This document shows, piece after piece, positions 1-64,000 of a DNA stretch of 64,000 nucleotides. Under the pieces are notes generated by a model. That model was not told where the DNA came from. It saw nothing but the letters and a program-made list of their open reading frames with translations, and searched no databases. A program made the position numbers and the translations under genes. This DNA comes from Rheinheimera mangrovi (GTDB lineage: Bacteria; Pseudomonadota; Gammaproteobacteria; Enterobacterales; Alteromonadaceae): positions 3,145,501 to 3,209,500 of the forward strand of contig NZ_CP034683.1 of NCBI RefSeq assembly GCF_003990335.1, given 5' to 3'. How positions within the stretch are numbered: the stretch's first letter is position 1; every line of letters begins with the position of its first letter.

Positions 1-208
1 CTGCTTTCAGCATCTGCGTTTTGAGTCAGAGCTATTTTCATCGCCCGGACTGAAGCATTCTCTTGCTTTAAAACATCATAGACTGATGCCAGTTCCCCAG
101 CGGCTCTGCCCACATCTATTTTAATTTCTTCATTCTTTTTCAGTACGCCATCCAGCGACACGCTCTTGGTGCTCACTTTTTTCCGGGCTCTTTCGATTTT
201 CCTGACAT
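1..208 (-). CDS. 5' end of an unrecognised protein, possible A6 frameshift
   Basis: The gene runs leftwards off the window. A GTG at 176 opens a frame of 58 codons to the edge, rich in K/E/L/V and predicted helical. A better-supported start is the ATG at 208, which has GAGGTG 5 nt upstream, but its frame stops at 173 after 11 codons. The two frames join exactly at an A AAA AAG heptamer (positions 177-182), where a -1 slip would give one continuous protein. So this is either programmed slippage, a homopolymer mutation, or a sequencing error. The N-terminal charged, helical character resembles the lead-in of some GGDEF-type signalling proteins, but the domain itself lies outside the window, so no function is assigned. 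Confidence 0.4.
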
Positions 209-332
209 GGCCACCTCTTGAGAAAACAACAGTACACTATTTGCCCGCCCTCACCCCATGACTCAAGTACAGGCAAAAGTAGTTGCAATTGCAGCCACAG
301 CACAGCAACACCGTAGCTTTAGTCAACCAGGC

Positions 333-1110
333 CTAAGCAGTTGGCAAGGTGACCACAGGAATAGCTGCGACATCCTTAATTACCTGCCGCTGCGGCAAAT
401 AAGGCAATAAAATTTCAGTTTCTTTTTTTACCACGCCGTAACATTCACAGCTCATGGCTTCTAATTTTTCCCTGTCCAGTACTTTAATCAGGCCACGTGA
501 ATACGAAATGATGCCCTGCTGCTGCAGCTTTAATGCAGCCTGTGTCACACCTTCACGGCGAACCCCCAACATGTTGCCAATAAACTCTTGCGTCATCGTC
601 AGCTGATTGTGTGATAAACGATCCATAGACAACAGCAACCAGCGGCACAGCTGCTGGTCAATCGAATGATGTCTGTTGCATACAGCTGTCTGTGCTACTT
701 GCGTGATCAATGCCTGGGTGTAGCGCAGCATAAACAACAGTAATTGGCCATGCCGATTAAATTCTTCTTTCACCCTGGGCCGTGGCAGACGATATGCATG
801 GCCAGCACTTTGCACTATTGAGCGGCTTGGAGTTCCCTGTCCTCCCATAAACAATGAGATTCCTAATAACCCTTCATTCCCCCACAACCAGAATTGCTGT
901 AGATGCACCGTTTTCCATTATGTATTGCAACGACACTATTGAGTCTGTTGGAAAATAGACATGGCGCATAGTACGGCCAGACTCATACATCAGAGAGCGC
1001 AGCGGTAACGGCACCAACTCCAGATGTGGAAACAAGCGAGCCTGCACATCGGGCGCTAAAGCCGCCAGCAGATGATTTTGCTGTGGATGCGGTTTGGGTT
1101 TTGTTGACAT
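333..1110 (-). pseudogene. Crp/Fnr-family regulator, frameshifted
   Basis: Two overlapping frames (874-1110 and 333-908) together spell one Crp/Fnr-type regulator of about 258 residues. The first carries the start of the cyclic-nucleotide-binding-like beta-roll. The second carries the rest, including a QSAGHAYRL segment, the dimerisation helix and a C-terminal winged helix (recognition region around GVRREGVTQAA). They are separated by one extra base in a run of five G on the coding strand (879-883); four G would restore VVGNEG. GAGGGATT precedes the ATG at 1110. Relatives of this family act as redox or stress regulators, but the ligand is unknown here. Either the gene is dead or the run was miscounted during sequencing. 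Confidence 0.8.
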
Positions 1111-1487
1111 AATCCCTCGGTAAATTGGAATGGTGACCAGGATGCGGCTAAAACCGGCTGAAGATACTGCTTAGCTCAAAACGACTTCTGTGCGATATCA
1201 CACGCAAGATTAACTTCACTGCGCAAAACACTCTGCCCAAATACAGCGGCGGTTTTTATTAAAGTAAAGGAGGAACAAGAGATGTTGGAAGTTAAGCTGT
1301 AGGTGAAAAACTCTTACAGCTTTTACACATACGCAAATAACACATTATCTGCCTACAGCACTCAGACAGGATCTGGGTTAAGAAATGAACAACAGCGGTT
1401 AACATAACACACTAACGAGCACGAGCCGCTTAAATATCAGTAAAGGCTGAAGTCTATTGCAATGACAGCCCGGCAACTTGCAAAGTC
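1111..1487. other. Intergenic region, no gene seen
   Basis: Between two leftward genes. It contains a plus-strand AGGAGG at 1268-1273 followed at 1282 by a six-codon ATG frame ending in TAG at 1300-1302. No continuing gene or RNA structure was recognised. Confidence 0.4.
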
Positions 1488-1715
1488 TCAACCAGGCTTG
1501 TTATGAACTGAGCTCCTTTTGAGTTTTTGCTGCTGACTGTAATTTTTGAAAAATATGTACCCCACAAACAAAACCATAAGCACAACAAAATAGCTAAACA
1601 TCAATAAAAAATCACGTTCATCGAAAGACAAAAAGCAAAACACTGTCAGTGGCAGGCAAAAAATCGCAACATCAATCAGTGCACTCTTCCACCAGCTGGT
1701 TCCAGATAAACTCAT
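1488..1715 (-). CDS. Small two-helix membrane protein, unknown
   Basis: A 75-residue protein starting at the ATG at 1715, chosen because AAGGAG lies just upstream; an in-frame start at 1760 lacks this. Two hydrophobic stretches (about residues 12-30 and 37-56) predict two transmembrane helices, followed by a basic, glutamine-rich tail. No family is recognised. It lies just downstream of a second, broken small membrane gene (1809-2074) with a similar helix-plus-basic-tail layout, so the two may have been co-transcribed. Function unknown. Confidence 0.5.
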   Translation of the reverse strand: MSLSGTSWWKSALIDVAIFCLPLTVFCFLSFDERDFLLMFSYFVVLMVLFVGYIFFKNYSQQQKLKRSSVHNKPG

Positions 1716-1808
1716 ATGCTCCTTACTCAGATGACTGCACGTCAAACGCAGCTTGACCACACTTTGGGCAATGATCTGTGGCTAATGCAATATCAGCCAG
1801 ATCTCCGG

Positions 1809-2074
1809 TTAACAGTCCATCACAAAAAAACAGCGCAAACCTGAGTTACTGATCTCGCGTTGTTGTAACGTTTTGATCCAGCGAATACAGATAAATAAAA
1901 TGCTGCTCAGTGTCAGCAGATAAAGCACAATCCACGACTCAACAAAGGAACTGAACTGACTGACAACCAGTTCAACAAAAGTACAACGACAAAAGCGATT
2001 GCGTAAAAAATGTCATGTTGCTCAAATCGTTTTTCGAATAATTTTTTCTGCTGTATAAACTCTTGTTTCGTCAT
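1809..2074 (-). pseudogene. Broken small membrane protein gene
   Basis: From the ATG at 2074 a frame encodes a charged N-terminus (MTKQEFIQQKKLFEKRF) and then a hydrophobic helix before a stop. A second frame carries on with another hydrophobic helix, a basic QQRE segment and a TAA at 1809-1811. The span is 266 nt, so one base is missing relative to an open frame, with the change near 1960-1990. Read together the gene would give an approximately 88-residue two-helix membrane protein. No family is recognised. It is either a small pseudogene or a sequencing error. Confidence 0.4.
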
Positions 2075-2214
2075 TATCTGTTCTTATTTTTCAACCATCT
2101 GTGCACTGCAGCTTCACATAAAGCCAGATTGAAACAACTCAGCATAGTGAAAACTGCTGATGACCACTCTTAGCTTTTCTTCGCAATGAAAAGCGCGTTG
2201 TGCATAAGTGACTG

Positions 2215-2685
2215 TTACTCATCTAATTTACTGTAACGACGGATCACTGATACTTTGCCATTTTCAAGCTCCAATACATCCATTGCTGTCTTGGCATAAC
2301 TAAACTCAGAGCCGTCAGCCCGCTTTCCCTTCGCTGAAAACTTATGTTTAATAGCCACTGCATTGTGGCCAAATTCGTAGCTGATCAGTTCAGCTTTATA
2401 GTCAGTATGCGAGCCTAAGTAATAGGTCATACCTTTACGCATCAAGGCCTTGCCATCAGGCTGGCGTGAATCATCAGGTGCATTCGGCAAATGCTGGTTG
2501 CCCACATCGTCCGTCAAAAAAGACAGGTACTGCTCCAGATCTTCTTTGGTGGCGTCAGGTTGCTGAGTGGCCACCTCTGCCTGATAATAAGCCTTCACAA
2601 AGGCATCATAATCAAAGTCCTCTGCAGCTCCATTTGCATGATACATAGCAATAAAACCAACCAGCGCTAACACTAACTTTTTCAT
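2215..2685 (-). CDS. Exported SnoaL/NTF2-like protein
   Basis: A 156-residue protein with a typical signal peptide (hydrophobic core at residues 3-18, likely cleavage after NGA). The remainder is the size of an NTF2/SnoaL-like alpha-beta barrel: an N-terminal helix with DYDAFVKAYY, a TDDV turn, and C-terminal strands ending ENGKVSVIRRYSKLDE. This fold is used for ligand binding or small enzymes, and the sequence does not show which. It is expected to be periplasmic. It follows the GNAT gene by about 45 nt on the same strand but has its own likely ribosome site (AAAGGAAC) before the ATG at 2685. Confidence 0.6.
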   Translation of the reverse strand: MKKLVLALVGFIAMYHANGAAEDFDYDAFVKAYYQAEVATQQPDATKEDLEQYLSFLTDDVGNQHLPNAPDDSRQPDGKALMRKGMTYYLGSHTDYKAELISYEFGHNAVAIKHKFSAKGKRADGSEFSYAKTAMDVLELENGKVSVIRRYSKLDE

Positions 2686-2730
2686 ATAAGTTCCTTTTAT
2701 TGATTGTTTTTTTAACGTCTACAGTACTAT

Positions 2731-3228
2731 TCACTCTGCCAGAATTGTCAACATAACTAATACATTCAGGCCTTTATATTCAACCTGAGCTACGGGTACA
2801 AAACCATGACGAGCATAAAGTCCCCCCGTTAAATCTTCAGTTTGTAAATACAGCTGCTTTATTCCGGCAGAACGGGCTCGCGCCAGTGCTTCTTTGACCA
2901 AAGCTGAAGCCACGCCATAACCCCGGGCCTGCTCAGCGACATAAACTCCTCCAAGCCAAAACTCATAATCTGGATACAACTCCATTTCACGAATTTTAAG
3001 CTCGGCTGCCCCAACCAATTCTTGATTCAGTCTGGCAAGAATAAGCATCGGAGCCTGATCTCTGTTTGTTGCAGCTAAGACTTTAGCCAGCACTTGTTCT
3101 TGAGTGTAACGGCCTGTATCGCGACACCACTGCTCAAAATACCAGGACGCGACTATATCTGCTGCAGATGGCTCATCTGCAAGTAATAAAAATTCAATCA
3201 CATCTTCCCGCATCTGGCTCAGCCTCAC
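2731..3228 (-). CDS. GNAT family N-acetyltransferase
   Basis: A 165-residue GNAT-fold protein. Motif A, which binds acetyl-CoA pyrophosphate, is visible as QARGYGVASALV around residue 100, preceded by the GGVYVAE strand. Motif B follows with YLQTEDLTGGLYARHGF, the usual GNAT end including the conserved Tyr and GF. The substrate cannot be read from the sequence. The gene starts 7 nt after the end of the upstream hydrolase gene (3236), so the two are probably co-transcribed. Cytosolic. Confidence 0.8.
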   Translation of the reverse strand: MRLSQMREDVIEFLLLADEPSAADIVASWYFEQWCRDTGRYTQEQVLAKVLAATNRDQAPMLILARLNQELVGAAELKIREMELYPDYEFWLGGVYVAEQARGYGVASALVKEALARARSAGIKQLYLQTEDLTGGLYARHGFVPVAQVEYKGLNVLVMLTILAE

Positions 3229-3235
3229 TGCTCAC

Positions 3236-4045
3236 TTAGTTGTCATCAGTTTTATCAATCAACAATTGCAGTTCACTCAGCACCAATTCCGGCTCATCAA
3301 ACTGCACGTAGTGGCCACTTTTTTTGGTTAATAGTGCCCTGCCCTGTGGAAATGCCGTTGCCCATTGTTGCCATAGTTCACCCCACATCTTGCGGGCCTG
3401 ATCGGTGAAAAATAGATGTGCTGGCTTCTCATGAGTTTTTATAGAAGCAATAACAGTCACCGGCATATCTTTGATTTGCGGGTAATCCGGCAATGGCCTT
3501 TTGCTCCAGAAATCCAGATATTGATTCGACATGCCATTGGCCATATCGTCCAGTTTAATTTGCGCTATTTCACGATTTGCCCGTTCCAAATCGATGGCGC
3601 GCATAATATCTACATCATGCTCAGACGAAGGGTCAAGCATCAACAGCGCTTTGATCTGCGTTGGGTAAGCGGCCGCAAAATCCCGGGCAATACTGCCGCC
3701 ATAAGAATGTGCCACCAGTATGACAGGAGTTTTGATATTCAGTTTGATCAGAAGCTCGCTGGCATAATCGGCGTAATCACGAGAGGTCAAATGACGTTTT
3801 ATCGCGGTTGAATTACCGTTACCTACTCTGGAGTAACGGATCACTGTGGCCTGTTTTGCCATCTGCTGAAATACCGGCTCCCAGTCCTCCATGGCGGCAC
3901 CACCACCTGCTTCCAGCAACACGATGGTGTTGCCGCTACCTGCCATTTCATATTCAAGTTCAGCATCTTTTACCTTAACAAAAGAACTCCCGGCGGCAAA
4001 AAGTGAAAAAGACAACAAGGTGCATATCACTAGAATAAACTTCAA
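3236..4045 (-). CDS. Exported alpha/beta hydrolase
   Basis: A 269-residue protein with a signal peptide (residues 1-18, ending FAAGS). The alpha/beta-hydrolase core shows the oxyanion-loop segment LLEAGGGA, the nucleophile elbow AHSYGG (GxSxG type), an acidic residue in LLMLDPS and the catalytic His in SGHYVQFDEPE near residue 245. All three catalytic residues are present, so it should be active as an esterase/lipase-like enzyme in the periplasm. The substrate is unknown. It is followed after 7 nt by a GNAT gene. Confidence 0.8.
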   Translation of the reverse strand: MKFILVICTLLSFSLFAAGSSFVKVKDAELEYEMAGSGNTIVLLEAGGGAAMEDWEPVFQQMAKQATVIRYSRVGNGNSTAIKRHLTSRDYADYASELLIKLNIKTPVILVAHSYGGSIARDFAAAYPTQIKALLMLDPSSEHDVDIMRAIDLERANREIAQIKLDDMANGMSNQYLDFWSKRPLPDYPQIKDMPVTVIASIKTHEKPAHLFFTDQARKMWGELWQQWATAFPQGRALLTKKSGHYVQFDEPELVLSELQLLIDKTDDN

Positions 4046-4170
4046 AATAACTCCTAACTCAAACTCACTAATCTAGTGTAAAACATTGTATTCCTTTACT
4101 TAAACTGCATTCGTTGACAGGGATATTGTAGAGTTGAAAAGCAGTTCAGATGAGCGTTTTTATCTGATGT

Positions 4171-4575
4171 TTAGCCACTGCGGCCTTTTGGTCGCACCAG
4201 ATACCAGCTTGCCAACACCAAAACGCCAAAAGCACTGTACAACACCATAAATACCCATTGCGGCGCTGTGTAATACAACAACTGATGTAACCAATGTTGA
4301 ATAAAAGAGCCTGCATAAGTGCCTGCCCCGGCCTCTTTTCTAAGAGCCATTTCCCAAATCGTTAAAGGGCAAATCACACCCAACCAGGACTGCACAACCA
4401 CTATACCAATAGCCAGCAAATGCAGTAGCCGAAATTTGAGATTTAAAACCCATGACCACTTAAGAAAATAGCCAAGATAAACAGCAAAAAGCCCAAATAC
4501 CACAAAACAGACGAAGAGCACATGTACAACCAAAATCGTATCAGCCAGCAGTAAAAGCAGCATTTCTCTGGACAC
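4171..4575 (-). CDS. DUF2784 family membrane protein
   Basis: A 134-residue integral membrane protein with four predicted helices. The pattern LLADTILVVHVLFVCFVVFG at the N-terminus, an RLLHLLAIG second helix, a WLGVICPLTIWE segment and a final FGVLVLASWYL helix matches the DUF2784 family. Family function is unknown. The conserved Cys-Pro-Leu-Thr-x-Trp-Glu element is intact. It stands alone on this strand between the hydrolase and a DUF2937-like gene. Confidence 0.75.
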   Translation of the reverse strand: MSREMLLLLLADTILVVHVLFVCFVVFGLFAVYLGYFLKWSWVLNLKFRLLHLLAIGIVVVQSWLGVICPLTIWEMALRKEAGAGTYAGSFIQHWLHQLLYYTAPQWVFMVLYSAFGVLVLASWYLVRPKGRSG

Positions 4576-4633
4576 GGCATCTCACCTCAGAAAGGATAAA
4601 CTCATTCAGACAGTGCACAGATCCCAGGCAAAA

Positions 4634-5134
4634 CTATGATAACTGCCTGGATCTTCTTCTGCCGAAGACTCTAAATGGCAACATGATCAGAAAATTCAGT
4701 AGAAGAGCAAATACCACAGCAAAAGCCAGACCACTTGCGTTCAGCGGGATGCCTGGTTTGAAATTCTCCACTACATCCATTAGCAGCTGAATTCTGTCCG
4801 GGTGCAGCATAAACAGCATTTTTCCCAACAGGTTGCCGGTGGCAAAGGTATCCATGCCAGCGCTAAGATCAGCCAGCAGTTGCACTGTCGCCAGTTTTTG
4901 TTCTGCATCTGTGCGCACGCTAGGTTCAGCGTTGTTCAGATGAGTGTCAATCATTGCTTGCACGCTAGCAAACTGATGTGTTTTCGCTGTTGCTGCATAA
5001 CCATCAACTTGCGATTGAGTTGCTTTATACCACCCCGACAAATACTGATGATAATAATCAACCAACAACGGCATCTGCAGCGATACAATAAGCGCTACAC
5101 CAAAAACCAACTTATCTATCAGTCGTCCAATCAC
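4634..5134 (-). CDS. DUF2937-like membrane protein
   Basis: The predicted protein (167 residues from the GTG at 5134) begins with a helix around RLIDKLVFGVALIVSLQ, has a long soluble middle section and ends with a helix (LAFAVVFALLLNFLIMLPF) and a basic tail. The order matches DUF2937 proteins as I remember them. The frame is open upstream to 5245, but that part looks non-coding. AGGA precedes the GTG by 9 nt, which decided the start; a TTG at 5140 is the alternative. Inner membrane, function unknown. Confidence 0.6.
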   Translation of the reverse strand: MIGRLIDKLVFGVALIVSLQMPLLVDYYHQYLSGWYKATQSQVDGYAATAKTHQFASVQAMIDTHLNNAEPSVRTDAEQKLATVQLLADLSAGMDTFATGNLLGKMLFMLHPDRIQLLMDVVENFKPGIPLNASGLAFAVVFALLLNFLIMLPFRVFGRRRSRQLS

Positions 5135-5246
5135 TGTCAATTTTCCTGTATATAGTTGCCGGGCATCGGCTAAGTATGCAGATATAAACCGTAATTCAAG
5201 TGGCTGACCCGGACAGTTCCTGTCGCTCTGAACATCAAACAGCATA

Positions 5247-5792
5247 TTAATTTACGTTTATCTTCAGCCAGTTGGTAATCGCATCAGCGCAGGCTGAGAC
5301 CGGCTGAATTTCGCTCACTATCATATCACTGCGGCTACGAACCTGATTGACAGTCTCGATATAAATATCCCTTAAATGGTCCTCATACTGGCTGAGGTAA
5401 CTTTGCACAGAGTTCAGACCATCTACTGAATTTCTGCACAGATTCCGTTTAATCACTCGGCAAAGGCATATCTCTAGCGGCGTATCAAGCAATACAACAT
5501 GGCTGATCATCGAAGCAATACTCTGACGTTCCCTGCCAAAAGGTTCTTCCACCACAATATAATCAGGCTGCTGAGCTAATAAATCTCTGAGTGATGCGGC
5601 CATAGTGGGTGTGTTAATCTCAGACAGATGAGCGCCGTTTTCAAACCAGGCTTTCATATTTGTTGGGTAACTGTTGCCATCAACATGATCATCAAAATAC
5701 AGCGAAGGACAGCTAAAATAATCTGACAATGCCTTCACCACGGATTTTTTCCCCGCACCTGAAGCACCGCTTATTGCTATTACTTTGGTCAT
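5247..5792 (-). CDS. P-loop nucleoside kinase-like NTPase
   Basis: A 181-residue P-loop protein of the uridine-kinase/adenylate-kinase type. It has Walker A GASGAGKKSV at residues 9-18, a DDHVDG nucleoside-site-like segment, a Walker-B-like IVVEEPFG and a lid-like region with CRVIKRN. Oddly, the residue after the P-loop lysine is a second lysine rather than Ser/Thr; a serine follows one place later. That could weaken magnesium binding. The substrate is not known. It lies upstream of the DUF2937-like gene on the same strand. Confidence 0.65.
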   Translation of the reverse strand: MTKVIAISGASGAGKKSVVKALSDYFSCPSLYFDDHVDGNSYPTNMKAWFENGAHLSEINTPTMAASLRDLLAQQPDYIVVEEPFGRERQSIASMISHVVLLDTPLEICLCRVIKRNLCRNSVDGLNSVQSYLSQYEDHLRDIYIETVNQVRSRSDMIVSEIQPVSACADAITNWLKINVN

Positions 5793-6108
5793 CTGCTGAT
5801 TTCACCCTCCCGAATTACACAGTGGCGCTGACACAATGAAAAACTGAGCGCCTCTATGTAAAGTTAAAACCATCACCTAAGTACCTGAAGATATATGACT
5901 TTGTACTTTGAATCGAGTGTTAGCTTTTGTACAGATCAGCTTTTTTCTTAGTGGACAACAAATATTTTCTCTGAATTGGAGCCTATCGGCTGACCTTCTA
6001 CTTTTGCTCGCAGTTTAATGATCACCAACATTCGAGGCTCCCACAACGAAAGCTGGTTTTGCCTGAAGCTCAGACAACATCAAGTCACAGTTAAACTGCG
6101 AGCCTCTT
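5793..6108. other. Intergenic region, nothing recognised
   Basis: 316 bases between two leftward genes. No hairpin with a T-run, no tRNA-like sequence and no convincing small frame was seen. Confidence 0.4.
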
Positions 6109-7587
6109 TTACAAAGCTTTAATCAGACTATCGGCCACAGTAATCACAGGTTCACTAGCGAAGCCCTGATTGGCTAATACAATCAGGGTATACCTCTGAT
6201 CTAAGTAAATACGCATTTCAGAGCTAACACCGATAAAAGCCCCACTATGTCCAACTACAGACCCCTTTTGACCAGAACGAACAGAAAAGCCATAGCCGTA
6301 ATAAGGCGAATTTAATTCCGGTTTTGCACTGTAGGCCGCCTTTGTGAAGGCTTCGTCAAGTAACTTGTAACTGGTTAAGGCCGTTGAAAACTTGTACAAG
6401 TCGCTGACGGTAGAATAACCGCCACCCGCAGCATTGCCTTTAATAGCGTGAATAAACCAGTTGCTTTGCATCGACTGCAGCTCTTGAGAATAAAAGTACC
6501 CCATGGCCATATTCGGCGTTACGCCATCGATATCAAAGTTTCCGCTGTTCATCATGCCTGCTTTTTGATAAATATTTTTTTGTACATAATCGTCATACGA
6601 CATACCAGAAACAGCTTCTATCACCATACCTAACAGCAGCATGCCTTCATTGCTATAACCAAACTGAGTTCCGGGCTTAGAATTTAACGGTAAGTGTTTA
6701 AGAAAAGGACGGTGATCATTTAAGTTTCTTAACTTATTCTGATGGGTGTCCGGGTAGTTTGGCCAGCCAAGGCCTGAGGTATGAGTCAACAGCTGCGCTA
6801 TAGTGATGTTATCAAAGTCACCTTCAGCAAACAGCGATCGGTCAACATACTTGACCAGTTTGTCATCCAGCGCCAGCTTTTTTCCTGCCACCAGTTGCAG
6901 GACACTGACTGCAGTAAACATCTTATTCATTGAGGCCAGATTAAATTTGGTATCCAGATTGTTTTTCACCTGATACCGCAGATCAGCCATGCCTTTGGCA
7001 CTTTGATAAAGTACGTCATTTTTATCTGCCAGCAACACAGCCCCGGAAAAAGCACCACGCTCTGCCAACCTGTCGACATAAGTGGATAGCTGGCTGACTA
7101 ACTCTTGCTTCGTTAACTTCAGGCTATTTTCTTGTGGAGAAAGCCGAGGGGAACTTAAGTAAAGATCCACAACTTTATAGGGGGCATGCTCCGATAGCTC
7201 TAAAGTAAGGCCGTAATCAAGTTCCGTATTAAAAGATCGAAGTTTAGCCCTGAATTCATTACGCTCAGGCGCTATAGGTTCAAAGGATTGCAGGATAAAA
7301 GAGCGATGAAATAGTTTGATATCCGTTAAATAACCAATGTAGCGCTTCCGTCCGTCACCGCCGAAGCCTGCCAGAGTGTCCTGATGCAGCTGTGAATCAA
7401 CAAAATCGCTCACTGATTGTGTTTGATCGCTCTGCAACATGCTTATTGCCGCGTTCATTCGGGCTTTGTAGCTCGCTTCTTTATTGTCGTCATTGGCTTG
7501 CACTACGGCACAGGGAAACAGTAGCAAAGCGATACAAATGCTCAAAGCAGCAGATATGTGTTTAAGTTTTACTAGTGAAGGTATCAT
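6109..7587 (-). CDS. Serine hydrolase, beta-lactamase (class C-like) family
   Basis: A 492-residue exported protein with a signal peptide (residues 1-31). A non-catalytic N-terminal part (about 32-160) is followed by a penicillin-binding-protein/class C beta-lactamase-type domain. The three catalytic motifs are intact: SxxK (S219-K222), YSN (311-313) and GHSG (446-449, in the KTG position). Such proteins are esterases, D-aminopeptidases or transpeptidase relatives, and true beta-lactamase activity is not implied. It is transcribed away from the membrane regulator at 7775, 187 bp apart, which suggests that regulator controls it. A mutated fragment of a related gene lies at 11113-11161. Confidence 0.85.
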   Translation of the reverse strand: MIPSLVKLKHISAALSICIALLLFPCAVVQANDDNKEASYKARMNAAISMLQSDQTQSVSDFVDSQLHQDTLAGFGGDGRKRYIGYLTDIKLFHRSFILQSFEPIAPERNEFRAKLRSFNTELDYGLTLELSEHAPYKVVDLYLSSPRLSPQENSLKLTKQELVSQLSTYVDRLAERGAFSGAVLLADKNDVLYQSAKGMADLRYQVKNNLDTKFNLASMNKMFTAVSVLQLVAGKKLALDDKLVKYVDRSLFAEGDFDNITIAQLLTHTSGLGWPNYPDTHQNKLRNLNDHRPFLKHLPLNSKPGTQFGYSNEGMLLLGMVIEAVSGMSYDDYVQKNIYQKAGMMNSGNFDIDGVTPNMAMGYFYSQELQSMQSNWFIHAIKGNAAGGGYSTVSDLYKFSTALTSYKLLDEAFTKAAYSAKPELNSPYYGYGFSVRSGQKGSVVGHSGAFIGVSSEMRIYLDQRYTLIVLANQGFASEPVITVADSLIKAL

Positions 7588-7774
7588 AATAAAAAACCAC
7601 CATGGCTAAGTGAGTCAAAATCTGTTTGTTAGATAAAACCCGGAACCCTCTGGCACCACGGAGTTAAATAACCTGCCCGAGTGTTTTTGAATTGCTCTGG
7701 TTTGACGATAAACAAAGCCTGATTTTTTTGTACGGAAATAGTTAAGAAGAATAAAAAATAAGGAAATCAGTAGT

Positions 7775-9874
7775 TTGTATACTTCTAAACCTATGGATTC
7801 GGCGGACAAAACTGTAGAGGCTACTGAGCTTCAGGCAGGATTTAAGTTAAACCAATATTTTATCTCGCCAACCACAGGGGAAGTATCCCTGCATGACACT
7901 GTGGTGACCTTAGAGCCTAAGGTAATGGATGTGCTGCTGGCTTTAACGGCTTCATCAGAAGAAGTGCTTAGTACTGAACTATTGTTTTCACTGGTATGGC
8001 CCAGGTCAATCTATAGCCCGGTTTCGGTAAGGCGCTCAATCAACCAGTTACGTAAGGTTTTTAATGATACAGACAAATCTCTGATCAAAACTCATCCTAA
8101 ACGTGGTTATTCACTTCATGCCAGCATAGAACTGCTTAATGCTAATCCGCAGCAAAAGCAAAGTATCAAAGCTGCAGCTGACAAAGCAGTCAACAAAAAA
8201 TTTCTGGCTGCATGTGGCCTAGCTGTGATCTGCACTATATTGCTGTTTTTCTTTGCCCCCTGGGCAATGCAGCAAAAGTGGTATCTATCAGATCTTCAGC
8301 CACTGACAGCAACAGCAGAGCAAGAATCTTATAGTTTATTTACACCAGACAGCCGCTCTGTCGTTTACCTCAAGCAGCGTGCAGATGAACAAGGTAACTT
8401 CAACACTGAGTTGTGGTTAACTTCGCTGGACAGAAAACAAAACAGAGTACTGTATCGCAGTAACTCCCCCATTGATTTTTTCAATTGGGTTCCGGTTCGT
8501 GATGCGAAAACTGCTAAATTTCAATTGCTAGTGGCATCCCAATTAACAAATTCAGTGCGTTTTTTTAGTTTAAGTTTGTCCGACGACTATCAGGTATTAG
8601 CTACGACGCATCATTTTGAGGTATCGGGCAATCAGAGTTTAAGCCCCTTTTTCGGCAACGAAACACAGGTATTCTTTTTAGCACAGCAAGCGAATGAGCA
8701 CCGGCTATACAAAGGTGATTTAACCACAGGTCAGGTAGACCTGCTGTTTTCCCCCAGTCAGCAGTTTTCCCCCTATCGCATTGCGCCTTCTGCCAAGAAA
8801 AACAGCATCACTTTGTTAGGATTTGATGAGCAACGACGTTCACAAATTAAACTGCTATCTACCACTACGGGTGAGATCACTGATTTAAAAACTCTGGATG
8901 CCAACTGGTACTTCATTTCCTACACCAGCGCGTTGAGCGGCTATTTACTGAGCGATGGCAAAGAGTTATTTCATTTAAATGAGCAGCTGCAATTTAGTGA
9001 ACTGAATTTTGAAAACTATGCATTTTTACATTACCCAAGCTTATCGCCAGATGCTCAGCATCTGACGTTTACTCAGGCAAAAATGAAAGGAAATATATTC
9101 AGCTCTGATTTAGTTTCCTCTCAGCTCAGTCAGTTGACCTCTTCAACTATGCATGACTGGCAAGGCAGCTACTCAGCGGATCATTCAAAATTAGCCTATG
9201 TCTCTAACAAAAATGGTCACAGCCAGATGTTTGTGTTGGATATAAAATCGAACACTGAACGCTTAGTTTATGGCAACAGCGATCAGCACCTGGCGTTGTC
9301 GCAACCTGTTTGGTCAGGCGATAACTCTCAACTGGCTTTTGCCCGAAACGAGCGATTAGTCACGATCAACCTTGCAGGTAAAGATCCCCAGGTGCAGCAT
9401 TTTGATCAGGTGATAGGCCAACCTAGACAATGGCTGGATCAAGCTGATTCTCTATTGATAAGCCAGAACTCGCAACCTTTTACCCGCTGGTATCAGTTTT
9501 CGGTAGCCACTGAGAAACAAAAGCAGATTACAGCCAGCAATAAGTTTCAGTTGCTGAATAAAGCTCAACGTTTTCAAATAGATCAGCAGCAAGTACAAGA
9601 TGCTGAAGGCAATCCGCTGTTTGAAGTAAAAAGCAACTACCGTATAACTCAGCACTTTGCTAAATCAGCAGGTATCTATTTGCTGCTCAGTCCGCATAAC
9701 TCAGAAGAAGCTGGCGAGATCTGGTTTTTTGATTACAGCACTAAAGTGTGTAAACAAGTATCCAGCATCAGCCTGAGCGGGAAAGATATATCAGATATCA
9801 GCCAACACCAGCTGCTCTACAATTCATTTGAAGTTGAAAAGGACATTCATACGCTGAAGTTAAAGCAGCGATAG
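7775..9874 (+). CDS. ToxR/CadC-like membrane transcription regulator with TolB-like propeller
   Basis: A 699-residue protein. Residues about 20-118 form an OmpR/PhoB-type winged helix (LEPKVMDVLLAL, WPRSIYSPVSVRRSINQLRK, THPKRGYSL). One transmembrane helix (about 143-161) follows, and then about 530 periplasmic residues in repeats typical of a TolB/WD40-like beta-propeller (SLFTPDSRSVVYL, PSLSPDAQHLTFT, GSYSADHSKLAYVS). A DNA-binding domain anchored in the inner membrane with an outside sensor suggests a one-component regulator. The TTG at 7775 is used because AAGGA lies about 10 nt upstream; an ATG at 7793 has no such site. Divergent from the serine hydrolase. Confidence 0.8.
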   Translation: MYTSKPMDSADKTVEATELQAGFKLNQYFISPTTGEVSLHDTVVTLEPKVMDVLLALTASSEEVLSTELLFSLVWPRSIYSPVSVRRSINQLRKVFNDTDKSLIKTHPKRGYSLHASIELLNANPQQKQSIKAAADKAVNKKFLAACGLAVICTILLFFFAPWAMQQKWYLSDLQPLTATAEQESYSLFTPDSRSVVYLKQRADEQGNFNTELWLTSLDRKQNRVLYRSNSPIDFFNWVPVRDAKTAKFQLLVASQLTNSVRFFSLSLSDDYQVLATTHHFEVSGNQSLSPFFGNETQVFFLAQQANEHRLYKGDLTTGQVDLLFSPSQQFSPYRIAPSAKKNSITLLGFDEQRRSQIKLLSTTTGEITDLKTLDANWYFISYTSALSGYLLSDGKELFHLNEQLQFSELNFENYAFLHYPSLSPDAQHLTFTQAKMKGNIFSSDLVSSQLSQLTSSTMHDWQGSYSADHSKLAYVSNKNGHSQMFVLDIKSNTERLVYGNSDQHLALSQPVWSGDNSQLAFARNERLVTINLAGKDPQVQHFDQVIGQPRQWLDQADSLLISQNSQPFTRWYQFSVATEKQKQITASNKFQLLNKAQRFQIDQQQVQDAEGNPLFEVKSNYRITQHFAKSAGIYLLLSPHNSEEAGEIWFFDYSTKVCKQVSSISLSGKDISDISQHQLLYNSFEVEKDIHTLKLKQR

Positions 9875-9983
9875 TTGCCTAGCTGAAGGGCTAAATTGCA
9901 CATAAGACAATAAGAATCAAGTTATCATCGGCTTGATACCAAAAGCTCAATCAAATTCAAGCACTGCAACCTTGAGCCATTGA

Positions 9984-10448
9984 TCAGCTTTTTGACATTA
10001 AACTAAGTGGCCATATCAAACCACCACAATACATTTTTGTATTACAAACAATAAGTTGGTTCAACAAAAAACACAAAAGTGTAATGATAAATGCGCCTGC
10101 CATTCTATATAAGCTGCGAGCTGCTATTTTGTTAAAAATGAAACCCGACACTAACACTCCTGCAATCAGGCCAGGCAAGGAAAACAGATGGCCTAAACCT
10201 ATTAAGCCGTCTGGACGGACTGAGAATAAATTATGATAAAAATAGGGGACATAAGTGACTTGTGTTGCCAGAGCAAGCCCGGTTAAAAAATACGGTTTTG
10301 GTTGAAAAGGCAAGGTGATCAAATAGGTCACAGCTGGAATTGCGATGTAATACCAAAGACCCATATACATAGGGTCACCAACGACCAGAATTGTGGCAAT
10401 GACGATCAGAGATATAACGATAAATAGGATTCTGTCCATGATTTCCAT
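9984..10448 (-). CDS. Multi-helix membrane protein, unknown
   Basis: A 154-residue protein with about five hydrophobic helices and very short loops. No catalytic or family motif is recognised. ATGs at 10448 and 10439 are both possible starts. It begins 5 nt after the end of the degenerate gene at 10454, so they were probably one transcription unit. Its integrity suggests it may still be expressed, but its function is unknown. Confidence 0.55.
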   Translation of the reverse strand: MEIMDRILFIVISLIVIATILVVGDPMYMGLWYYIAIPAVTYLITLPFQPKPYFLTGLALATQVTYVPYFYHNLFSVRPDGLIGLGHLFSLPGLIAGVLVSGFIFNKIAARSLYRMAGAFIITLLCFLLNQLIVCNTKMYCGGLIWPLSLMSKS

Positions 10449-10453
10449 TCTCT

Positions 10454-10905
10454 CTATTGAGTAGCAAGCCTTTTTGGTAGCTTGCGCAAGGCTTTACTGA
10501 CAAAACTGGTACCCGGCTGTTCCAGCGTTATATAGGTAAGCCCTTGTGTATCCATTAATAACCCTAACTGACTATTCACCACTTGTTCAAGCCTGAATTT
10601 ATTTTCCGCCGTAATAATGGAGGGAACTGGCTCATTCCGACGTTCAGAATTAACAAGCACCAGATGCTCTCCCTGTTTTTCTATTGTTACTTTTTTCGCA
10701 AAAGGAGAAAAATGATGTGGTGTTAAATTTTCATTCTCCCCAACCAGGTGATCTACAAAGTCGTTTGAGATCTTTTCTTTGGTTGGAACTATCTGCTATT
10801 TCCACCCCAAAGTGGCAGTCACTCTGGCAACAATTGAATTTCATACATTCCCTGGTATTTATTGGATGCGGGGTCTTTGCTGCCAGATGGTTCTGCAGCA
10901 CTCAT
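10454..10905 (-). pseudogene. Degenerate small gene, at least two frameshifts
   Basis: The open end (10454-10660) is a 68-codon frame without a good start. Upstream of it the same frame continues protein-like for about 50 codons (for example DFVDHLVGENENL and KKVTIEKQGEHLVLVN) with no start codon. A different frame then gives SDCHFGVEIADSSN, and a third gives a start at 10905 with MSAAEPSGSKDPASNKY. Stitched together these form one hydrophilic protein of about 150 residues, so the gene appears decayed by two frameshifts. No family is recognised. A competing plus-strand frame covers the same DNA (10684-10983) and cannot be excluded. Confidence 0.4.
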
Positions 10906-11112
10906 AACAATCAATGCACTGGTGCAAACTTTTGTCGTAGCGTCCTGCTATCTAAAGATGAGTCGTCACAAGAAGCAATTTAGTTTGCTCCTCCGGCAAA
11001 AATTTGAAAAATAAGCAGCATGAAACAAAATGCTTTAATGCCTGAAGAAAGGCGGCAGCGATACTGTTTAACTAACCAGGCTTTAGGCTCAGTGGTATAA
11101 GCCTACCTGAAT

Positions 11113-11161
11113 ATATCTCTGCTCTTAGTAAATACGCATTTCAAAGCTGACAGCTATCAAT
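11113..11161 (-). pseudogene. Relic of a serine-hydrolase gene 3' end
   Basis: About 40 of 49 bases match positions 6189-6237, inside the serine hydrolase at 6109. On the minus strand it reads VSFEMRIY, then a stop, then EQRYI, against VSSEMRIYLDQRYT in the intact gene. It is a short mutated remnant of a paralogue or partial duplication. Confidence 0.55.
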
Positions 11162-11195
11162 TGCCCATCATCCTTGGTCAGCTCAGGGCGTGTGA

Positions 11196-11636
11196 TCATG
11201 ACGCACTCTTTAGCTGATCAGTTGATCGTGGAGGCCTTAAATAAATCAGCACAACCAACATCAAGCCTTGTAAAGCCAGAGTGAATAACTTGGGATTAAC
11301 TTCCTGATAATTGACAAAAAGTGCAGCGTGCATAGCCAGATACAAGCCAAGTACTATAAATCCCCAGCGTTTATAGCGGAACACACCGGCAGCGCCAGCA
11401 GCTAACAAAAACCCCATCACCATAATGTAAACAGAGTATCCCGATACACTAAAGGACATTAATTCCTTGTCTGCCCGCGCTTCTGTAAAACGCTTTACTT
11501 CCGCTATTGCATCTGCCAAGTCAGTGACATGAATTAAATCAAGCGATTGAGCGAGTAACAGGCCGCCAACACCAATCCGAATCAGCCCATAGCCAAACAG
11601 TACCGCTATGATCACTAAGCCTAGTAGACGCCACAT
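11196..11636 (-). CDS. Four-helix membrane protein, unknown
   Basis: A 146-residue protein with hydrophobic helices at about residues 3-30, 69-90, 93-112 and 117-136. There is a soluble acidic loop (DLADAIAEVKRFTEARADKE) between helices one and two, probably periplasmic. The layout resembles small DoxX-like or uncharacterised membrane proteins, but no signature is firm. The ATG at 11636 has only a weak upstream site. Function unknown. Confidence 0.55.
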   Translation of the reverse strand: MWRLLGLVIIAVLFGYGLIRIGVGGLLLAQSLDLIHVTDLADAIAEVKRFTEARADKELMSFSVSGYSVYIMVMGFLLAAGAAGVFRYKRWGFIVLGLYLAMHAALFVNYQEVNPKLFTLALQGLMLVVLIYLRPPRSTDQLKSAS

Positions 11637-11962
11637 AGTTAATCCCTCAAATTAGTCCACAGAATAAGGGGCAAAAGAAGGTTGTATGCAACACAACACC
11701 ACTTTCTCTGTTGCTCGAAAGCTAGCACAACGCTAAACAGAGTTCCCACTTGAAAGAGCTCTGAAAGTGTAACCAGATGCGATAGTTGTAAGATTTGATT
11801 GGCGTAACATGTATCTATTTGGCTTAGGCAAGCAACTGTCATCCACAAACTTCATGAGCTTTGGGGCTGGATCACACTATATGCAGTGATCATAGGTCTT
11901 TACCCTATATACCCTTTTGGCTCATAGTTGCATTAAATATCAGCAGGTTAACAGTATTATTG

Positions 11963-13252
11963 CTATTTTCTATCTGCAGACTCAGTGGGCTTATTTGCAT
12001 ATTTGCTCGCATCTTCAACAGCCTGCATATCCTCGGATAAATCCAGCGCCATGCGCGAACGCTTCAATGCAAGGCCGCGATGATAGTCTGCCGCTTGCCG
12101 TATATCCGCATCACCACTTGCTGCCAGAGATCCAAAGGCTTTTTGCAGCCTGACGGCAACCTCAACCACTCCGGCTCCATCTCTGGCTATTGCCGTGAAT
12201 GCATCATCAAACATATCCCGTACCGAAAGCTCTGGTACTTCAACACGGTCATACTTAGGCGGCTGTTGTTCTTCAACAGGCTCACTCCATAGTGTAAAAA
12301 GCCGCACCAATGTTCCAACAATGCAGATAGCTGTACCAGGGTCATTCACCGCAGGTGATAAAGCACGGCCGGCGATTTCGGACAACACCACTAAACCAAA
12401 TCGGGGATCATCGTCAAAAAGACGGGAACCACTAATCTGAAAAGCTCCGGCTACCGCAGTACAATCGATCTTCGTATGTTCAACCGACTCAGCAATAACA
12501 TAAGCTAATGTTTTGTCTGGAGTCGCAAAAGCGCCAGGTAAAGCAGCAATAACCACCCTCGCCTGGTTTTGTTCTGCCCAGCTCTGGAGCGCAGCCATAT
12601 CTATATATTGGACATAACCTACTTTCGTTGCGCACACCAGCGGCTGGCCTGTTTTAGCTCCGGCTTGCGAACTTAGCGGAACCCCGCAGAGATTTGGGGC
12701 TTTGCAGCGCCGTTTCAGGGCAGCAGCAGTCGCTTGTTCAACTTTATCAATGGTTGTTCCCATCCGTCCAAGGCGTGCGATACGATCAACCCAGCGCACA
12801 AAGGTCACCACAACCATGCCAAATATAAACGCTGTCAAAACAAAGAGAATAAACAGACCTGCCTTCTCAAAATACTGATTCTTGACCGCAGTCAGGGCTA
12901 CGATACTGAAGATAAAGGCTCCAACAAAAGTGGAAAGCGCATTTTGAGAAGCATCGTCAGCGACTACCAAAGTGAATGAACGCGGAGTTGCAGTATTGGC
13001 AGCTGAGGCATAGGCAGACACCATAGAGGACACAGAAAAAGTAGCGATCACCAGCATACTGGACGCCATAATAGAGAGCAGCGCTTCTATCGAATCCCGT
13101 GAAACCGCAGGGGTAAATTTTGCCAGGTCAGTGCCATCAGCAAATTTTGCAACAAAGGCGACCGCAATAGAGAGCAAACATAGGGCCAGCGGTTTTACCC
13201 AAAGTCGGTCACGAAGTCGGTTGAGCAGAAATCTGAAGCGTTCGGTTAACAC
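11963..13252 (-). CDS. DUF2254 family membrane protein
   Basis: A 429-residue protein with four predicted transmembrane helices in the first 155 residues (around 19-38, 60-85, 105-125 and 130-155) and a large cytoplasmic C-terminal domain. Segments such as IMASSMLVIATFSVSSMV, GAFIFSIVAL and the C-terminal LSPAVNDPGTA follow the DUF2254 pattern. Family function is not established. It is a single gene, with no co-directional neighbour close by. Confidence 0.85.
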   Translation of the reverse strand: MLTERFRFLLNRLRDRLWVKPLALCLLSIAVAFVAKFADGTDLAKFTPAVSRDSIEALLSIMASSMLVIATFSVSSMVSAYASAANTATPRSFTLVVADDASQNALSTFVGAFIFSIVALTAVKNQYFEKAGLFILFVLTAFIFGMVVVTFVRWVDRIARLGRMGTTIDKVEQATAAALKRRCKAPNLCGVPLSSQAGAKTGQPLVCATKVGYVQYIDMAALQSWAEQNQARVVIAALPGAFATPDKTLAYVIAESVEHTKIDCTAVAGAFQISGSRLFDDDPRFGLVVLSEIAGRALSPAVNDPGTAICIVGTLVRLFTLWSEPVEEQQPPKYDRVEVPELSVRDMFDDAFTAIARDGAGVVEVAVRLQKAFGSLAASGDADIRQAADYHRGLALKRSRMALDLSEDMQAVEDASKYANKPTESADRK

Positions 13253-13557
13253 AAAGCTACTCCTTTTAGTTTCCCGTGCTGCGGCTTTTCAGTGCGGGAA
13301 AAACAAGGCTGAACAGCAACACATTTAAGTAAAAAACTCATAATATCAATAACGTGAACTTTCATTTTATAATCCATGGCAGGCCGTCTGATGGTTGTAA
13401 ACCAGAGAGAAGCTGGCCGATACAGCCAGATTGCACCGAACCTTTACAGCCACTCTCTGCTAATGAGGCTCTCGTTTTAAGTGCTCTATTTATCCTTTAA
13501 CGATACAAAACTTAAGCAGTAATACCACTACACAGCAGAAGCGCCAAATTGACTGCC
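13253..13557. other. Intergenic region, nothing recognised
   Basis: 305 bases upstream of the DUF2254 gene and downstream of a GNAT gene. No gene, terminator or repeat could be supported. Confidence 0.4.
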
Positions 13558-14091
13558 TTACTGCGTTTTGTGCAAACTCTGCCACTGGAGCTTTTTAAGT
13601 TCGTAGTGTTTAACATTCCGACCAGCAACAACTTCATCCCTTAAATAGTGAAAACCATTTTTCGTAATCACCCTGCCTGATGCCGGATTTTTGGCAAGAT
13701 GCCTAGCGTAGATCTGCGACAAGCCAAATTGATTAAAACCAAACTCAAGCAGTAGTCCTGACGCTTCTGTGCAATAGCCATTTCCCCAATAAGGTAAGCC
13801 AACCCAATACCCAAGATTACCCGTCTGCTCTTCGATTTGCGTAAAACTAATAGCACCTATAAGTTCATCTGTTTGCCGGATCACCATAGCAAACACCGCG
13901 GCAACCCTGTTTTGATAACAGCTTTCATGCTCGTCTATCCACGCTTCTGCCATGCCATCCAGATAGGGATGAGGAATATTTTCGGTCATTTCGGCAATTA
14001 TTTTTGCACCGGCAAGCTGCTGAACTCTGGCTGCATCTTCTGGTTTAAAAGGCCGCAGTTTCAGCCTCTCAGACTGTAAGTTAGGTATCAT
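13558..14091 (-). CDS. RimJ/RimL-type GNAT acetyltransferase
   Basis: A 177-residue acetyltransferase of the Acetyltransf_3 (RimJ/RimL) type. It begins with ERLKLRPFKPEDAARV, has LGYWVGLPYWGNGYCTEA as the acetyl-CoA loop, and continues with NPASGRVITKNGF, the usual SxxVxEKxGF element. Relatives acetylate N-termini of ribosomal proteins or small amines; the target here is unknown. The ATG at 14091 is chosen because GAGG lies 6 nt upstream; a further in-frame start at 14109 has no site. Confidence 0.8.
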   Translation of the reverse strand: MIPNLQSERLKLRPFKPEDAARVQQLAGAKIIAEMTENIPHPYLDGMAEAWIDEHESCYQNRVAAVFAMVIRQTDELIGAISFTQIEEQTGNLGYWVGLPYWGNGYCTEASGLLLEFGFNQFGLSQIYARHLAKNPASGRVITKNGFHYLRDEVVAGRNVKHYELKKLQWQSLHKTQ

Positions 14092-14343
14092 ATTTATCCT
14101 CGGGACCACAGATTAACAGGCAAGCCTGATACCAGTGTTTGCCACTCAATATCCATGTTGAAGTTTCGGATTTAATGCTTTTTCAGCCACACCTGTATAT
14201 CGCATAGATGAAAAACATTACTGGCAAACATCAGCAGGCACAAGAGCTAAGTTCCGCATAACTTACAGCGCTGTTGAGACTACAGAAGCAGCATCAAAGA
14301 TGAAAACTAGGGTTGCTGTTAAAAAGGTGGGTGTTTACGGCAC

Positions 14344-14366
14344 AAAAAAGCCCCGATAGCGGGGCT
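14344..14366 (-). terminator. Rho-independent terminator of pepD
   Basis: On the minus strand AGCCCCG-CTAT-CGGGGCT is followed by a T-run (14344-14349). It lies about 35 bp beyond the pepD stop codon. Confidence 0.85.
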
Positions 14367-14400
14367 CTGGTATAGCAGTATTAATTAAGCGCGTTTTAAG

Positions 14401-15861
14401 TTAAGAGCGCTGAGGGATACGCTGAAGTACAGCCAGCAATAATTCCCAGTACTGACCAACGGTAGTGATATTCACCATTTCATCCGGTCCATGTGGAAAA
14501 CGGATAGTTGGGCCTATCGACACCATATCCATATCCGGATAAGGTTTTTTAAACAAACCACATTCTAAGCCTGCATGGATCACCATAATCACAGGCTCTT
14601 TGTGGTAAATATCCTGATAGGTGTCGCGCACTATCGCCATTACAGGTGAATCCGGATTTGGTTTCCAGCCAGGATAAGCGCCGCTGAATTTCACTTCTGT
14701 GCCAGACAACTGCGCTAATGAACTTAACATGCTTTCGACTTGCTGGCGGCCGCTGTCGATTAGAGAGCGGATTAAACAAAGCACCTGAATGCTGTGTTCT
14801 TTGGTACTGATCACGCCCATGTTGAGGGAAGTTTCGGTTACGCCTTCGACTTCATCGCTCATCCGCATCACGCCGTTAGGGCATAGATTCAGTAAGTGGA
14901 TCAGAGTCTGTTGTGTTGCGGCTGTTAGCACCTGTGTTGGGGTAGGCACTTCAGTCAGGCTCAGTTTTAATGCTGGCTCAACAGCTGCTAATTCAAACTT
15001 TAACAAGGCTTCGAACTCTGTTACAGCCTGTTGTAACTGCGCCAGTTTTGCCGAAGGAACTGTCAAGCTGACAGTGGCTTCACGAGGTATCGCATTACGT
15101 AATGAACCACCGCTAAAACCGGCAATAGCTAGTTCCAGTGCTGTGGCATGATCAGCTAAAAAACGCGCCAAAAGTTTATTAGCATTACCACGGCCCAGGT
15201 GAATATTCACACCTGAGTGACCACCTTTTAAGCCCGTTAAGCTTAAATCAAAAGCTATAACGCCAGAAGCAGTGTTCTGCCATTGCACAGGTACGGTAAA
15301 TTCAGCGTCTACGCCACCAGCGCAGCCCATGTAAATTTCGCCTTCCTGCTCAGAATCGGTATTGATCAGTATTTCGGCATCCAGCATGCCGGGTTCCACA
15401 CCAAAGGCACCTGTCATACCGGCTTCTTCGTCTATGGTCAGCAGCACTTCTAATGGGCCATGCTGAATGTCGTCACTGCCTAAAATAGCTAAAGCCGACG
15501 CCATACCTATACCGTTGTCAGCACCAAGAGTTGTGCCGCGAGCTTTAACCCAGTCGCCATCGACATAAGCTTCAATAGGATCTGTAGTGAAGTCATGGAT
15601 TTTGTCGGCATTTTTCTGCGGCACCATATCAAGGTGCGCCTGGATCACCACCACTTTACGGTTTTCAAAACCTGGGGTGGCTTTCTTTTTAATGATCAGG
15701 TTACCCACTTTGTCTTCAACTACTGGCAAACCTTTGTCACGTGCCCACTGCTGAATATGCTGACTTAAGGCTTGTTCATGTTTAGAAGGATGTGGAATGG
15801 CACAAATTTGACCAAACCATTGCCATAACGGCTGTGGGTATAAGGATGATAATGCGGACAC
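14401..15861 (-). CDS. pepD: Aminoacyl-histidine dipeptidase (peptidase D)
   Basis: A 486-residue M20-family metallopeptidase that hydrolyses Xaa-His dipeptides such as carnosine in the cytosol. Metal-binding and catalytic elements are in order: QAHLDMVPQ (His/Asp near residue 80), TTLGADNGIGMA (Asp), TIDEEAGMTGA (catalytic Glu and metal Glu), NTDSEQEG (Asp) and a C-terminal HAGLECG (His). Length and start (LYPQPLWQWFGQICAIPHPSKHE) match bacterial PepD. A lid/dimerisation insert (GLKGGHSG) is present. Monocistronic, with its own terminator. Confidence 0.95.
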   Translation of the reverse strand: MSALSSLYPQPLWQWFGQICAIPHPSKHEQALSQHIQQWARDKGLPVVEDKVGNLIIKKKATPGFENRKVVVIQAHLDMVPQKNADKIHDFTTDPIEAYVDGDWVKARGTTLGADNGIGMASALAILGSDDIQHGPLEVLLTIDEEAGMTGAFGVEPGMLDAEILINTDSEQEGEIYMGCAGGVDAEFTVPVQWQNTASGVIAFDLSLTGLKGGHSGVNIHLGRGNANKLLARFLADHATALELAIAGFSGGSLRNAIPREATVSLTVPSAKLAQLQQAVTEFEALLKFELAAVEPALKLSLTEVPTPTQVLTAATQQTLIHLLNLCPNGVMRMSDEVEGVTETSLNMGVISTKEHSIQVLCLIRSLIDSGRQQVESMLSSLAQLSGTEVKFSGAYPGWKPNPDSPVMAIVRDTYQDIYHKEPVIMVIHAGLECGLFKKPYPDMDMVSIGPTIRFPHGPDEMVNITTVGQYWELLLAVLQRIPQRS

Positions 15862-16128
15862 AACAACTCCTGATTAAGAGGCTCAGCTAAAAAAACGCGG
15901 CATTTTAGCACAGACAGCAGCAGGCGCAGCGCTATAAGCTCTGAGCCACAGGTTCTGAAAAATCGCAGTGATGTAAAGATACTGTGTCAGTATTTGTATC
16001 CACACCGTATCAGTAGTAGGTAGTGGCTACATTGATTTTGCATAGTCAGAATTATGAACGTTACCCAGAGCACCTGATTTACAAACCTCGCTCTGCAAAG
16101 CTATTCAGGTAACACAAAGGCTGAGTGC

Positions 16129-16344
16129 TTATGTCAGGTGCTTTACAACAATGGCACCAATAGCAAGCACAGCTCCTGTGGCAGTCGCCCAACTTACATT
16201 TTTGTAGGTTCCAAAAGCTAACAGTGCAAAGCCTGTAGCTCCGGCCAGATTGCGGATTTGCTGCCCGTCATAGAAAAAATCATAGACATTGATCGCAGCC
16301 AGTATCACTGCCACACTAATTAAAACCTTGTCAGTCTTCGTCAT
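16129..16344 (-). CDS. Small two-helix membrane protein, unknown
   Basis: A 71-residue protein, almost entirely hydrophobic: helices at about residues 6-24 and 33-48 plus a shorter C-terminal one. The segment VLISVAVILAAINVYDFFYDGQQIRNLAG has no recognised family. An AGAGAGGT sequence lies about 13 nt before the ATG, which is loose for a ribosome site. Probably an inner-membrane small protein, with no evidence for function. Confidence 0.45.
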   Translation of the reverse strand: MTKTDKVLISVAVILAAINVYDFFYDGQQIRNLAGATGFALLAFGTYKNVSWATATGAVLAIGAIVVKHLT

Positions 16345-16444
16345 TCTGAACTTACCTCTCTCATCTTTTACTGAACTTGGCCACTACAAACGAGCTCCTT
16401 GCGCAACATGCAGAAGCCAGCACATGCCGCACTTTGTTACATCT

Positions 16445-16876
16445 TTACAGCGTCATATGCAACAAAGGATAAGATTTGCCCTGACCATCAACTGCTGAGC
16501 GTCCCTTGATCGAAAAACCTATATGCTGATAAAAACCCACAGCTTGTGCATTCTGCTCATTCACGTCCACTCGGGTTGCCCCCTGAACCTTGATGGCATA
16601 AGTCGCTAATAAGCAACCCACACCTTTTCCCCGAGCCTCAGGTGCAATAAACAACATTTCGATAGTGTTTTCATGCACACCACAGAATCCCAGTATTTCA
16701 CCATTGCCATCTTTTGCGCACCTTAAATCAACAGCGTCAAAGTACTGCTCCAAGATCAGCGGTTTTAACTGCTGCAGATCGTCTTCTGCCAAAAAGTCAT
16801 GGGTAGCTCTGACTGAAGCTTCCCAAACATCCAACAGCTCGCGATAGTCTGTTTTGTGCACCAGCTCAATGTTCAT
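16445..16876 (-). CDS. YjaB-like GNAT N-acetyltransferase
   Basis: A 143-residue acetyltransferase. The sequence MNIELVHKTDYRELLDVWEASVRATHDFL, the acetyl-CoA loop EARGKGVGCLL and the end VNEQNAQAVGFYQHIGF with GRSAVDGQGKSYPLLHM closely follow the E. coli YjaB pattern, so it is likely a protein-lysine or small-molecule acetyltransferase. The ATG at 16876 aligns with that family start; in-frame codons upstream to 16966 overlap the neighbouring membrane gene and look non-coding. Confidence 0.8.
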   Translation of the reverse strand: MNIELVHKTDYRELLDVWEASVRATHDFLAEDDLQQLKPLILEQYFDAVDLRCAKDGNGEILGFCGVHENTIEMLFIAPEARGKGVGCLLATYAIKVQGATRVDVNEQNAQAVGFYQHIGFSIKGRSAVDGQGKSYPLLHMTL

Positions 16877-16895
16877 ATGGTCAGCCATGTTAAAT

Positions 16896-17279
16896 TTAGC
16901 CACTCTTAGAGCGCGTGGTTGACTTTGACGACAGCGAAAATGCTGAGACCAAAAAACCAAGTGCAACTTCGCTGCTACCTATCACAGTGATAGTCGGATT
17001 AATAAAAAACAGTATAAGTACGATTAATAACATGCTTGCTACAAAGATCACGAAGAAGGAAACCAAAGGATAAAACTTCATTTTACTCATCTTCTTAAGA
17101 ACATATGTATAAAAACCAGCGGCTAATACAATGCCCAGCCCCCCAGAAATGATGCAGGTCAATAAATAATCAAAACTCAGATTTTTATCAGCACGGAGCA
17201 AAACTGATGTGATAACGAAAGTGATGGGTACCACTAAAAGCAACATAAAAATATCAGCTTTGAAGCTAAGAGATTTCAT
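16896..17279 (-). CDS. Four-helix membrane protein, unknown
   Basis: A 127-residue protein with four predicted transmembrane helices (about residues 10-28, 38-62, 71-92 and 94-113), short loops with basic residues (KKMSKMK) and a serine-rich tail. No known family. It ends 19 nt before the YjaB-like acetyltransferase start and could be co-transcribed with it. AT-rich compared with its neighbours, which may point to acquisition. Confidence 0.5.
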   Translation of the reverse strand: MKSLSFKADIFMLLLVVPITFVITSVLLRADKNLSFDYLLTCIISGGLGIVLAAGFYTYVLKKMSKMKFYPLVSFFVIFVASMLLIVLILFFINPTITVIGSSEVALGFLVSAFSLSSKSTTRSKSG

Positions 17280-17403
17280 TAAAAATGCATTCCTAAAAGT
17301 TCAGAGACATGAATTTAACCAATTTTTAACGCGCTGAAAAGGGGGACACCTGAGCATTGCCTGCCATTGGGTAAATCGGTTATGCACTATAGGTCAGCCA
17401 TCT

Positions 17404-17892
17404 CTAGCCTATCCTTTTATTAAATGCGGGCAATTTCCCATATTTTTGAAGATGTAGAGTGTGAAGAAATACTTCAATGAGTGAGACCAGTTCAGGCTTT
17501 GACACTGTAGCTACACCCAACCTTGCTGTGCCGTCTTGCACACTGCGTATTTCTTCCAGCGCTTCATCACTTCTGAATGTTTGAGCGGGAAATTGCCTTT
17601 TACCATTTTCAACTGGTCCGGGAGTATTGACATGATTCCATATTCTTCCGTGCAATTTTGCAGCTTTGCCTATATAGAACACTTCGCCACAGGGTTTAGC
17701 AAAAAAATAAACCCCACTTTTTGAACCAATGCCGTCGTTAGTAATAACAATGCCAAATGTTGAATGCTCTGACCATTGTCCAATTGGCACTGTTGAATCT
17801 TTAAATGGGAACTCTATTTCTGCTCCTTCAAACAAATGAGGCAGCGAAGATTTGAGGTTCATAATCTCTTCGTAGAGTTCGGATATTTTCAT
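17404..17892 (-). CDS. GIY-YIG domain protein
   Basis: A 162-residue protein whose middle carries a GIY-YIG-like core: GVYFFAKP (GIY position), VFYIGKA (YIG), an Arg in LHGRIWNH and a Glu in ELVSLIEVFL near residue 145. These are the expected catalytic positions, so a small nuclease is possible. There is no DNA-binding domain attached besides the helical ends. It stands alone, and its AT-richness differs from the adjacent ggt gene. Its role (repair, mobile element or defence) is open. Confidence 0.6.
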   Translation of the reverse strand: MKISELYEEIMNLKSSLPHLFEGAEIEFPFKDSTVPIGQWSEHSTFGIVITNDGIGSKSGVYFFAKPCGEVFYIGKAAKLHGRIWNHVNTPGPVENGKRQFPAQTFRSDEALEEIRSVQDGTARLGVATVSKPELVSLIEVFLHTLHLQKYGKLPAFNKRIG

Positions 17893-17937
17893 TATGATTA
17901 ATGGATCCTTTTGATTACCCTACAAATATAAGGCTAC

Positions 17938-19677
17938 TTAGTGAGCCGCGGCAACTCCGTCTCGTCTGGAATCAGACCCAGCCACATAACCCTTGTCTAA
18001 TTTCATTATGCCCTGGCCGCCACCGAATATTAAACCCCGGCTGTTACCAAGAAAAACACTCTGCGCCGTAGCCATAATTGGATTTTGTGGGGCATGGCCC
18101 ATTGCATACAATTTATCGACAGTGTCTTGAGGTATGCCTTGCTCAAAACTGACACTGTTTTCTTCCCAGTGCCGAAACCTAGGCGCATCTATGGCTTGTT
18201 GCACATCCATGTCAAACAGCACCATATTCAGCAGCACCTGGACATGAGCTTGCGGCTGTTGCGCACCGCCGACAATGCCATAACTTAACCAGGGTTGTTG
18301 CTTGCCTTGTGCGTTTGCCTTAGTCACAAAACCCGGAATAATGGTATGAAATGGGCGTCTGCCAGGGGCAACTGTATTGGCTCTGTCAGGCTGCACGGAC
18401 AGCCCGACCCCGCGGTTTTGTAACGCAAAACCTGTGCCCGGTACCACAATACCTGAGCCAAAAGAACCCGCTAAACTGTTAATAAAAGACACCATATTGC
18501 CTTGGCTATCGGCAACGCTTAAGTAAGTGGTTTCGCTGGTGGTTAACGAAGGTTCGGGATCCGCGCTTGTCATGGCTTTGTCCGCCTGAATTTGCGCACG
18601 CCGTTTTGCAATCACCTGATCTGACAATAACTGATCTGGTGTAACCTGCATAAATTCGGGGTCACCAACAAAAAGTTCCAGATCAGCATAAGCCAGTTTT
18701 TTCGCTTCAATCAGGTGATGCAAATAATCCGCCGAATTGTGCTGCATAGAAGCTAAATCAAAAGGTTCCAGTATTTTGAGCATTTCTAAAGCCGCAATGC
18801 CCTGGCCATTAGGCGGTAATTCCCATAGCCGGTATTCTTTAAACGAAACCGATAAAGGCTCAACCCACTCTGCACTATAGTTCGCAAAGTCCTCTTGCGT
18901 TAAAAAGCCACCTAACTCCTGCACTCGTGCCGCAATTTTTTGTCCTAATTCGCCACCGTACAGCACGTGTGGGCCTTGCTCCGCAATCAGCTTCAGAGTG
19001 TTGGCATAATCTGGGTTCACAAACCATTCGCCGGCTTTTGGTGTTCTGCTGCCGTCTATTAAAAAAGTAGCTCTTGAACCCTTGTCCCAATTGATCTTGC
19101 TTTCGAACATGCCCCATTCAGTGGCCGTAGTGTCAGAGATCAGAAAACCCTTTTCGGCCAGTGCAATAGCCGGTGCCAATGCTTGCGCCAAGGTTAGAGT
19201 GCCATGCTGCTCTAATAGCTTTGCCCAGCCCGATAATGCACCAGGCAGGGTAATAGATTCAGGGCCTTCGTCTGGCACACGACGACGGTCAGCCATCTTT
19301 TCAAAGGTCATTAATGCGCCTGCATGTCCACTGCCATTGATGCCGACCAACCGCTGTTCTTTTTCCAGCCAAATCATGGCGAACATGTCGCCACCAATGC
19401 CTGTCATATAGGGCTCGACCACGCTTAACACCGCTGCCGCAGTCACTGCAGCGTCAATTGCATTACCGCCATTTTTCAGCACAGTAAGACCGGCCTGACT
19501 GGCTAAGGGCTGACTGGTTGCAACCACAGCATTAGGCGCATACACAGCCTTTGCCTGATAAGGTTCAACAGGCGCACCAAGACCTGCCCGAAAGGAGAAA
19601 CCAGCCACAATAGCTGACACCGCAACCAGCGCTATAATGGCCAGCATCCACAGTAAAAACCTCTTGATTCCGTTCAT
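17938..19677 (-). CDS. ggt: Gamma-glutamyltransferase
   Basis: A 579-residue Ntn-hydrolase with one N-terminal hydrophobic segment (residues 8-30) that exports or anchors it in the periplasm. The family start YAPNAVVATSQPLASQAGLTVLKNGGNAIDAA and GIGGDMFAMIW are clear. The autocleavage/catalytic Thr lies in SETTYLSVADSQGN, separating large and small subunits. The small subunit keeps FGSGIVVPGTGFALQNRG and the substrate loop near PRRPFHTI. It transfers or hydrolyses gamma-glutamyl groups, for example of glutathione. It is divergent from an AraC-family gene with an inverted repeat between them. Confidence 0.9.
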   Translation of the reverse strand: MNGIKRFLLWMLAIIALVAVSAIVAGFSFRAGLGAPVEPYQAKAVYAPNAVVATSQPLASQAGLTVLKNGGNAIDAAVTAAAVLSVVEPYMTGIGGDMFAMIWLEKEQRLVGINGSGHAGALMTFEKMADRRRVPDEGPESITLPGALSGWAKLLEQHGTLTLAQALAPAIALAEKGFLISDTTATEWGMFESKINWDKGSRATFLIDGSRTPKAGEWFVNPDYANTLKLIAEQGPHVLYGGELGQKIAARVQELGGFLTQEDFANYSAEWVEPLSVSFKEYRLWELPPNGQGIAALEMLKILEPFDLASMQHNSADYLHHLIEAKKLAYADLELFVGDPEFMQVTPDQLLSDQVIAKRRAQIQADKAMTSADPEPSLTTSETTYLSVADSQGNMVSFINSLAGSFGSGIVVPGTGFALQNRGVGLSVQPDRANTVAPGRRPFHTIIPGFVTKANAQGKQQPWLSYGIVGGAQQPQAHVQVLLNMVLFDMDVQQAIDAPRFRHWEENSVSFEQGIPQDTVDKLYAMGHAPQNPIMATAQSVFLGNSRGLIFGGGQGIMKLDKGYVAGSDSRRDGVAAAH

Positions 19678-19727
19678 ATAATTTTAATTTCCTCAATGTT
19701 TGGCATGATCTGTTTTTTTACGCAGAT

Positions 19728-19759
19728 ACTATAACCCAATGAAATTTCTGGGATATAGT
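19728..19759. promoter_or_regulatory. Inverted repeat between ggt and araC-type gene
   Basis: ACTATAACCCA and TGGGATATAGT form arms matching at 10 of 11 positions around a 10-base spacer. The position between divergent genes fits an operator for the AraC-type regulator or overlapping promoters. Inferred from symmetry and location only. Confidence 0.4.
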
Positions 19760-19863
19760 AGCTCGGTCAGCTAGTGTGTTATTGAACGATATTGCGCTTT
19801 GATGCAAAGCTAAGATCTGCTTTGCTTTGGCTGGAAATGGACAAATTCAGGAGTATCGCAAGG

Positions 19864-20688
19864 ATGGCTAAAAACCAGAGTTTAGTAACCAGTTGGGTAA
19901 AAAGAGCTGCTGGAGAAACTGAGCGCATCGAAGCCTGTTTTAGCGGGCTTGCTTATGCGCCACATAGCCATGACACCTACACTTTGGCGTTAACAACAGC
20001 TGGCGTGCAAAGCTTTAATTATCGTGGCGAATTACGCCATTCCCTGCCAGGTGAAGTGGTGATATTGCACCCCGACGAAACTCACGACGGCCAGGCAGGA
20101 ACAGATAGCCCCTTTGCGTATCGCGCTATCAGCATCAACCCTGTTGATGTGCAGAATATTTTGCAGGGTGTCAGCCTGCCCTTCTTGCAAGGTGGAGTCA
20201 CCAGAGATCCGCGACTTAGCCAGATCGCCACAAAGCTGTTGGCTGAATTTGATCGTCCACTGGAGACACTGGAGCAGCAAGACCTCATCTTTGCATTTGC
20301 CAGCTGTTTACAGCTGATAACATGCAACAGCGTTCAACATACCAAAGCAAACTACCACGCCATAAAACGAGTCCGTGAATACATTGATGATGTCATCGCT
20401 ATTGACTCCTGTATGCACATCGACATCAGTTTGGATGAACTGGCCGCTATTTCACACTACAGCAAGTGGCAAGTAACCCGCGATTTCAGATCCCTTTACG
20501 GTACAACGCCTTACCGCTACGTCACACTCAAGCGACTGCAAAAAGCCAAAGCCTTAATTGAGCGGGGCTTGCCCTTAGTGCAGGTAGCTATCAGTAGCGG
20601 CTTTGCCGATCAAAGCCATCTGACCCGACACTTTAAAACCTGTTTTGGTACCACACCCAAAGTGTGGGCAAAACTGAATCAATGCTAA
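19864..20688 (+). CDS. AraC-family transcriptional regulator
   Basis: A 274-residue regulator from the ATG at 19864 (AGGAG 10 nt upstream). The N-terminal half is a cupin-type ligand-binding domain with YAPHSHDTYTLALTTAGVQSFNYRG and PGEVVILHPDETHDGQAG. The C-terminal half has two helix-turn-helices: LDELAAISHYSKWQVTRDFRSLYG and LPLVQVAISSGFADQSHLTRHFK, ending TTPKVW. Such proteins often control amino-acid exporters or metabolic genes. The divergent ggt gene is the obvious candidate target. The effector is unknown. Confidence 0.85.
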   Translation: MAKNQSLVTSWVKRAAGETERIEACFSGLAYAPHSHDTYTLALTTAGVQSFNYRGELRHSLPGEVVILHPDETHDGQAGTDSPFAYRAISINPVDVQNILQGVSLPFLQGGVTRDPRLSQIATKLLAEFDRPLETLEQQDLIFAFASCLQLITCNSVQHTKANYHAIKRVREYIDDVIAIDSCMHIDISLDELAAISHYSKWQVTRDFRSLYGTTPYRYVTLKRLQKAKALIERGLPLVQVAISSGFADQSHLTRHFKTCFGTTPKVWAKLNQC

Positions 20689-20781
20689 GCAAAGCAGCTT
20701 AATCAGCAGGGCATGTTCTTCAGCTTTTCATATTGCGGCTTGTTTTCATCGCTTGCTTTAAGCAAATAGTGGCGTCGAATT

Positions 20782-22140
20782 TTACTTTTTACCATCCAGC
20801 TGAAATTTCTCCAGCCGGTATAAAAATGCCTTGTAGTTCAGCTGCAGTAATTTGGCCGCTTTGGTTTTATTGCCATTGCTCAATTGCAAGGCTTGTTCCA
20901 GGCAACTGCGCTCCAGAGCTTCGAAGTCCAGGCCGGCTTCAGGCAGTTGAAACAGGCCTGCAGCTGGCTCTGGTTTTTGAGGCTGTAAATCGGCCAGCAA
21001 TTCCTGTTCATCCTGCAACAAGACAAAACGCTCAATTTTATTGCTGAGCTCGCGCACATTGCCGGGCCACGGATAGGCCATGAGGGCTTTGAGCGCTGTT
21101 TTTGATAAGGCAGGCAAACTGGTTTTATAACGGCTTTGTTGCAGCTGAAAAAAATGTTGGATAAGACCCGGAATATCTTCAGTGCGCTCACGTAAAGCAG
21201 GCATATGCACGGGCACCACATTCAGGCGGTAAAACAGATCCTGACGAAATCGTCCCTGCTGCACTGCGGTCGCTAAATCCTGATGGCTGGCGGCAATAAT
21301 TCGCAAGTTCAGTTTGATTTCATGATGGCTACCCAACCGGGTTACAGTCCCTTCCTGCAACAAGCGTAATAACTTGGCTTGCAGAGGTAATGGCAGTTCT
21401 GCAATTTCATCCAAAAAGACAGTACCACCCTGAGCAGCTTCAAACTTTCCGGCTTTGCTTTGAACAGCCCCTGTGTAGGCTCCTTTTTCAGCCCCAAAAA
21501 GCTCGGCTTCGGCCAGACTTTCCGGAATGGCACCGCAGTTGATCGCAATAAAAGGTGCATTTTTACGTGGCGATAACTGATGCAAAGCACGAGCTGCCAA
21601 CTCTTTACCTGTACCACTTTCACCACTGATAAGCACAGTCACATTACTGCCTGCAACACGTTGAATGCGCTGAAACAGCAGTTGCATACATGGCGCATGG
21701 CCAATCAAATCAACCAGTTGTTGCTGCTCGGTCAATTGGGCACTCAACTGCTGGTTTTGCAGGCGCAATTGCCTCGCCCGCAAACCTTTACTGATAGCCA
21801 GCAGTAGTTCCTGCCGTTTAAATGGCTTAGACAGATAATCATCAGCTCCGGCCTGAATAGCGTCAACCGCATGGCTGACTGAGCCATAAGCCGTGGCCAC
21901 AACAAAACCCAAAGCAGGACATTCGGTACGTACATACTGCAACACATCAGCGCCACTGCCGGAACCAAGCTTCCAGTCACAAAGCACCAGCGCAAGCTCT
22001 GGCTGATTCTTTAACGCCACTATAGCTGATGCAGTGCTGTCCGCCTGGTGCACCAGATAACCGTCAGATGTCAGTAACTGGCTTAATAAACCACGTTGTG
22101 CCAGGTCGTCTTCAACCACTAATAATTGCAATGCTTTCAT
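20782..22140 (-). CDS. Sigma-54-dependent response regulator (NtrC type)
   Basis: A 452-residue three-domain regulator. The receiver domain (1-120) has phospho-acceptor Asp in LVLCDWKLGSGSG and Lys in DYLSKPFKR. The AAA+ domain (about 140-370) has Walker A GESGTGKE and the sigma-54 contact loop as GAYTGA, a common variant of GAFTGA. The C-terminal Fis-type HTH is LSNGNKTKAAKLLQLNYKAFLYRL. It should activate sigma-54 promoters on phosphorylation. It overlaps the kinase gene upstream by 4 nt (ATGA), so the pair is translationally coupled. A target is likely the exported protein at 23786. Confidence 0.92.
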   Translation of the reverse strand: MKALQLLVVEDDLAQRGLLSQLLTSDGYLVHQADSTASAIVALKNQPELALVLCDWKLGSGSGADVLQYVRTECPALGFVVATAYGSVSHAVDAIQAGADDYLSKPFKRQELLLAISKGLRARQLRLQNQQLSAQLTEQQQLVDLIGHAPCMQLLFQRIQRVAGSNVTVLISGESGTGKELAARALHQLSPRKNAPFIAINCGAIPESLAEAELFGAEKGAYTGAVQSKAGKFEAAQGGTVFLDEIAELPLPLQAKLLRLLQEGTVTRLGSHHEIKLNLRIIAASHQDLATAVQQGRFRQDLFYRLNVVPVHMPALRERTEDIPGLIQHFFQLQQSRYKTSLPALSKTALKALMAYPWPGNVRELSNKIERFVLLQDEQELLADLQPQKPEPAAGLFQLPEAGLDFEALERSCLEQALQLSNGNKTKAAKLLQLNYKAFLYRLEKFQLDGKK

Positions 22141-23456
22141 GTGGTTTCCCCTTCGATGTGACAGAGCTCAATACGAGCAATGCAGCCACCTTCGACCGTA
22201 TTTTCCAAAGTCACTTTCCCCTGATAATACCTGTGTAATAAACGCTGACAAAGATAAAGTCCCATCCCAGCCCCTTCGGCTTTGTTGCTAACATGAGGTT
22301 GAAACAACTGCTCAGCAATGGCTGGATCTAAGCCTGAGCCCTGATCCACGACCTCCAGCAGTACGCTGTTTTGTATAGACCTAAGGCTGATTTGTACTTC
22401 TGAGCCAGCAGGGCTCGCTTCCACTGCATTGCTAATCACCGCATGAAAGATACTGCGAAGTTCGGCCTCTGCTCCTTGCAGCTTCAACTGCTCAGGTAAT
22501 GTTAAATTGAGCCGGACTGGCTGAGCGCTGAATTCCAGCGCTATATCATGCAGCAAGGTATTTAAGTTGACAGTCTGACTGCGATCCACGCCTTCGCAGC
22601 TTAAAGTTAGCAGCGCTGTTAAAGTGCGGTTGATATGCTGCATTTTGTGTTCAACCAGTTTCTGTAACTGCTGTTGCTCTGCAGATGCCTGTGGCAATTG
22701 CTCCAAAGCCAATGCCATCGTATGGATAGGGTTACGCAGCGCATGCACCAGGCCACGGCTGATTTCCCCCAGTTCCACTAATTGTTGCTGTTGTTGTAAT
22801 TGCTCACGGTGTTCTGCCAGTTGATCCAATTGCAAACTGGTTTGATTAAATTGCTCCAACACATAACGATATTCTTTCAGCCTGAACTGACTGGCAAGTT
22901 GCACCTTGTGTTCACCCGCAGCAAGGCGGCGAAAGCCCTGAACCAGCAACTGTAAAGGTGCAATAAAACGATACCCAAGCCAGCTGGCTAAAAAAAATGC
23001 CAGCACAGCAATGATGATAAATGCCATGATCTGGTTTTGCAGATAGTTCTGGATCAGTATCTGGCTACTGCCTTTTTGCTCCAGTTGGAATTTTTGTACC
23101 CAGTTGCCTGCAGTGGGGCTTTGTTCACGCAACTCCTTCAGGGTTTTATCCAGTTGTTGTTGCATCTCGGCAGGCAGAGCATTGTCCGACAGCTGAATGA
23201 CTTTTATGCCCTCCTCTACCTGAACTATCGCCTTAGCCTTTGTTGCAACAGCTGATGTGGTGACGGCCTCTGGCTGTTTAATCCGGCTGATGTTTTCTGC
23301 GGTACGGGCTAAAACAATGCGGCTTAACTGGCCGCTTTGGGTCGTCAGTTCCTGCTGCAATTGCTGTTGAAACCACCAGAGGGTAGCAAGCTGGCTCAGG
23401 CTTAACAGCAGCAGCAAGACACTGATCCCTATTAACAAGGCTTTTTGAATACTCAT
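22137..23456 (-). CDS. Membrane sensor histidine kinase
   Basis: A 439-residue kinase. It has a first transmembrane helix (7-28), a periplasmic region of about 110 residues, a second helix (about 145-165), a HAMP-like linker, a glutamine-rich coiled coil and an H-box LVHALRNPIHTMAL with the phospho-accepting His. The ATP domain has N-box ISNAVEAS, DQGSGLDP and GAGMGLYLC. The H-box is of the non-HisKA-classical type often paired with NtrC regulators. It phosphorylates the adjacent regulator. The signal is unknown. Confidence 0.9.
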   Translation of the reverse strand: MSIQKALLIGISVLLLLLSLSQLATLWWFQQQLQQELTTQSGQLSRIVLARTAENISRIKQPEAVTTSAVATKAKAIVQVEEGIKVIQLSDNALPAEMQQQLDKTLKELREQSPTAGNWVQKFQLEQKGSSQILIQNYLQNQIMAFIIIAVLAFFLASWLGYRFIAPLQLLVQGFRRLAAGEHKVQLASQFRLKEYRYVLEQFNQTSLQLDQLAEHREQLQQQQQLVELGEISRGLVHALRNPIHTMALALEQLPQASAEQQQLQKLVEHKMQHINRTLTALLTLSCEGVDRSQTVNLNTLLHDIALEFSAQPVRLNLTLPEQLKLQGAEAELRSIFHAVISNAVEASPAGSEVQISLRSIQNSVLLEVVDQGSGLDPAIAEQLFQPHVSNKAEGAGMGLYLCQRLLHRYYQGKVTLENTVEGGCIARIELCHIEGETT

Positions 23457-23583
23457 GCAAGGGTCCTGTTGTTGATGGTCTTATCTGCAGTCTTGTCTGG
23501 ATAATACAAGATAGATGCCAGTATCCCAGCCCAAAGGTTAATAAAAAAGCTTTTGAATAATAGCCACTTAGCTAAAAATCAGG

Positions 23584-23599
23584 CATCAGCAAGCTGATG
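23584..23599. promoter_or_regulatory. Perfect 16-bp palindrome, possible NtrC-type upstream site
   Basis: CATCAGC-AA-GCTGATG is perfectly symmetric and lies 113 bp upstream of a sigma-54-like element. That is the usual place for an enhancer site of an NtrC-type activator. It also lies upstream of the kinase-regulator operon, so autoregulation is possible. Confidence 0.45.
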
Positions 23600-23711
23600 T
23601 ATCGCTGTTTAATTTGCCTATTTCAGCAAAACCTTATCCTTATTTCGGGATATTTGGCAGTAAACCCTGACGTTATGTTTTTAAGCCATTGAATTTAAAC
23701 CAATTTAATTC

Positions 23712-23727
23712 TGGCATTAAATTTTCA
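23712..23727 (+). promoter_or_regulatory. Sigma-54-like promoter element (weak match)
   Basis: TGGCATTAAATTTTCA resembles TGGCAC-N5-TTGCA, with the -24 GG intact but the -12 GC changed to TC. It sits about 59 bp before the ATG at 23786. A weak match, interesting mainly because of the palindrome and the sigma-54 regulator next door. Confidence 0.3.
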
Positions 23728-23785
23728 AGTCAAAGGAGCAAGCGCTTCATTGGTGAAGTGCTGTTACTTAACTGAAGGATTGATC

Positions 23786-24265
23786 ATGAAAACATTTCAA
23801 CCACTGGTTCTGCTTAGCTCACTTTTTTTACTGGTCGCTGCCTCCACTCAGCTCTCGGCAGCTGAGGCAAAAACCAGCACAAGCTCCGAACAGGTTCAAA
23901 TCGAAAAATCGCCAAAAAAAACCAAACTTCTGCTGGTTCAGGATGGTGAAACTGAAGAGTTTAACTGGAGCAATGATGAGCTGAAAAATGAGGCTGAATT
24001 AGATCTGGCTTTAAGCAAGTTACCCGAAGAAAAACGTGAGAAGATCAAAAAGTTATTGATGGATCAAAAAGATGGCCTGCGTGGAATGGTTTTCCATGCG
24101 CTGGATGGTTCAGACGGCGATATAAACCTCATCGATAAAAAAATTATAGTAAAAACACTGGACGGCAAAAGTGAATTCGATGTCATCAAACACTTGCTGC
24201 AAAAATCCAGCCTGACAAAAGAGCAACTGCTGGAACTACAAAAACTGTTGGACAGCAAACATTAA
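23786..24265 (+). CDS. Small exported charged protein, unknown
   Basis: A 159-residue protein from the ATG at 23786 (AAGGA 7 nt upstream). It has a signal peptide (residues 1-26, ending LSAAEA) and then a very charged, lysine/glutamate/aspartate-rich helical region (LSKLPEEKREKIKKLLMDQ, SLTKEQLLELQKLLDSKH). No family is recognised. It stands divergent from the two-component operon. Its upstream region carries a palindrome and a sigma-54-like element, so it may be the regulator's main target and a periplasmic stress or sensing protein. That is inference only. Confidence 0.6.
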   Translation: MKTFQPLVLLSSLFLLVAASTQLSAAEAKTSTSSEQVQIEKSPKKTKLLLVQDGETEEFNWSNDELKNEAELDLALSKLPEEKREKIKKLLMDQKDGLRGMVFHALDGSDGDINLIDKKIIVKTLDGKSEFDVIKHLLQKSSLTKEQLLELQKLLDSKH

Positions 24266-24276
24266 AATCCGCGAAC

Positions 24277-24306
24277 CAAGCCCAGCGGAAATCGTCCCTG
24301 GGCTTG
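24277..24306 (+). terminator. Possible terminator hairpin after 23786 gene
   Basis: CAAGCCCAG pairs perfectly with CTGGGCTTG across a 12-base loop, 11 bp after the stop codon. There is no T-run, so termination may be weak. Confidence 0.4.
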
Positions 24307-24330
24307 TACCACATTATAGTGACCCCTTAT

Positions 24331-24466
24331 CTGTAGGCGCTGACCAAAATTGCCCGCCGTTCCGGTTTGCGGTGACCGGCTCTACCGGTTTGGTCTGCTC
24401 AGGCTGCTATGATTTTGCTCGGTTTGGATAGCAAAAAGGACACCGGGTTATGGGTGTCCTTTTGAT
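24331..24466. repeat. Intergenic direct repeat, copy A
   Basis: About 135 bp, beginning CTGTAGGCGCTG and including TGCCCGCCGTTCCGGTTTGC, recurs in the same orientation at 28689-28822 with roughly 80-85% identity by eye. It ends in a conserved hairpin. The two copies bracket the IS/RAYT block. Confidence 0.7.
24435..24462. terminator. Strong hairpin inside repeat A
   Basis: AAAGGACACC and GGTGTCCTTT form a perfect 10-bp stem with an 8-base loop and a T-run on both strands. It looks like a bidirectional terminator. The second repeat copy keeps it at 28793-28818. Confidence 0.65.
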
Positions 24467-24544
24467 TAAACATAGCAACATTCAGGAATGAACGTCCCTA
24501 TTTTCACATGAAAACATACCCATCATCTTCAGGGGCTATGCCTT

Positions 24545-24811
24545 TTAATGTTTTTTATATTCACGTTCTAAATTTAGAATAACCGCCCCCAATGGATTAT
24601 CAAAAGCCCATGAATCAATAACTACTCTTGACAAACTGTTGTCTGATGGCAAAACAATACCCATCAAGACATTTTCTTTCATATCCAGAATCGACTTTCT
24701 TATTATATTCAACTGAGCAGCATAAACAGAGTTTAGTCCTACTTTCGAAAGCTCAGCGTCAATACTAAATATTGCATGATCGATCATTTCAATTAGATTT
24801 CTTTTTTTCAA
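24545..24811 (-). CDS. Small hypothetical protein
   Basis: An 88-residue hydrophilic, mixed alpha/beta protein (MIDHAIFSIDAELSKVG, NPLGAVILNLEREYKKH). It is AT-rich relative to the core genome and sits in the island near an orphan Rhs toxin module, so an immunity-like role is possible, but no family supports this. The start is a TTG at 24811 with GGA upstream; the ATG at 24787 is an alternative. Function unknown. Confidence 0.4.
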   Translation of the reverse strand: MKKRNLIEMIDHAIFSIDAELSKVGLNSVYAAQLNIIRKSILDMKENVLMGIVLPSDNSLSRVVIDSWAFDNPLGAVILNLEREYKKH

Positions 24812-24992
24812 TTTCTGTATTCCAATTCAGGTCTAAGTACATATTTCTGAAGCTGACCACCCGGATAAGATGCTCCTTGAGATCCAATGGCATGATCCAA
24901 TGGTGTCCACCAATGGTATCAGGTCTAATGTGATGACTCGCCTCCCATCCTGACTTAGGATGAGGTGACCAAACCGAAAGAGGCGAATCATC

Positions 24993-26009
24993 ATGCTTAT
25001 CAAAACATTAGGTGTAGATCTTGGCAAGCTCAGTTGTCATGTGATTGGGCAAGATCAGCACGGAAAAGTAGTAGAAAAGCGCAAAATACTGATCAGTAAG
25101 TTTGCAGAATATCTGGCAAATTTACCGCCATGCGCTGTGTTTTTTGAAGCCTGTGGTGGCGCACATCATTGGTGCCGTAAAGCCAGAAGCCTTGGCCATC
25201 GGGCTGACATGATACCGGCCAATTTCGTGAAGCCTTTTGTAAAGTCGAACAAAAACGACTTCAACGATGCCGAAGCCATTTGCGAAGCGGCACAGCGGCC
25301 GACGATGCGTTTTGCGCATGTTCGCAGTGAAGAGCAACAAGCCTTTGGCTGTTTACTCAAGTTACGTGAGCAGTTGGTAGAAGAGCGCACAGCGGTCAGC
25401 AATCAGGCGCATGCGTTTCTGTTGGAATTTGGTATTCAGCAGAAAAAGGGCCGTGCTTTTATCGGCACTGTAGCGGATATGACTGAAAATCCTGATATTA
25501 ATTTACCTGAAGCGCTGCGTCTGGCGCTGTTCCGTCTGGTGGAGCGTTATAAAGCGGTTGATAAAGAAATCAGTGAGTTGGAACGGGATATCACGGCGAT
25601 TAACAGCCAGAACGAGAACTGCAAGCGTATGCAAAGCATTCCGGGTGTAGGTTTAATTACCTCGAGCTTTATTGAATCATGGGCTGGCAGTTGCAACCAG
25701 TTTAAAAGTGCCAGAGACTTTGCGGCCTGGGCAGGATTAGTACCAAAACAGCATTCAACAGGCGGAGTAAGCAACCTGCTTGGGATCAGCAAACGCGGTA
25801 ACAGCACGTTGCGTAAATACCTGATCCACGGTGCACGCTCGGTTATCCAATGGAAGCTCGAAGAAGATCATGCCTGGAGCCCGTGGATTAAAAAGCTGTT
25901 AAGCAGTAAGAAAAAAACAGTGGCGGTGGTCGCTATGGCCAATAAACTGGCCCGCATTATCTGGGCCGTATTAACAAAAGAGCAGAATTACGCAGCAGTC
26001 GCTGCATAA
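24993..26009 (+). CDS. IS110-family transposase
   Basis: A 338-residue transposase/recombinase. The N-terminal RuvC-like DEDD domain shows GVDLGKLSCHV (Asp), FFEACGG (Glu) and NDFNDAEAICEA (two Asp). The C-terminal transposase_20 domain shows SIPGVGLITSSFIE, ARDFAAWAGLVPKQHSTGG and GISKRGNSTLRKYLIHGA, with the catalytic Ser expected in this part. In this family the enzyme works with an element-encoded guide RNA. It is identical to the protein at 27532-28548, so both copies are likely functional and recently duplicated. Confidence 0.95.
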   Translation: MLIKTLGVDLGKLSCHVIGQDQHGKVVEKRKILISKFAEYLANLPPCAVFFEACGGAHHWCRKARSLGHRADMIPANFVKPFVKSNKNDFNDAEAICEAAQRPTMRFAHVRSEEQQAFGCLLKLREQLVEERTAVSNQAHAFLLEFGIQQKKGRAFIGTVADMTENPDINLPEALRLALFRLVERYKAVDKEISELERDITAINSQNENCKRMQSIPGVGLITSSFIESWAGSCNQFKSARDFAAWAGLVPKQHSTGGVSNLLGISKRGNSTLRKYLIHGARSVIQWKLEEDHAWSPWIKKLLSSKKKTVAVVAMANKLARIIWAVLTKEQNYAAVAA

Positions 26010-26054
26010 ACCGGGTCACACCGAGTTTGCAACACGATGGCAATAAGGCAACAA

Positions 26055-26121
26055 CCATGATCGGAAACCTGTCAGGGGCAAAAGCACATAGATGCTGAAG
26101 GTCTTATTAGGGCGATGATGG
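26055..26121 (+). ncRNA. Candidate bridge/seek RNA of IS copy 1
   Basis: In the 3' noncoding part of the IS, CCATGATCG (26055-26063) pairs with CGATGATGG (26113-26121) at 8 of 9 positions. The enclosed loop contains TGTCAGG (same as the left target flank), GGGGCAAA (complement of TTTGCCCC in the right flank), CACAT (complement of ATGTG at the left IS end) and CATAGAT (26087-26093, identical to the last 7 bp of the IS). IS1111-type elements are known to encode such guide RNAs in this position. Exact RNA ends are not known. Confidence 0.5.
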
Positions 26122-26255
26122 GCGAACAACATAGCGGGCGGGCACAACAATAAAGTGCCAACAGACTCCGGATAGATTGACGCAGACTTATTTGCTAACC
26201 GTGCTTGCAATATGGAGGCGAGTCATAGATTGCCCTTTGCCCCCAACCAATGGTG

Positions 26256-27125
26256 TCAGGTCTTGCCCTTTGCCCCTGTGGATACTTTGTGGCTTTTCCC
26301 TGAAATAATACGGCTAACGGTTCCGTAATGTAAGTCAAAATAATGACTTAACTCCGTCTGATGGTAGCCTCCGCTGGCGTAAGCTAATTGAATTGCCCTG
26401 TTTCGGTCCCCTGAGGCTTGCTTTACATACCAATCTAAAGGCTTTGCGGGTAAACGTTTTTGCTTCGTGGGAATTTCAGATAACAATTCAGGGCAGGATA
26501 TTTTGCTTTGCATTTCACTGACAAAACTATCTGACCCCAGATAAATCAACTGCTTGACCTCGGGCCACAAACTTTTTCCCACTCCACGCAATACAAAATC
26601 CTGATACTTACGAATGGCCTGTGAGCGTTCGCTACCAAAGAGTGACAACAACTGGTCCACTGCCAACCATGGTGGTGGCTCATGATAATGACAGGTAAAG
26701 CAGTAACTACTCCAGGGCCACTCTTCGCAGCTATCTACCATTGCCGCACGCACCGGATTCAATACGATGTAACGGCTGACTTCCAGCAGATAACTGTCCT
26801 TTTGTACCAGTATCGCTTTAAAGCGCCCCTGAAACAAATGACCCACTCTTTTGTGTGTCCGGTTAAACGTCTGGGTATAAACACCATTGAGCTGGCGCAT
26901 GCCGCCGCTTAAATTGGCATCCGGTGTCTCAAGCAGAAGATGATAGTGGTTGGTCATCAGACAATAAGCATGTACTACCCAGTTAAAGCGTTCACACACC
27001 TGCGCCATAAGCTCCAAAAAAGCCTGATGGTCAGCTTCGTTCTGGTAAATAGCTTTTCGCTCGTTACCACGTGACGTCACATGATACAAAGCTCCGGCAA
27101 ACTCCAATCGCAGTGGGCTGCTCAT
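26256..27125 (-). CDS. REP-associated tyrosine transposase (RAYT)
   Basis: A 289-residue protein of the Y1/IS200-like transposase superfamily. It begins LRLEFAGALYHVTSRGNERKAIY, has the HUH pair in TNHYHLLLET, a GHLFQGRFKAI segment and the catalytic Tyr in SRYIVLNPVRA. A C-terminal region of about 120 residues ends in a helix-turn-helix-like AYASGGYHQTELSHYF. RAYTs act on REP hairpins. The ATG at 27125 is chosen over an upstream frame to 27152 that runs into a hairpin. Its stop codon lies inside the TCAGGTCT motif that both IS copies target. Confidence 0.9.
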   Translation of the reverse strand: MSSPLRLEFAGALYHVTSRGNERKAIYQNEADHQAFLELMAQVCERFNWVVHAYCLMTNHYHLLLETPDANLSGGMRQLNGVYTQTFNRTHKRVGHLFQGRFKAILVQKDSYLLEVSRYIVLNPVRAAMVDSCEEWPWSSYCFTCHYHEPPPWLAVDQLLSLFGSERSQAIRKYQDFVLRGVGKSLWPEVKQLIYLGSDSFVSEMQSKISCPELLSEIPTKQKRLPAKPLDWYVKQASGDRNRAIQLAYASGGYHQTELSHYFDLHYGTVSRIISGKSHKVSTGAKGKT

Positions 27126-27139
27126 CCTTGACCCCAAAA

Positions 27140-27175
27140 CAGATAAGGTCAATTAACCATAGTTAACCTTATCTG
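27140..27175. repeat. REP-like hairpin upstream of the RAYT
   Basis: CAGATAAGG/CCTTATCTG and, inside, TTAAC/GTTAA form a long stem with a TCAA bulge and a CATA loop, 15 bp before the RAYT start. It is a possible substrate hairpin or translational control element. Confidence 0.55.
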
Positions 27176-27419
27176 TTCGGGCAAGGATTTATGCCACCTG
27201 GCGTTTTGATGAATACTGAGTGGCTATTGCGGTTTGAAATCAGGAAACGGGAAATGCCCCACCACTGAATATCGTTGCAACCAATGCCTTACAACAAGGG
27301 GCAAAGGGCAATCTATGACTCGCCTCCATATTGCAAGCACGGTTAGCAAATAAGTCTGCGTCAATCTATCCGGAGTCTGTTGGCACTTTATTGTTGTGCC
27401 CGCCCGCTATGTTGTTCGC

Positions 27420-27486
27420 CCATCATCGCCCTAATAAGACCTTCAGCATCTATGTGCTTTTGCCCCTGACAGGTTTCCGATCATGG
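27420..27486 (-). ncRNA. Candidate bridge/seek RNA of IS copy 2
   Basis: Mirror copy of the hairpin at 26055-26121, with the same guide-like segments. See that entry. Confidence 0.5.
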
Positions 27487-27531
27487 TTGTTGCCTTATTG
27501 CCATCGTGTTGCAAACTCGGTGTGACCCGGT

Positions 27532-28548
27532 TTATGCAGCGACTGCTGCGTAATTCTGCTCTTTTGTTAATACGGCCCAGATAATGCGGGCCAGTTTATT
27601 GGCCATAGCGACCACCGCCACTGTTTTTTTCTTACTGCTTAACAGCTTTTTAATCCACGGGCTCCAGGCATGATCTTCTTCGAGCTTCCATTGGATAACC
27701 GAGCGTGCACCGTGGATCAGGTATTTACGCAACGTGCTGTTACCGCGTTTGCTGATCCCAAGCAGGTTGCTTACTCCGCCTGTTGAATGCTGTTTTGGTA
27801 CTAATCCTGCCCAGGCCGCAAAGTCTCTGGCACTTTTAAACTGGTTGCAACTGCCAGCCCATGATTCAATAAAGCTCGAGGTAATTAAACCTACACCCGG
27901 AATGCTTTGCATACGCTTGCAGTTCTCGTTCTGGCTGTTAATCGCCGTGATATCCCGTTCCAACTCACTGATTTCTTTATCAACCGCTTTATAACGCTCC
28001 ACCAGACGGAACAGCGCCAGACGCAGCGCTTCAGGTAAATTAATATCAGGATTTTCAGTCATATCCGCTACAGTGCCGATAAAAGCACGGCCCTTTTTCT
28101 GCTGAATACCAAATTCCAACAGAAACGCATGCGCCTGATTGCTGACCGCTGTGCGCTCTTCTACCAACTGCTCACGTAACTTGAGTAAACAGCCAAAGGC
28201 TTGTTGCTCTTCACTGCGAACATGCGCAAAACGCATCGTCGGCCGCTGTGCCGCTTCGCAAATGGCTTCGGCATCGTTGAAGTCGTTTTTGTTCGACTTT
28301 ACAAAAGGCTTCACGAAATTGGCCGGTATCATGTCAGCCCGATGGCCAAGGCTTCTGGCTTTACGGCACCAATGATGTGCGCCACCACAGGCTTCAAAAA
28401 ACACAGCGCATGGCGGTAAATTTGCCAGATATTCTGCAAACTTACTGATCAGTATTTTGCGCTTTTCTACTACTTTTCCGTGCTGATCTTGCCCAATCAC
28501 ATGACAACTGAGCTTGCCAAGATCTACACCTAATGTTTTGATAAGCAT
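27532..28548 (-). CDS. IS110-family transposase
   Basis: A 338-residue transposase identical to the product at 24993-26009, with the same DEDD residues and C-terminal transposase_20 region. Complete identity between the copies indicates a recent transposition or gene conversion. The 3' noncoding part (27311-27531) carries the candidate guide RNA. Confidence 0.95.
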   Translation of the reverse strand: MLIKTLGVDLGKLSCHVIGQDQHGKVVEKRKILISKFAEYLANLPPCAVFFEACGGAHHWCRKARSLGHRADMIPANFVKPFVKSNKNDFNDAEAICEAAQRPTMRFAHVRSEEQQAFGCLLKLREQLVEERTAVSNQAHAFLLEFGIQQKKGRAFIGTVADMTENPDINLPEALRLALFRLVERYKAVDKEISELERDITAINSQNENCKRMQSIPGVGLITSSFIESWAGSCNQFKSARDFAAWAGLVPKQHSTGGVSNLLGISKRGNSTLRKYLIHGARSVIQWKLEEDHAWSPWIKKLLSSKKKTVAVVAMANKLARIIWAVLTKEQNYAAVAA

Positions 28549-28688
28549 GATGATTCGCCTCTTTCGGTTTGGTCACCTCATCCTAAGTCAGGATGGGAGG
28601 CGAGTCATCACATTAGACCTGACACCGTTTTTGCTAGAAGTGGGCAACACAAACCGGTTTTATTGAGCATATCAACCGGTGTCAACAC

Positions 28689-28822
28689 CTGTAGGCGCTG
28701 GCCAACATTGCCCGCCGTTCCGGTTTGCTCTGACCGGTTCTACCGGTTTGGTCTGCTCACCTTGCTGGTGATTTTGCTCACTTTGAATAAAAAAGGACAC
28801 CGGGTTATGGGTGTCCTTGTAT
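28689..28822. repeat. Intergenic direct repeat, copy B
   Basis: Second copy of the repeat at 24331-24466, in the same orientation. It shares GTAGGCGCTG, TGCCCGCCGTTCCGGTTTGC, CTACCGGTTTGGTCTGCTCA and the terminal hairpin AAGGACACC/GGTGTCCTT (28793-28818). It lies just beyond IS copy 2 and just downstream of the DUF4272 gene. Confidence 0.7.
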
Positions 28823-28869
28823 TCAACATACAGCGGCAAGAGCTCTATACCTGACGCCAAAATTCGACG

Positions 28870-29505
28870 TTATGTATCTAAAGCAATTTGATCCCAATTA
28901 TTTTCTTTTGCAATCAACCACTCCATGGCCCGCCGCCTTTCCTCTACCGCAGCAAACTTTATATTTTTCAGTTTGCTCTCATCATCCCATATTTCAGGGT
29001 GCCTGATGGCTGCATTTAGACAATAATAAAAGTCCAACGCCAAGAGTAACTCATCGTTTTCTCGGTATGAAAATGATTCAATCAACTCATCAAATGATAT
29101 TTCAGGTGGAAGCTTTGAAAACATTTCATCGAGTTCAGATTCAACATCCAGATGTGGTAGATCCTCCGCAAGACCAACAAACCAGCATAAAACATAAATA
29201 GATTCTTGTTTCCAAGAACAGACATTTATATCTTCCTGAGATAATTGCTCTTTCTGTAAAATATTCATTTCATCTTTACTAAGAAAGCTAAGAAATTCAT
29301 TTTCCTCAAGCCAATTCCATAACAAATCTGGATCGGCATCCCGAGCCAATCCTAACATCACATATAGACCTACAATCCTTCTTGCTATGTCTTCTGAGTT
29401 TTTCTCTAGACAGCCACTAATTAATGGAAGATGTGGGTGTAATGGTATTCCATGTTTAATAAGTTTTTCTTTGGTCTTTAATCGAATTAAATTTGAATTT
29501 TTCAT
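28870..29505 (-). CDS. DUF4272 family protein, likely immunity partner
   Basis: A 211-residue soluble protein. The conserved DUF4272 features are visible: an N-terminal ARRIVGLYVMLGLA helix, a WKQESIYVLCWFVGLAEDLP central block and the C-terminal VEERRRAMEWLIAKENNWDQIALDT. It starts 17 nt after the stop of the orphan Rhs toxin on the same strand, the usual place for an immunity gene. Function as immunity protein is inferred from position. It is AT-rich compared with the core genome. Confidence 0.7.
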   Translation of the reverse strand: MKNSNLIRLKTKEKLIKHGIPLHPHLPLISGCLEKNSEDIARRIVGLYVMLGLARDADPDLLWNWLEENEFLSFLSKDEMNILQKEQLSQEDINVCSWKQESIYVLCWFVGLAEDLPHLDVESELDEMFSKLPPEISFDELIESFSYRENDELLLALDFYYCLNAAIRHPEIWDDESKLKNIKFAAVEERRRAMEWLIAKENNWDQIALDT

Positions 29506-29522
29506 TTAATATTCTTCAATTA

Positions 29523-30338
29523 TTATTTTTCATCTAATTTCTTCAATCGATTACTTTCTATCTTGCTAGAAACCCTTACAGTTCCCGTGACTTTTTGCTT
29601 ATGAAACTTGGCATAGCCACCTTTACTTTCTGTTCTGGTCTTCGCAGCATGATTTTCTTTAGTTCTCAAGTCCAATTTTTTGGGGTCTTTGCTATTATGA
29701 TCCCATTCAGTATTTCGAGGGTTTCTTCGCCCTCCACCTGAGGTACTGGTTCGTTCGTAGACATCATCACCGTGCTTAGCTTCTTGCTCTTTTCTGAACT
29801 CAGGATCATTTTTCATCTTTTCATGATACTGCTTATTCCCAGCATATGAGTGACCAGACCTGCTTTTAGCCTTAGTCTCACTCAAATCTGCGGTAAATCC
29901 ACCATCCGGCTCTGGATGTTTTTTAGAAACTACATTTTGCGATCCTATGTCAGGTCCTTCACCTTTCATCGCTTTGGATGCGCCATTATTTTTGACTGCA
30001 TCAATTCCATCATCTAAAGCTCTAGCAACTTTCGATGAACCAGCTGGCACAAAGGGCGTTACCGCAGCAATAGAATCAGCAGCTAAATCGGTTAACCCTT
30101 CGGACACAATCACAGGATTGTTTGTAGCATATCCATAAGTCACCTTACCTACATCATAGATAATGCTAACAACATCCCAAGCTGTTTCCCACACATAACC
30201 CGTTGGATCTGTCCCAGACAATGGATTGTTCATTCCATAGCTGTACGGGTTCAGACTCTGTGAGTTACCAGGACTCTGAATCACAGGATCAACACTCAAG
30301 AACCGCCCCAAATTGTAATCATACCCCCGTCCGTTCAT
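29523..30338 (-). CDS. Orphan Rhs C-terminal fragment with HNH-like toxin domain
   Basis: A 271-residue frame. The first 47 residues are the end of the Rhs core (GRGYDYNLGRFLSVDPVIQ, SLNPYSYGMNNPLSGTDPTGY), the usual border before a variable toxin. The rest is the variable tip, ending with a basic EWDHNSKDPKKLDLRTKENH block that resembles an HNH-type nuclease. The coding sense continues upstream to about 30372 (AIRLIH) and then hits a stop, so the roughly 1000-residue Rhs body is missing. This is a displaced toxin tip. A DUF4272 gene follows directly. Confidence 0.75.
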   Translation of the reverse strand: MNGRGYDYNLGRFLSVDPVIQSPGNSQSLNPYSYGMNNPLSGTDPTGYVWETAWDVVSIIYDVGKVTYGYATNNPVIVSEGLTDLAADSIAAVTPFVPAGSSKVARALDDGIDAVKNNGASKAMKGEGPDIGSQNVVSKKHPEPDGGFTADLSETKAKSRSGHSYAGNKQYHEKMKNDPEFRKEQEAKHGDDVYERTSTSGGGRRNPRNTEWDHNSKDPKKLDLRTKENHAAKTRTESKGGYAKFHKQKVTGTVRVSSKIESNRLKKLDEK

Positions 30339-30407
30339 ATGAATTAATCGGATGGCATTTTTAGGCTAACTTATTAAAGAGCAAAGAAAAATTCCCGAAC
30401 GGGACTT

Positions 30408-30977
30408 TTACAGTATCATTTCAAATTGACGTAGTTTGGATACCAGTGTTGGCAGCTTCTGGCGTTGCAACGAGTCCAGGTATTCTTCTGCTGTCATGGG
30501 TGGGTTCTTCAGCGAGTTTCTTTGGCGTTGTGCAGCCAAAATTGCTCTGCTCGGGTCGAGTTCAAACATATCAGCCAGAAATACATCCGGGTGAATGGCC
30601 GTCAGACCAAGAGGAGCAAGGCTCTGTTGCGGAAAATCTTTAAGATTAAAGGTAATAATGCCCTCAGCCTGTCCCTTGATTGCCGCTGCAACCACATGCC
30701 GGTCGTCATCGTCAGGTAACTCAATACCGTTTACAAACTGCTGGTAACCTTCAACAACACAATCCGGCGCATGCCTGTTCATCAGCTCGCGGGTTTTCTG
30801 TAATTTTTCAGCCGGCAGACCCGGTTGCTTCTTTAATAAGTTTCGTATCTATTCATCGTGGATTTGCTCTGTCCATCTGGCCCGGTAAAGCCCAGTTTGC
30901 GCAAGATACAATAAGTAACTGCGCAACGGCGCTGGATACATCACACATGCATCCAGGATCACTGTATAGGTTGCCAT
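30408..30977 (-). pseudogene. PIN-domain toxin with in-frame amber stop
   Basis: The full frame from the ATG at 30977 would encode 189 residues. It has the PIN start TVILDACVMYPAPLRSYL (first Asp), then PDDDDRHVVAAAI and ITFNLKDFP with the other acidic residues. A TAG at 30849-30851 (codon 43, context IHDE-stop-IRNLL, probably once Trp) interrupts it. The remaining open frame starts at 30782 and lacks the first catalytic Asp. Start and preceding stop touch the antitoxin gene, as in a toxin-antitoxin operon. The toxin is probably inactive unless the amber is suppressed. Confidence 0.75.
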
Positions 30978-31439
30978 TTAATATCCCAAATTCAGCTCCT
31001 GATCGAGTGCGGACAGTTCATCCAGAGTCGCCAGGCGTTTTGCATCAATTTCCTGCTTGAATTTCATGACATCGACAAACGCAACCTTACGACGATTGCC
31101 TGTTCTGGTATGAGCAAGCTCTCCGGAATCCAGCAATTTAATAAAGGTGGGACGAGACATATTGAGCATGTCTGCAGCCTCTTGCGTGGTCAATTCAGCA
31201 TGAATGGGAGTGATGCTTACACTGTTACCCTGACCGAGCTGAGTCAGCACCTCGATCATTAATTTAACTGCACTGGCAGGAAGTTTTACTGAATGATTTT
31301 CACCATCCTTTCCTACCACATTAAAATTTTGTACATCCCCATTCGCTTCAAGTACAGCGGAAAGCTCTTGGCTGCTTAACTTTGCCAGTGCGATTTCTTC
31401 AGCACTTGGCAATGATTGTACACTTAGCATTTTAGTCAT
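30978..31439 (-). CDS. Excisionase-type HTH antitoxin
   Basis: A 153-residue protein from the ATG at 31439. The N-terminal helical part (SLPSAEEIALAKLSSQELSAVLE) leads to a C-terminal MerR/excisionase-like DNA-binding segment LTTQEAADMLNMSRPTFIKLLDSGELAHTRTGNRRKV. It directly precedes the broken PIN gene, with no space. Proteins of this layout are antitoxins of PIN toxins and autorepress. A tandem 14-bp direct repeat with a TTCGAA core lies upstream (31516-31558). The upstream codons to 31538 look non-coding. Confidence 0.7.
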   Translation of the reverse strand: MTKMLSVQSLPSAEEIALAKLSSQELSAVLEANGDVQNFNVVGKDGENHSVKLPASAVKLMIEVLTQLGQGNSVSITPIHAELTTQEAADMLNMSRPTFIKLLDSGELAHTRTGNRRKVAFVDVMKFKQEIDAKRLATLDELSALDQELNLGY

Positions 31440-31515
31440 CTCTGTTTGTTTGTTTTTAAAGTGTTTGATTGCTCTGTTCGTTTGTAAAGTGGCTATAAAG
31501 CCTAAAAGGATTATC

Positions 31516-31558
31516 CGCAATATTCGAAACAACATCAAGCTTTTCGCAATATTCGAAA
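31516..31558. promoter_or_regulatory. Tandem operator-like repeats of the PIN/HTH operon
   Basis: CGCAATATTCGAAA occurs twice (31516-31529 and 31545-31558), 29 bp apart, each with a TTCGAA palindrome, 77 bp upstream of the antitoxin start. Likely autoregulatory sites, by analogy with other toxin-antitoxin operons. Confidence 0.5.
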
Positions 31559-31583
31559 GAAGAGGATCCCTGAACCTGTTTTG

Positions 31584-31676
31584 TTATCGATGAGCGGCCG
31601 CGTGAGTCCTGTTATACACTTCACGCAGTTTTACCATGCTGACATGCACATAAATTTGCGTAGTGGATAGATCCGC
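31584..31676 (-). pseudogene. C-terminal fragment of a tyrosine recombinase
   Basis: On the minus strand the frame reads [30 protein letters not shown] and stops at 31584. The STTQIYxHV block is the end of the catalytic domain with the active Tyr. The rest of the gene is missing upstream, where it abuts a second recombinase fragment. Confidence 0.6.
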
Positions 31677-31819
31677 ATGCTACGCATTTACTGGAAGCAG
31701 GTATTGATATCAGAACGGTACAAGAGCAACTAGGCCATAGCGATGTGAAAACCACACAAATTTATACCCATGTCTTAAACAGGGGTGGCAATGCAGTGAA
31801 AAGTCCATTGTCTTTGTAG
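31676..31819 (+). pseudogene. C-terminal fragment of an integron-type integrase
   Basis: 47 codons, reading [19 protein letters not shown] then [19 protein letters not shown] and NAVKSPLSL, ending at TAG 31817-31819. The box-II His, GHSDV and the active-site Tyr are present. The tail THVLxxGGxxVxSPL is typical of integron integrases. Everything upstream is lost; the break coincides with the start of the minus-strand recombinase fragment. Confidence 0.7.
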
Positions 31820-31836
31820 TTGTATGGAGGGAGGCC

Positions 31837-32106
31837 TGTAGGGGTCGTGGCTTGTCCCGACCCGTCAATGGGCTCCGCGGTTTCGTGTAGACGGGCGGGT
31901 GTAGGGGTCGTGGCTTGTCCCGACCCGTCAATTGGCTCCGCGGTTTCGTGTAGACGGGCGGGTGTAGGGGTCGTGGCTTGTCCCGACCCGTCAATGGGCT
32001 CCGCGGTTTCGTGTAGACGGGCGGGTGTAGGGGTCGTGGCTTGTCCCGACCCGTCAATGGGCTCCGCGGTTTCGTGTAGACGGGCGGGTGCAAGACCCGC
32101 CCCTAC
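31837..32106. repeat. Tandem array, 4 x 63 bp, with terminal inverted GTAGGGG
   Basis: Four nearly identical 63-bp units start at 31837, 31900, 31963 and 32026 (one G/T difference in unit 2). Each has GGGTCG/CGACCC hairpin arms and a GACGGGCGGG end. The whole array is bounded by GTAGGGG (31838-31844) and CCCCTAC (32100-32106). It is open in several frames, but the 21-residue repeats look like a by-product. It lies 4 bp beyond the S46 peptidase stop. Confidence 0.85.
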
Positions 32107-32109
32107 CTA

Positions 32110-34341
32110 TTACCTTACTATTTCCATTTCCGCCAACAAATTATCAGCGTTATCAACGTAGTGCATCATCCACAACACATAGCGGATATCGACGTGAATG
32201 GCTCGGGTAATTTCCGGGTTGAAGTACCAGTCTTTGGTGATCGATTCATAAGTCGAGTCGAAGTTTAAGCCGACTAATTCGCCTTTGCCGTTCATTACGG
32301 CTGAGCCTGAGTTACCACCTGTAGTATCGGCGCTGGATAAGAAGTTGACCGGCACTGAGTTAAAGGCTTTTACTTCAGGTTTTGGGCAACTGAAAATGCC
32401 ACAGAACCATGGCTCTTTGCTTTGGGCTGCCAGGTCGGCGTAAAAGTAGCCAGCAGTTTTACCTGCCTGATAGGCATCCACCAGCTTTTGTGGTGCGTTA
32501 AAAGGGTAATCAGCCTGGCGTTTGGCGATTAAGCCCTTCACTGAAGTAAATGGTGTTTTATACACACCGTCTTTGGCCGGATAACCATCGACAGAGCCAT
32601 AAGTGATACGCAGCGTGCTGTTCGCATCAGGGTAGACTGGTTTTCCCTGAGCTTTGTTGTAGGCAATAATGGCCTGCATATAAGCTGGGCGCACTTGCGA
32701 CAACTGGCCTTTTAACTCTTTATCCTGAGCTTCTAAAGCCAGGTTTTTGTCAGAAATAGCCACGGCTATACGAATAAATGGATCTGAGCTTTGCGCAAAA
32801 TCGGCAGGTGTTTTGCCCAGCCAGGCTTTACGGCCATCAGTACTGGTTAAGCTACTTTGTGGGTAAAACGCTGTCAGTTTTTCTGCTACCTGTGCTTGTG
32901 TCATACCAGCCGTTAAACCTAAAGCGGCATCTAATTCGGCTACACGCACTGCATCAGGCTGAGCTAAATACTCTGCTAACTGTTCTGACCAAATGGCGAT
33001 ATCCATAGTTGGGTGGAAGCTTTTTTCCATCCGGGCTAAACGGCCTTCGATCATTTTTAAGTCACGTTGCTGAAAGCCCATTTCCCGCTCTGCATCCGGC
33101 TTTTGGTTTTCCTGCGCTAAGCGGTACAGCAACATAGCAGCTTGTAATAAATCGCTGCGTTTGGCGGCTTCAAAGTAATAGGTTTGCTGGGTAAAAGCCT
33201 GTTCGGCGTCTATTACCTGCTTTAATGCATCAATGCTTTGTTGGTACGGAGCGCGAGCTGCATCGGCTTTGATCCAGTCCAGCAAGGCTTTTTCCTGAGT
33301 CTCTTTAATGGCCTGTATATCTGTTACTTTAAAACCGTCCAATAAGCCCTGCAGTTTTTTCATGCGGTTATTGTGGCCTTTGACGGTAGAGGCGTATTTC
33401 ACTTTTAGATCGCCGTCAGCCGCACCTAAGCTGTCTATGGTGTTGATCATTTGCTGATAGGTTTTAACCATAGCTGGATATTGCCAGTCGGCAGCAAAAG
33501 AGATTTCATCAGCTAAACGGTAGCGGCTGGTTTGGCCAGGGTAACCTGCCAATAAAATACCATCGCCCTGACGTACACCACTGGCATTTACTTTTAAGAA
33601 GTTTTTGCTGCTGTAAGGCACGTTATCCACTGAATAAGGCGCTGGTTTGCCGTCTTTGCCAACATAACCGCGGATAAAGGTGTAATCGCCTGTATGGCGT
33701 GGGTATTCGAAGTTGTCGATATCACCACCGTAGTTGCCGACCGATTCTGACGGTGCATACACCAATCGCACATCCTGCAGCATCAGCTGTTTAATCTGGA
33801 AATACTCCATACCATGGTGAAAACTCACCACAGAGCAGCGGTAGTTTGCATCGCTTTCGCAGTCTTTAATCAGCGCTTTGCGGTTGGCTTCTATCGCTTC
33901 ATAACGTGCCTTACCCGATAAATCTGCAGCCAGAGATCCAGTAATTTGTGCAGTCACGTCCGTTACAGCTTCAGTGATATACAAACGTTCCTGTGGCCCT
34001 GCCGGTAACTCTTCAGCCATAGTTTTGGCTAAAAAGCCTTTATCAATCAGGTTATTGTCTTTGGTCGAGTTATTCTGTATCGCGTTGTATGCACAGTGGT
34101 GGTTGGTCACTACCAGGCCTTTGGGCGACACAAAAGAGGCTGAGCAATAACCCAAGCTTACAATAGCGTTCATCGGGTACTGGCTTAAATCGGCCAGCTG
34201 TTTACCTGGTATTTCAATGCCTTTGGCTGTTAATTCATTTTGTAATTCAGCAAGTTGATGTGGCTGCCATTGGCCTTCGTCGGCTTGACTGGCAAAACTG
34301 GTGGCAAGCGCTAATGCGCTTAGCAGATAGACAGATTTCAT
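32110..34341 (-). CDS. S46 family dipeptidyl-peptidase (DPP7/DPP11 type)
   Basis: A 743-residue exported serine peptidase with a signal peptide (1-20). The catalytic triad is visible: His in VVTNHHCAYNAI, Asp in DNFEYPRHTGDYTF and Ser in TGGNSGSAVMNGKGELVG near residue 680. The family removes dipeptides from the N-terminus of peptides in the periplasm. Whether it prefers acidic (DPP11) or other residues cannot be told. Length matches the family. A 63-bp tandem array lies immediately after the stop. Confidence 0.93.
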   Translation of the reverse strand: MKSVYLLSALALATSFASQADEGQWQPHQLAELQNELTAKGIEIPGKQLADLSQYPMNAIVSLGYCSASFVSPKGLVVTNHHCAYNAIQNNSTKDNNLIDKGFLAKTMAEELPAGPQERLYITEAVTDVTAQITGSLAADLSGKARYEAIEANRKALIKDCESDANYRCSVVSFHHGMEYFQIKQLMLQDVRLVYAPSESVGNYGGDIDNFEYPRHTGDYTFIRGYVGKDGKPAPYSVDNVPYSSKNFLKVNASGVRQGDGILLAGYPGQTSRYRLADEISFAADWQYPAMVKTYQQMINTIDSLGAADGDLKVKYASTVKGHNNRMKKLQGLLDGFKVTDIQAIKETQEKALLDWIKADAARAPYQQSIDALKQVIDAEQAFTQQTYYFEAAKRSDLLQAAMLLYRLAQENQKPDAEREMGFQQRDLKMIEGRLARMEKSFHPTMDIAIWSEQLAEYLAQPDAVRVAELDAALGLTAGMTQAQVAEKLTAFYPQSSLTSTDGRKAWLGKTPADFAQSSDPFIRIAVAISDKNLALEAQDKELKGQLSQVRPAYMQAIIAYNKAQGKPVYPDANSTLRITYGSVDGYPAKDGVYKTPFTSVKGLIAKRQADYPFNAPQKLVDAYQAGKTAGYFYADLAAQSKEPWFCGIFSCPKPEVKAFNSVPVNFLSSADTTGGNSGSAVMNGKGELVGLNFDSTYESITKDWYFNPEITRAIHVDIRYVLWMMHYVDNADNLLAEMEIVR

Positions 34342-34497
34342 AGGATCCCTTGGTTGTCGTTTTTATAATGCAAAAGTTCGTCGCAAATTATCCATGTTAA
34401 GCGCTCTGGTGCAACCCTGTTTAGTTCAGCGTGGGAAATTTAAGCCCAGTTGCAGACAAGATTCTTTTCTCTGACCAATTGAGCAAAAAGCGGCCTC

Positions 34498-35589
34498 ATG
34501 CTAACAATAGCGACACAAAAACAACAAGATGGACAAAAACTTATGCAAGCATGGAATGAGCGTTTTCCCCGTTTAGCGCAGCTGCATTTTGCGCAGTGGT
34601 GTTATTTACTGGCTACTGTGTTTTTTCTGCTGTTTTTGCTACTGGGTGCAGACAACGAAGTTTTCGCACAAATTGCAGCTATTTTATTGCTGCTCGCCAC
34701 AGCCAAAGAGATGTGGCAACGCTTTGCGATTTGGTGGCATAGCTTGTTGGGCAAAGCCTGTATTCTGACCTTTTATGCCATAGTGCTGAATTTCTCTTTT
34801 GCCTATGCCGAATCTATTGTCAACGGCGTGTTAGGCATAAGGCCCAATGTGGTGCCTTACAGTGTGAACTTAGCCGCGCTGTTACTGGCCCCTGCCTGGA
34901 CCTTAATCGGCAGTATGCTGACTCTACAGTTTTACTCCATGCTGCATCTGTTTAAAGTCATGTTGCTGCTGATGCTAAGGCCTTTTGGTGTGTCATCTAA
35001 ACACCTGCTGGATGACGAAGTATTTCCGGTCTGGACTTTAACAGCCCGTATTGTTTATCTGCCTGTAGTGACTGTAATTTTAGTCCTCATCTTATTTAGC
35101 TACTTCAGTGGTCATCCGGAGCAATTGTTGAATTGGAGTAACACCGGGCAACTACAACAACAGCAAAACAGCCCTGAAGCTGTGCAAAAACAAGTGACAG
35201 AAATAAAAAAACTGGAAGAAGAATTGAAGCGGCAGCAACCAAAAGGCCCTCACAGCAAAGTCCCAGAGTTTCAGGTATTTATCGATGATGGTTATCTAAT
35301 GAGCAATAGTGGTTTTAAACTGCCCACTATGTTGTGGCTAAATAAACTGGTGGCATCCTTTAACTACCATATCGAAAGTATGGGTGCGTCCAGCTGTAAA
35401 CTGACCCCACCTGAACATCTGGTGCATATTAACGACTACGAAGTACTGGTGATCACACCTGACGCTACCCAGCCTCTGGGTTATAGCTACAAAGTGCGGG
35501 TCTGTGACTCGCCGGCTTTCCCTGCAGGAGTGACAGGCCGGGCTTTACTTGCTCCTGCAGCACCTGAAACAGGAGCAGAGCAAAGATAA
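34498..35589 (+). CDS. Membrane protein with C-terminal coiled-coil and soluble domain, unknown
   Basis: A 363-residue protein. About five transmembrane helices lie in residues 30-205. A short coiled coil (EAVQKQVTEIKKLEEELKRQQ, about 230-250) and a soluble C-terminal domain of about 100 residues with a paired-Cys pattern (SSCKLTPP, VRVCDSP) follow, probably periplasmic. No family is recognised. The start has no clear ribosome site; an ATG at 34543 is an alternative. It is convergent with the POT gene, with a terminator between. Confidence 0.55.
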   Translation: MLTIATQKQQDGQKLMQAWNERFPRLAQLHFAQWCYLLATVFFLLFLLLGADNEVFAQIAAILLLLATAKEMWQRFAIWWHSLLGKACILTFYAIVLNFSFAYAESIVNGVLGIRPNVVPYSVNLAALLLAPAWTLIGSMLTLQFYSMLHLFKVMLLLMLRPFGVSSKHLLDDEVFPVWTLTARIVYLPVVTVILVLILFSYFSGHPEQLLNWSNTGQLQQQQNSPEAVQKQVTEIKKLEEELKRQQPKGPHSKVPEFQVFIDDGYLMSNSGFKLPTMLWLNKLVASFNYHIESMGASSCKLTPPEHLVHINDYEVLVITPDATQPLGYSYKVRVCDSPAFPAGVTGRALLAPAAPETGAEQR

Positions 35590-35599
35590 GCAGAAACAC

Positions 35600-35625
35600 A
35601 AAGGCCGGATCTAAACCCGGCCTTT
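35600..35625. terminator. Bidirectional terminator
   Basis: AAAGGCCGG and CCGGCCTTT form a perfect 9-bp stem with an 8-base loop between two convergent genes. The A- and T-ends serve both strands. Confidence 0.75.
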
Positions 35626-35647
35626 ATTGTTCGTCAGCTTACAATCA

Positions 35648-37240
35648 TCAATCGTTTTGCGCCTGACGGATTTGTTTATTCAGCAGTGGCGTTAAAGCAA
35701 ACATAAAGATGGCGCAGCCCACACCTACCCAACCCAGGATAGAAAACACATCGGCATAAATAGCTAAAGCAGTGCCTGTGTCTGTACCTGCAGGCATCGA
35801 AGCTAAGGTACCAAAACGACCTGCTAGCATTTCACCAAAGGCAGAAGCTAAAAACCAGACGCCCATCATTAAGCTAACCACACGGCTGACCGACAAGGTG
35901 GTAACGGCTGATAAACCTATAGGGGATAACACCATCTCACCAATTTCCAGCACCAGATAAGCCAGAATAAACCACCAGAAACCCGCTAAACCATTGGCTT
36001 CTGGGTTTAGCGCCGCATATTGCAACACAAAGTGCGCCAGGCCTGCGAATAACAAACCAAAACCAAATTTAGCAGGGGCAGACGGGTTCCAGCCTTTTTT
36101 ATCCAGCACAGGCCAAAGCCAGGCAAAAGGAATAGCTAAAGCAAAAATAAACAAAGCACCCACAGAAGTTAATTGTGAAGCGTTTGGCGTAAAGTCGCTG
36201 ACCAGCAGGTTGAAGGTGTAGCTGTTCATGACGCGGTCGGAAAACGCCAGCCAGGTGCCGTAGGTTTGTTCGTACAAACCCCAGAACACAGCGGAGATAC
36301 CAATCAGCACCATCAGCACTATCATATTGGCGCGTTCTACTTTGCTGCACTCAACAAAAATAAACTTAAACCACCAAATCAGCAGCGCTATGGTCATCAG
36401 AATAGCCACTACTTCTGTCGCGGTAATTTCAGTGCCTTCCGCCAGACCTAAAATGGCAGCCAAAGCGCCAAAGTCAAAACGGGTTTGCAGAATTTGCTGC
36501 ACCACAACAACACCAAGCAAAGCACCGAGATAAATCAGTGTTTCGCGGCGAATGCCAAAACGTTTTTCTTCCAAAAGCTCCGGACGACCAGGTTCGGCCT
36601 GACCTTGTAAATGTTTGGTTTGAGTGACAAACACCAGCCAACCTAAAATCAGGCCTATACCGGCAGAACCAAAACCATATTCCCAGCCATATTCAATACC
36701 GACCCAGCCGACAAACAAGCTGGAAATAAAGGCGCCCATATTGATGCCCATATAAAACACGGTAAAAGCTGAGTCGCGGCGTGGGTCGTTATCTTCATAT
36801 AAGCGCCCTACTATGGTAGAAATGTTTGGCTTTAAAAAACCTACGCCTACAGCCACCAATGCCAGCGACAAATACATAATTTGCACTGCAACGTTATCAA
36901 ACCCCATCTCTGGTGTAGCCGCATGACCACGATAGGCCATACCCAACATGCCCACAGCCATTAAAGCGCCACCAAAGGTCACAGCTTTGCGCATTCCCAG
37001 GTATTTATCCGCCAGCAAACCACCCACTACAGGCAGGGCATAAGCTAAACCAGCGTAAGTACCAAGCAGAATATAACCGTCGTCATCCGAAAATAAATGG
37101 TGTTTGGTCAGGTATAAAAACAACAGGGCTTTTAAGCCGTAGAAAGCAAAACGTTCCCACATTTCTGTGAAAAAGCAGACATAAAGGCCAACAGGATGGC
37201 CCAACAGCTGTCGCTGTACAGGAAGAGTTGTAGTAGTCAT
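35648..37240 (-). CDS. POT/PTR family peptide:proton symporter
   Basis: A 530-residue, 14-helix major-facilitator protein. The POT hallmarks are present: ExxERF proton-coupling motif (EMWERFAFYG, residues 26-35), LGMRKAV, FYMGINMGAFISS in the PTR2 signature region and a central LVLEIGEMVLSPIGLS. It imports di- and tripeptides using the proton gradient across the inner membrane. Close to E. coli DtpA-D in size, but which one cannot be told. Upstream lies a structured element of about 120 bp (37262-37384) that could be part of its leader. Confidence 0.92.
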   Translation of the reverse strand: MTTTTLPVQRQLLGHPVGLYVCFFTEMWERFAFYGLKALLFLYLTKHHLFSDDDGYILLGTYAGLAYALPVVGGLLADKYLGMRKAVTFGGALMAVGMLGMAYRGHAATPEMGFDNVAVQIMYLSLALVAVGVGFLKPNISTIVGRLYEDNDPRRDSAFTVFYMGINMGAFISSLFVGWVGIEYGWEYGFGSAGIGLILGWLVFVTQTKHLQGQAEPGRPELLEEKRFGIRRETLIYLGALLGVVVVQQILQTRFDFGALAAILGLAEGTEITATEVVAILMTIALLIWWFKFIFVECSKVERANMIVLMVLIGISAVFWGLYEQTYGTWLAFSDRVMNSYTFNLLVSDFTPNASQLTSVGALFIFALAIPFAWLWPVLDKKGWNPSAPAKFGFGLLFAGLAHFVLQYAALNPEANGLAGFWWFILAYLVLEIGEMVLSPIGLSAVTTLSVSRVVSLMMGVWFLASAFGEMLAGRFGTLASMPAGTDTGTALAIYADVFSILGWVGVGCAIFMFALTPLLNKQIRQAQND

Positions 37241-37261
37241 AGGGATCCGCGAATACTTTAG

Positions 37262-37384
37262 TTATTATCCCCTTCTTACTTGAAGCTGCAGCTTTGTTGA
37301 CTTCCTGCCCTCGCCCCTGCCACATAGCTGAACTATGCTCCTGGGGTCTCATGCACTTGTCGCCGCGCTGCAACTCCAATTAAT
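37262..37384 (-). repeat. Structured intergenic element upstream of the POT gene
   Basis: Read on the minus strand it contains TTGGAGTTGCAGCGCGGCGA, GAGACCCCAGGAGCATAG, a CATAG/CTATG hairpin within CCCC/GGGG and the palindrome AAGCTGCAGCTT. The wording resembles a dispersed intergenic element I remember from Alteromonadales genomes. It lies 22-144 bp upstream of the POT start. Repeat status rests on memory, not on a second copy here. Confidence 0.45.
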
Positions 37385-37616
37385 TTGGGTATTAGTCTTA
37401 GAGTCTTAAAACCGCACTATTAAAGCCGTTGCATGGTGACTCAGCAAGCTTTTCCTGCCTGCTATTGGGCAAAGCCAGCGGTGAAATTCACTACTAAATG
37501 GTGGTTTTCACTGTTCACTATCAAAGCTTAAAGCCTATCCTACTGATTTATATCAAAATTAAAACTGGCCCTGATCTTGTAACCCTTTTGGCATAAGTGA
37601 AAAAAGGAGAACGACC

Positions 37617-38027
37617 ATGAGTGCTTTAAGGCTGATATTTAATATTTTCTGGTTTGTGATGGGTGGCTTTTTAATGGGGCTGGCCTGGTGGTGTATAGGT
37701 TTACTGTGTTTTTTAAGTATTGTGTTTATTCCTTTTGGTCGCGCCTGTTTTGTTATTGGTGAAATGGCGTTTTGGCCTTTTGGCAACGAACATGTCAATC
37801 GCGAGCGCTTAAACCGCATTTCCGATATAGGCACTGGCCCTTTGGGTTTTATAGGTAATGTCATTTGGTTTGTATTTGCCGGGTTTTGGCTGGCGTTGGG
37901 CCATTTGGTGCATGCCGTGGCTTGTTTTATCACCATCATCGGCATTCCATTTGGCTTAGCCCACTTAAAACTTGCAACTTTAAGCTTGGCTCCTATAGGC
38001 AGGACAGTGGTCAACAAAGCCTATTAA
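37617..38027 (+). CDS. yccF: YccF domain membrane protein
   Basis: A 136-residue protein with two copies of the YccF domain. The repeated pattern IFNIFWFVMGGF..FIPFGRACF and VIWFVFAGFWLALGH..IIGIPFGLAHLKLA is clear. About four transmembrane segments. AAAGGAG precedes the ATG by 7 nt. The function of YccF is not known. Monocistronic with a terminator right after. Confidence 0.88.
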   Translation: MSALRLIFNIFWFVMGGFLMGLAWWCIGLLCFLSIVFIPFGRACFVIGEMAFWPFGNEHVNRERLNRISDIGTGPLGFIGNVIWFVFAGFWLALGHLVHAVACFITIIGIPFGLAHLKLATLSLAPIGRTVVNKAY

Positions 38028-38035
38028 GCTGATTG

Positions 38036-38075
38036 AGCAGTAAGAGTCATTGAGTTGGCTCTTACTGCTGTTTTT
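38036..38075 (+). terminator. Rho-independent terminator of yccF
   Basis: AGCAGTAAGAG pairs with CTCTTACTGCT over a 12-base loop and is followed by GTTTTTG. It overlaps the 3' end of the convergent Cys-rich gene. Confidence 0.8.
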
Positions 38076-38235
38076 GCTCTTGTTCCTTTTGCACCAACCA
38101 GGCTTTTTGCTGAGCTCGGTAATAATCCCAGACACAAGGGCAACAGCTGCCGCTGCCACAACAATCGCTGCTTTCTGGGGCGACCGGCTCTTCGGTGGGG
38201 ATACGCAGCCGAATACCGTCAATAGTGGTAAACAT
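38062..38235 (-). CDS. Oxidoreductase-like Cys-rich small protein
   Basis: A 57-residue protein from the ATG at 38235. The segment CCGSGSCCPCVWDYYRAQQ matches the N-terminal domain of oxidoreductase-like proteins, a short cysteine motif that probably binds metal. Its exact function is unknown. An upstream in-frame ATG at 38265 would add ten residues. It is convergent with yccF and its stop lies inside the yccF terminator. Confidence 0.65.
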   Translation of the reverse strand: MFTTIDGIRLRIPTEEPVAPESSDCCGSGSCCPCVWDYYRAQQKAWLVQKEQEQKQQ

Positions 38236-38306
38236 AAAAAACTCCGGCAAAAAAGACGGCGGCATTGTAGCATTGTCTGCCGAAAAACCATGATAGATCT
38301 GCTGCT

Positions 38307-38654
38307 ATGTCCCAACAGACTGCCTCTAAACAACAAAAAATCTGGCAAACCGTGTTACAAATTCCGGCCGGAAAAATTGCCAGTTATGGTCAGATCGCCG
38401 ATTTAGCAGGTTTACCTGGCCGCGCTCGCTTAGTCGGAAAAACACTGGGTTTAGCACCGGATGAACTGCACTTACCCTGGTACAGAGTCATGCGTTCTGG
38501 CGGTCAGCTGGCTTTTGCGGCTGGCACCCCTCAAGCCTTAGAGCAACAACAGCTGCTGCTGGCCGAAGGGGTGATAGTGCGTAATGGCCGCGTGGCCAAA
38601 GAATTCTGGTGGCAACCGGATTTGGCAGAACTGTTATTTAAACTGCAGTACTAG
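38307..38654 (+). CDS. Alkyltransferase-like protein (Atl / MGMT family)
   Basis: A 115-residue protein of the MGMT/ATL family. It retains the recognition region KIASYGQIADLAGLPGRARLVGKTLG (Tyr and Arg finger). In place of the active PCHR it reads PWYRVMRSGG, so the methyl-accepting Cys is replaced by Trp. Such proteins bind O6-alkylguanine in DNA and hand it to nucleotide excision repair, so it flags damage without repairing it. Single gene. It fits the SOS/DNA-repair neighbourhood nearby. Confidence 0.88.
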   Translation: MSQQTASKQQKIWQTVLQIPAGKIASYGQIADLAGLPGRARLVGKTLGLAPDELHLPWYRVMRSGGQLAFAAGTPQALEQQQLLLAEGVIVRNGRVAKEFWWQPDLAELLFKLQY

Positions 38655-38711
38655 CAGTCTATGACTAGGAGCCAGCATTTTAAGAATGCTTTAACGGCCA
38701 GACAACTTCAT

Positions 38712-38996
38712 TTAATGAGAGGCTAATTCCTGAAAAAACGCTGGGTTTGCCTGAATAGTAGCTAATACCTTTGCAGCTAATCCAGTTGGGTTCCGTCGTT
38801 TTGCCTCCCAACTTTTGATCGTTTCAATGCTGGTTCCAAGCGCCTTTGCCATTTCGCGCTGGGAAACATTCAGTTGCTCCCTGATCGCTTTAACATCAGC
38901 GATCTCATAGCGGGTAATACGTTCAGCAGCTTTAACACCATTCTTTATATCAACTGCTTCTTCCAAAGAGGCTTTTAACTCATCAAAAAAACTCAT
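38712..38996 (-). CDS. NadS-type HTH antitoxin
   Basis: A 94-residue protein with a Cro/C1-type helix-turn-helix: VKAIREQLNVSQREMAKALGTSIETIKSWEAKRRNPTGLAAKVL. The region SFFDELKASLEEAVDIKNG is a typical NadS start, so the ATG at 38996 is preferred over one 12 nt upstream. It overlaps the toxin gene by 14 nt. Probably binds its own promoter and neutralises the toxin. Confidence 0.85.
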   Translation of the reverse strand: MSFFDELKASLEEAVDIKNGVKAAERITRYEIADVKAIREQLNVSQREMAKALGTSIETIKSWEAKRRNPTGLAAKVLATIQANPAFFQELASH

Positions 38997-39330
38997 GTCG
39001 CACCTCATCTTTAAGTAGTTTGGTCAGTTTCTTCAGTTCTGCTTTTTCTGCATCAGTCAGATTGTCTTTGGTGTTTTTTGGGTAGGCCATCACAAGATAA
39101 ATCACCTCCTCTGTCGCAAGAAAATAAATGACTCTGGCGCCGCCGCTTTTCCCTTGCAAGCCTGTCGCCATCCTTATTTTCCTTAGACCACCTGTTTTCT
39201 GTATCAAATCACCTTTATCCGGAAACTCAATGAGTTCTTTCTGAAGCTCTTTCAATTCATCATCAGTTGCAAGCAGCTTGATCTGTCGGGTAAAGATTGG
39301 AGTTTCAATAAATTCTATTGCATGGCTCAT
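38983..39330 (-). CDS. RelE/HigB-type toxin of a type II TA pair
   Basis: A 115-residue protein of the RelE/ParE superfamily. The core reads FIETPIFTRQIKLLATDDELKELQKELIEFPDKGDLI, LRKIRMATGLQGKSGGARVIYFL and VIYLVMAYPKNTKDNLT, as in HigB-like mRNA interferases. The gene comes first in the operon with the antitoxin second, as for HigBA. The target would be ribosome-bound mRNA. Intact, so the TA pair is likely functional. Confidence 0.85.
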   Translation of the reverse strand: MSHAIEFIETPIFTRQIKLLATDDELKELQKELIEFPDKGDLIQKTGGLRKIRMATGLQGKSGGARVIYFLATEEVIYLVMAYPKNTKDNLTDAEKAELKKLTKLLKDEVRHEFF

Positions 39331-39454
39331 TGCAACATTCTTGATGAATAGCTACATAATATTCTATATAGCGTACTATGTACACCAGTCAAGTTTTTGC
39401 TGCTCAACCCATTGTTAAAACACATGGTGAGCAAAAACAGACAGCACAGCGATG

Positions 39455-40165
39455 CTATCCGGATAAGCTAAACCTACCCAGTAGTACAGTATTTTGTTGA
39501 CGCTGATACCAGTCGTTGCCGACCAGTTCCAGCTCTTCAATCAGGCAAGTACCAAAATCCACTGAAGTTAAAGCTTTGATTTTCTGCAGGAATAGCTCGG
39601 GATTTGTAGGCTGTTGGCTAAAACGTAACACCGTCATATGAGCCGTTTGGATGGTATAACGCTGGTCAATCGAATGCTGCAAAGTCGATTGACCAAAGGC
39701 AGAGCGCAGTTTTTCTCTTAACTGATTTAATTGCTGATCTTCAAAAAAGCCCTGCACCAGCACACAAGAAGGCGATGCGGTGATCCCCTGAAAATGCAGA
39801 CGAAATGGGCCTGTGTTTTTAATTGCTTGTTGTACCAATTCCACATAAGCCGCTGTATCTATTTGCGATAAGGTAAAGCCTGCATAACAGGAAATCAGTG
39901 ATAAGACCGTCAGATGTAAATCTGCCGTCGGATAATAATACTGTGCAGGTTCCAGCTGCATCAGCTCTGCGAGATTATGCTGGATTTGCTGTTTCACCTG
40001 CTCTGAAGGACGTGCCAACAAAGTGACGCCATAGCGGCGGTCCTCTATAGCAGTTAGCAGAGGGTCAGTGTCAAACTGCTGTTGTTCAAACTTCAGTAAA
40101 GACTGCTGCCATAAGGCTTGATAGTGTTGTTGCAGTTGCTGCTGCACTTGCTGCTTAGCCATCAT
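39455..40165 (-). CDS. 2H phosphoesterase / 2'-5' RNA ligase-like
   Basis: A 236-residue protein of the LigT-like 2H phosphoesterase superfamily. Both catalytic HxT motifs are present: DLHLTVLSL (about residue 84) and TAHMTVLRF (about residue 192). It may open cyclic 2',3'-phosphates of RNA or small nucleotides; the substrate is unknown. A glutamine-rich N-terminal 25 residues precede the domain. It follows the EamA gene by 7 nt and is probably co-transcribed with it. Confidence 0.75.
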   Translation of the reverse strand: MMAKQQVQQQLQQHYQALWQQSLLKFEQQQFDTDPLLTAIEDRRYGVTLLARPSEQVKQQIQHNLAELMQLEPAQYYYPTADLHLTVLSLISCYAGFTLSQIDTAAYVELVQQAIKNTGPFRLHFQGITASPSCVLVQGFFEDQQLNQLREKLRSAFGQSTLQHSIDQRYTIQTAHMTVLRFSQQPTNPELFLQKIKALTSVDFGTCLIEELELVGNDWYQRQQNTVLLGRFSLSG

Positions 40166-40172
40166 CAGTTGA

Positions 40173-41054
40173 TTAAGTAAAAGCTTTGGAGCGCAACAAC
40201 CAGCGCAGTGGTAACTGCGACACCAGCATGCCCAACAACATCAGGCCACAGCCAAACAGCGCCCTGTTGCTAAGTTCTTCGCCCAACATCAATACCCCAC
40301 CTAGAGCGGCAAACACAGTTTCTAAACTTAAGATAATGGCAGCGTGCGCCGGATGGGCATGTTTTTGTGCCATCACCTGCAAAGTGTAAGCAATACCGAC
40401 AGAGACTACACCAGCATAAAGCACCGACTTCCAGGCTAATAACGCATTGGTGACTGTTGGCGTTTCTATGCTAAAAGCCACCACCATACTCAAAGTGCCA
40501 CAGACCACAAACTGCAGACAGGCCAATAAAATAGGTGGCACTTTTTTGCTGTAGTGATCAATAGTCAGTAAATGTGCTGCCCAGAAAAAGGCGCCGATAA
40601 GCTGCAATAAGTCGCCAAAATTCACCGAAAAGTTGTCACCAACACTCAATATATACAAACCAGCCACGGCAATAGCGCAGCCCAGCCAGATATTGCCGCT
40701 GATTTTATGCCGGAGGAATATCCCCAACAGTGGCACCAGCACTATATAAAGCCCGGTAATAAAACCAGCGTTGGCGGCTGTGGTGTACAAAAGCCCAACT
40801 TGCTGCAGCGATGCGGCGATAAACAGCAAAACCCCGACTGGAACTGCGCCCCACAACAGCAGTTTCCAGTCCAGAGGCTGTAATTTGCCCTGGCGCTGAT
40901 ACCACCAAATCAAAGGCAATAAACTTAAAGCACCAATAAAAAACCGGATGCCGTTAAAGGAATAAGGCCCTAAATGCTCCATACCCAAACGCTGAGCAAC
41001 AAATCCTAAACCCCAGATTGCAGCGGCCAGCAATAACATCAGATTGGCTTGCAT
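40173..41054 (-). CDS. EamA/DMT family transporter
   Basis: A 293-residue protein with ten predicted helices in two EamA halves (IWGLGFVAQRLGMEHLGPYSFNGIRF; AYTLQVMAQKHAHPAHAAIILSLETVFAALGGVLMLGE). The typical PxxAxxxxxLEPVxAxxxG-like element is in the second half. Likely a drug/metabolite exporter of the inner membrane, substrate unknown. It lies between the MFS transporter gene upstream and the 2H phosphoesterase downstream. Confidence 0.88.
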   Translation of the reverse strand: MQANLMLLLAAAIWGLGFVAQRLGMEHLGPYSFNGIRFFIGALSLLPLIWWYQRQGKLQPLDWKLLLWGAVPVGVLLFIAASLQQVGLLYTTAANAGFITGLYIVLVPLLGIFLRHKISGNIWLGCAIAVAGLYILSVGDNFSVNFGDLLQLIGAFFWAAHLLTIDHYSKKVPPILLACLQFVVCGTLSMVVAFSIETPTVTNALLAWKSVLYAGVVSVGIAYTLQVMAQKHAHPAHAAIILSLETVFAALGGVLMLGEELSNRALFGCGLMLLGMLVSQLPLRWLLRSKAFT

Positions 41055-41075
41055 GGTGGACTCCCTGTAAAAAGC

Positions 41076-42269
41076 TTATTGAAACTTTGAGCTGTAAAAG
41101 GCCGGATTAAAACGTGTCGCCATCGCCATTAACAGCACAGCTATAGCGGCTAATACTAACCAACTGATGCTAAAGCTTTGGCTAAAGTCACGGATAAAAC
41201 CAGCTATTAAAGGCGAAAAAGCCGCCAGCGTGTAGCCTATGCCCTGCACAAAAGCGGTCAGGCTGGCCGCTGAGGACGGCTGATGCTGATGATCCATAGA
41301 AACTATTAAGGATAAAGGAAATAAACCGCCTATACCTAAACCTAACAGTGACGCCCAGACTAAACCCAAGGCAGGTGCTGCGACTAAACCGCTAAAACCT
41401 GTAGCCATCAGCACCAATAACACCAGAATCACAGCACGACGGTCGGCTTTGCGGCTGGCCAGCCAGGGGCTGACAAAACCAGACAGCACTTCCATACACA
41501 GCAATAAGCCAAGCAGCAAACCACTTTTTTGTTCGCTCCAGCCTTGCTCCACATAATAAGCAGGCAACCAGGCCAGCACACAGGTAAAAGCGCAGGTCAC
41601 CAGCCCAAAAAACATGGCTAAGGTCCAGGCGCGGCCGTATTTGGCAAAACTCAGTGGTTTTTGTGGCGACTGCACCACAGGCAAATTTTGAATAGCGTGT
41701 TTTTGCGAACGCCACAAGACTAAAGCCACGACAGACAAGATCACCCAGCCGGATAACGCCACCCGCCAGCTCTGAGCCCAGTCGGCCCAAAAGGCGGCTA
41801 AAGATGCAGTTAAAGCAGCACCAGCAATAATGGCCGAGATATACCAGCCCATCACTAAAGGCGCTTTGGCGCTGAACTTTTGTTTAATCACCCCAGGCAC
41901 CACAGCCTGCACCATGGCAATGCCCAAACCTGCCACTATGGCGCTTAAGGTTAAATCTAACGCACCTGCAGCCCAATAGCGCTGTGCAGTGGCCGCAGCT
42001 ATAGCAACAGATGCCCAGAAAATTACCTGATAAGAGCCAAACCACAGCGCCAGTTGATGGGCAAAAAAGATACCTAAGCCCATAGCTAATACGGGCAACA
42101 TGGTCAGTAGCGAAGCCTGAGTAAAAGACAGTTGTAGTTCAGGTTGCATCAAAGGCAATAAAGGCCCGATAGAGGCCATAGAAGGCCTTAAGGTGAAGGC
42201 AATCAGCACCACACTCAGGATCAGCATCCAGGTTTTAGTGGTAAATTTTGTGGTTTCAGTCATATCCAT
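41076..42269 (-). CDS. MFS transporter of the CynX/NimT type
   Basis: A 397-residue, 12-helix transporter. FTLRPSMASIGPLLPLM at helix 1, VVPGVIKQKFSAKAPLVMGWY and IGYTLAAFSPLIAGFI are typical of the CynX family (cyanate or 2-nitroimidazole exporters). The substrate cannot be told from the sequence. The start is set at 42269 or 42263 (MDMTETTK); longer versions to 42362 look non-coding. It ends 21 bp before the EamA start, so an operon of three genes is likely. Confidence 0.85.
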   Translation of the reverse strand: MDMTETTKFTTKTWMLILSVVLIAFTLRPSMASIGPLLPLMQPELQLSFTQASLLTMLPVLAMGLGIFFAHQLALWFGSYQVIFWASVAIAAATAQRYWAAGALDLTLSAIVAGLGIAMVQAVVPGVIKQKFSAKAPLVMGWYISAIIAGAALTASLAAFWADWAQSWRVALSGWVILSVVALVLWRSQKHAIQNLPVVQSPQKPLSFAKYGRAWTLAMFFGLVTCAFTCVLAWLPAYYVEQGWSEQKSGLLLGLLLCMEVLSGFVSPWLASRKADRRAVILVLLVLMATGFSGLVAAPALGLVWASLLGLGIGGLFPLSLIVSMDHQHQPSSAASLTAFVQGIGYTLAAFSPLIAGFIRDFSQSFSISWLVLAAIAVLLMAMATRFNPAFYSSKFQ

Positions 42270-42476
42270 ACCCAAATGATGCAGCGCTGGAGAACGCAGA
42301 AAAGCCGCGCAGATTAACATAATTCTCAGCTGCTGAGCCATCGGATAAGCAAGTGCAGCCATTCAGGCACCATCCGCTTTTGCATCAAACATTGGTGCTT
42401 TTCAAAAGCCCAGTAGTGGCAAATCTGCTGATTGCCATTAGAGTGATAGCAAGAGTTTAGAAAAGGTAGCCGGATG

Positions 42477-43160
42477 ATGTGTGGACGTCTGAATGTCATA
42501 GATAGCCCTGAAGTAATAGACCTTTGCGGCCAACTCGGCATTTCGTTTAAAGACAAAGCGCTCAGAACGGGCCGTTTTATTCAGGCGGCCAGCACAGTGT
42601 CTGTCATTCTGGAACAATCGAATCGCCGTACCCTGCAGGATGCCACCTGGTGGCTGTTGTTAGAACAAACAGAGACTGGATTTAAACCATCGGCTTATAC
42701 CAGCTTTAATACACGCTATGACAAACTCGATGTGCCACGCTCAGCAGGATATAACAGCTATAGACATCAGCGCTGCATTATTCCCGTGAAGGGCTTTGGA
42801 GAAACAGAGCAAGTAGACGGAAAAGCTGTATACCACGATTTTACCGCGGATAAGGCAATAGCCTTAGGTGGGCTATACAAGGAATGGGTTCACAAAGCTA
42901 CAGGCGAAGTTGTATACAGTTGCTCAGTGATCACCCTGCCCCCTCACCCCAAGTTAATGCCCTATCACAGCAAAGCATCGCCTTTGCTACTACCGCAAAG
43001 CCACTATGCTGCCTGGCTTTCACCGGATACAGACAGTTCGCAATTGAACACTTTGTTGACCCCGAAATTATGCGTCGACCTCACTGGGGTAAAGGTAAAA
43101 AAGCCAAGCCAACCCGAGCCCATAAGCAGCGAATTCAGAATAGCTTGTGATGAGTGTTAG
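42477..43160 (+). CDS. SRAP domain protein (YedK/HMCES-like)
   Basis: A 227-residue SOS-response-associated peptidase family protein. MCGRLNV at the very start supplies the catalytic Cys2, which after Met removal crosslinks to abasic sites in single-stranded DNA. The downstream elements FNTRYDKL, RCIIPVKGFGE, AIALGGLYKEW and VITLPPHPKLMPYH, with the conserved His, follow the family, although the MPYH segment differs from the usual MPAIL. The second of two ATGs (42477) places Cys at position 2. It sits just before the cassette array and the SOS mutasome, fitting a DNA-damage role. Confidence 0.87.
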   Translation: MCGRLNVIDSPEVIDLCGQLGISFKDKALRTGRFIQAASTVSVILEQSNRRTLQDATWWLLLEQTETGFKPSAYTSFNTRYDKLDVPRSAGYNSYRHQRCIIPVKGFGETEQVDGKAVYHDFTADKAIALGGLYKEWVHKATGEVVYSCSVITLPPHPKLMPYHSKASPLLLPQSHYAAWLSPDTDSSQLNTLLTPKLCVDLTGVKVKKPSQPEPISSEFRIACDEC

Positions 43161-43459
43161 TTTTGTGACTATTGCTGACATTGTGCTTTGCGGTAAATGC
43201 CTATTTATCACTCCCTTTAATAGTCTAAACCACTGGGTAAATTTCCATATCACCAGCTTGAGTCAATTCAAGAACAACTAGTGAACTGCCTTTATAAATT
43301 TTGCCGGACACAAATTTACTGATTTCAGAAAATTCTGTTGAAATAGAGGTACATCAGCGCTAGTTTGGTATAAGAAAAATCAGGAAAGAAGGCGGAATAA
43401 TGTTCGACTTGCGGGCGTTTTACCTTCTATTAAATTGTTAGGCATTCAGTGAAGCAGAA
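43161..43459. other. Non-coding region before the cassettes, with attC/attI-like half-site
   Basis: About 250 bp without a recognisable gene, then 43414-43443 with GGCGTTT and, after a long spacer, GTTAGGC. This is the right half of an attC or the end of an attI. The complementary left half (GCCTAAC) was not found upstream. Confidence 0.5.
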
Positions 43460-43837
43460 ATGATTTTATTTAATGAAGAGATTGCAGCGACTTTAAATCA
43501 ATACTTCGAAAAAGAGGATGAGTTCGTTCAGTCAATACAGCTTGCCACATGGGGCTTAAGTATTCAGTTTAATAATTTTAGTGTTTGCTGTAACGCGCGG
43601 GTATTTGCCTCAATAAAAGGCAAGGAGTATGAGTGGGATGATGCCCCTAATTCAGGGCCTTGGGGCGCTTTGTGCAGGCAGATTCCAGAGAAAGCGGTGT
43701 TAAAAAGTCCGAACGTATTAACCATCGCCTTTATAAGTGGTGACTCAATAGATATAGAAACTGAAGAAGGCCCTTACGAATCGGTAATCTTCGATTTTCC
43801 ACCTCAGGGAGAAACTCTGATTATGGAAATATTTTAA
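43460..43837 (+). CDS. Integron cassette gene 1, unknown
   Basis: A 125-residue soluble, acidic, mixed alpha/beta protein (EEIAATLNQYFEKEDEFVQ, YEWDDAPNSGPWGALCRQIP, FDFPPQGETLIMEIF). No family is recognised. It begins 17 bp after GTTAGGC and ends 9 bp before an attC, the exact layout of a gene cassette. The reading direction agrees with the array. Cassette genes are often unknown adaptive proteins. Confidence 0.65.
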   Translation: MILFNEEIAATLNQYFEKEDEFVQSIQLATWGLSIQFNNFSVCCNARVFASIKGKEYEWDDAPNSGPWGALCRQIPEKAVLKSPNVLTIAFISGDSIDIETEEGPYESVIFDFPPQGETLIMEIF

Positions 43838-43846
43838 ATGGCAAAT

Positions 43847-43927
43847 GCCTAACAAGCGCCTTAAACATCGCGGCCTTTGGCCGCTGGACTCGCAACAAGT
43901 TGTTCGCCGTTTAGGCGATAGTTATGC
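43847..43927 (+). repeat. attC recombination site of cassette 1
   Basis: R'' GCCTAAC (43847-43853), L'' CGCCTTAAAC (43857-43866), L' GTTTAGGCG (43909-43917) and R' GTTATGC (43921-43927). The outer boxes pair with one mismatch. The L boxes pair with one extra A on the left arm, the strand-selecting extrahelical base. The centre folds into hairpins GCGGCC-TTT-GGCCGC and GCAACAA/TTGTTCGC. Structure clear at 81 bp. Confidence 0.85.
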
Positions 43928-43945
43928 AGGTGTAGTAGATATATT

Positions 43946-44287
43946 GTGAATAATTCTGATAATTCACTTCCGGAAAAATCGAAAAACATGGCAGCAAATT
44001 TGGCGGTAATTGCCGCAATCTATGCTGGCTTTTCTTTTTTTAATGTCCTGTTTTTGATTGATGTCATTATCTTATTGGCGCTATGTGTCTGGCTTATAAA
44101 AAAGCCTTCTTTGCCTCCTGCAGTTATCAGTCTTTTTGTTTCTTTGGTTGCGGTTTGGTTTGCATTTCAAGATATAAATTTTGCAGGCGGATGGCATTTC
44201 GCATCAACCCTATGGTGGTGTTACTCCAGCGTAATGCTGGTTATTTATGTATTTAAATCTAAAAAAACTATTTCTCTGCGGCAGTAG
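43946..44287 (+). CDS. Integron cassette gene 2, membrane protein
   Basis: A 113-residue protein starting with GTG at 43946, with about four hydrophobic helices and short loops. No family is recognised. It begins 19 bp after the R' box of the cassette 1 attC and ends just before another attC left half at 44291. Lower GC than its neighbours, as is common for cassettes. Inner membrane. Confidence 0.6.
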   Translation: MNNSDNSLPEKSKNMAANLAVIAAIYAGFSFFNVLFLIDVIILLALCVWLIKKPSLPPAVISLFVSLVAVWFAFQDINFAGGWHFASTLWWCYSSVMLVIYVFKSKKTISLRQ

Positions 44288-44290
44288 TGC

Positions 44291-44338
44291 GCATAACAAG
44301 CAAATGTTAATCGCCCACGCTACGCATAGGCTGCGATG
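44291..44338 (+). repeat. Degenerate attC of cassette 2
   Basis: GCATAAC (44291-44297), the complement of the R' box GTTATGC, starts the site. An ATCGC/GCGAT stem lies further in, but no closing GTT-type box is found. A REP-like inverted repeat at 44359 follows. The right half looks lost. Confidence 0.5.
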
Positions 44339-44358
44339 TAAAAAACAGCGTAAAAAAA

Positions 44359-44386
44359 CAGGGTCAGTTTTTGCATATTGCCCCTG
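44359..44386. repeat. REP-like inverted repeat
   Basis: CAGGG(TCAG)...TTGCC-CCCTG resembles the RAYT/IS target motif GTCAGGTCTTGC..TTTGCCCC of the island. It may mark an insertion that damaged the second attC. The rest of 44390-44660 shows no gene. Confidence 0.35.
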
Positions 44387-44667
44387 CCTGGTAAATGAAA
44401 AGGATACTTATACCTGCGCTGTCCTTTTTCTATCCTAAGCGCCTAAAAGCATCATGAGGGTTTGGGGCAGCGCCTCTGGTCTGTTGCTCACGCTCTGCCA
44501 CCCTAAGTACCTGTCAATTCCCAGAAAAATCCCCGTTATTAAAGCACCGCACACACATCACTAAACCATTGAAAAATAATAAAATACACCACCCCACATA
44601 ACAACACTGCCATGACAAGCTGCGCAAAAACTCTGACTGCCCCTTGCGATCCAAAGCGGATCTTTTA

Positions 44668-44687
44668 TACTGTGTTTATATACAGTA
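44668..44687 (+). promoter_or_regulatory. LexA (SOS) box
   Basis: TACTGTGTTTATATACAGTA is a perfect TACTGT-N8-ACAGTA operator 15 bp before the imuA start. It implies LexA repression and induction by DNA damage of imuA-imuB-dnaE2. Confidence 0.92.
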
Positions 44688-44702
44688 TTTGAGATAACTA
44701 TC

Positions 44703-45386
44703 ATGAATGCTCTGTTGCAACAGCTGCAGAACAGGCAACTGATATGGCTGGCCAATCAAACCGAAGCGCCTTATGAACATTGCCAAAGTACAGGTTTTAG
44801 CGCTTTGGATCAGCTGCTGGGCGGCGGCTGGCCACAGCATACTGTGATTGAATTACAAAGCCATGGCGCTTGTGCTGAAGTGCAATTGATCCAAAAAGCG
44901 CTGGGCCAGTCCGGATCCGATCTGCTGCAAGTTTGGATCAATCCACCGGCCAGCCTCTGTGCTGAATACCTGCTGCAGCAAAAGCGGCCTTTGCATCAAG
45001 TGTTACAACTTGATGCGCCCCGCTCTGCCGATGCGCTCTGGGCGGCAGAACTTTGTTTAAAAAGTGGCAGTTGTATGGACGTGCTGCTCTGGCAAAACCA
45101 GCTGAATTTAACCCAACTGAAGCGTTTGCAGCTGGCGGCAGCACAAGGCCAGAGCCAGTTGTATTTGTTCCGCCCAACGCAGGCCGAACAACAACTCTTG
45201 CCCTGGGCTTTAAGTTTACAACTCACCCCAGCCAGCAACGGCTTGCAGATCCGTATTCTGAAACGTAAAGGCGGCTGGCAACAGCAGGAACTGCTGCTGC
45301 CATGGGCTGAACTTTATCCGCAGTTTATCAAAACAGAACTGCAGCACAGCCAGCATTCCCGTCCGCCTTTATCCAGAGTCAGCTGA
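44703..45386 (+). CDS. imuA: ImuA, SOS mutasome RecA-like protein
   Basis: A 227-residue RecA/SulA-like protein. The core GFSALDQLLGGGWPQHTVIELQSHGACAEVQLI resembles a degenerate P-loop, and LLQVWINPPASLCAEYLLQ and ILKRKGGWQQQELLLPW match ImuA. It helps load or regulate the ImuB-DnaE2 polymerase complex at lesions and is glutamine-rich, like its operon mates. The gene follows the LexA box directly and precedes imuB by 11 bp. Confidence 0.88.
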   Translation: MNALLQQLQNRQLIWLANQTEAPYEHCQSTGFSALDQLLGGGWPQHTVIELQSHGACAEVQLIQKALGQSGSDLLQVWINPPASLCAEYLLQQKRPLHQVLQLDAPRSADALWAAELCLKSGSCMDVLLWQNQLNLTQLKRLQLAAAQGQSQLYLFRPTQAEQQLLPWALSLQLTPASNGLQIRILKRKGGWQQQELLLPWAELYPQFIKTELQHSQHSRPPLSRVS

Positions 45387-45397
45387 GGCGAGTGGGT

Positions 45398-46864
45398 ATG
45401 GCTGCTCAGATGGAGTTTTGGTTGTATTTATATTTCCCGCAATTGCAGCTGGATAAATTGCTGTTGCAACACGCCACAACTCAGGCACTGGACAAAGATC
45501 AGCTGGATTTAACAGCCCCTCTGGCGATAGTAGGCGCTGACCATCAGCTGCTGCAATTGAATACTGCGGCCCGACAGGCCGGTTTAACTTTGGGCATGGG
45601 CTTGGCCTCTGCTGCGGCGTTATGCCATCAATTGCAGCTGGTGCCGCATCAGGCGGAGCAGGAACAACAACAATTAGAGCAGCTGGCTCAGCTGTTGTAT
45701 CAATACTGCGCCGATATAGCGCTGCAGCCTGATTCAGGTTTGTTATTAAAATTAAGCCCTATGCTGGCCTTGTATGGTGGTGCTCTGCAGTTTTGGCAAC
45801 AACTACAACAAGTGCTGCAACAAGCGGGTTATCAGTATCATTTTGCTACAGCGCAGCAACCTTTAGTGGCGCGTTTACTGGCACAACAAGGCTGGGATCA
45901 ATTTTTGCTGCAAAGCGATAAAATTCAGCAGCAACTCAAGGCTTTACCACTGCAACAGGCCCAATTACCGGACAAGCTACAGGAGCAATTACAGCGCCTT
46001 GGCCTGATCCGGCTTGGCGATCTGTTAACCATCCCGCAGGCCGAACTGGTACGGCGTTTTGGTGTGGACATGCTGCAGTATTTACAACAGCTAACCGGAG
46101 CAAAACCTGCGCTGTTGCAATTTATTCAGCCCGCAGAACAGTTTGAACAACAACTGGAACTGCTGTACGAAATGGAGCGCAGCGACCAGCTATTGGGCCC
46201 TTTACAGCACTTGTTTGGCCTGCTGCAGCTGTATTTACAACAAAGGGATCAACTGGCCTATCAGCTGGAGTTGTGTTTATTACAGCGGCAAGAGCAGCAA
46301 CAACAGCTGCAATTGCATTCAGCTCAGGGCGAATATCAAAGCAAAGAATGGCTGAAGCTCTGCGCCTTGCAGTTGGAGCGCTTAAAGCTGAAAAAGCCCG
46401 TGATCCAGCTACAACTGACTCTCAAGCGCGCCGGGCCGCGTTACGCTCAGTATAAAACCCTGTTTGCCGGCAAACAGCAGCTGTATTCGGCCCTGCAGCT
46501 GGTGTCTTTATTGCAGGCCCGTCTGGGGAAAGAGCAGGTAAAAAGCCCTTGTCTGCACAATGATCTGCTGCCTGAGCAGGCCAGTGGATATGCCGCAGCT
46601 TTAGAACCACAAACCGCTATTGCAGGCCACTTAGCCGCGATACGACCAGCCTTTTTAGTCAACCCGCCTCTGGCTGTGGACGCTGATCAGCAACAGCAGT
46701 TGCAGCTGCATTGTGGCCCGGAGCGCTTAAGCAGTGGCTGGTGGCAACAGCAGAGCCAACACCGCGACTATTACGTCGGCCAGAATGCCCAAGGCCAGTG
46801 GTTATGGCTATACCGTGATTTGCAGCAGCCAGAGCAACTGTATCTGCAGGGGTATTTCAGCTGA
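45398..46864 (+). CDS. imuB: ImuB, Y-family polymerase-like mutasome hub
   Basis: A 488-residue protein related to Y-family polymerases. It has LYFPQLQLDKLLL at the start, LTLGMGLASAAAL and a helix-hairpin-like LGLIRLGDLLTIPQAELVRRFG. In this family the catalytic acidic residues are lost and the protein recruits the beta clamp. It is unusually glutamine-rich. The ATG at 45398 (GAGG 9 nt upstream) is used; GTG at 45392 and ATG at 45410 are alternatives. It overlaps dnaE2 by one base (TGATG). Confidence 0.88.
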   Translation: MAAQMEFWLYLYFPQLQLDKLLLQHATTQALDKDQLDLTAPLAIVGADHQLLQLNTAARQAGLTLGMGLASAAALCHQLQLVPHQAEQEQQQLEQLAQLLYQYCADIALQPDSGLLLKLSPMLALYGGALQFWQQLQQVLQQAGYQYHFATAQQPLVARLLAQQGWDQFLLQSDKIQQQLKALPLQQAQLPDKLQEQLQRLGLIRLGDLLTIPQAELVRRFGVDMLQYLQQLTGAKPALLQFIQPAEQFEQQLELLYEMERSDQLLGPLQHLFGLLQLYLQQRDQLAYQLELCLLQRQEQQQQLQLHSAQGEYQSKEWLKLCALQLERLKLKKPVIQLQLTLKRAGPRYAQYKTLFAGKQQLYSALQLVSLLQARLGKEQVKSPCLHNDLLPEQASGYAAALEPQTAIAGHLAAIRPAFLVNPPLAVDADQQQQLQLHCGPERLSSGWWQQQSQHRDYYVGQNAQGQWLWLYRDLQQPEQLYLQGYFS

Positions 46865-49800
46865 TGAAAAGCCAAAACTCAACCACACGCAGTGACTACT
46901 CTGAGCTAGTTTGCCAAAGCCACTTCTCCTTCCTGCAAGGCGCATCCAGTCCGGCTGAATTGGTACAACAAGCAGCAGCTTTAGGGTATCAGGCGCTGGC
47001 CATTACCGATGAATGCTCGCTGGCAGGCGTAGTACGCGCTCACCAGCACATTAAAGAAAAACAGCTACCACTAAAGCTGATTATTGGCTCTTTATTGGTA
47101 CTGAACCCACAGCTACGGCTGGTGTTGCTTTGTCCGGATAAAAGCGCGTATAGCGAGTTATGCCGCATTATTACTCAGGCCAGACGTCGCGCCGACAAAG
47201 GCTCGTACCAGCTGGCCGAATGGGATATTCAGCGTATTCAGCAGTGCCAGATCCTCTGGCTGCCCAGCGGCGATCAACAAACCGATCTGTACTGGGGCCA
47301 CTGGTTAATTCAGCACCATGCGGACAAGTTATGGCTTGGCGCCAGCCGCAAGTTACAAAGCCAGGACCAGTTTTATCTGCCTTATTGCCAGCAACTGGCA
47401 GAGCAGCTGCAACTGCCCTGCTGCGCCATAGGTGAAGTGCTGATACATCAGGCCAGCCGTTTGCCGTTACAACATGCCTTAAGCGCAATTAAAGCGGGCA
47501 AAGCTGTGCCTGATATGGCGCGGCAGCTGTTAAGTAACGCCGAACAAAGCTTAAGGCCTATTAAAAAATTGCAGCAATTATTTCCGCCAGAGCTTTTAGA
47601 CAATAGCCAAAAACTGGCTGATGTATGTAGCTTTTCTTTGGATGAATTAAGTTATCAGTACCCCGCTGAACTGGTGCCAGCAGGCAAAACCGCGATGCAG
47701 CATTTACGGGATTTGGTCAAACTGGGCGAGGCACAACGTTTCCCTGAAGGGGTGCCGGCAGATATTCAGCAGACCATTCACAAAGAGCTGGATTTAATAG
47801 AGCAGCTCAATTACCCCTATTACTTTTTAACTATTCATGACTTGGTGGTATTTGCGCAGCAGCAGCAGATCTTGTATCAGGGCCGTGGCTCGGCGGCGAA
47901 TTCAGTGGTCTGTTATTGCCTGGCTATTACTGCTGTGGATCCCCGCCAGATCAATGTACTGATCGAACGTTTTATCTCGAAAGAACGGGCTGAACCTCCT
48001 GATATAGATGTTGATTTTGAGCATGAACGCCGCGAAGAAGTGATCCAGTATATTTACCAGAAATATGGCCGTGAGCGCGCAGCCCTGGCCGCTACTGTGA
48101 TTTGTTATCGCTTTAAAAGTGCCTTTCGCGATATCAGTAAAGCTTTGGGTTTTGAGCTGCATCAGGTGGAGTTTTTCTTAAAAAACCTGCACAGGCGGGA
48201 TAAAAGCCAGCACTGGAGCAGCCAGCTGACTCAGCTTGGGCTGGATCCTCAGGCGAAAAAAGCTCAGCTACTGGTGCAACTGGTACAGCAACTGGTGGGC
48301 ATGCCACGGCATTTATCACAGCATGTCGGAGGTTTTGTGATATCTCAGGGGCCTTTGTACGAACTGGTGCCAGTGGAAAATGCAGCTATGGCCGATCGCA
48401 CTGTGATCCAGTGGGATAAAGATGATCTGGAATCATTAAAGCTGTTAAAAGTAGATGTGTTGGCTTTGGGTATGTTAAGCGCTATCCGTAAAACTTTTGA
48501 TTTAGTCAGGCGTTACCAGAACACCGACTTAAGCATAGCGGCCATTACCAAAGCAGGTGACGATCCCAAGGTGTATGAAGCCATTCAAAAAGCCGACACT
48601 GTAGGTTTATTTCAGATTGAATCACGGGCCCAGATGTCGATGCTGCCACGACTGCGCCCTGCAAGTTATTACGATTTGGTGATCCAGATAGCCATAGTGC
48701 GGCCCGGCCCTATTCAGGGCGATATGGTGCATCCGTATTTAAAACGCCGTCATGGCGAAGAAGCTGTGTCCTACCCTTCTGCTGCAGTTAAGCAAGTGCT
48801 GGAACGTACTTTAGGTGTGCCGATTTTTCAGGAGCAAGTGATTAAACTGGCGATGGTCGCGGCAGGTTTTAGTGGCGGTGAAGCCGATCAGCTGCGCCGT
48901 GCTATGGCCAGCTGGAAAAAAACCGGTGAGCTGATCCAATTTAAACAAAAACTGATCGATGGCATGTTAAGCCGGGGCTATCAACAAGAATTTGCCGAAC
49001 GTATTTACCAGCAAATTTGTGGTTTTGGTGAATATGGTTTTCCTGAATCACATTCGGCCAGTTTTGCCGTGCTGGCTTATGTCTCGGCGTATTTAAAACA
49101 GTATTACCCTGTGGCTTTTTATGTCGCCTTACTCAACAGCCAGCCTATGGGCTTTTATGCGCCGAGCCAGCTGATCCAGGATGCACGGCAGCATAATATG
49201 GAGGTACTGCCGGTGTGTGTGAATCAGTCGGATTGGGACCATCTGATGGTGCCCGCCAGCAGCGGCACTGGTTTTGCGATCCGCCTTGGGCTCCGGCTAG
49301 TGAAAGGTTTAACGCAACAAGGGGCAGTGATGTTACTCAAGCACAGACCACAAGGGGGTTATCTCCAGTTGGCTGCAGTGGCGCAGTCTGGTGTCAGCGA
49401 TGGCGATTTAACAGCCCTTGCCAGTGCCAATGCCTTACAACAGCTATCAGGGCAACGCTATCAGGCGCGCTGGCAGTTGTTGGACCAACAGCATAAGTTG
49501 CCTTTACTGGCGGCCGAACCTTACCAGACTCAGTATCAGCTGCCTTTGCCTTCCGAACTGGCGGAAGTGGTGGAAGATTATCAAAGTACAGGGCTGAGCC
49601 TGCGGACTCATCCGGTGCAGTTATTAAAACAGCAAGGCGTGCTGGGTAAATTTGCGCAGGCAGCTGAGCTTCCTACACTGAACCATAAGTCGGTGGTGAC
49701 TGTAATAGGATTAGTCACAGCGAGGCAAAGCCCTGGCACGGCATCAGGTGTGACTTTTATCACACTGGAAGATGGCACAGGTTTTAGCAATTTAGTGGTT

Positions 49801-49971
49801 TGGTCGGCTACAGCTTCGGCACAGCGTCAGGCCTATTTAAAATCTAAGCTGATGAAGGTTAACGGTATTCTGGAGAAAAAAGACGGGGTGATCCATATTA
49901 TCGCCGGACGTTTAACCGACCTGACGCCCTTGTTAGGATCACTCAGATCTTACTCCAGAGAATTCCATTAA
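46864..49971 (+). CDS. dnaE2: Error-prone DNA polymerase DnaE2
   Basis: A 1035-residue C-family polymerase, the catalytic subunit of the SOS mutasome. The PHP domain starts SHFSFLQGASSPAELVQQA with ITDECSL. The palm carries catalytic Asp residues in PPDIDVDFEHERR (D380, D382, D384) and QIAIVRPGPIQGDMVHP. The HhH and OB-fold parts (VVTVIGLVTARQ) lie at the end. It performs translesion synthesis and mutagenesis after DNA damage. The length fits DnaE2. The start overlaps the imuB stop. Confidence 0.95.
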   Translation: MKSQNSTTRSDYSELVCQSHFSFLQGASSPAELVQQAAALGYQALAITDECSLAGVVRAHQHIKEKQLPLKLIIGSLLVLNPQLRLVLLCPDKSAYSELCRIITQARRRADKGSYQLAEWDIQRIQQCQILWLPSGDQQTDLYWGHWLIQHHADKLWLGASRKLQSQDQFYLPYCQQLAEQLQLPCCAIGEVLIHQASRLPLQHALSAIKAGKAVPDMARQLLSNAEQSLRPIKKLQQLFPPELLDNSQKLADVCSFSLDELSYQYPAELVPAGKTAMQHLRDLVKLGEAQRFPEGVPADIQQTIHKELDLIEQLNYPYYFLTIHDLVVFAQQQQILYQGRGSAANSVVCYCLAITAVDPRQINVLIERFISKERAEPPDIDVDFEHERREEVIQYIYQKYGRERAALAATVICYRFKSAFRDISKALGFELHQVEFFLKNLHRRDKSQHWSSQLTQLGLDPQAKKAQLLVQLVQQLVGMPRHLSQHVGGFVISQGPLYELVPVENAAMADRTVIQWDKDDLESLKLLKVDVLALGMLSAIRKTFDLVRRYQNTDLSIAAITKAGDDPKVYEAIQKADTVGLFQIESRAQMSMLPRLRPASYYDLVIQIAIVRPGPIQGDMVHPYLKRRHGEEAVSYPSAAVKQVLERTLGVPIFQEQVIKLAMVAAGFSGGEADQLRRAMASWKKTGELIQFKQKLIDGMLSRGYQQEFAERIYQQICGFGEYGFPESHSASFAVLAYVSAYLKQYYPVAFYVALLNSQPMGFYAPSQLIQDARQHNMEVLPVCVNQSDWDHLMVPASSGTGFAIRLGLRLVKGLTQQGAVMLLKHRPQGGYLQLAAVAQSGVSDGDLTALASANALQQLSGQRYQARWQLLDQQHKLPLLAAEPYQTQYQLPLPSELAEVVEDYQSTGLSLRTHPVQLLKQQGVLGKFAQAAELPTLNHKSVVTVIGLVTARQSPGTASGVTFITLEDGTGFSNLVVWSATASAQRQAYLKSKLMKVNGILEKKDGVIHIIAGRLTDLTPLLGSLRSYSREFH

Positions 49972-49997
49972 ACTCATGAAAACTAAAGAATACAAAG

Positions 49998-50396
49998 ATG
50001 TGGATACCCAAAAGCAATAAAAAAAACAGACCCTATAGGGTGAAAAAAACCGGCATCAAAGATGAAAATATCGACCGGCAAATTTTGGTGCTGCATCAGG
50101 CAATAGCAAACAAATTACTGGCTGAGCCCGATTTACTCGAACAGGTCAAAGCCAAACTGGAAGAGCGGCGCGACAACGGCCAGCTGGGGTATGGTGCTTA
50201 TATGTATTGGGTGTCTGTGTTAGAACTGTATGCTGAACCAGAACAGTTTTGTGCAGGCATCACAGAAGACAGCCCTTATTTACGTAAGCTGCGCCGCCGC
50301 ACGCCTTTTGTCGGCATATTAACGGAGCAGGAACGGCAACACGCCTTGCTACAGAATGCTATTGCAGAGCTGGACGAAATTCCGGGGGATTTTTAA
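49998..50396 (+). CDS. Conserved hypothetical basic protein
   Basis: A 132-residue, mostly helical, charged protein (DENIDRQILVLHQAIANKLLAEPDLLEQVKAKLEERRDNGQLGYGAYMYW). No characterised family is recognised. It begins 26 bp after dnaE2 and could be the fourth gene of the SOS operon, though an in-frame ATG at 49977 is also possible and neither start has a good ribosome site. If part of the SOS transcript, it would be DNA-damage-induced. Function unknown. Confidence 0.55.
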   Translation: MWIPKSNKKNRPYRVKKTGIKDENIDRQILVLHQAIANKLLAEPDLLEQVKAKLEERRDNGQLGYGAYMYWVSVLELYAEPEQFCAGITEDSPYLRKLRRRTPFVGILTEQERQHALLQNAIAELDEIPGDF

Positions 50397-50414
50397 CAAG
50401 TCCTGAGGAACACC

Positions 50415-51272
50415 TTGCCAAATCAGCGACTTGCACAGACAATCAATCATCGCTTTTTTAAATGGTGTGTTATGCACGATCAACCTCTGTTGCACAAACT
50501 GCGCTCTCGTCTGGCTCACCAGCTCGACCCTGTATTGTATTCAGGTAAAGGCATGTCGCCACTGAATATAGTCATAGCTGTTGTGATACTGGCTGGTATT
50601 GTGCTGGCCATTATTCAAACCGAACCCAGTATACGTCAGGGCCACGAACATTGGTTCCGAGCCACTGAACTGGCTTTGGGCTCACTGTTTTTGCTGGAGT
50701 ATCTGGCAAGACTCTGGACTTGCATTGAAAATGACTCGATAAAAAGTCGTTGGCAGCATTTCTTTTCCTTTTTTGCTTTGGCCGACTTGCTGGCGATCTT
50801 TGTAGCCTTTTCGCTGTATCTGGGCAATGGCGGCGTGATTTTACGTCTGGTGTTATTAATACGAGTGGTGCGCCTGGCACGACTTGGCCGATTTTCCACA
50901 GCACTGGAATGCATAGCGGAAGCTGTGCGCAGCCGTACTTATGAACTGCTGGTCAGTGGTATTTTTGGTCTGATTATTCTTCTGTTTGCCGCGACCTGCC
51001 TGTATTTAGTGGAAGGGGATATTCAACCCGAAGCTTTTGGTTCTATCCCTCGTGCCACCTGGTGGGCCATCGCCACTTTAACTACTGTAGGTTATGGCGA
51101 CGTCTACCCTATCACTGTATTTGGCCGCATTCTGGCGGGGATCACTGCAGTCACTGGGATTTGTATGATTGCAGTACCCACAGGTATTTTGGCGTCCGCT
51201 TTTAGTGACGCCATCAAAGAAGCCAAAGAAAAACACCGCCGTCTGCCTAAGGTATTGGAGAAAGAGCTTTAG
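50415..51272 (+). CDS. Voltage-gated-type potassium ion channel
   Basis: A 285-residue channel. Helices S1-S4 (about 50-175) contain a weak voltage-sensor pattern LRLVLLIRVVRLARLGR. Then come S5, the pore helix WWAIATLTTVGYGDVYP with the K+ selectivity filter TVGYGD (224-229) and S6. It forms a tetrameric inner-membrane channel. The TTG at 50415 is favoured by GAGG 7 nt upstream; the ATG at 50472 has no site. It lies after the conserved hypothetical gene. Confidence 0.85.
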   Translation: MPNQRLAQTINHRFFKWCVMHDQPLLHKLRSRLAHQLDPVLYSGKGMSPLNIVIAVVILAGIVLAIIQTEPSIRQGHEHWFRATELALGSLFLLEYLARLWTCIENDSIKSRWQHFFSFFALADLLAIFVAFSLYLGNGGVILRLVLLIRVVRLARLGRFSTALECIAEAVRSRTYELLVSGIFGLIILLFAATCLYLVEGDIQPEAFGSIPRATWWAIATLTTVGYGDVYPITVFGRILAGITAVTGICMIAVPTGILASAFSDAIKEAKEKHRRLPKVLEKEL

Positions 51273-51285
51273 CTACGCAGGAAGG

Positions 51286-51879
51286 TTATTTTTGCAAATG
51301 CACCAGCAAGTCCAGTAAATCATCGACAACTAAATCAGCTTGCTCAGCGTAAATATGGTTATCGCCGTAACGGTATAAGCAGCAATAGGAACCGGCGTTC
51401 CGGGCTGTCTGGATATCAAACAGGTAGTCACCGACATACAGCATTTCATTAGGCTGCACACCTAAACGTTCGGCTATCAGCCACAAGCCTTCGGGCTGAG
51501 GTTTTGCCGGCGCATCGTCGCGGGTCAGCACCAAATCAATAGGGATATTCAGCGCCTGTACACAAAGCTCTGTGGCCTGACGCATATTGCGGGTCAAAAT
51601 CGCCATAGGCATTTGTCTGTGATTGAGCTGCTGCAGCAAGAGATCCGCATTGGGCATCCAACTGGCTTTACGTGCGCCTTCCAGTTCAAAGTCGACAATA
51701 ATCTGCGCCGCCTGTTGTTTTTCTATAGCGCAGCTTAAACTGGCCAAATGCTCGAGGATTAGCGTTTGTTCAGGCCAGCCTAAACGGCGTCGCAGCTCGC
51801 TAAAATCAAGCTGCGAATCAACTAATGTGCCGTCTAAATCAAAGACGACTGCTTTAATTCTTTGTAGAAAATCAGCCAT
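51286..51879 (-). CDS. HAD family hydrolase
   Basis: A 197-residue haloacid dehalogenase-type phosphatase. Motif I VVFDLDGTLVDS (two catalytic Asp), motif II LTRNMRQ, motif III PKPQPEGLW with Lys and motif IV YVGDYLFDIQTA (Asp) are all intact. The cap insertion after motif I is of the phosphoglycolate-phosphatase type; the substrate is unknown. The ATG at 51879 overlaps the stop of the upstream symporter by 8 bases, so the genes are translationally coupled. Confidence 0.82.
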   Translation of the reverse strand: MADFLQRIKAVVFDLDGTLVDSQLDFSELRRRLGWPEQTLILEHLASLSCAIEKQQAAQIIVDFELEGARKASWMPNADLLLQQLNHRQMPMAILTRNMRQATELCVQALNIPIDLVLTRDDAPAKPQPEGLWLIAERLGVQPNEMLYVGDYLFDIQTARNAGSYCCLYRYGDNHIYAEQADLVVDDLLDLLVHLQK

Positions 51880-53344
51880 GCTGCTGGCCTGTGTGCGCCA
51901 GTTCACCTCTGTGTAGTTGGTCATGCACTCCGTGATCGTGCTCAAGGTACTGTGGCATCAAAGAACCTATCAACATACCGGCAATACTGGCCAGTAAACC
52001 GGCGAACTGAGCGGGCACATAAGGGTCTTCCGGGCCTAAAAAGATAATACCCAGCCAAGTGCTGACACCAAAAGTGATTGCCATTAAAGCGCCCTGATTG
52101 GTGGCTTTACGCCAGTACACACCAAAAGCCAGCGGCACAAAAGCAGCCACTAAAGTCACCTGATAGGCATCTTCTACCATACCAAAAATGGTGGATTCGC
52201 TGTTCAGTGCGTAGGTTAAAGTGCAGCCAGCAAAAACTAAAGTCACAGCCTGCATCAGCCGTAACAACTGTTTATCCTGCAGCGGAGGCAACAGAGGTTT
52301 CAGAATGTTTTCGGCAAAAGACACCGAAGGCGCCAGCAAGGTGGCTGAAGCACAGCCCTTAATGGCAGATAACAAAGCACCAAAAAAGATCACCTGGGCA
52401 ATCAATGGCATATGTTGTAACACCAACTGCGGCAAAATCATCTGCGAATCGGACGCCATCAGGTTTTTCACCATATCAGGTGCCACTATAGTGGCAGCAT
52501 AACCAATAAAAAGCGGAATAAATGCAAACAGGAAATACAAAGAACCACCAAGGATGGAGCCCCAGACCGCAATTTTTTCCGACTTCGCTGATTGCACCCG
52601 TTGGAACACATCCTGCTGTGGCATAGAACCCAACATCATGGTGCAGGCTGCTGCCATAAAAGCGATGATGGCTTTCAGATCAGCTTCTGGCCAAAACTCC
52701 AGTTTGCCCGCAGCTGCCGCGTGGTTGACCACAACGGACACACCACCAACCATATCCGACACTTCGCCGCCTATGTATAAAAGCCCAAGCACTATGACGA
52801 TCATCTGCACCAAGTCGGTAATAGCCACAGCCCACATACCGCCAAACAGGGTATAAATCAGAATACTGCCAGCACCAATCCACATACCAGCCGTCATGCT
52901 GATCGCACCGTCCGACACTACATTAAACACCAGACCCAAAGCTGTTAACTGAGCGCCGACCCAGCCCAGATAGGACAAGACTATGGCTAAAGTGGTCAGA
53001 ACCTCCACAGCACGGCCATAACGTCTTTTATAAAAGTCACCTATGGTCAGCAGTTTCATCCGGTACAAAGGCGCGGCAAAAAATACCCCAACCAGAATTA
53101 AGCAAAGCGCAGCGCCAAAAGGATCGGCCACTATGTCGCGTAAATTACCGTCGATAAAAGTAGCGGGAATACCCAATACAGCTTCGCTGCCAAACCAGGT
53201 GGCAAAGACTGTAGCAGTCACCATATAAAAAGGCAGATGCCGGCCTGCGACAGCAAAATCGCGGGTGTTTTTTACTCTCAGAGCAGCCCATAAACCTAGC
53301 GCTACAGAAAACACCCAATAACAAATGACTAAGGTTAATAACAT
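51872..53344 (-). CDS. Sodium:solute symporter (SSS family)
   Basis: A 490-residue transporter with about 13 helices. Typical SSS elements are FAVAGRHLPFYMVTATVFATWFGSEAVLG, LLTIGDFYKRRYG, GGMWAVAITDLVQMIVIV, MPQQDVFQRVQSAKSEKIA and CASATLLAPSVSFAENIL. The substrate (sugar, amino acid or organic acid) is not evident. The ATG at 53344 is used; longer frames to 53395 have no good site. Its stop overlaps the HAD gene. It is not clearly linked to the LysR gene upstream. Confidence 0.88.
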   Translation of the reverse strand: MLLTLVICYWVFSVALGLWAALRVKNTRDFAVAGRHLPFYMVTATVFATWFGSEAVLGIPATFIDGNLRDIVADPFGAALCLILVGVFFAAPLYRMKLLTIGDFYKRRYGRAVEVLTTLAIVLSYLGWVGAQLTALGLVFNVVSDGAISMTAGMWIGAGSILIYTLFGGMWAVAITDLVQMIVIVLGLLYIGGEVSDMVGGVSVVVNHAAAAGKLEFWPEADLKAIIAFMAAACTMMLGSMPQQDVFQRVQSAKSEKIAVWGSILGGSLYFLFAFIPLFIGYAATIVAPDMVKNLMASDSQMILPQLVLQHMPLIAQVIFFGALLSAIKGCASATLLAPSVSFAENILKPLLPPLQDKQLLRLMQAVTLVFAGCTLTYALNSESTIFGMVEDAYQVTLVAAFVPLAFGVYWRKATNQGALMAITFGVSTWLGIIFLGPEDPYVPAQFAGLLASIAGMLIGSLMPQYLEHDHGVHDQLHRGELAHTGQQHG

Positions 53345-53452
53345 AAGGTGTAGGCCCTTCTTACCCGGCACTAAAATTGGCGCTACTTTAACCAATCAAT
53401 CTATTGAAATACAGCAAAAATCTACCGTTTTAGCTGAAGTTTTTTCACCTTT

Positions 53453-54364
53453 TTACCCAGTCCAAACCGGCGCCCATGGATACTGGCTAAAAGCTTCGCT
53501 AAACCATTGCAGCGCCTTGCCTTGCCCTTGTTTTTGCCAGGCCAGATACAACATGGATTTATCCCGCGGAATGCTGGTTTTTTTGGCAATTAACAGCCCT
53601 CTTGCCAGCTCATCCCGGATCAAATGTTTAGGTAAAAAACCCACCCCTAAGCCCTGCACCTGAGCTGCAATTTTGGCTTGCATCGAGCTAACTCTGAGTA
53701 CCCGCCGGGTGGTAAATAAACCTGTACTGCGTTTAGGTGCGTCTAAAGCTGAGTCTGAAACCACTATGGCGGTTTCCTGCTCTACATCAGCTAAATCAAT
53801 CTGCCTGTTGATATTGGCCAGTTCATGCAGAGGTGATAAAGCAAATACAAACTCTACTTCGCCTATAGGTACCAGTTCGTATTTACCCTTGGGCATATCA
53901 GCCGAGACCCCTACCGCAATTTGCGCCCGCCCTGTTTCTAATGCTTCCCAGCCGCCGCCCAAAACTTCTTCGCGCATGCTCACTTCGGTCATTTTGCCAA
54001 GCGCCATAAACTCATTGATTAAACTCAGTACAGGCGGATACGGCACTATGCTGTCTTTGGCAATCACAAACTGAGTTTCCCAACCGGTATCTACTTGCTT
54101 AATTGCATCCTGCAACCGGCTGGCTGCCTGCAATAACTCACGGCCCTGCTGCAATAACAGCTGGCCTGCTGGTGTCAGCTGTGCTTTTTGTTTAGAACGA
54201 TCAAACAGCTGCACATCCAAATCCGCCTCTAGTTTGGCTATGGTATAGCTTAAGGCGGAAGGCACTTTATATAAGTGTTCAGCGGCTGCGGCAAAACTGC
54301 CCTTACGGTCGATAGCGTCCATGGCGCGTAAAGCGTCCAGTGTCAGAATAGGATGATTGGCCAT
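53453..54364 (-). CDS. LysR-family transcriptional regulator
   Basis: A 303-residue LysR regulator. The winged HTH is DRKGSFAAAAEHLYKVPSALSYTIAKLEADLDVQLFDRS at residues 16-55. The effector domain of about 210 residues has the periplasmic-binding-protein fold. It is divergent from doxX-pirin with a palindrome (54399-54413) between, so it likely controls those genes and itself. The inducer is unknown. Confidence 0.88.
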   Translation of the reverse strand: MANHPILTLDALRAMDAIDRKGSFAAAAEHLYKVPSALSYTIAKLEADLDVQLFDRSKQKAQLTPAGQLLLQQGRELLQAASRLQDAIKQVDTGWETQFVIAKDSIVPYPPVLSLINEFMALGKMTEVSMREEVLGGGWEALETGRAQIAVGVSADMPKGKYELVPIGEVEFVFALSPLHELANINRQIDLADVEQETAIVVSDSALDAPKRSTGLFTTRRVLRVSSMQAKIAAQVQGLGVGFLPKHLIRDELARGLLIAKKTSIPRDKSMLYLAWQKQGQGKALQWFSEAFSQYPWAPVWTG

Positions 54365-54398
54365 AAAAACCTTAGTGTGGATCCTTTACGGATTGATG

Positions 54399-54413
54399 TT
54401 CAAATATTTTGAA
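54399..54413. promoter_or_regulatory. Palindrome between lysR and doxX, likely LysR site
   Basis: TTCAAA-TAT-TTTGAA is perfectly symmetric and contains the T-N11-A spacing used by LysR regulators. It lies 35 bp before the lysR start and 131 bp before doxX. Confidence 0.55.
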
Positions 54414-54543
54414 TATTGAGCTCAGTTTATTCCGCTTTTTTAAAAATGCAAGTCGCACTAAAGTACACACATCGGAACTGACAAGCGGTATAAAGCAGTC
54501 TGACAACACAAATTAATGGTCAATTTATTTAAAGGTGAATATC

Positions 54544-54990
54544 ATGAACAAAGCAACTTTACAGAAAATTTTTGGTACTAACGCAGGTTTTGGCGCTTTA
54601 GCTTTACGAGTTCCAGTAGGTATTATTTTTGCTGCACACGGTGCTCAGAAATTATTTGGCTGGTTTGGTGGCTACGGCTTAGAAGGCACTGGCGGTTGGA
54701 TGGAAAGCATAGGCCTGGCTCCGGGCGTATTGATGGCGTTTTTAGCTGGTGCAGCGGAGTTTTTTGGTGGTCTGGCCTTGGTATTTGGTGTACTGACCCG
54801 CCCTGCCGCTGTGACTTTAATTATCGCCATGTTAGTGGCCATTTTTAAAGTGCACTTCGCCAACGGTTTCTTTATGAGCACCAACGGCTACGAATTTGCA
54901 TTAGCCCTGTTAGCGGCCAGCGTATCTCTGCTGCTGAGCGGTGCAGGTAAAGCGTCAATCGACGCCATTATCGCGAAGAAACTGAACTAA
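54544..54990 (+). CDS. DoxX family membrane protein
   Basis: A 148-residue protein with four helices and the DoxX signature: LRVPVGIIFAAHGAQKLFGWFGGYGLEGTGGWMESIG and FLAGAAEFFGGLALVFGVLTRPAA. Members contribute to redox and thiol homeostasis or form quinone-type oxidase partners. The ATG at 54544 has AGGTGA 5 nt upstream; a GTG at 54535 is less likely. It is followed by a pirin gene in what appears to be an operon under the divergent LysR. Confidence 0.87.
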   Translation: MNKATLQKIFGTNAGFGALALRVPVGIIFAAHGAQKLFGWFGGYGLEGTGGWMESIGLAPGVLMAFLAGAAEFFGGLALVFGVLTRPAAVTLIIAMLVAIFKVHFANGFFMSTNGYEFALALLAASVSLLLSGAGKASIDAIIAKKLN

Positions 54991-55004
54991 TAATCCACTC
55001 AAAG

Positions 55005-55031
55005 AGACTCTCTCTGCCACAGAGAGAGTCT
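55005..55031. other. Perfect 12-bp intercistronic hairpin
   Basis: AGACTCTCTCTG-CCA-CAGAGAGAGTCT between doxX and the pirin gene, with no T-run after it. It ends 15 bp before the pirin ATG, near its ribosome site GGAG (55034-55037). It may stabilise doxX mRNA or adjust pirin expression. Confidence 0.55.
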
Positions 55032-55045
55032 GCCGGAGTATAAAA

Positions 55046-55738
55046 ATGATTGAATTAAGACGCTCTGCCGACCGCGGCGTAGCCGCTTTCGGTTGGTTAA
55101 AAAGCAAGCACACCTTCTCTTTTGGCCGTTATTACGACCCTGCTCATATGGGGTTCTCAGCGCTTCGAGTAATTAACGATGACGAAGTCGATGCAGCAGC
55201 AGGTTTTGATACACATGGTCACCAGGACATGGAAATCATCAGCTATGTGCTGGAAGGCCAAATTGCTCACAGAGATTCAGCCGGTAATGTGAAAACTTTA
55301 CCAGCAGGTGAATTCCAGTTGATGAGCGCAGGTAAAGGCATTTATCACAGCGAATTTAACGCCAGTGATAAAGACAACCTAAAGTTTTTGCAGATCTGGA
55401 TCCAGCCGAACCAATTTGGCGGTGTACCGGGTTATCAGCAAAAGGACTTTAAAGCTGAACCAGGCTTAACTTTGGTGATATCACCGGATGGTCGTGACGG
55501 CACCTTGCAGATCAAACAGGACGCCTATTTATCGCAACTGTTGTTAAGTGAACATGATGTGATTGAGTTGCCTGTGACTGCCAAACGCAATTTCTACCTG
55601 CATTTAATTACAGGTGAATTAGAGTTAAACGGCACCCCAATGCAACCAGGTGATGGCGCAAAGATCAGTAAACAAACTGAACTGAAAGCCTTAGCCACTC
55701 GAGGCCCGGTCAAAGCTATATGGTTTGATTTGCCTTAA
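55046..55738 (+). CDS. Pirin family protein (YhaK/YhhW-like)
   Basis: A 230-residue bicupin. The N-terminal cupin has the metal-binding pattern GFDTHGHQDMEIISYVLEGQIAHRDS with His-His and a later Glu/His in SAGKGIYHSEFN. The C-terminal cupin is more diverged. Some members are quercetin dioxygenases. Cytosolic. In the doxX operon, probably regulated by the LysR protein upstream, which suggests an oxidative or aromatic-compound response. Confidence 0.9.
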   Translation: MIELRRSADRGVAAFGWLKSKHTFSFGRYYDPAHMGFSALRVINDDEVDAAAGFDTHGHQDMEIISYVLEGQIAHRDSAGNVKTLPAGEFQLMSAGKGIYHSEFNASDKDNLKFLQIWIQPNQFGGVPGYQQKDFKAEPGLTLVISPDGRDGTLQIKQDAYLSQLLLSEHDVIELPVTAKRNFYLHLITGELELNGTPMQPGDGAKISKQTELKALATRGPVKAIWFDLP

Positions 55739-55740
55739 TA

Positions 55741-55765
55741 AAAAGGGAGCATGGTGCTCCCTTTT
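55741..55765. terminator. Bidirectional terminator after pirin gene
   Basis: AAAAGGGAGCA and TGCTCCCTTTT form a perfect 11-bp stem with a TGG loop between two convergent genes. Confidence 0.85.
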
Positions 55766-55802
55766 GCTTTCTTTAGATTGCTCAGCTGAATGCCAAACGA
55801 GC

Positions 55803-57554
55803 TTAATCCCTTTTATTCAGCTTATTTAAAGTGGCAGATAAGCTATTAAGTAATGACTGATTTTTCCCTACCACCGAGTTAATTTCACTGGCAGAAGCAC
55901 TGGCTTTAGACGCCAGATGCCGCACTTCATCGGCGACCACAGAAAATCCCCGACCAGCCTCACCCGCCCGTGCGGCTTCAATAGCAGCATTAAGCGCTAG
56001 CAAGTTGGTTTGATCGGCAATCGCATTAATAGAGGACACCATATTGTTGATACTCTGGCCTGAACTCACCAGTTCAGACATCACAGAATCACTGGTTTGC
56101 ACCACCAGCAAACGCTCCGAAATATCAGAGCCAAACATAATGATTTTCTGCAATTCACCATAGGTATCTCTAACGGCACAAAAGGTCGCTGCAATACCCA
56201 ATTGTTTACCATTCACCTGAATATGAATATCCGTCACCACACTCTGCCCTGCAATGACTTTAGCAGCCTGGTCCTGATTTAAAAAACTGCGCCAATCGGT
56301 CACAGCACGGCAGAACTGCTCGTTGTTAAGTTTAAATTGTCGCTGGGGGTAATCATTTATTTCAACCAGTTGCCCTGCATTATTCCACTCCAGCATCAAA
56401 TTTGACTGGCTGATCGCCTGAAAACGGGTCTGATATTCCAAAGCTGAAGATTTCACTTTGCTGATATCGGCTAAAATCGCAATGTAATTGCTGTGTTGAC
56501 CCTGTTCATCGTACACCGGGTTACTGGTGACAGAAATCCATAAGGACGAGCCATCTTTACGATGAATTTCAATTTCATCATAAAAAGCCCTAGGAGCATT
56601 TAATTCAGCTTCAATACGCTCTTTAGTCACAGGATCTGTTTTAGGCCCGACCAGAAATTCGCGCGCAATATGTCCCAATACCTCATGCTGTGCATAACCC
56701 GTCATTTGACTAAAGCCTTTATTCACATATTGTATTTGGCGTTCAGAATTGGATATCAATACTGCATTGTCGGTTTCGTTGGCCACCATAGACAGCAGGC
56801 GGAACTCTTTTTTCTGCTCTACTTCATGGCTGATATCGTTGGCAAACTTCACAATTTTCAGCACTTTGCCATCCGGTCCTTTGATTGGGTTATAGGTTGC
56901 ATGGATCCAGACTTCTTTGCCACTTTTAGTAAACCTTTTGTATTCTGCGGTCTGATACTGTCCTTCTCTTAAGCGTCGCCAGAAATCGGCATAACTACCT
57001 GAGGCCGCTTCTTTTGGGTCGACAAAAATACGGTGATACTGCCCTGTTACTTCTTTTAAGTTATATCCCATTAAATTCAGAAAGTTAGCATTGGCAAATA
57101 AGATTTTTCCCTCCAAATCAAATTCAATTACAGCCTGAGCTCGGTGAATAGCCTGCAACTGAGATTCAAAATTGGCATGCTTTGCCACTTGCTCCGTCAC
57201 GTCGGAGGCAAACTTAATCACCTTTTGTACTTTGCCATTTTTGATAATGGGTGTGTACGACGCCTGGATCCAGACTTCTTTACCACTTTTAGCAATACGT
57301 TTAAATTCAGCAGTTTGAGGCTTACCACTGCGTAAATCAGCCCAAAATTGCTGATAGGCCGCAGAATTGGCTGTGCCAGGCTCAACAAAAATACTGTGGT
57401 GCTTCCCTTGAACTTCCTGCAATTGATAACCCATCAAATTGAGGAAATTTTCGTTGGCATGTTCGATACGTCCATCCAGTGAAAACTGAATAACAGCCTG
57501 AGTTGTATTAATGGCGTTGACGATGTTGTCCGAATTTGAATTTAAACCAAACAT
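55803..57554 (-). CDS. Soluble multi-PAS chemoreceptor-like protein
   Basis: A 583-residue protein with no transmembrane helix. Three clear PAS domains (about 15-120, 135-240 and 255-365) and a weaker fourth are followed by a short methyl-accepting signalling tip: [36 protein letters not shown]. The first two PAS domains repeat a G-H-H/Y-IF pattern ([20 protein letters not shown]) and probably bind flavin or heme. The layout is like Aer/BdlA-type cytosolic receptors for redox or energy state. The ATG at 57554 has GGAG 9 nt upstream. Confidence 0.82.
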
Positions 57555-57596
57555 AACCAAACACTCCGTTGCTGCACATGTAACTTGAATTGGCAC

Positions 57597-58032
57597 TTTG
57601 TTAACTATAGGCAGGTGATTGATTTAGTACAAAAAAAGCCAATATTTTATTTTTAGGTCAGACTATTCCATCACATACAGCCTCTGGCCTGAAAGGCGCA
57701 GCATAGTGGTCAAACGCAAGCCATGAAGAGCAGCATATCGCCTGCTGGTGTTTTTACATCTTTACATCCGCTGAATGATTAGGTGTTTTTTTGTGCAACC
57801 CAATCCGCATTCATATTTGGAACAGAGCTTTATGCACCAGCAAAGTTTAACCCTCCTCCACAAATGTAAACAGAATCAAATTTATCATTTTGTTGACTTT
57901 GTCCCTTTTGTCCTGTAAGTTATTTCTAAATTACTCGCCTGACAAAGCAAGGTAATACTGTACAGCCAAGCTGGGTTTAAACCTTGTTGCTGTTTACATT
58001 CGAGTGGTTACTTCACAGCGAGGACTTGTTGC
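57597..58032. other. Intergenic region between divergent PAS-receptor genes
   Basis: About 436 bases. T-rich stretches and a TTTACATC-TTTACATC direct repeat near 57750 were seen, but no certain promoter, terminator or small gene. Confidence 0.4.
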
Positions 58033-59343
58033 ATGTTGAACAGCATTTTTCAATTGATGAAGCAGAAGCCATTAGCTGCCCCAACCTCTCCGGCTGAACT
58101 CTTTTACCAGGCAGTGCAAAAGCAAGTTCCTTTAATTGTGTTTGACCCTCAGGGTTTTATATTGGAAGCAAACGATTTGTTTCTTTCAGTCGTTGGTTAC
58201 AGAGCAGAGGAAGTGATAGGTCAACATCATAAAATGTTCTGCGATATGCACTATGTGAAAAGCAACGACTATATAAAATTCTGGCAGGACCTTGCTAAAG
58301 GCATCCCACAGTCAAAAACCTTCATTCGCTATAAAAATGGCGGTTCAGCTATAGCGCTGGAAGCAACATACTTCCCCGTAATAGACAACGGCAGAGTTGT
58401 ACGCATCATAAAATTTGCCAGTGATGTAACAGAGAAAACGGCTCAACTTAAAGATCAGGAAGCGATTATTCTCGCACTAAATAAATCACTAGCCGTTATA
58501 GAGTTTGAATCAAACGGCACTATCATCACAGCCAATGATAATTTTCTCCACTGTGTTGGATATAGCCTGCCACAAATTCAAGGAAAGCATCACAAGTTGT
58601 TTTGTAATGCAGATTTTTATCAAAAAAATCCTAACTTCTGGGCTGAATTGAGTAAAGGCCAATTTAAGTCGGGCCGTTTTGAGCGGGTGAATGCTGCAGG
58701 AAAATCTATTTGGCTGGAAGCGACCTATAATCCGATTTATGGCGAAAATGGCAAAATTGTAAAAATCATCAAATTTGCATCCGACATCACGCTTGCTGTG
58801 CACAACGAACATGCCACAGAAAACGCAGCGGCTCTGGCTTTAAGCTCGTCGCTGGAGACTGTAAAGGTAGTATCTGCCAGCAAAGAGCAAATGCATTCTT
58901 TAGTAAACAACTCCACACAAATAGCTTCGGAGATCACAGACGCTACAGAGCAGATAGCCAATCTGAACGAAGAATCTAAACAAATATCCGCTATTGTGAC
59001 GACCATTCAGGCTATTGCAGATCAAACCAACTTACTGGCATTAAATGCGGCTATTGAAGCGGCAAGAGCTGGTGAGTATGGCCGAGGATTTGCCGTGGTG
59101 GCTGACGAAGTGCGTAATCTTGCATCACGCACCAGCAGTTCAACCCGGGAAATTGAATCCGTTGTGGCGCGGAATAGAGATCTAACGTCCCAAGCTATGC
59201 AAAAAATGAATAATGTCAGCACTTTTGCAGCCCATGGAGCTGCTCTTGTTGAACAAGTGTATAACTCACAGAACGTGATCGAGCAGGTGGCTAACTCAGT
59301 GACCAACAGCATTGCAGCGCTTGCACATACAAGTACACACTAA
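58033..59343 (+). CDS. Soluble PAS-PAS chemoreceptor (BdlA-like)
   Basis: A 436-residue cytosolic protein. Two PAS domains (about 24-130 and 140-250; [20 protein letters not shown]) are followed by a full signalling coiled coil with the conserved tip [36 protein letters not shown]. This is the architecture of BdlA, which links redox or nutrient cues to biofilm dispersal and chemotaxis. It is divergent from the larger multi-PAS protein on the left. The ATG at 58033 follows GCGAGGACTTGTTGC. Confidence 0.87.
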
Positions 59344-59469
59344 ACGCAAAAATCAGCCGCATCAAGGCACAAAATTCAACCTCGAATCCAGGGCAATCAA
59401 GCTATTGAATTGTGCAAAACAGGCCGCTAAAGTGTCGGCCTCAGTCTGATCCCCTTTGTGGCACTTTGC

Positions 59470-60336
59470 ATGAATTTCTCGTCCTACCGTTATTTTTATA
59501 TGGCCGCCTTAGCTGCAGCCATGATGGGTACCATTGGGGTTATTGCCCGCTATAGTGCTGTTGACCCGGCCAGCCTGACCTTTTATCGTTTAGGTTTAGG
59601 CGCTTTGATTCTGGCGTTGTATTTAACATTCACAGGACAACTGCGGTTATTAGCGGGCAAACCTGTTGTGTTGGTACTGCTGAACGGTATCTTGCTGGCC
59701 AGTTTTATCTTGTGTTTCCTATCCGCTATTCAGACTATTTCGCTGACGCTGGCTATTTTGCTGGTCTATCTGGCACCTGCCTTGTCGGCTATTATTGCCC
59801 ATTTCCTGTTTGCCGAACGTTTAACCAGCACAACCTTATTGTTGATTGTACTGGCATTTTTCGGCTTTGCTATGCTGCAGGAGTTCCAGATCGACAGCCG
59901 TATTGAACAACAGCAAGGGCTTTGGTATGCGCTTGCGTCTTTAATCACTTACACCGCTTTTATTCTACTGAACAAAAAAGTGCCAGAGACTGTGCCTTTG
60001 TACCACAAAAGCTTTTATCAGCTACTGGTGGGTTCTTTGTGTGTTTTGCCTTTGATGATGAATCAACCCTGGCCAGAAGCTGATCAATGGGTGTGGTTGC
60101 TCGTTGCAGGCTTGTTTCCCGGGTTTTTAGCTCTGATATTTGCCCTGCAAGCTATCCAACATTTACCAACCAGGGTCTTTGGTACTTTGGCTTATTTAGA
60201 ACCTGTAGTGGTCATTATTGCGGCCTGGCTGCTATTTGCCGAACCTATGTCTTTGCTGCAATCGCTGGGCGCTGCACTGATCCTGGCTTGTGGTGTAGCT
60301 CAGGCTTGGTTGAGCCACACTCCACAGCAAAGCTGA
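59470..60336 (+). CDS. EamA/DMT family permease
   Basis: A 288-residue, ten-helix protein in two EamA halves (MAALAAAMMGTIGVIARYS, PASLTFYRLGLGALIL; FGTLAYLEPVVVIIAAWLLFAEPMS). The second half has the classic YLEPV motif. A likely exporter or importer of small metabolites, not determined. The ATG at 59470 is used; an upstream GTG at 59458 is possible. It is the last gene of its strand before three leftward genes. Confidence 0.88.
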   Translation: MNFSSYRYFYMAALAAAMMGTIGVIARYSAVDPASLTFYRLGLGALILALYLTFTGQLRLLAGKPVVLVLLNGILLASFILCFLSAIQTISLTLAILLVYLAPALSAIIAHFLFAERLTSTTLLLIVLAFFGFAMLQEFQIDSRIEQQQGLWYALASLITYTAFILLNKKVPETVPLYHKSFYQLLVGSLCVLPLMMNQPWPEADQWVWLLVAGLFPGFLALIFALQAIQHLPTRVFGTLAYLEPVVVIIAAWLLFAEPMSLLQSLGAALILACGVAQAWLSHTPQQS

Positions 60337-60339
60337 GAT

Positions 60340-60726
60340 TTAATTAACAACTTCCAACGATACTCTGTTACGTATAATCACGTCTTCGCCGGGACTAAAG
60401 AGGTTGGTATTGTGTAAATACAACTCCAGTTTCATACCTGGCGTAATACGTAAAGGTCGCTCCAGCACATAACGTTTAGTGCAGGGCAAACTCAGTAATA
60501 GCTCTTCCTGAAGCTTTAATTCCAATTGACAATGGATCCCTGCGGGTATGACGCCTGTCATGCTATAAGCAATCAAATCGCTTTGCGTTGCAGGCCATTG
60601 TGGCTGAAAGGGCAAACGGCTGCGCTGCCCGGCGATCAGCAGCTTTTCTGTAGTCCAGGTGAGGTCTTGTGGTGCCGGCAACACCACAAAAGGAAAACTA
60701 AGCATCAGAGCACAATAAAGCTTCAT
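60340..60726 (-). CDS. Exported hypothetical protein
   Basis: A 128-residue protein with a signal peptide (residues 1-18, ending VLPAPQDL). The mature part is beta-rich (VIPAGIHCQLELKLQEELLLSLPCTKRYVLERPLRI) with two Cys that could form a disulfide. No known family. It lies just downstream of the DUF2799 lipoprotein gene on the same strand. Periplasmic, function unknown. Confidence 0.5.
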   Translation of the reverse strand: MKLYCALMLSFPFVVLPAPQDLTWTTEKLLIAGQRSRLPFQPQWPATQSDLIAYSMTGVIPAGIHCQLELKLQEELLLSLPCTKRYVLERPLRITPGMKLELYLHNTNLFSPGEDVIIRNRVSLEVVN

Positions 60727-60754
60727 TCTTTGCTCACCTGGTTAATCAGCTGAA

Positions 60755-61357
60755 TTAGCCACCTTGCTGGATCAAACTAAACTGCAATTCGGCTTGTTTT
60801 AAATCGCGCTGTAACTGACCTTGCATCTGATTTAACTGACGCAAGTCTTGCAGTAAATTACGATTTTCATCCAGCAGATTTTGTTTCTGCTGCTTATCTT
60901 TCAGCACACTCAATTCTCTGGTGTTGTCATCAATACGCTGTTCCAGCTTTTCTATAGTACCGGCATTTTGCTCTAAGGTTTTTTGTAAATTCAGTAAAGC
61001 AGATTCAGCCTGATACCACTTACGACCTCGGTCATAACCTAGCCTGAACGTAGGTTCCAGAGCGCCGGTACAGACTTTATTATAAGCACCACCACTTTGC
61101 CCCAACTCGCGACCTGCATCATATGTACAGTACAACAACACACCTTCGGCATGGCCTTGCTCGTAGGCTTTAAAATCAGAACCTAAACCATGTTCAGCAC
61201 ATTCTTTTTGATAGCTACGAAATTTGCTGCTGGCAATACCTTGTTGACCATCAGTTTTACCTATAGCAAACCAATCACCCACCTCACATTCCTGTGGACT
61301 GATGCTGCTACAACCGTTAAGCGTCAACACAGCTATCAGTAAAACACCTTGCTTCAT
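60755..61357 (-). CDS. DUF2799 outer-membrane lipoprotein
   Basis: A 200-residue lipoprotein. The lipobox LNGC places lipid on Cys16. The DUF2799 part has repeated glycine/aromatic segments: DWFAIGKTDGQQG, YEQGHAEGVLLYC, RELGQSGG and FRLGYDRGRKWY. A C-terminal coiled coil of about 70 residues is rich in Q, L, N and D. Function of the family is unknown; it may be structural. Confidence 0.82.
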   Translation of the reverse strand: MKQGVLLIAVLTLNGCSSISPQECEVGDWFAIGKTDGQQGIASSKFRSYQKECAEHGLGSDFKAYEQGHAEGVLLYCTYDAGRELGQSGGAYNKVCTGALEPTFRLGYDRGRKWYQAESALLNLQKTLEQNAGTIEKLEQRIDDNTRELSVLKDKQQKQNLLDENRNLLQDLRQLNQMQGQLQRDLKQAELQFSLIQQGG

Positions 61358-61477
61358 AACACCTATCCCTTTGTATTTCTCATTCTTTTAAGACTCCTAC
61401 TTATAGCGGATTAGTCCAGCAAATACATCTTTTTTGCCTTAGACTAAACAGAGTTTTTGCAAAGACCCTTAGCTGTA

Positions 61478-62125
61478 ATGAATTATCTGGCTCATTTGCT
61501 GTTTGCACAACCCAGTTCTGATTCCCGTATTGGCAATTTATTGGGCGATTTTTACCAGGGCACAAAACTGGAATTGTTAAGCCCTGTTGTTGCTGCTGGT
61601 TTATATAACCACAGAGCAGTCGACTGGTTTACCGATCATCAGCCGGAAGTAAGGGCTGCCCGTTTATGGTTCAGCCCTGATATGCGACGTTTTGCGCCTA
61701 TAGCTTTGGATATGTTGTTTGATTTTTGTCTGATCAAATACTGGAGGCATTTTTATGATTCAGATTTTACAGACTACAAAGCTCAGCTGTATCAAAGCTT
61801 ACAAAACGATTTACCGCAGATGCCTGACGCTATGGCCAAAACCTTTAAAGCAGTCACTTCACAAGACTGGTTTGGCAACTATGCACAACTTGAAGGTATT
61901 CAGTATTCACTGCGCCGTATGGCATCCCGTGGTCGCTTTACCGCACGTTACGCTGCGATAGCAGACGAGTTGCCGGAACTTCAGCAGCAAACCGAACGAC
62001 TATTTCTAAGTTTTTTTCCGCAGTTGCAGCGTTTTATTCAACACGCAGCGATAGAACAAAATCCGCTTCTGGCTTTTGATCGTTACAGCAAAGTCACCGG
62101 CAAAGACCAAAGTAATACAGCCTGA
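61478..62125 (+). CDS. acpH: Acyl carrier protein phosphodiesterase
   Basis: A 215-residue protein of the AcpH (ACP hydrolase) family. It starts MNYLAHLLFAQPSSDSRIGNLLGDFYQG and continues with LYNHRAVDWFTDHQPEV and LDMLFDFCLIKYWRHF, which carry the His/Asp metal ligands. It removes 4'-phosphopantetheine from ACP. The ATG at 61478 agrees with the family start. It overlaps sixA on the other strand by 43 bp. Confidence 0.9.
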   Translation: MNYLAHLLFAQPSSDSRIGNLLGDFYQGTKLELLSPVVAAGLYNHRAVDWFTDHQPEVRAARLWFSPDMRRFAPIALDMLFDFCLIKYWRHFYDSDFTDYKAQLYQSLQNDLPQMPDAMAKTFKAVTSQDWFGNYAQLEGIQYSLRRMASRGRFTARYAAIADELPELQQQTERLFLSFFPQLQRFIQHAAIEQNPLLAFDRYSKVTGKDQSNTA

Positions 62126-62553
62126 TCAGGCCTGAGTTCAAGCGCTGTGATTGAGGCTTTTTTAATAAAAAAATGCCCGGAGTCCGTGTTTAACAACAGC
62201 GCCAACAAAGCGGAAATATCAGGTTCGTGACCAACACAACAGACAGACTCGACTCCTTGTTTGACCAAGTCAGTTAAAGCCTTGTGCTGTACTTCTGCCA
62301 AAGTCTCAATAATTAACCAGGCCTGTTTTTGTGGTTGTGGCCAGTCAGCGTACTGATGCAATAACAGCGCAGTTTGTTCGGCGCGAACCAAAGGGCTGGT
62401 CAGCAGCATCTGTGGTTTTAACTGCTGCTTTTTACAAAACTCGGCCAGCTTTTGGCTTTGTTTTATGCCTTTGTCTATTAAATGACGACTTGGATCTGGC
62501 AGACCTAAAGCCCTGTCCTGTGCAGTGGCATGACGCACTAAATACAGCAACAT
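62083..62553 (-). CDS. sixA: Phosphohistidine phosphatase SixA
   Basis: A 156-residue histidine phosphatase. LVRHATAQ at the start gives the catalytic His8 and Arg7, LTSPLVRAEQTA is the second motif and CVGHEPDI carries the second His. It dephosphorylates phosphohistidine proteins such as ArcB or PTS components. Its 3' end overlaps acpH on the other strand. Confidence 0.9.
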   Translation of the reverse strand: MLLYLVRHATAQDRALGLPDPSRHLIDKGIKQSQKLAEFCKKQQLKPQMLLTSPLVRAEQTALLLHQYADWPQPQKQAWLIIETLAEVQHKALTDLVKQGVESVCCVGHEPDISALLALLLNTDSGHFFIKKASITALELRPDQAVLLWSLPVTLL

Positions 62554-62559
62554 CAGGCG

Positions 62560-63114
62560 TTACTTCGCTTCTGGTGCAAAATCTGCACTTTCAAAATAAA
62601 GCTGTTCTGCAGCTTTGCCTTTTGCCTGATACAAAATTTCATCCACAGCCCCCTCTCCTGCAATAGCCTTCACCAACAGCTCGCCTTGCCCAAGCTGGAT
62701 ACGATAAACACCGTCCTGCTCAGCCACTTCACCTACTGCTTTATCCAACAGTTTTTGTTGTACTTGCACTGTGACAGTGCCAGCCTCTTGACCACCCCGC
62801 TCAAAATGGCCGAGATAGACTTGTGCATTAAAACTCATCAGTTTGCCTTGCTGTAAATCCTTTAAAGCAAAAGGCTGCGGCTCCAAAGTGACTAAAGCTT
62901 TTTCCTTTAGCGCATGCAGAACCAGCTCCGGCATATCACTACTGATCCGAAGCACAATCTGATGCGCATGTTTACCTGCTGGAAAAGGCAAATGGGAGGC
63001 TATCAGCTGGTTTTCCACCTGCAACATCACCATGCCGTGAATTCCATGACTGGCATGCAGGCAAGCCCAGAGTGGTGAGCTAAAACAAAACAATAGAAGC
63101 CAAAGTGCTTTCAT
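62560..63114 (-). CDS. Exported hypothetical protein
   Basis: A 184-residue protein from the ATG at 63114 with a signal peptide (1-17, LWLLLFCFSSPLWA). The N-terminus is His-rich (HASHGIHGM, KHAHQIVL). The rest is a beta-rich, repetitive region (VYRIQLGQGELLVKAIAGEGAVDEILY). No known family. It ends 7 nt before sixA on the same strand, so the two may be co-transcribed. Periplasmic, possibly metal-binding. Confidence 0.55.
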   Translation of the reverse strand: MKALWLLLFCFSSPLWACLHASHGIHGMVMLQVENQLIASHLPFPAGKHAHQIVLRISSDMPELVLHALKEKALVTLEPQPFALKDLQQGKLMSFNAQVYLGHFERGGQEAGTVTVQVQQKLLDKAVGEVAEQDGVYRIQLGQGELLVKAIAGEGAVDEILYQAKGKAAEQLYFESADFAPEAK

Positions 63115-63285
63115 CACGACCCACTGGTTAATCCTGTTGTGAAAGAGTCTGCAACTATCTGTGAAAGGGGTCAAGTTCAGCACCAGATTGGCATACCCAG
63201 ACACCAGAAAATATTGCTATAATCCGGCCACTTGCCGCACTGGGCCTACCGGGTCGGCCTATTAACCTGATGTGGAGAGCGGACC

Positions 63286-63678
63286 ATGCAATTTCCTGAT
63301 GACGGCAATGGCGATATGCTGCGTGCCTTAATGGACGCCGGAATAGATTTAAGTGAGCCTCTGGCCATAGATTTTTATCTGGTATTTAAAAACAAAGAGC
63401 AAGCTGAAAAAGCTATGGCAGCCTTAGTTGCCACTGAACTGCAAGGCGAAGTAGAGCTGCACTTTAACGATTTGGAACAATGGGAATTGATCGTCAGTCA
63501 GACCATGGTACCGGAACATGCGGCAGTGACAGCGCGTGAAGCCGAGCTGGACAAGTTTGCCAAGAAATTTGGCGGCCACAACGATGGCTGGGGCGTGATG
63601 CAACATCAGGACGGCGATGACGATTTTGATGATGAACACGGCGAACATTGTGACCATGACTGTGGTCACCAGCATTAA
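63286..63678 (+). CDS. rraB: RraB family RNase E regulator
   Basis: A 130-residue acidic protein. The body DGNGDMLRALMDAGIDLSEPLAIDFYLVFKNKEQAEKAMAAL and the VELHFNDLEQWELIVSQTMVPEHAAVTAREAELDKFAKKFGGHNDGWGV segment match RraB, which binds RNase E and inhibits mRNA decay. The tail is very rich in His, Asp and Glu (HCDHDCGHQH), so metal binding is plausible. It is followed after 31 bp by yebC. Confidence 0.9.
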   Translation: MQFPDDGNGDMLRALMDAGIDLSEPLAIDFYLVFKNKEQAEKAMAALVATELQGEVELHFNDLEQWELIVSQTMVPEHAAVTAREAELDKFAKKFGGHNDGWGVMQHQDGDDDFDDEHGEHCDHDCGHQH

Positions 63679-63709
63679 TTTTTACTGATACAGATACGAG
63701 AGAGAAGCA

Positions 63710-64000
63710 ATGGGTGCTCAATGGAAAGCCAAACATAAAGCCGATGCATCGGCTGCCAAAGGCCGTATTTTTACTAAATTAGCGAAAGAGATCATGGTTG
63801 CAGCCCGTAACGGTGCTGACCCTGATATGAACTCTAAATTACGTGTTGCTGTGGAAGCGGCAAAAAAAGCCTCTATGCCTCGTGAGACGTTAGAACGCGC
63901 CATCAAAAAAGGCGCTGGTTTACTGGACGGCCCAGCTAACTATGAAACTGTGGTGTATGAAGGTTTTGCCCCGCATCAGGTGCCTGTGATTGTTGAATGT
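63710..64000 (+). CDS. yebC: YebC/PmpR family protein, partial
   Basis: 97 codons are inside the window, starting at the ATG at 63710 (GAGAGAAG upstream). The start [35 protein letters not shown] and the later [13 protein letters not shown] are the YebC pattern. The family is involved in ribosome and translation control and in transcription. The rest lies beyond the window. Confidence 0.9.

Follow-up and report, generated by a model that had tools for sequence, protein, structure and literature searches.

Two identical copies of an insertion sequence face each other in the genome of Rheinheimera mangrovi, each with a non-coding region of about 220 nt behind its transposase gene, and this locus raises the question of what the region encodes and which sequences it reads. 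The window analysed here is the whole stretch of 64,000 nucleotides (contig NZ_CP034683.1, positions 3,145,501 to 3,209,500). A sequence-only reading had proposed that a 67-nt hairpin in this region belongs to a guide RNA of the IS1111-like family and that its loop holds both target and donor guides. Our analysis indicates that the region very probably encodes a guide RNA of the IS1111 type, about 150 nt long, with a target loop and a separate donor loop, the element homing to repeats that flank a RAYT-type transposase gene.

The element and its target repeat

24926..26229, plus strand: IS1111-group element, copy 1 (1304 bp; ends by the 7 bp/3 bp rule, junction ambiguous by one T)
27312..28615, minus strand: IS1111-group element, copy 2 (identical to copy 1; positions are 53541 minus those of copy 1)
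24993..26009, plus strand: DEDD transposase gene, 338 aa (copy 2: 27532-28548, minus strand)
26253..26275, plus strand: intact, unoccupied target repeat, 23 bases past copy 1, at the end of the RAYT-type gene
26256..27152, minus strand: RAYT-type Y1 transposase gene (PF01797), origin of the target repeat, with one of the inverted IS copies on each side

The 1304-bp element is present in five identical copies genome-wide, the pair of the window being in inverted orientation. Members of the IS1111 group have subterminal inverted repeats of 11-13 bp with extensions of 7 and 3 bp (Siddiquee et al., 2024, PMC11187229), and here a repeat of 13 bp carries the extensions TAATGTG (7 bp) and AGA (3 bp). 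As expected for this group, the longer non-coding region lies 3' of the transposase gene, and the five copies and the intact sites indicate a single target entered in a single orientation without duplication. The transposase exhibits the domains DEDD_Tnp_IS110 (PF01548) and Transposase_20 (PF02371), with a C-terminal domain of the IS110 type, and its residues D9, E52, D89, and D92 are conserved in 50-51 of 51 relatives. It is linked by sequence to IS621 and ISCro4, and its best full-length relatives in the named genome collection are found in Rheinheimera sp. UJ63 (87%) and Arsukibacterium tuosuense (85%).

All five copies are inserted in one orientation between TCAGGTC on the left and TTxCCC(C/T)TTGCCC on the right, x being G in four of them and T in one. 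The target of the element, written across the insertion point, reads GTCAGGTC and then TTGCCCCTTGCC, its right half forming a 7-bp tandem repeat, and the genome has 12 occurrences of the 23-base target when up to three mismatches are allowed. Two intact sites at 94.1-94.4 kb of G000 share the bases adjacent to the target (about 10 on the left, more than 20 on the right) with two neighbouring inserted copies, and insertion was therefore precise and without duplication.

The repeat on the flanks of the RAYT-type transposase gene serves as the target, which makes the element one that homes to repeats of this kind. This gene, the sole PF01797 match in the genome at E up to 0.001, encodes a Y1 transposase and has inverted copies of one repeat on its two sides; the label RAYT is our own and was assigned from PF01797 and the flanking inverted repeats, not from a RAYT-specific model. 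With up to two mismatches, a 13-base motif is found in 20 of the 30 loci of the PF01797 gene, that of the window included (65 sites vs. 3.3 in shuffles), and it is absent from the ten others. IS621 is said, in a paper title, to enter REP-type repeats. Similarly, ISPa11 enters REP-type repeats (PMC11187229). A search for literature linking RAYT and IS1111 gave a single paper, on an unrelated matter.

By eye, the 13-base motif frequently forms a facing pair immediately outside the PF01797 gene. A second inverted pair of the same IS was seen at about 2528-3023 of L205 (G000:C1:91500-97500), enclosing some 470 bp. Two target sites, inverted and intact, lie in this interval, where a PF01797 gene was looked for and not found.

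The guide RNA and its target loop

26040..26189, plus strand: guide RNA predicted by covariance model R1 (54 bits, E 7.5e-12; copy 2: 27352-27501, minus strand)
26055..26121, plus strand: predicted target-binding hairpin, 67 nt, by fold and model R1 (copy 2: 27420-27486, minus strand)
26074..26081, plus strand: putative right target guide (RTG), AGGGGCAA, complement of target positions +1..+8, +1 being the first base right of the insertion point (copy 2: 27460-27467)
26084..26097 (approximate limits), plus strand: cap hairpin between the target guides, by fold and relatives
26099..26105, plus strand: putative left target guide (LTG), AGGTCTT, same sequence as the target from five bases left to two bases right of the insertion point (copy 2: 27436-27442)
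26205..26210, plus strand: predicted -35-like box TTGCAA, separated by 17 bp from GATAAT once the circle is closed (26228-26229 joined to 24926-24929)

Relatives were collected by calling element ends with the subterminal-repeat rule, which yielded 179 element rows and left 17 transposase hits without called ends. After end-quality and flank filters, 158 rows were kept, representing 104 distinct non-coding regions in 57 clusters. Column covariation and model-placed guides were assessed in 56 of the 57 clusters, whereas the transposase tree comprised 51 representatives. The alignment had 42 representatives that passed its filters, of which 41 were used, this element being omitted, and model R1 was accordingly built from 41 other clusters.

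The 67-nt hairpin is present in both copies, as had been claimed, and folds better than most shuffles (-19.5 kcal/mol, z -2.30; 2 of 200 equally good); for the fold of the 221-nt non-coding region, z is -1.96, with 9 of 200 shuffles equally good. Its attribution to a guide RNA of the IS1111-like family was borne out by model R1, which was built without this element and in the window matches the two copies only (E 7.5e-12), the next match having an E of 0.67. Genome-wide, with 150 of 601 first-look candidates scored, five places were matched, all of them copies of this IS. Among relatives, 100 of the 104 loci were scanned (all except L193, L194, L195, and L201) and every one was matched, including the 59 outside the training set in addition to the 41 used for building. 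In a set of 26 loci, 23 were matched at E up to 1, two of these being cut by a contig end, while L061 and L085 (partial genes) and L065 were unmatched. No Rfam family reached its gathering score in the window and none gave an E up to 1 in 25990-26260. The helices covary with a score of 0.724, a value reached by none of 500 shuffles, though it should be read knowing that the structure was derived from the very alignment tested and that the alignment representatives were selected by guide matches. The 67-nt hairpin is, judging from these comparisons of sequence, the putative target-binding half of an IS1111 guide RNA (seekRNA or bridge RNA).

A promoter at the junction of the circularised element is a described feature of IS1111 elements (PMC11187229). 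At the circle junction, at least five of the six bases of TATAAT are present in 50 of 57 representatives, and likeness to TTGACA peaks at the 17-bp spacing (3.8 of 6 vs. at most 2.4 at other spacings). Transcription of the guide RNA probably starts at this promoter, formed when the IS ends are joined.

Published IS1111 seekRNAs carry a complement of the top strand followed by a match to the bottom strand (PMC11187229), and the same arrangement is found here at the insertion point, with 17 nt between RTG and LTG. LTG matches 7/7 at all five genomic copies, and RTG fits 8/8 for two of them, 7/8 for both window copies and 6/8 for the remaining one. The combined scores of the five copies are thus 15, 15, 13, 14, and 14 of 15, whereas 12 is the highest score that this RNA obtains with the target of any of the 56 other clusters, and the 14/15 of copy 1 was reached in none of 2000 mononucleotide shuffles of the non-coding region. 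The guide RNA encoded 3' of the transposase gene would be expected to pair through RTG and LTG with the target across the insertion point, and the DEDD transposase would recombine target and circle junction without target duplication. For an IS1111 element that had not been characterised, these positions form a guide map open to testing.

The same relation holds across the family. Hexamers drawn from the non-coding region show an excess of identical matches at target offsets -5..+3 and of complementary ones at about -1..+8 (0 being the first base right of the insertion), with no comparable enrichment at any other target offset. The order RTG, 12-24 nt, LTG scores at least 12/15 in 41 of 57 true pairs vs. 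176 of 3192 mispaired ones, 16 of the 57 clusters remaining below 12. With guides placed by the model, a score of at least 5 is attained by LTG and RTG alike in 39 of 56 clusters vs. 113 of 3080 mispairings. By column, LTG positions 61-67 track offsets -5..+1 one by one, with z between 4.2 and 10.0 at all seven (56 clusters), and RTG columns 36-43 track +6..-1 in reverse, seven positions having a z of 4.1 to 7.7. The RTG of this element lies one base off the family register, and columns in its own register give z values of 1.2 to 3.5. In the IS110 family, the guide order is reversed relative to IS1111 according to Siddiquee et al. (PMC11187229); this reversed order was tried on the present clusters and rejected, with at least 12/15 in just 18 of 57 vs. 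the 41 reported above.

That loop changes should follow target changes was partly confirmed. L016 and L083, whose transposases are 94% identical, have targets that differ at 8 of 13 positions, and their guides fit their own target 7+7 and 6+7 vs. 4+5 and 5+5 for that of the other. The trend is less regular among 103 close pairs with differing targets: one partner fits its own target better in 76 of them and the second partner does so in 64, and in many pairs the guides are the same and just the flanks vary. L014 (87%) has kept LTG while AAAAGCAA replaces AGGGGCAA; this segment would read TTGCTTTT, to which it is complementary and which is a variant of the repeat found next to other PF01797-type genes. 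LTG is also kept in L015 (85%), with a right-flank fit of just 5/8, and L165 fits its own flanks poorly. As a separate observation, L069 and L072 share guides and left flank and have different right flanks (TGGGTTAG and TGAAAATC), that of L072 fitting the guide 3/8, which suggests a rearranged or off-target copy.

A second loop that covaries with the IS ends

26126..26132, plus strand: candidate right donor guide (RDG), ACAACAT, 5/7 complementary to the left IS end, weak here (copy 2: 27409-27415)
26172..26177, plus strand: candidate left donor guide (LDG), ATAGAT, same sequence as the final five bases of the IS together with its first base (copy 2: 27364-27369)

The proposal that one hairpin loop holds target and donor guides was correct for the former, which lie there, but the donor segments that covary are found outside the hairpin. 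Indeed, a second internal loop follows 3' of 26055-26121, with closing helices paired in 96-97% of cells. In 52 of 57 representatives, the sequence on its 3' side is that of the final five bases of the IS together with the core base (mean of 5000 permutations 18.8, maximum 28), and the columns facing base -2 of the right end and base +5 of the left end agree and are complementary, respectively, in 55.7 of 56 weighted clusters each. The 5' side is weaker, with a mean match of 5.6/7 vs. 4.8 when permuted (42 anchored representatives) and at least 5/6 in 40 of 56 clusters. In this element, LDG scores 6/6 and RDG 4/6 over the six scored positions. L014 and L015 differ from it in the right end and in the LDG segment alike, AGA being changed to ACA in both places. 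All four guides covary by column, variable positions requiring at least 7 to 24 changes each on the transposase tree, and they are all above their cut-offs in 17 of 56 clusters only.

The donor loop thus covaries with the IS ends family-wide, which supports a donor-reading role for the long IS1111 RNA. In this role, RDG and LDG would pair, in the same order as the target guides, with the right and left ends where these meet in the circular element. For many IS1111 elements, a multi-loop with potential donor nucleotides had been predicted (Durrant et al., 2024, PMC11208160), and in its excerpted text the seekRNA article leaves the role of the long seekRNA open (Siddiquee et al., 2024, PMC11187229), a question on which this covariation bears. 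No later study of an IS1111 donor loop was found in the open-licence PMC literature.

Alternatively, the RNA could be a seekRNA for the target only, in which the first loop guides insertion, the second ignores the IS ends and the transposase finds these ends through the subterminal repeats. An 82-nt short seekRNA supported movement of ISEc11, and did so better than the long one (PMC11187229); its sufficiency counts against a required donor loop. Moreover, only target matches are described in the excerpted text of that article, and the RDG of the present element is weak. We nevertheless regard this explanation as unlikely, since it leaves aside the LDG match, far above its permuted mean, and the agreement of the columns facing -2 and +5, maintained over at least 9 changes of the right-end trinucleotide and at least 13 of left-end base +5 on the tree of 51 representatives (at least 8 for the core). 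A broader reading, in which the long RNA (about 150 nt) acts throughout the IS1111 group as a full bispecific bridge RNA, its conserved second loop reading the element's own circle junction in the same right-then-left guide order, seems likely to us. If true, it would explain the purpose of the long seekRNA and unite the seekRNA and bridge-RNA descriptions. If the donor loop is real, a single rewritable RNA would determine which donor and which target an IS1111 system uses, as in IS621.

Other guide assignments and known systems

The sequence-only reading had taken TGTCAGG and GGGGCAAA as target guides for outer positions and CACAT and CATAGAT as donor guides, all in one loop, an arrangement that we consider very improbable. 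The matches themselves exist, and for the right target the RNA segment was well chosen; GGGGCAAA fits the outer register 8/8 in copy 1. Its register (+7..+14) gives z values of -1.5 to 1.3, whereas that of the family lies at the insertion point; both registers of RTG are readable in this one element because of the 7-bp tandem repeat in the right half of the target. TGTCAGG does occur in the RNA but adjoins only two of the five genomic copies on the left (copy 2 of the window and the copy near 2.0 Mb), copy 1 having TATCAGG, and as a left target guide it obtains a z of -1.1 to 0.9 per position (56 clusters). It overlaps a structural motif, CCTG directly 5' of RTG, that is common in relatives with unrelated targets, so the match is best read as coincidence. 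CACAT and CATAGAT show the matches to the IS ends that were described, with z values of -2.2 to 0.6 as donor guides, and sit in the cap hairpin that relatives rewrite: in L014 (87% identical, with the same left end) AGCACATAGATGCT has become AGTATCTTGATACT, and the cap letters are lost in L014 and L015. On none of the four diagonals is there covariation (z -2.2 to 1.3).

Shuffled controls gave a divided answer. Among 2000 dinucleotide shuffles of the copy 1 hairpin, a match at least as long as the real one was obtained in 1428 for the left flank (5), 85 for the complement of the right flank (8), 353 for the complement of the left end (5) and 35 for the right end (7). Single matches are thus weak, whereas all four together occurred in none and at least three in 12. 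When the same hairpin was compared with the flanks and ends of the 56 other clusters, the real lengths were reached in 29, 1, 6, and 5, respectively. The earlier assignment of guides is mostly wrong, and the identification of a guide RNA right. That no functional RNA exists and the matches derive from ancestral DNA duplications of ends and targets has a negligible probability in our view: the non-coding region and the ends do evolve within one element, and the clusters are related, their counts not being independent, but identity on one side and complementarity on the other run in colinear diagonals, the target flanks covary although they lie outside the element, and the helices covary as RNA.

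The guide RNA is ordinary in kind, and the donor loop is the part of wider interest. IS1111 seekRNAs of ISEc11, ISPa11, ISKpn4, and ISPst6 are alike in their downstream non-coding region, their subterminal repeats with 7/3 bp extensions, the order of complement before match and a target across the insertion point; here, the target is a RAYT-flanking repeat, and donor segments are assigned here only, with respect to the excerpted text of that article (PMC11187229). The bridge RNA of IS621, in the IS110 group, has two internal loops that each pair with both strands of target or donor, as those of the present RNA would, but it lies upstream of the gene and not downstream as here (PMC11208160). 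The C-terminal half of the IS621 recombinase is related to the present transposase. IS4321 and IS5075 have a transposase 45.6% identical to it, are found by model R1 (1.2e-21 and 4.5e-21, respectively), and carry guides that fit their own flanks (RTG 8/8, LTG 6/7). Their target is reportedly, as worded in the title of a 2003 paper by Partridge and Hall, the terminal inverted repeat of Tn21-family transposons.

Two further observations were made by eye. Ten relatives (L018, L020, L024, L027, L042, L087, L096, L099, L110, and L127) are inserted directly 5' of a T run that follows GC-rich sequence, and their targets may be intrinsic terminators. Beyond copy 2, the minus strand at 28870-30338 carries an ORF that starts like an Rhs core (29523-30338) and, after it, one of 211 aa (28870-29505); the two look like the tip and the partner of a polymorphic toxin system.
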